From positions 2,448-29,409 of the forward strand of contig NHDS01000017.1 of assembly GCA_002167215.1 (NCBI GenBank): a DNA stretch of 26,962 bases. Reading direction: 5' to 3'. The notes beneath the pieces were generated by a model, which saw nothing but the letters and a program-made list of their open reading frames with translations, made no database searches and was not told the origin of the DNA. The position numbers and the translations under genes were made by a program. Source of the DNA: Pelagibacteraceae bacterium TMED65. Lineage in GTDB: Bacteria > Pseudomonadota > Alphaproteobacteria > TMED127. Position 1 is the stretch's first letter; the number at the start of each line of letters is the position of its first letter. Positions 1-26,962 of this stretch are shown piece by piece.

Positions 1-338
1 AACTTTTCAACTTTAAGTATTTTTATCTTCTTATCTACAGCAATTGACAATATTTTTTTTAGTGTAACTTTATTGATTTTGTTGCTCACTGCTATTGCAT
101 CTACTTGAGAATTAAGTAAAGCAAGTATAAGACCTATGTTATCTTGAAGATCAATTATATAGTTTGTTTTTCTTCTTCTTAATTTTTTTGCTAGAGTTTT
201 TACATAATCTGGACCTTGCCAAATTATGGATTTATAACTGTGAAGAATGTTAATGTTTTTGTCTGGAAATTTTTTATCTATTAATTTTATATCGGATATT
301 TTATTTATTTGGAATATTTGTTGTTCATAAATTTTCAT
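1..338 (-). CDS. Unknown protein, partial (3' end beyond window)
   Basis: An open frame runs from an ATG at 338-336 to the window edge, giving at least 112 residues without a stop. It starts MKIYEQQIFQINKISDIKLI. A basic KKLRRRK stretch is followed by an alternating strand/helix pattern (YIIDLQDNIGLILALLNSQ, then a VDAIAV strand), which looks like a small alpha/beta fold. There is no signal peptide or membrane segment. Its ATG shares one base with the gap stop (TAATG), so translational coupling to gap is likely. The gene after gap in many alphaproteobacteria is pgk, but this has no phosphoglycerate kinase motif, so pgk is not here. I do not recognise the family and assign no function. That it is a real gene is supported by the coupling and the uninterrupted frame. 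Confidence 0.65.
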   Translation of the reverse strand, partial: MKIYEQQIFQINKISDIKLIDKKFPDKNINILHSYKSIIWQGPDYVKTLAKKLRRRKTNYIIDLQDNIGLILALLNSQVDAIAVSNKINKVTLKKILSIAVDKKIKILKVEK

Positions 339-1336
339 TAGAACATTTTTTTTACAACATCTAACAATCTATTTGAAAAGCCCCATTCATTGTCATACCA
401 GGACAGAATTCTGCAAAATCTTTTTTGGATGACATTGATTTCTGATAAGTCAATTATTGAACTGTGAGGGTTATGATTAAAATCACCGGAAACCATGGGA
501 TCTTCAACAGTTTGAATTATTGACTTAAAATTTGTATTTTCAGCTTTTTTAAAAATCGATTGAAGTTCATCTTTAGACGAATCTCGCTTTGAATAAAATT
601 TGAAATCAACAAGAGAGACATTAGGGGTTGGAACCCTAATTGCACTTCCATCGATTTTACCTTTTAAATTAGGTAAAACCTCACCTACTGCTCTTGCTGC
701 ACCGGTAGAAGTTGGAATAATAGAAATAAGTGAATTTCTTGCTCTTCTCAAGTCCTTGTGTAAGGTATCAATGGTGTTTTGATCGCCAGTTACTGAATGA
801 ACTGTTGTCATATAACCTGATTCAATCCCAATGATTTCATCCACTAAAAACGCAATAGGAGCTAAACAATTTGTTGTGCATGAACCGTTTGATATAATTT
901 TATGGTTACCGTTAATGTTATTATGATTGATACCGAAAACCACTGTAATATCTGGATTATTTGCAGGCGCAGATATGAGTATTTTTTTAGCACCAGCTTG
1001 AAAATGAAGACTTGCTTTTTCTCTGTCTGTAAATACACCAGTTGATTCTATCACAATATCTACATTATGTTTTTTCCAAGGTAGTTTGCTAGGGTCAGCT
1101 TCTTTGAAAAAATGAATATTATTGTTGCCAATTATTATAGAGTTGTTTTCTTTTTTTAACTCATATGGCAATGTGCCATGGACTGAATCATATTTCAAAA
1201 GATGAAGATTGCTATTTACATCTCCTAGGTCGTTAATAGCTGTGATATTAAAATCTGAAATTTTTCTTTCGAGAAAAGCTCTCAAAGTTAATCTTCCGAT
1301 TCTTCCAAAACCATTTATTGCTACATTAATTTTCAT
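338..1336 (-). CDS. gap: Glyceraldehyde-3-phosphate dehydrogenase
   Basis: This cytosolic glycolytic enzyme oxidises and phosphorylates glyceraldehyde-3-phosphate to 1,3-bisphosphoglycerate with NAD(P). Its 332 residues match the normal family length. The Rossmann motif NGFGRIGR is at residues 8-15 and NDLGD, near the cofactor ribose, at 35-39. The catalytic Cys153 lies in SNGSCTTNC (the family usually has SNASCTTNC) and the partner His180 in TTVHSVT. The C-terminal WYDNEWGFSNR signature is present. It is read divergently from the zapA-led operon and followed by an unknown gene coupled through TAATG. Neither tkt nor pgk, its common alphaproteobacterial neighbours, is visible. Coenzyme preference cannot be settled by eye. 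Identity is certain. Confidence 0.98.
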   Translation of the reverse strand: MKINVAINGFGRIGRLTLRAFLERKISDFNITAINDLGDVNSNLHLLKYDSVHGTLPYELKKENNSIIIGNNNIHFFKEADPSKLPWKKHNVDIVIESTGVFTDREKASLHFQAGAKKILISAPANNPDITVVFGINHNNINGNHKIISNGSCTTNCLAPIAFLVDEIIGIESGYMTTVHSVTGDQNTIDTLHKDLRRARNSLISIIPTSTGAARAVGEVLPNLKGKIDGSAIRVPTPNVSLVDFKFYSKRDSSKDELQSIFKKAENTNFKSIIQTVEDPMVSGDFNHNPHSSIIDLSEINVIQKRFCRILSWYDNEWGFSNRLLDVVKKMF

Positions 1337-1369
1337 GATAGATAATATTTATAATTATTGATTAATGAA

Positions 1370-1398
1370 AATTTATTGTAATGTAAAGGAGTAGACAA
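1370..1398 (-). promoter_or_regulatory. Candidate sigma-70 promoter of gap
   Basis: Read on the minus strand, TTGTCT (1398-1393) is followed after exactly 17 bases by TAAATT (1375-1370). This leaves a leader of roughly 27 bases before the gap ATG at 1336. No clear Shine-Dalgarno sequence is visible in the leader. The match is moderate and the region is AT-rich, so chance similarity is possible. Confidence 0.4.
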
Positions 1399-1416
1399 AA
1401 ATAAAGTTAAACTTTT

Positions 1417-1581
1417 ATGTTAAAAGCAAAATCAAAAAGTACATTAATTAGAATTAAAAGGATCTATGCGAAGATTCAAAAGAATAAAATTGGAACAAGA
1501 ACAGATCTAGATAAAGACTTTTTAAAAAAAATAGTCGATACACTTGAAAAGGTTATAAAATATTTAAAACATAAACAATGA
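1417..1581 (+). CDS. Small basic helical protein upstream of zapA
   Basis: A 54-residue frame starts at the only usable ATG and ends in a TGA that overlaps the zapA start (ATGA), so the two genes are probably translationally coupled. The product is Lys/Arg-rich and predicted helical (MLKAKSKSTLIRIKRIYAKI, then a C-terminal heptad-like segment KKIVDTLEKVIKYL). There is no signal peptide and no cysteine. Many alphaproteobacteria carry a small coiled-coil DUF4164 protein directly upstream of zapA. This may be a shrunken equivalent, but I infer that from position only, since sequence similarity could not be tested. No convincing Shine-Dalgarno sequence lies close to the ATG; a GGAG at 1388-1391 is too far away. 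Confidence 0.5.
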   Translation: MLKAKSKSTLIRIKRIYAKIQKNKIGTRTDLDKDFLKKIVDTLEKVIKYLKHKQ

Positions 1582-1862
1582 CAATTGTAAAAATAAACAT
1601 TGATAACAAAGAATTTGAAATCGAATGTAGAGATGGAGAAGAAAAATTACTTCTTAATGCAGAAAAAAGAATAGTATCTGTTATAGATAATTTCCCAGAG
1701 CTAAGGAAACTATCAGAATCAAAAAAATTTTTGATGGTCTCTCTTATCCTTGCTGAAGAAGGAATAAGAAAAAATAAAGAAAGTATAGATTTTGATAATT
1801 ATCTTGAAAGTATCAATATTGAACTTGAAAAACTTGAAAATTTAATTGATGCAAAAAAGTAA
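1578..1862 (+). CDS. zapA: Cell division protein ZapA-like
   Basis: This 94-residue cytosolic protein has the ZapA layout. An N-terminal strand segment (MTIVKINIDNKEFEIEC) is followed by a helix containing LLLNAEKRI. A long C-terminal amphipathic helix (about 48-92) would form the dimer/tetramer coiled coil. ZapA binds FtsZ and cross-links protofilaments at the division ring. The assignment rests on this architecture and on its position immediately before the 5-formyl-THF cyclo-ligase gene, a widely conserved pairing. Its start overlaps the stop of the small upstream gene, and its 3' end overlaps fau by 14 bases. There is therefore no space for the 6S RNA gene found between these two genes in many proteobacteria. 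Confidence 0.8.
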   Translation: MTIVKINIDNKEFEIECRDGEEKLLLNAEKRIVSVIDNFPELRKLSESKKFLMVSLILAEEGIRKNKESIDFDNYLESINIELEKLENLIDAKK

Positions 1863-2400
1863 AATAAAACTTAGAAGAAAATTCATTAAAATTAGAGGCT
1901 CACTTAAAGGTAAAAAAATTAAGGAAGAAAAATTAAATATAAACCTTAAAAAAATTATAAACCCGTCATATCCAACAATTTCACTATATTATCCTGTGAG
2001 ATCAGAAGTATCATTATTAAATTTCGTTTCTTACATGCATAAAAATAATCAGCAAATTGCTTTGCCAGAAATTTTGAGAAAAAAATCTTATCTTCACTTT
2101 AGAGTATGGAAAAAAGACGATAAATTAAAAATGGGTAAATTCAATATTTTAATACCTGAGAAGAATTTATATATTGTCCCTAGAGTATTATTAGTTCCTA
2201 TGGTTGCTTTTGATAAAAATAAATCTCGGCTCGGATATGGTGGTGGATATTACGATAGAACAATTTCTTTTTTACAAAAAAATAATAACATAATAACTAT
2301 TGGTATTGCATTCGATGAGCAAGAATCTAAAAATATTCCTGAAATGAAATACGATAAAAAAATGGATGTTATTGTTACCCAATCTAGGATAATAATTTAA
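1849..2400 (+). CDS. fau: 5-formyltetrahydrofolate cyclo-ligase
   Basis: This enzyme converts 5-formyltetrahydrofolate to 5,10-methenyltetrahydrofolate with ATP, salvaging the storage form of the cofactor into one-carbon metabolism. The signature RLGYGGGYYDR (about residues 127-137) binds nucleotide and folate. It is preceded by a LVPMVAFD strand, and the N-terminal RKFIKIRGSL helix is typical. I use the ATG at 1849, which gives 183 residues; a TTG directly before it is possible but unnecessary. The gene overlaps the zapA 3' end by 14 bases and is followed after 7 bases by ymdB. Length is normal for the family (about 180-200). Confidence 0.93.
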   Translation: MQKSKIKLRRKFIKIRGSLKGKKIKEEKLNINLKKIINPSYPTISLYYPVRSEVSLLNFVSYMHKNNQQIALPEILRKKSYLHFRVWKKDDKLKMGKFNILIPEKNLYIVPRVLLVPMVAFDKNKSRLGYGGGYYDRTISFLQKNNNIITIGIAFDEQESKNIPEMKYDKKMDVIVTQSRIII

Positions 2401-2407
2401 AGAAGCT

Positions 2408-3205
2408 ATGAATATTTTAATTTGTGGAGATATAGTAGGAAGATCTGGGAGAGATGCGATTGAAAAGTTCTTACCTAGCATTATTAAACAAGAAAATATT
2501 GAATTTGTGATAGTGAACGGTGAAAACTCTGCAAGTGGATTCGGTATAACTGAAAAAATATGTAAAAAACTATACGAGTTAGGAGTTGATACTATTACAA
2601 CTGGTAATCACGTATGGGATCAAAAAGAGATTGTAAATTATATAGATAAAGATGCAAGATTACTGAGGCCATGTAATTATCCAAAAAACACACCTGGTAA
2701 AGGTTACGGTATCTTTAAACTAAAAAATGGAAAGTTGATAGTGGTAATTAATGTGATGTGTCGTTTGTTTATGGATAGTATTGAAGATCCATTTAGTTCG
2801 ATTAATGAAATAATTGAATTAGTAAAAACTAAGTATGGTGACCAAATAATTGTTATTGACGTTCATGGTGAGTCAACATCAGAAAAAATGGCAATCGGTC
2901 ATTTCTTTGATGGCAATGTAACCGCCATTTTTGGAACACATACTCATATACCAACAGCTGACTTAAGGATTTTAGAAAAAGGAACTTTGTACCAAACAGA
3001 TCTAGGTATGTGTGGTGATTATGATTCTGTTATTGGTATGAAAAAGGAACTATGTATTGATAGGTTTAGAAAAAAATTTATTAAAACTAAACTAGAACCT
3101 GCTAGTGGAGAGGGTACTTTATGTGGTACAATATTTAGAATTAATGAAAAAAATAAAGTGATTAAATTTAATCAAATTTTTAAGGGTGGAAAGCTTCACA
3201 AATAA
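2408..3205 (+). CDS. ymdB: YmdB-family metallophosphoesterase
   Basis: A 265-residue cytosolic enzyme of the YmdB/DR1281 (TIGR00282) family. These are dinuclear-metal phosphodiesterases; the Bacillus subtilis member hydrolyses 2',3'-cyclic nucleotides. Metal ligands are all visible and in order: Asp8 (GDIVG), Glu39-Asn40 (NGEN), Asn67-His68 (TGNHVWD), His153 (DVHGE), and His178 and His180 (GTHTH). It sits between fau and yebC, a placement common in alphaproteobacteria. The gap to yebC is only 2 bases, so the genes are likely co-transcribed. The physiological substrate in this lineage is unknown. Confidence 0.92.
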   Translation: MNILICGDIVGRSGRDAIEKFLPSIIKQENIEFVIVNGENSASGFGITEKICKKLYELGVDTITTGNHVWDQKEIVNYIDKDARLLRPCNYPKNTPGKGYGIFKLKNGKLIVVINVMCRLFMDSIEDPFSSINEIIELVKTKYGDQIIVIDVHGESTSEKMAIGHFFDGNVTAIFGTHTHIPTADLRILEKGTLYQTDLGMCGDYDSVIGMKKELCIDRFRKKFIKTKLEPASGEGTLCGTIFRINEKNKVIKFNQIFKGGKLHK

Positions 3206-3207
3206 TC

Positions 3208-3954
3208 ATGGCAGGTCATTCAAAATTTAAAAACATTATGCATCGTAAAGGTGCTCAAGACAAAAAAAGAGCCAAACTTTTCTCGAGGCTTATTCGTGAA
3301 ATATCTGTTGCTTCAAAAATTGGTGGAGAAGACCCAGATGCTAATCCAAGACTCAGAGCAGCGGTTAATAACGCACTTTCGTCAAATATGTCAAAGGACA
3401 GTATTAACAAGGCAATTAAAAAGAATAGTACAGACTCAGAGTCAGAATTAATTGAAATAATCTATGAAGGATTTGGTCCTAATGGTGTAGCGATAATCAT
3501 TGAATCTCTTACAGATAATAAAAATAGGAGTGCCTCAGAAATTAGATCAACTTTTTCTAAGTTTAACGGAAATCTCGGAATTACAGGTTGCGTTAGGCAC
3601 AATTTTGACAAAGTAGGTATTATTAATTATCCAATAAATATCGATGATTATAATAATTTCTTTGAATACTGTGCATCTTTAGATGTCGAAGACATAAATG
3701 AAAATGATGATGTGTTGGAGGTAATAACAAAACTAGAGACGTTTCATGATGTTTTGCTTAATTTAGAGAAAAAATATTCACCTCCTAAGTTTTCATCAAT
3801 TGAATGGAGACCATCTAATATAATAGATATTGAAAATGAAGACCAAGCTAAACAACTTTTGGTATTACTGGATAAACTTGAAGATTTGGATGATGTTCAA
3901 AGTGTTACATCAAATTTTAATATCGATGAAAATCTAATGGACAGATTGATTTGA
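3208..3954 (+). CDS. yebC: YebC/PmpR-family protein
   Basis: A 248-residue protein of the YebC/TACO1 family, with the diagnostic N-terminus MAGHSKFKNIMHRKGAQDKK and the segment NPRLRAAVNNALSSNMSKDS. Family members have been described as DNA-binding regulators, as mitochondrial translation activators, and more recently as ribosome-associated factors that ease translation of proline-rich stretches. An acidic middle segment (DVEDINENDDVLEV) and the C-terminal alpha/beta domain match the usual three-domain build. It lies directly before ruvC, as in most proteobacteria, and its TGA overlaps the proposed TTG start of ruvC (TTGA). Confidence 0.96.
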   Translation: MAGHSKFKNIMHRKGAQDKKRAKLFSRLIREISVASKIGGEDPDANPRLRAAVNNALSSNMSKDSINKAIKKNSTDSESELIEIIYEGFGPNGVAIIIESLTDNKNRSASEIRSTFSKFNGNLGITGCVRHNFDKVGIINYPINIDDYNNFFEYCASLDVEDINENDDVLEVITKLETFHDVLLNLEKKYSPPKFSSIEWRPSNIIDIENEDQAKQLLVLLDKLEDLDDVQSVTSNFNIDENLMDRLI

Positions 3955-4454
3955 AAAATCAAAATTTGATAATGGGAATAGACCCTGGACTTAATAACAC
4001 TGGTTGGGGAGTTATTAAAAGCAATAATAATCAAGAAGTATATATATCCCACGGTGTTATTAAAACAAATAACAACCATAACTTAGAAATTAGGCTTAAG
4101 TTAATTTATGATGGGTTAAATGAATTAGTAAAAAAATTTAATCCAAACAACTTGGCAGTCGAAAAAATTTTTTCTAACACAAATCCACAATCCACTCTTA
4201 AATTGGGGAAAGCAAGGGGGATGGCTTTTTTAGTTGCAGCTCAGAATAACATTTCCATTAGTGAATATTCACCAAACATAGTTAAAAAAAACCTTGTAGG
4301 ATATGGACATGCAAATAAATTTCAAATTTTAGATATGGTAAAAAGAATATATCCAAAAATTGAAATAGACGATACAGATTCTGCTGATGCTTTAGCAGTT
4401 GCAACCTGTCATTCTATGCATAGTCAGTCATTAATTTCTAAGACAGTTCTTTAA
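3951..4454 (+). CDS. ruvC: Crossover junction endodeoxyribonuclease RuvC
   Basis: RuvC is a dimeric RNase H-fold nuclease that cuts Holliday junctions symmetrically, working with RuvAB. The four acidic catalytic residues are visible: Asp11 (MGIDPG), Glu71 (AVEKIFS), Asp143 and Asp146 (DTDSADALA). I prefer the TTG start at 3951, which overlaps the yebC stop as TTGA and gives 167 residues with the usual short strand before GIDPG. An in-frame ATG at 3972 would give 160 residues starting directly at MGIDPG. The next gene, ruvA, begins 4 bases after the stop. Confidence 0.96.
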   Translation: MKNQNLIMGIDPGLNNTGWGVIKSNNNQEVYISHGVIKTNNNHNLEIRLKLIYDGLNELVKKFNPNNLAVEKIFSNTNPQSTLKLGKARGMAFLVAAQNNISISEYSPNIVKKNLVGYGHANKFQILDMVKRIYPKIEIDDTDSADALAVATCHSMHSQSLISKTVL

Positions 4455-4458
4455 ACGA

Positions 4459-5061
4459 ATGATAGTAAAGCTGAAAGGACATATAGACAATATTGATGAG
4501 GAGAACATTGATTTAGATGTTCAAGGGGTTGTTTATCGTATTTTAATGTCTAAAAAAAATATCATTCAACTTGGTCCGATTGGATCATATATAGAAATTT
4601 TCATCTATGAGATTATGAGAGAAGACGCAAGAATCTTGAGTGGTTTTTTGGATAAAGATGAAAGAGAGACTTTCAGTGATCTGCTAACTGTACAAGGAGT
4701 TGGGAGTAAAATGGCCATTAACATAATGTCTAATTTAGAAAATAAAAAAATAATATTTTCGATAAATAATGGAGATACACAAATTTTTAGAAATGTAAGT
4801 GGAGTAGGTAACAAATTAGCATTAAGAATTGTGAATGAATTAAAAGAAAAAATAAAAAAGAAAATCACAATTAAAAATGTTGAAATTGTCAAGGAAAATG
4901 ACCTGATTTTTCGAGATCTTGTGTCATGTCTGTTAAATCTTGGGTTTTCACAAAAGATTTGTGAATCAACAGCTAGTTATGTTATTAATAATAATCAGGA
5001 AAAAGAGCTTGAGCAACTAATTCCAATTGCAGTAAAGAGTTTATCCAACCCAGCACGATAA
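4459..5061 (+). CDS. ruvA: Holliday junction DNA helicase subunit RuvA
   Basis: RuvA is the tetrameric junction-binding subunit that loads RuvB hexamers for branch migration. The 200-residue product has the N-terminal OB-fold (starting MIVKLKGHID). Two helix-hairpin-helix motifs follow, centred on GVGSKMAINIM and GVGNKLALRIVNELKEK. A C-terminal three-helix domain contacts RuvB (about 148-200). Length matches the family. It lies between ruvC and ruvB with gaps of 4 and 3 bases, indicating one transcriptional unit. Confidence 0.96.
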   Translation: MIVKLKGHIDNIDEENIDLDVQGVVYRILMSKKNIIQLGPIGSYIEIFIYEIMREDARILSGFLDKDERETFSDLLTVQGVGSKMAINIMSNLENKKIIFSINNGDTQIFRNVSGVGNKLALRIVNELKEKIKKKITIKNVEIVKENDLIFRDLVSCLLNLGFSQKICESTASYVINNNQEKELEQLIPIAVKSLSNPAR

Positions 5062-5064
5062 AAT

Positions 5065-6060
5065 ATGAATCATGAAGAAAAAAAAAAAATAACTCCTAAC
5101 GAAATAGAAGAGGACAAAAAAGTTAATTTGAGACCGACTAAAATTGAACATTTTATCGGTCAAACCTCTATAAAATCAAATTTAAAAACTTTTATTGATT
5201 CATCAGTTAAAAGGAATAAAAATCTTGACCACATAATTCTTTATGGCCCACCTGGACTCGGAAAGACTACTTTAGCCAATATAATTTCTTTTGAAAAAAA
5301 TGTTAATATACATTCCACCTCGGGACCAGCTTTCACTAAAAAGGGAGATTTAGTTACTTTATTGAGCAACCTATCAAGTGGGGATATTTTATTTATAGAT
5401 GAAATTCATAGACTATCTCCAATTATAGAAGAATCACTTTATCCCGCAATGGAAGATTTTAAATGTGACTATATTATTGGTGCTGGACCGTCAGCTAGGG
5501 TAATGCAAATATCTATTGAGAAATTTACACTTATTGGTGCCACAACTAGGTTAGGCCTGCTTAGTCGTCCACTTAGAGACAGATTTGGAATTCCACTCCA
5601 ATTAGAGTTTTACCAACCTAATGAACTAAAAGAAATTATAAATATGAACTCTGAAAAACTTCAGATAAAAATTGAAAGTTCTGCTTCTTACGAAATTGCT
5701 AAAAGATCCAGAGGCACACCTAGAATTGCAATAAGGCTATTGAAAAGAATTATTGATTTTTCTGTAGTGCAAAATTCCCACACTATTAATATGAATGTTG
5801 TTTTAAGTTCTTTGAAGCAGATGGGTATTGATTCAGAAGGTCTTGATGACATGGATAGAAAGTATTTAAAGTGTATTTATGAAAACTATAGTGGAGGGCC
5901 TGTTGGTGTAGAATCATTGAGTGCGGCACTTCTTGAACAGAGAGATATTATTGAGGATGTTATAGAACCTTATTTAATGCAAAGAGCACTTGTCCAGAGA
6001 ACTTCCCGTGGCAGAATCATTACAAAAAAAGGTGTTTTTCATTTAAGCGGTGATTATTGA
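5065..6060 (+). CDS. ruvB: Holliday junction DNA helicase RuvB
   Basis: RuvB is the AAA+ motor that drives branch migration on RuvA-bound junctions. Walker A GPPGLGKT is at residues 61-68, Walker B LFIDEIH at about 109-115, sensor 1 in LIGATTR at 157-162, and the RPLRDRFG segment with the arginine finger at about 168-175. The C-terminal winged-helix domain carries GGPVGVESLSAAL and RTSRGR. The 331 residues are typical. Its TGA shares one base with the ybgC ATG (TGATG), linking recombination and envelope genes in one run, as in other proteobacteria. Confidence 0.97.
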   Translation: MNHEEKKKITPNEIEEDKKVNLRPTKIEHFIGQTSIKSNLKTFIDSSVKRNKNLDHIILYGPPGLGKTTLANIISFEKNVNIHSTSGPAFTKKGDLVTLLSNLSSGDILFIDEIHRLSPIIEESLYPAMEDFKCDYIIGAGPSARVMQISIEKFTLIGATTRLGLLSRPLRDRFGIPLQLEFYQPNELKEIINMNSEKLQIKIESSASYEIAKRSRGTPRIAIRLLKRIIDFSVVQNSHTINMNVVLSSLKQMGIDSEGLDDMDRKYLKCIYENYSGGPVGVESLSAALLEQRDIIEDVIEPYLMQRALVQRTSRGRIITKKGVFHLSGDY

Positions 6061-6473
6061 TGAAAAAAATTCATGAGGAAATATTTACAGTTTATTACGA
6101 GAATACAGATTCTTCTAGTTTTACATATCATACTTCTTATTTATGCTGGGCAGAGAGAGCAAGAAGTAATTTACTAAGAAAAAATTTTCCAGAAGTTGTT
6201 AAACTCTTGAAAAATAATTCTTTTTTTTTTGTGGTAAAACAACTTAAAATAGAATTTATAAAGCCTTCATATTTATTTGATAACCTACTTTTAGAAACTT
6301 TTTTTAAAGGAAACTCAAAAACATCTATAAAACTTGTTCAAAAACTAAAAAAAAGAGATGAAACAATCTGTGTAATAGATGTTTTCTTGGTTTGGATTAA
6401 TGGAGATATAAGCAAGCCCTCAAGAATTCCAAATGATATAATATCTAGATTTAAATCAATGGAAGTAGTATAA
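6060..6473 (+). CDS. ybgC: YbgC-type acyl-CoA thioesterase of the Tol-Pal cluster
   Basis: A 137-residue hot-dog-fold thioesterase encoded just before tolQ, its usual place. The family hydrolyses acyl-CoA or acyl-ACP thioesters and associates with phospholipid synthesis enzymes at the inner membrane. The catalytic motif is recognisable as YYENTDSSSFTYHTSYL. The nucleophile-side Asp (Asp17, equivalent to E. coli Asp18) is kept, but the usual DTDAGG is altered to NTDSSS. WAERARSNLL matches the conserved ERAR helix. I chose the ATG at 6060, which overlaps the ruvB stop. The altered loop may shift substrate preference; identity otherwise rests on the fold motif plus context. Confidence 0.88.
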   Translation: MKKIHEEIFTVYYENTDSSSFTYHTSYLCWAERARSNLLRKNFPEVVKLLKNNSFFFVVKQLKIEFIKPSYLFDNLLLETFFKGNSKTSIKLVQKLKKRDETICVIDVFLVWINGDISKPSRIPNDIISRFKSMEVV

Positions 6474-6480
6474 ACATCTT

Positions 6481-7194
6481 ATGGATGAAACTATCGAAAA
6501 AAAGATCATTGAGGAATCTTCTGACTTCTCAATTTTTTCATTATTTTTACAAGCAGATGTTGTCGTAAAAATTGTTATATTATTATTGTTGTTCTCGTCG
6601 GTTTGGTCATGGACTATTATATTTTCGAAATATACAAGGTTAAAAGGAATAATTATGGAAACCGAAGATTTTGAGGAAAAATTTTATTCAAGTGAAACCC
6701 TAAGTAAGCTATCTAAAAGGATAGGAGGGCAACCAACACATCCAATGGAGTCAGTATTTTTTTCGGCAATGGTATACTTCGATAGAATAAAAACAGGATT
6801 TTCAAATAAGAACTTTGAGTTTAAAAAAAGTTTCTGTGAAAACGTAAAAAAGGAAATGGAAATTGTCATAAATAAAGAATTATCAAGTTTAGAAAAGGGA
6901 CTTAACTTTCTTGCATCGGTTGGTTCAACTGCACCATTTATTGGACTGTTTGGAACAGTATGGGGTATTATGAACAGCTTCACAGCTATCGGCATTTCAC
7001 AAAATACAAGCCTCGCCGTTGTCGCTCCCGGTATTGCTGAGGCTTTGTTTGCAACTGCACTTGGACTTGTGGCTGCTATACCTGCGGTACTTTTTTTCAA
7101 TAAATTCAATGATATGTTAGATAATCTTAATAACAAGTTAGATGTATTCTCAGATGAAATATTAGTGATAATTTCTAAAGAAATTTTTAGGTAG
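6481..7194 (+). CDS. tolQ: Tol-Pal inner-membrane proton channel subunit TolQ
   Basis: TolQ forms the pentameric MotA/ExbB-type stator in the inner membrane that, with TolR, uses proton-motive force to energise TolA. The 237 residues show one N-terminal membrane helix (about 28-49), a long cytoplasmic segment, and two C-terminal membrane helices (about 138-165 and 172-200). The conserved GSTAPFIGLFGTVWGIMNSF stretch contains the channel-lining threonine and glycines. It begins 7 bases after ybgC and leads tolR by 4 bases. Confidence 0.96.
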   Translation: MDETIEKKIIEESSDFSIFSLFLQADVVVKIVILLLLFSSVWSWTIIFSKYTRLKGIIMETEDFEEKFYSSETLSKLSKRIGGQPTHPMESVFFSAMVYFDRIKTGFSNKNFEFKKSFCENVKKEMEIVINKELSSLEKGLNFLASVGSTAPFIGLFGTVWGIMNSFTAIGISQNTSLAVVAPGIAEALFATALGLVAAIPAVLFFNKFNDMLDNLNNKLDVFSDEILVIISKEIFR

Positions 7195-7198
7195 ATTT

Positions 7199-7597
7199 AT
7201 GAGAAAAAAATTCAGGAAAAAACCAATGTCAGATATTAACGTAACTCCATTTGTAGATGTGATGCTAGTTTTGTTAATAATTTTCATGGTAACAGCCCCA
7301 CTTCTTTCTTCAGGAATTAAAATAAATTTGCCAGAAAGTTCATCTGTATTGAAAAACGAGAAAAAAGATCCAGTAACCGTTTCACTAAACTCTAAAGGAG
7401 AAATTTTTATCCAAAAAAAACGATTTACGAGGCAGCAATTAATACAAAAACTCAAACTTTTAAAGAAAAATAATAAAAATTTAAAAATTTACATTAAAGG
7501 GGATAAAAAATTAGATTATGGAAAAGTTATGGATTTAATGAGTTTAATCAATAGTTCTGGTTTTACCAAAGTAGCATTAGTCACTAAATTAAAATGA
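7199..7597 (+). CDS. tolR: Tol-Pal system protein TolR
   Basis: TolR is the single-span ExbD/MotB-type partner of TolQ. The 132-residue product has a basic cytoplasmic N-terminus and the conserved SDINVTPFVDVMLVLLIIFM segment. Asp20 in FVDVML is the proton-carrying residue (equivalent to E. coli Asp23). A periplasmic domain follows, with the IYIKGDKKLDYGKVMDLM region typical of the dimeric peptidoglycan-binding fold. Length is near the usual 140. Seven bases separate it from tolA. Confidence 0.95.
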   Translation: MRKKFRKKPMSDINVTPFVDVMLVLLIIFMVTAPLLSSGIKINLPESSSVLKNEKKDPVTVSLNSKGEIFIQKKRFTRQQLIQKLKLLKKNNKNLKIYIKGDKKLDYGKVMDLMSLINSSGFTKVALVTKLK

Positions 7598-7604
7598 TTT
7601 AAAT

Positions 7605-8387
7605 ATGACCCAAGGCCTTCTAAAGTCTTTTTTTTTACACTTACTAATTTTATTTTTCTTTATATATGGTGCTGAAATTTTTAAGCAAAATAAAAAATTT
7701 GAAATAAATGAAATTCCTCTTGAAATCGTCGATATATCTGATCAAACAGTCAATAAATTAGAAAATGAAAAAAATAAAAAAATTAAATCCAAACCCTCAC
7801 CTGTAAAAAAAGTTTTATCTGGATTTCAACCTCCCAAAGTGGAGTCCAAACCGAAGCCACCTGAATTTTCAGAAAAAAAAAAAAAACCAAAACCAAAAAA
7901 AATTAAAAAAGACCTTGAAGAGGAAAAACAAAAAAAAAGGGTAGATAATATTCTTAAATCTATAGAAAAAATTAAATCTGCAAATAAAAGTAAAATTAAA
8001 TCAACCGAAAAAAGGATTGAAGAAAAAAAAGATGAAAGTGAAAAAGAGGAAATTAAAAGTGTTAAGTTGGGAGAAAAACTTACTATTTCTGAAAAAGACG
8101 CTATCAGACGCCAATTTTATAGATGCTGGATAGTCCCTGCAGGAGCAAAAAATATTAAGGATTATAAAGTTTCGTTAAAACTAAAGCTTGATGTAGACGG
8201 CGAAGTTGTAAATACTGTAATCATGAATAAAGAGAATATGAAAAATACATTTTTTAGAACATTAGCAGAAAGTGCATTAAGAGCTGTAAATCATCCAGAC
8301 TGCAAAAAATTGAAGGTTCCAAAAAAAAAATATGAAACTTGGAAGGAAACAATTTTAGATTTCGATCCATCTGTTATGATTAACTAG
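7605..8387 (+). CDS. tolA: Tol-Pal system protein TolA (short, Lys-rich)
   Basis: TolA spans the periplasm from the TolQR motor to TolB/Pal. The 260-residue product has an N-terminal membrane helix (about 6-24), then a Lys/Glu/Pro-rich rod (about 50-160, e.g. KPKPPEFSEKKKKPKPKK). A C-terminal globular domain (about 165-260) holds the paired cysteines of the family (CWIVPAG and HPDCKKL). It is much shorter than the 421-residue E. coli protein, as is common in small genomes. The rod is encoded partly by an uninterrupted 14-base A tract at 7873-7886 that is kept in frame. Position between tolR and tolB makes the call firm despite low sequence conservation. Confidence 0.92.
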   Translation: MTQGLLKSFFLHLLILFFFIYGAEIFKQNKKFEINEIPLEIVDISDQTVNKLENEKNKKIKSKPSPVKKVLSGFQPPKVESKPKPPEFSEKKKKPKPKKIKKDLEEEKQKKRVDNILKSIEKIKSANKSKIKSTEKRIEEKKDESEKEEIKSVKLGEKLTISEKDAIRRQFYRCWIVPAGAKNIKDYKVSLKLKLDVDGEVVNTVIMNKENMKNTFFRTLAESALRAVNHPDCKKLKVPKKKYETWKETILDFDPSVMIN

Positions 8388-8441
8388 TAAATTAATTTTG
8401 ATTTTGTTACTCAAAGACACTAGACTATTTAACGTATAGCT

Positions 8442-9743
8442 ATGAAATTCTTTTTTGCCTTTTTAATATTTATTTCCTTTTCTGCTAGATCAGAATTGAG
8501 AATAGATATAACTCAGGGAAATTTAAACCCCATACCTGTGGCAATTTTAGAATTTAATTCTTCCAACTCAGAATCTAGAGAGATTTCATCAAATATAAAT
8601 ATTGTAATTTCAAATAATTTAGAGAGATCAGGTCTTTTTTCGATTTTACCCAAAAAGCTTTTTTTCAATACATCTTTACCATTTGAAAAAAAACCAATCT
8701 TTGAGGATTGGAAAATAACAACAGCACAAGGTCTTGTTCATGGAAAATTAAATTTAAGAAATGAAAAAATTGATATTGAATTTCGATTATGGGATGTTCT
8801 TTCCCAAAAACAAATGGTTGCTCAAAAACTTTCAACTGAAAAAAGTAATTGGAGAAGAATTGCACATGTAATATCAGATATTATTTATCAAAGAATAACG
8901 GGCGAATCTGGTTATTTTGATAGCAGGATAGTATACATATCAGAATCCGGTCCTAAAAGTAATAGAAAGAAAAGATTGGCTATTATCGATCAGGATGGTG
9001 CGAATCATAAATTTTTGACTGATGGTTCCTACCTCGCTTTGACACCAAGGTTTTCTCCAGCAGCACAAGAAGTGGCTTATTTGTCCTACAATAATACTGT
9101 TCCAAGAATTTTTCTTTTAGATCTGAATACAGGAAAACAAAAAATATTAGGAGATTTTCCAGGAATGACCTTTAGTCCAAGATACTCTCCTGATGGAAAA
9201 AAATTAGTAATGAGTTTAGCAAAAAACGGCAATACTGACATTTACGAAATGAATTTAGAAACATTAAAGATGAAAAGGCTTACATTTTACGACGGTATTG
9301 ACACTGCTCCTTCCTATTCACCTGATGGCGATTTTATTACATTTGAATCTGACAGAAGTGGTAGCCAAAAAATATACATAATGAATTTAAAAACAAAAAA
9401 AGTAAAAAGAATTAGTTTTGGAAAAGGAAAATATGCAACACCAGTTTGGTCTCCAAGAGGTGATTTAATTGCATTTACAAAGCTTTTAGGTGGTGAGTTT
9501 TACATTGGCGTTATGTATGCTGATGGAAAGGGTGAAAGAGTTGTTTACAAATCATACCTGGTTGAAGGACCATCTTGGTCGCCTAACGGAAGAGTGATAG
9601 CATTTTATAACCAAAGTAAGTTTTCAGGTGGAAAGATTTCTAATCCTAAAGTTAAAATGATTGATTTAACTGGTATTAATTTAAGAGAGCTTGTTACACC
9701 CTCTGATGCTTCAGACCCCGCCTGGTCAGGATTACTACCTTAG
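8442..9743 (+). CDS. tolB: Tol-Pal system periplasmic protein TolB
   Basis: TolB is the periplasmic partner that binds Pal and is displaced by TolA. A Sec signal peptide is visible (MKFFFAFLIFISFSARS), with the mature end near ELRIDITQG, the TolA-box region. An N-terminal alpha/beta domain (to about 160) is followed by a six-bladed beta-propeller made of WD40-like PD40 repeats. The repeats are marked by TPRFSPAAQEVAYLS, SPRYSPDGKKLVMS, APSYSPDGDFITFES, TPVWSPRGDLIAFTK and GPSWSPNGRVIAFYN. The 433 residues are normal length. The 54-base gap after tolA is the first sizeable spacer in the cluster and may hold a weak internal promoter. Confidence 0.97.
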   Translation: MKFFFAFLIFISFSARSELRIDITQGNLNPIPVAILEFNSSNSESREISSNINIVISNNLERSGLFSILPKKLFFNTSLPFEKKPIFEDWKITTAQGLVHGKLNLRNEKIDIEFRLWDVLSQKQMVAQKLSTEKSNWRRIAHVISDIIYQRITGESGYFDSRIVYISESGPKSNRKKRLAIIDQDGANHKFLTDGSYLALTPRFSPAAQEVAYLSYNNTVPRIFLLDLNTGKQKILGDFPGMTFSPRYSPDGKKLVMSLAKNGNTDIYEMNLETLKMKRLTFYDGIDTAPSYSPDGDFITFESDRSGSQKIYIMNLKTKKVKRISFGKGKYATPVWSPRGDLIAFTKLLGGEFYIGVMYADGKGERVVYKSYLVEGPSWSPNGRVIAFYNQSKFSGGKISNPKVKMIDLTGINLRELVTPSDASDPAWSGLLP

Positions 9744-9767
9744 TAGGTAAAAAAAAAAGAGTTATCA

Positions 9768-9796
9768 TTGACTTATTAGTATTCAAAATGTAAAAC
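9768..9796 (+). promoter_or_regulatory. Candidate promoter of the small lipoprotein gene (pal-like)
   Basis: TTGACT (9768-9773) is separated by exactly 17 bases from TAAAAC (9791-9796), which is preceded by TG. The element is nearly the same as the one before pal: TTGACTTATT and TGTAAAAC are identical, at identical spacing, with 23 of 29 positions matching. Two copies in the same arrangement upstream of two lipoprotein genes support function more than either hexamer alone. Confidence 0.55.
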
Positions 9797-9815
9797 TGTA
9801 CTGAAGTTTAACATT

Positions 9816-9820
9816 AAAGG
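9816..9820 (+). promoter_or_regulatory. Ribosome binding site of the small lipoprotein gene
   Basis: AAAGG lies 10 bases before the ATG at 9831, within TTAAAGGTATCTA. This resembles the pal leader TTAAGGATCTA. Clear Shine-Dalgarno sequences are rare in this window, so the site helps argue that the short gene is translated. Confidence 0.55.
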
Positions 9821-9830
9821 TATCTATTTT

Positions 9831-10004
9831 ATGAAAATCAAATATTTCGTTCTTTTAATCGCGATTTCCTTCATTAGTAGTTGTGCAAATGAACAATATG
9901 TTGGTAGCGATAACCTGCTCCAAGACAACACGTTCAGAGACATTCCAACGCACGATTCAGTCGACTGCTTTGGATCTTGTACTGTAAAGATTTATAACAG
10001 ATAA
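9831..10004 (+). CDS. Small putative outer-membrane lipoprotein between tolB and pal
   Basis: A 57-residue protein with a lipoprotein signal peptide: basic start MKIKY, hydrophobic core FVLLIAISF, and lipobox ISSC with the acyl-accepting Cys18. The residue after Cys is Ala rather than Asp, which favours sorting to the outer membrane by E. coli rules. The mature part is only about 40 residues, polar, and ends with a Cys pair in VDCFGSCTV (residues 46 and 50), which could form a disulfide. It has its own promoter-like element and ribosome site, both similar to those of pal. Its placement inside the Tol-Pal cluster suggests an envelope role, perhaps with Pal or TolB. No known family is recognised; function is unknown. 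Confidence 0.75.
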   Translation: MKIKYFVLLIAISFISSCANEQYVGSDNLLQDNTFRDIPTHDSVDCFGSCTVKIYNR

Positions 10005-10067
10005 AAAAATTAGTTTGTTACCTAATTCTTTATTTGATTGTTAATATCTTTTAATAAACCTTAACCG

Positions 10068-10096
10068 TTGACTTATTTCTGTACAGATTGTAAAAC
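10068..10096 (+). promoter_or_regulatory. Candidate promoter of pal
   Basis: TTGACT (10068-10073), 17 bases, then TAAAAC (10091-10096), matching the element upstream of the small lipoprotein gene. A perfect TATAAT occurs slightly further on (10104-10109) but has no good -35 at 16-18 bases, so it may be a second weak start. Position and spacing support a pal-specific promoter inside the tol cluster, as known for E. coli pal. Confidence 0.55.
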
Positions 10097-10125
10097 AATA
10101 AGTTATAATACTTTAATAAATTTTT

Positions 10126-10130
10126 AAGGA
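10126..10130 (+). promoter_or_regulatory. Ribosome binding site of pal
   Basis: AAGGA sits 10 bases before the pal ATG. It is one of the better Shine-Dalgarno matches in the window, in keeping with the high abundance of Pal. Confidence 0.6.
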
Positions 10131-10140
10131 TCTAAAAGTT

Positions 10141-10626
10141 ATGAAAAACAAATACATATCATTATTATTCGCTGGTATACTCATGATCACGGGTTGTGAA
10201 ACAACTGGTGGTTCGTCATCATCGGGTAGTACTCCAGGATACGAATACGGAGACTCTAGACAAGCAAACCTTCAAGCCTACCTTCAAAACGAAATTGGGG
10301 ATAGAGTTTATTTTGAAACAGATAAACATAATATTTCATCTGCATCAGCATTTGTGCTTGAATCTCAAGCAAATTGGCTTAAATCGACTCCTGGCTTTCA
10401 GTTGTTGATTGAGGGTCATTGCGATGAGAGGGGCACTCGAGAGTACAACTTAGCTTTAGGAGAGAGAAGAGGTAATTCAGTTAAAGAATTTCTTGCCTCA
10501 CTTGGTGTTGATCCCGGCAGATTGACAGTAATAAGCTACGGCAAAGAACGTCCAGCTGCCGACGGAAGCACTTCTGAAGCTTTCGCAGAGAATAGAAGAG
10601 CAGTGTTAGTTGTAAGTGGTAACTAA
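10141..10626 (+). CDS. pal: Peptidoglycan-associated lipoprotein Pal
   Basis: Pal anchors the outer membrane to peptidoglycan and is the endpoint of the Tol energy relay. The signal peptide ends in lipobox MITGC with Cys19. A short Gly/Ser linker follows, then an OmpA-type domain (about 50-158) with VYFETDKHNIS and the diaminopimelate-binding signature EGHCDERGTREYNLALGERR (residues 91-110), including Asp95 and Arg110. The SYGKERPA and FAENRRAVLV ends are typical. The 161 residues are normal. It has its own promoter-like element upstream and a strong terminator downstream, so it may also be made as a monocistronic transcript. Confidence 0.97.
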   Translation: MKNKYISLLFAGILMITGCETTGGSSSSGSTPGYEYGDSRQANLQAYLQNEIGDRVYFETDKHNISSASAFVLESQANWLKSTPGFQLLIEGHCDERGTREYNLALGERRGNSVKEFLASLGVDPGRLTVISYGKERPAADGSTSEAFAENRRAVLVVSGN

Positions 10627-10655
10627 CATTAATGTATCCTTATTTATTTGGAATT

Positions 10656-10684
10656 AGGGCTAATGATATTAGCCCTTTTTTTTT
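10656..10684 (+). terminator. Rho-independent terminator after pal
   Basis: A perfect 9-bp stem (AGGGCTAAT, 10656-10664, pairing with ATTAGCCCT, 10668-10676) closes a 3-base loop (GAT). It runs into nine consecutive T residues (10676-10684). It is the clearest terminator in the window and lies just 6 bases before the cpoB ATG. Confidence 0.88.
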
Positions 10685-10690
10685 GATAAT

Positions 10691-11566
10691 ATGTCATCCA
10701 AATTTAAATTACTACTATTAATACTTTCAATTGTTTTTTTTTCATTACCAACCCAACCATTATCTCAAGACCTCGATGTAGATGAGCTTTTAGAGAGGTT
10801 AGAGAGAATTGAAAAAAATATTTCAGATATTCAAAAAGGGAAAGTTGAAGAATTTGAGAAATCACTGTCATCTGGCTACATTTCAAGGAATGAATCAAAA
10901 CTTGGTGATTTTGAAACAAAAATAAGAGCAAACTACGGTTTATTGGAAGAAATAGAAAATAAAGTCCAAAATCTTGACGAAAAGTTAAATCTTATTGATA
11001 AAGATTTAAAAGCGCAAATTGACTCTATCAAAAAAATCGTAAACGAAGTCAAATCAAAAAAAAAAGAATCTTTTAGAGATTCACTTTCTATTAATCAAAA
11101 TGGGTTGATTTTAAATAATGATGATGTAGCAAAAAAAGTTGAACCCCAAAAAAAATCAAAAAAAAAACTAAATGAGTCCGAGATAAAAAAAAAATATGAA
11201 AATGCAATCAAATTATTGTGGGCAAATAAATATGAACAAGCAGAAAAAGAATTAACAGAACTAAAAAAAATAAAGCCTAATGATCTTATGCCGAATATTC
11301 AATATTGGCTTGGTGAAGTTTATTACGCAAATAAGAATTTTCAACAAGCTATTATAGAGTTTGGTGAGGGGTTTTCAAACTATCCTGATTCTATAAAAGG
11401 TCCAGATAATCTCTTGAAACTTGGTCTTTCATTTTCCAACTTAAATAAAAAAAATGAAGCATGTAGTGCTTTTTATGAGTTAGAAGTGAAATATAAAAAT
11501 TCTCCAAAAAATGTAATTGAAAGATCACAAGAGGAAAGAAAAAAACTTAATTGTCCTAAAGAATAA
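10691..11566 (+). CDS. cpoB: Tol-Pal system coordinator CpoB/YbgF
   Basis: CpoB is a periplasmic protein that links Tol function to peptidoglycan synthesis at the septum. The 291-residue product has a Sec signal peptide (hydrophobic core LLLLILSIVFFSLP, cleavage near residues 22-26). An N-terminal coiled coil (about 30-125) includes ELLERLERIEKNI, and a Lys-rich linker follows. The C-terminal TPR domain (about 165-285) has the family's NIQYWLGEVYYANKNFQQAI repeat. The ATG lies immediately after the pal terminator with no Shine-Dalgarno sequence, so expression needs read-through or a promoter I cannot identify. Identity is supported by architecture and position after pal. Confidence 0.93.
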   Translation: MSSKFKLLLLILSIVFFSLPTQPLSQDLDVDELLERLERIEKNISDIQKGKVEEFEKSLSSGYISRNESKLGDFETKIRANYGLLEEIENKVQNLDEKLNLIDKDLKAQIDSIKKIVNEVKSKKKESFRDSLSINQNGLILNNDDVAKKVEPQKKSKKKLNESEIKKKYENAIKLLWANKYEQAEKELTELKKIKPNDLMPNIQYWLGEVYYANKNFQQAIIEFGEGFSNYPDSIKGPDNLLKLGLSFSNLNKKNEACSAFYELEVKYKNSPKNVIERSQEERKKLNCPKE

Positions 11567-12887
11567 ATGATAAATACAAAGCCTGTAGATCATAACGAAT
11601 TCAACATAATTTTAAAAAAAAAAAACTTTCTCTTTGAAAAAAAACCTCATATTGCAATTTGTGTTTCTGGTGGGGTAGATAGCCTTGCTCTTTTAATTTT
11701 AATGAATAAATGGATAAAAAAGAAAAAAGGTTTGTTAACGGTTCTTCATTTTAATCACAAATTGAGAGATAATTCAAAAAAAGAGGAGTTTTTTGTGAAA
11801 AACATTTGCAGTCAACTTAAAGTTGTCTTCAAGGCTTTTAGTTGGAATTTACCTAGACAGAAATCATCAATAATGAAAAATGCACGAGATGCAAGATATA
11901 AAAATTTTATTGAATATTGTTCAAAAGAAGGAATTATATCTCTTATGACAGCACATCATAGAGATGATTGTCTAGAAACTTACTTAATGAGAAAAAAAAG
12001 AAGGTACGCGACTCTTGGTTTAAATGCAATCCCTACACAGAATATTCAAAAAAATTTACAAATTTTGAGACCTTTAATCGATATTTGTAAAAAAAGATTA
12101 ATTAATACATGTAAAAAAAACAATTTTAATTGGATTAGTGATCCTAGCAACGAAAATAATAAATACGAAAGAGCAAAAGTAAGAAAATATATAAGTAGCT
12201 TAAATCAAAATTGTTTCAAAAACATCAATGTGGATTTTAGAAACTCTCAAATCGAAAATACAAAAATCGAAAAAAAACTTAATAACTTTTTAATCAATAA
12301 TTTAAGTTTTTTTGATTATGGTAAATTTATATTAAAAAAAGATAAGCTTTTAGCAAATTGTCAAAGTTTACAGATAGAAGTGATAAAAAGAATTCTAGTA
12401 ACTTGTTCTGGAACAATATATCCCCCAAAAACTCTTTCTGTAAAAAGTTTAGTGAGAAAAATCAAAATCAAAGACAAATTTATATTTTCTCTTAATTGGT
12501 GCATCATTAATGTCAAACCAGATCTCATAGAATTTTATAGAGAATATCAAAAAATTAAAAGATATTGTTCAACAAAAACTATTTTAAAAAAAAAACAAAT
12601 CTTTCTTATGGGATAACAGGTTCGTTATTGAAACCTTTAAAAATGATCTTACTTGCGAAGCAATGAACGAAAAAAAGTGGCTTTTTATTAAAAAAAAATA
12701 TAAGTCAGTGAGTTACAACAGACAAATTCACTTTGATGTAATTAAAACATTACCAATCATTAAAGTTAAAAATAAATTAATAATCCCTTACTTTTTGAAT
12801 CAAAGTGAACTAGAAAGAAATTCTGTAAGAGTTCTTTTCAATCCAATTATACCTCTCACAAAAAAAAATTTTTTAAATATTAATTGA
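11567..12887 (+). CDS. tilS: tRNA(Ile)-lysidine synthase TilS, interrupted by a frameshift in an A10 tract
   Basis: TilS ligates lysine to C34 of tRNA-Ile(CAU) so that it reads AUA; it is normally essential. The first frame (11567-12616, 349 residues) has the PP-loop SGGVDS (34-39) and the HHRDDCLET motif. It stops shortly after an A10 tract at 12586-12595. Removing one A joins it to a second open frame ending at 12887. The junction then reads KKNKSFLWDNRFVIETF, the WDGRF-like start of the TilS C-terminal domain, followed by IKTLPIIKVKNKLIIPYF. The repaired protein has 439 residues, close to E. coli TilS (432). The break is therefore an assembly or sequencing error, transcriptional slippage, or a very recent mutation. 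The gene begins 1 base after cpoB and precedes ftsH. Confidence 0.9.
11614..11625 (+). repeat. A12 homopolymer inside tilS
   Basis: Twelve consecutive A residues near the tilS start are read in frame as ILKKKNF. With the A10 tract downstream, the gene holds two sites prone to polymerase slippage or base-calling error. Confidence 0.85.
12586..12595 (+). repeat. A10 homopolymer at the tilS frameshift
   Basis: Ten consecutive A residues follow ATTTT. As written, the upstream frame continues to a TAA at 12614-12616. With nine A residues the frame continues to 12887 through recognisable TilS C-terminal sequence. The shift must lie after the in-frame TAA at 12585-12587 of the second frame, which places it within this tract or in the few codons after it. 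Confidence 0.85.
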
Positions 12888-12919
12888 GAATAAAATATAT
12901 ATAATTATATGATATTTAA

Positions 12920-14848
12920 ATGAATAATAATTTTCTTAAAAATGTAGCAATATGGCTCCTTATTGGGTTCCTAGTCTTTTTAATCATAGATTTTTATAAG
13001 TCTAACGATGCTTCCCAAAGAACAGCTCCTATATCCTACTCAAATTTTTTGACAGAACTTCAGAATGGGAATGTTTCTCGAGTAGAAATAAGAGGTAATA
13101 ATATAAAAGGAGAATATTCCAATGGATCACTTTTCTCCACATATGCTCCAAATGATATGAGTTTAATTGAAAAGCTTGAGAAAAATAATGTTGAAATAAT
13201 AGCATTGCCTCTTGATAAAGGCTCCCCAGGTTTGTTGGATATTCTAATCTCATGGTTTCCAATGCTACTTTTGATTGGCGTTTGGATTTTCTTTATGAGA
13301 CAGATGCAATCCGGGAGTGGAAGGGCCATGGGTTTTGGAAAATCGAGAGCAAAGCTTCTTAATGAGAACAAAGATAAAGTAACATTTCGCGACGTTGCTG
13401 GAATAGATGAAGCTAAATCAGAATTAGAAGAAATAGTTGAATTCTTGAAAGATCCAACCAAATTTCAAAGACTTGGTGGAAAAATTCCTAAAGGAGCTCT
13501 TTTAGTGGGTCCCCCAGGGACTGGTAAAACATTACTTGCAAGAGCAATAGCAGGCGAAGCTAACGTCCCGTTCTTTTCAATTTCAGGGTCAGACTTCGTA
13601 GAAATGTTTGTTGGAGTAGGAGCAAGTCGTGTTAGAGACATGTTTGAGCAAGGTAGAAAAAATGCACCATGTATCATTTTTATAGACGAGATTGATGCAG
13701 TAGGTAGACATAGAGGAGCTGGTCTAGGGGGTGGTAATGATGAAAGAGAGCAAACTCTCAATCAATTGTTAGTTGAAATGGACGGATTTGATTCAACTCA
13801 AGGTGTAATACTGATTGCTGCTACTAACAGGCCTGATGTTTTAGACCCAGCTTTATTAAGACCAGGAAGATTTGACAGACAGGTGGTGGTCCCCAACCCT
13901 GATATTGAAGGTAGAAAAAAAATATTAGCCGTTCACACCAAAAAACTCGCACTTGCACCTGATGTTGATATAAAGGTAATTGCAAGAGGAACACCTGGTT
14001 TTTCAGGAGCCGACCTTGCAAACTTATCAAATGAAGCAGCCTTGCTAGCTGCTAGACGAAACAAAAGACTTGTTACTATGCAAGATTTTGAAGATGCGAA
14101 AGATAAGGTAATGATGGGAGCTGAAAGAAGGTCAATGGTAATGACTTTGAAAGAAAAAGAACTTACAGCTTATCATGAAGCTGGGCATGCCTTAGTTGGA
14201 GTTTTTACTCCCGGCAATGATCCACTTCACAAAGTTACAATCATTCCAAGGGGTAGAGCTTTAGGGGTTACCATGAACTTACCAGAAAGAGATAAGTATT
14301 CAGAGACAAAAACCGAAATGAAAGCAAAGTTAGCTATGATCTTTGGTGGCAGAGTAGCAGAGGAACTTATTTTTGGTAAAGATAATATAACCTCAGGAGC
14401 TTCCAATGACATTCTTCAAGCGACTCAACGTGCTCGAGCAATGGTAGTTGAGTGGGGTATGAGCGATACTCTTGGTCCACTAAGATATTCAGAAAATGAA
14501 GAAGATGTATTTTTAGGTAGGTCAGTTACACAAAGAAAAAGCATGTCAGATGAAACTGCTAAATTAATTGATCAAGAGATTAGAAAACTAATTGATAACG
14601 CTGAAAATCATGCTAGGAAAGTATTAAAAAAAAATATGAAACACCTCCATAATCTTGCTAAAGCTTTATTAGAATTTGAGACTTTATCAGGTGATGATGT
14701 TAAAGAACTAATAAGTAAGGGTAAAATCAAAAACAATAAAGGACCAGATAACAATACACCTAAAAGGAAAACCTCGATTCCACTTAATAACAAAGAAACG
14801 AAAAAGAAAAGAGGATTAGGCATAGATCCGAACCCCCTCGCAACTTAA
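12920..14848 (+). CDS. ftsH: ATP-dependent zinc metalloprotease FtsH
   Basis: FtsH is the hexameric inner-membrane AAA+ protease for misfolded membrane proteins and short-lived regulators such as RpoH and LpxC. Membrane helices flank a periplasmic domain (about 8-24 and 107-126). Walker A GPPGTGKT is at 197-204, Walker B IIFIDE at about 252-257, and the second region of homology [20 protein letters not shown] at 301-320. The zinc-protease motif HEAGH is at 419-423, with the third ligand Asp in the downstream helical domain. The 642 residues are normal. It follows tilS after 32 AT-rich bases that include a TATAAT (12900-12905) without a convincing -35. Confidence 0.98.
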
Positions 14849-14853
14849 ACACT

Positions 14854-15915
14854 TTGACTAAAACTAAATTTTATTTAAGACCTTTCGGTGTAGTTAATTC
14901 AAAAGATGGACTCAGCTTAATAAAAAAAGATAATGCCTTCAAGGTTAATAAGTCCTTTTTTACACATATAGAGCTGATCAGAAGGGATAACTTAATAAAA
15001 AAGAAATTATATTCATTTCATGAATTTAAAGAAATCCTAAAAAAACAAAAAAAAATTAAGTCATTATTTGAAAATTATAAAAATTTAAAAAATAATAAAC
15101 TTGAAAAACTTCTATTTGACCAAAGACGTTTTTCCATCTTTGGTATCTTAAATATAACACCTGATAGTTTTTCAGACGGCGGAGAAAATGTAAATCTTAA
15201 AGATGCAATCAAAAATGCTCAAAAAATGATATCATATGGTGCTAATTTCATAGATGTCGGAGGAGAATCAACAAGACCAGGTGCAGAATTTATTTCTCCT
15301 CAAGAAGAGATAATGAGGATCCTTCCAGTAATTCAGAAGTTGAATAATCAAAAAATAAATATCTCACTTGATACAAGAAATTCCTCTACCATGGAGTTTG
15401 GTATTCTTTCTGGTGTCAAGATAATTAATGATGTTAGTGGGTTGAATCATGATAGAAGGAGCGTTGACTTAATAAATAAATACAATGTACCAATTATTAT
15501 TATGCATATGCCTGGAACACCAAAAACTATGACAAAAAAAAATAAATATGAAAATGTTGTTCTTGATGTATATGATTATTTAAAAGAAAAAACTGATCTA
15601 GTAGTTAAAGCAGGTGTTAAAAGAGAAAATATTATAATTGATCCTGGTATTGGTTTTGGAAAGGATTACTTACAAAACATGGATTTGATAAGCAATATAG
15701 GAACATTTCATACACTTGGTTTTCAAATAATGCTTGGTGTTTCCAGAAAACGATTTATAGACTCAATTTCTAGAGAAGCTGTTCCAAAAAATAGAATAGG
15801 AGGTACTATTTCAGCTACATTATATGCTATGATTAATGGCGTTAGGATTCATAGAGTGCATGATGTACGAGATGTTAATCAGGCTACCATTATTTATGAT
15901 AGAATAATTAACTAA
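14854..15915 (+). CDS. folP: Dihydropteroate synthase with N-terminal extension
   Basis: FolP condenses 6-hydroxymethyl-dihydropterin diphosphate with p-aminobenzoate to give dihydropteroate. The TIM-barrel domain starts near residue 94. It shows GILNITPDSFSDGG (97-110), DVGGESTRPGA (134-144), NDVSG, IIMHMPGTPKTM, DPGIGFGKD, LGVSRKRF and the C-terminal RVHDV. The first ~90 residues (MTKTKFYLRPFGVV...) form an extra domain that alphaproteobacterial FolP proteins often carry, making the protein 353 residues instead of about 280. The start is a TTG 5 bases after ftsH; no better in-frame start exists before the extension. The TAA overlaps the glmM ATG by one base. Confidence 0.95.
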   Translation: MTKTKFYLRPFGVVNSKDGLSLIKKDNAFKVNKSFFTHIELIRRDNLIKKKLYSFHEFKEILKKQKKIKSLFENYKNLKNNKLEKLLFDQRRFSIFGILNITPDSFSDGGENVNLKDAIKNAQKMISYGANFIDVGGESTRPGAEFISPQEEIMRILPVIQKLNNQKINISLDTRNSSTMEFGILSGVKIINDVSGLNHDRRSVDLINKYNVPIIIMHMPGTPKTMTKKNKYENVVLDVYDYLKEKTDLVVKAGVKRENIIIDPGIGFGKDYLQNMDLISNIGTFHTLGFQIMLGVSRKRFIDSISREAVPKNRIGGTISATLYAMINGVRIHRVHDVRDVNQATIIYDRIIN

Positions 15916-17235
15916 TGAAAAAAAAATACTTTGGAACCGATGGAATTAGAGGGACTTTTAATGAATTTCCAATTACGATTCCCTTTTTTATAAGTTTAAC
16001 AGATTCAATCAAGAAAACCCGAAAAACAATTAAGAAAGTAATTATTGGTAAAGATACAAGAGAGTCTTGTAGCTTGATCGAGGAAGCAATTATTCAAGGA
16101 TTTGCTGATAATGATGTTATTTGTGAAACGTGTGGTGTCGTTTCAACCCCTATACTGTCCTTTAAGACAAGATCTTTAGACTACGATTTAGGAGTGATGA
16201 TTTCGGCATCACACAATCAATTTACTGACAATGGAATAAAACTATTCAATAAAAATGGGGAAAAATTAAGCGATGATGAGGAAATTGCAATTGAGGAAAA
16301 TATTGATTTATCAGAGAAAAACAAAACAAATGGTAGACAGCTTCTTAAAGAAATAAATTTAGATTGTCTAGATTACGAAACGTGGTTAATAAATAGGTTT
16401 GTGGGGTTGTCAAATTTTAACCAAAGTATAGTGGTTGATTTTGCTAATGGTTCTTTGTCTTACATCGGACCAAGATTTTTTGAAAAATTAAATTTAGATT
16501 TTAAAAAATACTCATTTAATCCTACTGGGAAAAATATAAATAAAAATTGCGGTGCTATGCACCCACAATTTCTAACTAAAAAAACCCATCTTAATAAAGC
16601 TAAACTAGGAATTTCATTTGATGGTGATGCCGATAGGGTCATATTTTGCGATGAAAATGGAGAGATAATTGATGGTGATTTAATTCTTGCAATTCTCGTT
16701 ATGTATTTGAAAAAAAATGATCAATTGAATAATAATATGGTTGTTAATACACAAATGTCTAACCTTGGTTTTAGAGAGTTTTTAAATGAAAAGAGAGTAA
16801 ACTTTATATTATCTCAGGTCGGAGACAGATACGTCATTGAAGATATGAAAAAGAATAATTGTGTAATCGGTGGTGAACCCTCGGGTCATATTATTTTTTC
16901 AGAAAATTCATATTGTGGAGATGGTTTATACACAGCTTTATTAATAATTGAAATTTTAAAACACGAAGATTGTTCATTAGCTGAACTAAGTAAGAAAATG
17001 TTCAAAAAAGTTCCTCAAAAACTTGTAAATCTAAAATTAAATAATGAACCAAAATTAATTTTAGAAAATAATGAAGTAAATAGTTATATTAAAAATACAT
17101 TGAATGAGAATAAATGTGATATTCTTTTAAGAAAGTCTGGTACTGAGAATTTGCTGAGATTAATGGTTCAAGCCAATTCTTCAGAATTGGTTGACAGTTT
17201 GATTGAAGATTTAGTTTCTCGTATTAAAGAGTTAG

Positions 17236-17246
<11 letters not shown>
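15915..17246 (+). CDS. glmM: Phosphoglucosamine mutase
   Basis: GlmM interconverts glucosamine-6-phosphate and glucosamine-1-phosphate for UDP-GlcNAc, peptidoglycan and LPS synthesis. The 443-residue product begins KKKYFGTDGIRG. The phosphoserine loop ISASHNQFTDNGIK carries catalytic Ser99, the Mg site is DGDADR (236-241), the sugar-binding loop is GGEPSGH (319-325), and the C-terminal phosphate loop is RKSGTENLLRLMVQ. In the last motif the usual SGTEP is SGTEN, a mild deviation. It is coupled to folP (TAATG) and overlaps thiD by 11 bases. Confidence 0.96.
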
Positions 17247-19836
<2,590 letters not shown>

Positions 19837-19852
19837 TTAACAGTATGATTCT

Positions 19853-19860
19853 ATTATAAT
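19853..19860. promoter_or_regulatory. Shared -10 region of divergent thiC and permease promoters
   Basis: The near-palindrome ATTATAAT contains TATAAT on both strands: 19855-19860 on plus and 19858-19853 on minus. It lies about 34-43 bases from each start codon. On the minus strand TTGCCT (19883-19878) stands 19 bases upstream, a long spacer. No good plus-strand -35 is seen. If both are used, the two promoters would compete for polymerase. Confidence 0.35.
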
Positions 19861-19903
19861 GTTAATAAATATAAAATAGGCAAATTAAATAATTTTAAAA
19901 ATT

Positions 19904-21730
19904 ATGTTTTTTTTATCAGAAGAAGTATTTATTTATTTAAGTTTATTAATAGTTTTATCAAGTATGATATTTTATGCTACCGATAATCTATCGATAATTT
20001 TTAAATCTATTGTAATACTAACCTTTTTATTAATTTTCTTTTCAATATTTCCATTTCAAGCAGATGATGGAAAAAATCTTTTGAACCCCCAGACAATTTT
20101 AAGTGGATTTAGTAACACTTCATTGATTACTGTTTTATCACTGTTAATTTTAGGGCAGGGTGTGGTTCAAACAAGAGCTTTAGATAATGCTTTATCATTA
20201 TTATTAAAAATATTTCCAGATAAACCAAATCTAGTAATTATCATTTGTTTACTTTTAGTTGTTGTTTTGAGTGCTTTTATTAATAATACACCAGTAGTTA
20301 TTATTTTTATTCCGATTCTTCAAGGTATTATAAAGAACATGAATTCGTCGCTTGGGAGATTTTTAATGCCCTTAAGTTACGTAGCAATACTAGGTGGTAT
20401 GACAACATTAATAGGTTCTAGTACCAACTTGTTAGTTTCAGACTCACTCAAAACTTACTCAAATATAAATCTTGGTTTTTTTGATTTTACCTTGGCAGGT
20501 TCTATTATTGCTTTTTCAGGATTTTTATACGTAGTTGTTTTCTCTAAATTTAAACTTTTTTTAACTGATAGATCGCCTTCAACAAATGAGCTTCTTGATA
20601 ATAGAGATAACAACTTTATCACCCAATTAGTTGTTAATAGAAATTCAGAATTAATAAATCAATCTACAACAGATGGTCAATTCCCTGGTCTAGAAAAAAT
20701 AAAAATTTTGATGATTCAAAGAGGTGAACATGCTGAACATGGCCCATTTGAGGGGTTGATATTAGAAGAAGGTGACATACTAGTTGTTTCTATAAGTAGA
20801 GAACAATTAACTGATGTTTTAGCAAAAAATATTGTGTCAATCGAATACGAAAAAAAAGACGAGGAATTCGATAACAACCAACTTATTACAGAGGCAATGG
20901 TTACTCCATCGTCAAGTTTAGTTGGTAATACAATAGAGAATGTAAGTTTTAGGTATAGATATAATTGCTTAGTAATTGGACTTCAAAGAAAATCAAGAAT
21001 AATTACTAAAAAAATGGGGGAACTCCCCCTAGAACCTGGAGATACACTTCTTATTCAAGGTGAAGCAGAAGTAATAAAAAATTTAAGAAATCAAAGTGAC
21101 CTTCTCCCAATGGAATGGGCAACATCTGAAATTCATAACAAAGAAATCGCAAATAAATCTCTTCTAATCTTTCTAACAGTTGTTGGTCTTGGTGCACTCG
21201 AAATTCTTCCATTGGTCGTGGCTTCTTTATTAGGTGTTGTATCAATCATATTTTTCAAAGTTTTAAATATAAGACAAGTAATTAGAAGTATAGACAATAG
21301 CTTGTTACTTTTGATCGTAACCTCATTAGCTCTTGGTCAAGTGATTCAGGTTACAGGTACTGCAAACTTTTTATCAGATTTCTTACTGAACATATTAGAG
21401 GGTTCTTCTGCAATGACGATAATTTTATGTTTTTATATTTTTGTTTCAATTACAACAAATTTTATTTCAAATAATGCTTGTGCCGTATTATTTGCTCCAA
21501 TAGCAATTGATATAGCCGAGAAACTTTCTGTAGACCCTAAAACAGTAGCAATCGCTTTGATATTTGCAGTAAATACTTCATTTTTAACTCCACTTGCATA
21601 TCAAACAAATCTTTTAGTTATGGGGCCCGGTCATTATAAGTTTATAGATTACGTAAAATTTGGGATGCCCCTAACAATTTTGTGTTGGTTGATTTTCTAT
21701 TTTACTTTTCCTGTGATTTACAAAATATGA
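19904..21730 (+). CDS. SLC13/DASS-family permease with two TrkA-C (RCK_C) domains
   Basis: A 608-residue inner-membrane transporter of the divalent anion:sodium symporter type. Membrane helices occupy about 8-220 and 415-606. The two inverted-repeat hairpins are marked by FINNTPVV (125-132) with GSSTN (171-175), and FISNNACAV (520-528) with TPLAYQTN (562-569). A soluble middle section holds two RCK_C/TrkA-C domains (about 227-310 and 322-395; note LEEGDILVV and LEPGDTLLIQG), as in the SAC1-like sulfate/anion group. Substrate cannot be read from sequence; sulfate, dicarboxylates or other anions are possible. Its TGA overlaps the serC ATG (ATGA), so the two are translationally coupled. Confidence 0.85.
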   Translation: MFFLSEEVFIYLSLLIVLSSMIFYATDNLSIIFKSIVILTFLLIFFSIFPFQADDGKNLLNPQTILSGFSNTSLITVLSLLILGQGVVQTRALDNALSLLLKIFPDKPNLVIIICLLLVVVLSAFINNTPVVIIFIPILQGIIKNMNSSLGRFLMPLSYVAILGGMTTLIGSSTNLLVSDSLKTYSNINLGFFDFTLAGSIIAFSGFLYVVVFSKFKLFLTDRSPSTNELLDNRDNNFITQLVVNRNSELINQSTTDGQFPGLEKIKILMIQRGEHAEHGPFEGLILEEGDILVVSISREQLTDVLAKNIVSIEYEKKDEEFDNNQLITEAMVTPSSSLVGNTIENVSFRYRYNCLVIGLQRKSRIITKKMGELPLEPGDTLLIQGEAEVIKNLRNQSDLLPMEWATSEIHNKEIANKSLLIFLTVVGLGALEILPLVVASLLGVVSIIFFKVLNIRQVIRSIDNSLLLLIVTSLALGQVIQVTGTANFLSDFLLNILEGSSAMTIILCFYIFVSITTNFISNNACAVLFAPIAIDIAEKLSVDPKTVAIALIFAVNTSFLTPLAYQTNLLVMGPGHYKFIDYVKFGMPLTILCWLIFYFTFPVIYKI

Positions 21731-22800
21731 GTATTCCGAATATAAAAAAACCTGATGACCCACGGTTTTCATGTGGTCCAACAAAAAAACCTGAAGGCTG
21801 GTCATTAAAAAAAATTAAAGATAAATTTCTAGGTCGGTATCATAGATCTGACGATGTCAAAATATACATTGATAAACAGATTTCAAAGCTGAGAAAAACG
21901 TTACAAATACCAAATGATTACAGAATTTATATAATTCCAGGTTCTTGCACTGGAGCAATGGAAGCAGTTATATGGTCTGTGCTTGGCAATAGGAAAATTA
22001 CCGCTATTGTCTACGACCATTGGGGTAAAACATGGTGTGACGATATTAATAAGTTACACTTTAAATTGGATTGTAGAGTTTCACTAGATGGCTCAATGCC
22101 AGAATTAAAGAAGATTCCTAAAGATAATGATTTGCTTTTTGTATGGACAGGTACAACAACAGGTGTCTCTATTAATAATTTAGAGTTTTTAAATGTAAAT
22201 CATAACGGGTTAGTAGTTAGTGATATAAACTCAGCAGTATTTATATATGATATACCTTGGAAAAAAATAGATGTATCTGTGTTCTCTTGGCAAAAGGCAC
22301 TTGGGTCAGAGTCTCAACATGGAATAATTGTTATGAGCCCAAAGGCAATTGATGATTTAAGACAAAAAAATAATATACCAAAAATATTTGATTTAAAAAA
22401 AATTAATTTCTTAATAAACACACCCTCATTATTGTCAATAGCAGATTTTGAACTTTGCTTAGACATATATAATAAAAATGGAGGTTTGATGGGCAATAAA
22501 AAAAAATGTGAAACAAATCATTCTATTATATCAAATTGGATAAAAACAAATGGTTATTTAAATCAATTTGCCCAAAAAGAAAAATTCAGAGCATTATCTC
22601 CTGTTTATGCAACATTTAAACATAAATTTAACTATGATGATCTTTTTAAATTTTTGAATAAGAATCAAATAGCATATGATATTAAGAACTATAGGTTGTG
22701 TGAACCTGGAATAAGAATATGGACAGGACCAACTATAAAAAAAAATGATTTGATTGCTTTAACAAATTGGCTAGATTGGTCTTTTAATAAATTTGTATAA
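21727..22800 (+). CDS. serC: Phosphoserine aminotransferase
   Basis: SerC is the PLP-dependent enzyme converting 3-phosphohydroxypyruvate and glutamate to phosphoserine. It also acts in pyridoxal phosphate synthesis in some bacteria. The 357-residue product is of the alphaproteobacterial/methanogen type, seen in RFSCGPTKKPEGWS (13-26), GSCTGAMEA (72-80), VWTGTTTGV (139-147) and the Schiff-base lysine Lys190 in VFSWQKALGSESQHG. I chose the ATG at 21727, which overlaps the permease stop as ATGA; the longer in-frame reading would run deep into the permease gene. The next gene, hisZ, starts 3 bases after the stop. serA, often next to serC, is absent. Confidence 0.94.
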   Translation: MSIPNIKKPDDPRFSCGPTKKPEGWSLKKIKDKFLGRYHRSDDVKIYIDKQISKLRKTLQIPNDYRIYIIPGSCTGAMEAVIWSVLGNRKITAIVYDHWGKTWCDDINKLHFKLDCRVSLDGSMPELKKIPKDNDLLFVWTGTTTGVSINNLEFLNVNHNGLVVSDINSAVFIYDIPWKKIDVSVFSWQKALGSESQHGIIVMSPKAIDDLRQKNNIPKIFDLKKINFLINTPSLLSIADFELCLDIYNKNGGLMGNKKKCETNHSIISNWIKTNGYLNQFAQKEKFRALSPVYATFKHKFNYDDLFKFLNKNQIAYDIKNYRLCEPGIRIWTGPTIKKNDLIALTNWLDWSFNKFV

Positions 22801-22803
22801 CAA

Positions 22804-26111
<3,308 letters not shown>

Positions 26112-26117
26112 AACTAC

Positions 26118-26145
26118 ATAATAGAGATCAAAATATAGATGTCAA
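26118..26145 (-). promoter_or_regulatory. Strong promoter of rpoH, probably giving a leaderless mRNA
   Basis: On the minus strand a perfect TTGACA (26145-26140) is followed after 16 bases by TATTAT (26123-26118). Only 6 bases separate the -10 from the rpoH ATG at 26111, so the predicted transcription start falls on or next to the A of ATG. There is no room for a Shine-Dalgarno sequence from this promoter; read-through from the upstream gene would supply a leadered mRNA. Confidence 0.6.
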
Positions 26146-26192
26146 CAAAAAATGAATGCAGGATGAACAAAATATTGTTATTTTATTCATAT

Positions 26193-26962
26193 TTAATAAT
26201 TTTCATCCAAATTTAATATCGATAATAAATTATTAATGTCAAGTGGCATTTTAGACTTAAATAACATATTTTTATGTTTTTTAGGATGAAAAAACCCTAA
26301 CTTTCCTGCATGAAGTGCCTGCCTCTCTTTACTAACAAAGGAGTTGAGTACAATTTTTTTTAAACTGTCAGGCAACTTTGTATAGTAATTATTCCTGCTG
26401 TATTTTTTATCTCCGATTAAAGGGTTTCCCATATGACTCATGTGGACCCTTATTTGATGGGTTCTTCCCGTCATTAAACAACATTTAATATGACTAATGC
26501 TAATATATTTATTTATTATATAATTTTTTATTAATTTATATTTAGTTATTGCTGTTTTTCCTATGTTTTTTTGGTTTGTGATTGCCATTTTTTTTCTATT
26601 AAATTTTGATCTACATATTCTATTTTCGATTACACCCTCTTGTTTTGGTGTTTGATTCCATGCTAGCAAATCATATTCTCTTATTGTTTGCTTTTTTTTA
26701 AATTGTTCTGATAGTTCATTGTGTGTGTAGTCATCTTTGGCAAAAACCAATAATCCACTGGTCATTTTATCTATTCTATGGACAACACCTGGCCTTTTGA
26801 CTCCACCAATTCCCGATAAGTTCTCTTTACAGTGATGAAGTAAAGCATTTACAAGTGTATTATCTGTATTTCCTGCAGCTGGATGGACAACCATTCCTGC
26901 ATTTTTATTTATTATAATTAAATAATCATCCTCATAAACTATATTTAATTGTAAATCCTGAG
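26193..26962 (-). CDS. rluD: RluD-like ribosomal large-subunit pseudouridine synthase, 5' end missing
   Basis: This RluA-family enzyme isomerises uridines in RNA; RluD makes pseudouridines in helix 69 of 23S rRNA. The frame is open to the window end, so at least 22 further residues precede the first internal Met and the true start lies outside. The upstream part reads LNIVYEDDYLIIINKNAG, the usual YEDD..INKPAG with Pro replaced by Asn, and runs into MVVHPAAGN. The catalytic Asp is in HRIDKMTSGLLVFAK (family HRLDKDTSG). TGRTHQIRVHMSHMGNPLIGD and QALHA...FHP are also present. Visible length is 256 codons including stop, and an N-terminal S4 domain could lie beyond the edge. RluD versus another RluA subgroup is inferred from motifs and the rpoH neighbour. 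Confidence 0.9.
   Translation of the reverse strand, partial: QDLQLNIVYEDDYLIIINKNAGMVVHPAAGNTDNTLVNALLHHCKENLSGIGGVKRPGVVHRIDKMTSGLLVFAKDDYTHNELSEQFKKKQTIREYDLLAWNQTPKQEGVIENRICRSKFNRKKMAITNQKNIGKTAITKYKLIKNYIINKYISISHIKCCLMTGRTHQIRVHMSHMGNPLIGDKKYSRNNYYTKLPDSLKKIVLNSFVSKERQALHAGKLGFFHPKKHKNMLFKSKMPLDINNLLSILNLDENY

Follow-up and report, generated by a model that had tools for sequence, protein, structure and literature searches.

Few envelope machines of Gram-negative bacteria are as widespread as the Tol-Pal system, whose list of components is generally regarded as settled. In the DNA analysed here (the whole stretch of 26,962 nucleotides, hereafter the window), a short reading frame lies between tolB and pal, which raises the question of whether it is a real gene and, if so, what its product does beside this machine. 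The initial annotation had read it as an undescribed small lipoprotein gene with its own ribosome site and promoter-like element. The results bore this out: the gene is real, with 59 relatives and 18 related loci; an AAAGG-like stretch and an element copy lie ahead of it (Table 1); and the window protein matched no Pfam family at E up to 1 and no NCBIfam family at E up to 0.1. The flanking genes were recognised as tolB and pal by their Pfam matches (TolB_N and PD40 for the one, OmpA for the other).

The 57-residue translation of 9831-10004 on the forward strand is MKIKYFVLLIAISFISSCANEQYVGSDNLLQDNTFRDIPTHDSVDCFGSCTVKIYNR*. It has a basic start, a hydrophobic stretch and a Cys-ended lipobox (MKIK...ISSC), as expected of a lipoprotein signal, and a mature part of 40 residues that carries a CX3C pair at Cys46/Cys50 and ends in ...IYNR; one of its tryptic pieces is DIPTHDSVDCFGSCTVK. 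The protein is thus laid out as a signal peptide, a lipobox, a variable linker and a core of the form DxxFxxIPTHDxxDCxGSCTVKxYN. Among the window's other genes, eight proteins were scanned against Pfam and the others were named from their translations. In the same window, tilS is cut to 349 residues (11567-12616), compared with 423-440 in the relatives listed, except for the contig-end piece L006. What is left of tilS may lie in two short frames at 12565-12666 and 12663-12887 (window 11567-12887), which would point to a frameshift or an assembly error.

Table 1. Features of the tolB-pal region, in positions of the window
Feature	Position	Strand	Evidence
tolB	8442..9743	+	TolB_N E 3.7e-25, PD40 E 3.7e-21
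Element copy 1 (TTGACTT-N14-TGTAAAA), promoter-like, upstream of the small gene	9768..9795	+	exact match
AAAGG, ribosome-site-like	9816..9820	+	sequence; AAGG/AAGGG counterparts in relatives
57-residue lipoprotein gene, stop codon included	9831..10004	+	sequence, relatives, conservation
Signal peptide and lipobox; Cys18 codon at 9882-9884	9831..9884	+	Cys18 invariant, 19/19 genes
Conserved core, residues 32-57	9924..10001	+	core dN/dS 0-0.02 in 9/15 computed pairs
CX3C codons, Cys46-Cys50 (CFGSC)	9966..9980	+	both Cys invariant, 19/19 genes
Element copy 2 (TTGACTT-N14-TGTAAAA), upstream of pal	10068..10095	+	exact match
pal	10141..10626	+	OmpA family E 5.1e-20; lipobox Cys is residue 19
Terminator-like hairpin 3' of pal, then T run	10656..10676	+	sequence

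A search of about 5.8 billion sequences with the single protein returned 59 candidates, and all 59 were related (E 6.7e-27 to 6.1e-16, 66-86% identity); 58 of them were 56-79 residues long and one was 46. Of 922 candidates from the profile search, 131 matched at E up to 10, and several of the weakest among those listed were truncated or frame-broken members of this family. A source name was attached to only 7 of the 120 relatives among the matches listed, in each case hypothetical protein, so the small gene is nearly invisible to annotation.

We compared the window gene with those of 18 related loci (L001-L017 and L023). The frame, lipobox and cysteine pair, on whose conservation the initial annotation had staked its proposal, were kept in 19/19 genes. 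The results showed 18 invariant residues, namely C18, G25, D27, D32, F35, I38, P39, T40, H41, D42, D45, C46, G48, S49, C50, V52, K53 and N56, and those from I38 onward were each written with 2-4 different codons. Thirteen of the 18 were still invariant in a wider alignment of 28 rows. When 77 rows were aligned, H41, D42, D45, C50 and K53 were kept in 77/77, C46 in 76/77 (Ser in P0079) and C18 in 76/77, the exception being a protein without a signal part. The linker varied from 13 to 25 residues across the 19 genes, always by whole codons, with the frame kept in every one. Compared with the window gene, the linker between lipobox and core was 10-12 residues longer, in frame, in L011 (7378-7578), L015 (1690-1896), L016 (7379-7585) and L017 (7377-7583).

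The substitution rates, a check that had been suggested along with the original proposal, were computed by the Nei-Gojobori method over residues 32-57 for 15 pairs. Core dN/dS was 0 in 6/15 pairs, some of which rest on few changes (L012/L014 on one), and 0.02 or less in three more with measurable dS; the highest measured value was 0.099, and dS was saturated in four pairs. Over the whole gene, dN/dS in four pairs was 0.091, 0.047, 0.020 and 0.040, compared with 0.039, 0.044, 0.036 and 0.026 for TolB and 0.022, 0.007, 0.044 and 0.028 for Pal in the same pairs, and the first 31 residues were looser than the core in most pairs. Judged by this pattern, the small gene is under strong purifying selection.

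A tblastn search of tolB-pal gaps in relatives, another check proposed with the original reading, covered 80 loci kept by TolB similarity, with 148 relatives found. The gene lay between tolB and pal in 18 of the 80, which were the 18/18 related carrier loci already named. One further locus, L018 (genome G010), held a decayed copy with one in-frame TAG, the lone broken frame among the related loci; this copy lies at about 7370-7570 and has both elements on its flanks. The gene was absent from L019-L022, four sister genomes with TolB, both by tblastn at the locus and by genome search, and the tolB-pal spacing was 88-96 bases there compared with 389-417 in loci with the gene. No relative was found by tblastn in the 57 outside loci; pal was found after tolB in 36 of these, one of which (L025) had an unrelated lipobox-like ORF in the gap, and no pal was found in the other 21.

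Among the 32 genomes of the family to which G001 (the genome of L001) belongs, 18 had an intact copy and one, G010, the decayed copy, with one full-length match per carrier genome. TolB was found in 23/32, of which 4 were without the gene; absence was judged only where TolB was found, and the 9/32 genomes without a TolB match were left out. In a class sample of 385 genomes, 10 matches were obtained at E up to 0.01, of which four were full-length (G001, G025, G027 and G032, all of the family); the other six were partial and ran no further than residue 32 (five) or residue 37 (one). Among 398 genomes sampled across the phylum, G001 was the sole match at 1e-4, and neither sample gave a full-length match outside the family. 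A tree of TolB, Pal, TolQ and TolR set the carriers and L018 apart from the four non-carriers and the outgroups with support of 1.000, with some inner nodes weak. One gain and one decay is the simplest reading of this history. Its restriction to one lineage means that the gene is not a general part of Tol-Pal; a core component would be present wherever Tol-Pal is, and L019-L022 have none. Nor is it essential to Tol-Pal, given that four sister genomes lack it and another has only a decayed copy.

The carriers probably belong to the marine AEGEAN-169/HIMB59 order, with low G+C, small genomes and records of single-cell ocean type; excerpts of PMC10308909 and PMC10734472 treat this order. In the literature on HIMB59, AEGEAN-169 and Tol-Pal small lipoproteins, taken as titles and abstract openings with subscription journals mostly outside its scope, no description of the small gene was found.

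The same upstream element precedes the small gene and pal, and copy 1 reads TTGACTTAT...TGTAAAA from 9768. We searched 17 whole genomes for the exact pattern and obtained 23 matches in 14 genomes, 23/23 of them in the tolB-pal region by position; the three genomes without it (G012-G014) are non-carriers, and the reversed pattern gave 2 matches in all in the same 17 genomes, both in G013. As these sites supplied the pattern itself, the only independent observation is that it is absent elsewhere. Of the 12 carriers searched in this way, 9 had two exact copies and 3 had one. With the looser pattern TTGACTT-N14-[TG]GTA, two copies were found in each of the 20 loci where the gene is intact or decayed, and a single copy in each of the 4 that lack it, and the copy upstream of the small gene was present in all 18 related gene loci and in the decayed L018. 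The consensus over 44 copies was TTGACTTAT-N7-cA-N-a-N-TGTAAA, and the element stood 53-63 bases from the start codon of the small gene and 54-74 from that of pal. Read as a sigma-70 promoter (TTGACT, 17 bases, TAAAAC), it matches at 5/6 and 4/6 positions by hand count; a stock promoter scan did not list it. When up to 2 mismatches were allowed in 8 genomes, 52 matches were counted by hand outside the locus and the reversed control gave 49, which leaves the exact form alone informative; a match with 1 mismatch lay elsewhere in G008. Of the 36 outside loci in which pal was found, 30 were scanned by script, and none showed the element in its tolB-pal gap. A CCTTAACCG/CCTTAATCG stretch lies just 5' of the pal element (window 10050-10070) in many carriers, though not all, and resembles a half-site of the CtrA regulator.

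The common element points to promoter duplication and co-regulation. On the simplest account of these sites, a tandem duplication gave the pal promoter a second copy, and behind one of the two the new gene either emerged or was inserted; an independent origin of the element followed by selection for co-regulation is possible as well. As a general claim, duplication of the signal peptide from pal was rejected, the mean z against shuffles being 0.54 over 19 genomes, with z of about 4 in L012 and L014, which are near-identical to each other. On average, the signal peptides of the small protein and Pal resemble each other no more than shuffled sequences do, so the duplication seems limited to the promoter, and a shared promoter proves co-expression at most.

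Codon use was counted as NNC in NNC/NNT pairs. Among the window genes listed, the small gene (11/20) and pal (16/32) had the highest NNC use, compared with 0.13-0.37 in the 26 others. Over 19 genomes the small gene scored 156/358, compared with 0.216 over 400 sampled ORFs of G004. In G004 alone the effect was modest (7/19, z 1.6, with 15/399 sampled ORFs as high or higher), and pal ranked 19th of 400 by z. The high scorers of G004, read by eye, included CoxA, SdhB, L20, L28 and at least one probably antisense ORF. Such codon use hints at high expression of the small gene and pal and proves nothing.

The Tol-Pal proteins of 13/19 carriers and 4 non-carriers were scanned for fixed differences per testable column. 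The results gave TolQ 8/110, TolR 1/65, TolA 5/73, TolB 4/263, Pal 0/80 and CpoB 1/104, and, for other proteins, TilS 0/58, FtsH 12/479, YbgC 2/31 and RuvB 0/21, the last two from few sequences and few columns. TolQ (window 6481-7194) differed from FtsH at a nominal Fisher p of 0.020, one of six uncorrected comparisons; TolA gave 0.061 and the four others 0.23 or more. The apparent TolQ excess is a lead, not proof. Pal and TolB had no excess over FtsH. The proposed link to Pal/TolB stood in part: the upstream element shared with pal, the fixed position and the single copy speak for it, whereas the fixed differences of Pal and TolB gave no direct sign of contact.

No extra conserved Cys was found in the Tol-Pal proteins of carriers compared with non-carriers. 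TolB has no conserved Cys, and those of Pal and TolA are alike in the two groups, which makes an intramolecular bond of the small protein more likely than a bridge to Tol-Pal; an inter-protein disulfide with a Tol-Pal protein is not supported, as no Cys there tells carriers from non-carriers, though one with some other partner is conceivable. DsbB of the disulfide pathway was found in 23/32 family genomes, including 13/18 carriers (not in the other 5/18, whose assemblies may be incomplete), and its presence in most of the family makes a Cys46-Cys50 disulfide plausible. AlphaFold2 with 77 sequences gave a mean pLDDT of 59.3, mostly below 50 from residue 42 on, and only the signal region had a block mean above 70. 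The core, unfolded in this model, would be expected of a short peptide folded by its partner, and also of many short peptides.

Known systems offer partial parallels. Excerpts of PMC10567701 describe LptM (formerly YifL) of Enterobacteriaceae as a lineage-restricted protein of about 6 kDa, long uncharacterised, a short peptide on a larger outer-membrane machine. As a small lineage-restricted outer-membrane lipoprotein, it is nearest to the small gene in concept. The LptM NCBIfam model gave weak matches in 4/28 members (best E 0.0023) and its Pfam region in 1/28 (E 0.078), with none for the window protein (Pfam at E up to 0.5); we think that these matches are driven by the signal peptide. The conserved part of LptM directly follows the lipobox Cys, whereas in the small protein the residues after Cys are variable and the conserved part is C-terminal, and membership was rejected on these grounds. 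VirB7 is disulfide-bonded to VirB9 in some type IV secretion systems (T4SS). Excerpts of PMC3093366 describe VirB7-type lipoproteins as small subunits of an outer-membrane complex with mature parts of 30-45 residues, a size comparable to the 40 residues here; the nearest model, LPAM_1, matched 1/28 members at E 0.15, and the reading as a T4SS lipoprotein was dropped, as no T4SS gene was read among the window ORFs, where the genes nearby include tol-pal, ruv and ftsH. Other weak NCBIfam matches, in 1-3/28 members at E 0.013-0.092, were to the SA0632 family, LolB, PRK11443 and Cor. Pal itself is a neighbouring lipoprotein gene with the common upstream element, but the small protein has no OmpA domain.

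We tentatively favour a lineage-specific outer-membrane lipoprotein that is co-expressed with Pal and whose tip docks on an envelope partner, most likely part of the Tol-Pal/peptidoglycan tether. The layout of acyl anchor, variable linker and invariant tip, together with the pal-linked element and the fixed place, makes a tethered tip working with or beside Tol-Pal the first choice. The element duplicated from that of pal would drive the small gene together with Pal, and the product, probably abundant and on a flexible tether, would be exported and then acylated on Cys18; as no Asp follows Cys18, its destination would be the outer membrane. The linker would let the core reach into the periplasm, where Cys46-Cys50 may close a small disulfide hairpin or, alternatively, help form a metal-binding tip. 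The partner on which this tip would dock, most likely one of the tether's components, would act in proportion to Pal, and the tip would tune its assembly or outer-membrane attachment. A more specific account is possible, if on the doubtful side: an orphan gene born in the family was recruited into Tol-Pal through the tandem copy of the pal promoter, its HDxxDCxGSC tip, held by a disulfide or a metal, became a lineage-specific regulator or clamp of the Tol-Pal complex, and one descendant line later lost it.

An abundant outer-membrane lipoprotein with a structural job of its own, which used the pal promoter for high amounts and had no contact with Tol-Pal, would resemble Braun's lipoprotein (Lpp), likewise small and perhaps abundant. 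We consider this doubtful. It would account for the high NNC use of the small gene and pal, a bias seen also in the CoxA, SdhB, L20 and L28 ORFs of G004, and for the lack of fixed carrier-specific changes in Pal and their small number in TolB. Against it, the core is so invariant, Cys pair included, that a specific contact is suggested, and the exact element, which in the 17 genomes stands before these two genes alone, is not a promoter for high expression in general. Membership of the Lpp family was rejected, since the small protein has a Cys pair, no Pfam match and no C-terminal Lys in its window form; a few relatives (L015-L017) do end in Lys. Binding of copper or zinc by His41, Asp42, Asp45, Cys46 and Cys50, or redox cycling of CX3C, at the outer membrane is an unlikely function, even though all five residues are invariant in the 19 genes and the 28-row alignment, four of them throughout the 77 rows, and some members have a further His at 43 (HDHIDC). 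One row has Ser for Cys46, the single solved chain reached by profile (E 1.5) matched the signal end only, no metal gene was seen among the window neighbours, and the equal conservation of Pro39, Gly48, Ser49 and Lys53 would suit a binding face just as well.

It is very improbable that the small protein derives from a phage or is an exclusion lipoprotein, akin to a spanin or Cor, retained as a defence against Tol-dependent phages or bacteriocins. The signs of such an origin are weak: at its signal end the window protein matched PHROG 11843 (function unknown; E 0.011) and an Rz-like spanin (E 0.018), and 1/28 members matched Cor (E 0.092). None of 36 pattern-matching stretches in viral contigs encodes a relative, 50,697 phage records gave no match at E up to 1, and the fixed place beside tolB-pal and the strong purifying selection already disfavoured this origin; membership among spanins or Cor was rejected. 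Scarcely credible is a leader or regulatory RNA for pal with an incidental reading frame. The stretch does lie just upstream of pal and has a single Rfam match below threshold (22.1 bits, E 0.082; gathering score 50), but no Rfam match reached the gathering score, pal has its own element downstream of the small gene, synonymous changes per site far exceed non-synonymous ones, and length differences keep the frame in 19/19 genes. The substitution pattern refutes the RNA reading, unless the pattern is an artefact.

The small gene is real, and its uncharacterised product is a neighbour or a partner of Tol-Pal; what is new here is the element TTGACTT-N14-TGTAAAA ahead of both it and pal. The clade forms a natural before-and-after series, with one element and no gene, two elements and the gene, and two elements and a decayed gene. 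If the favoured reading is true, a strongly conserved additional lipoprotein tied to pal in bacteria with small genomes would illustrate how an old machine gains a new part.
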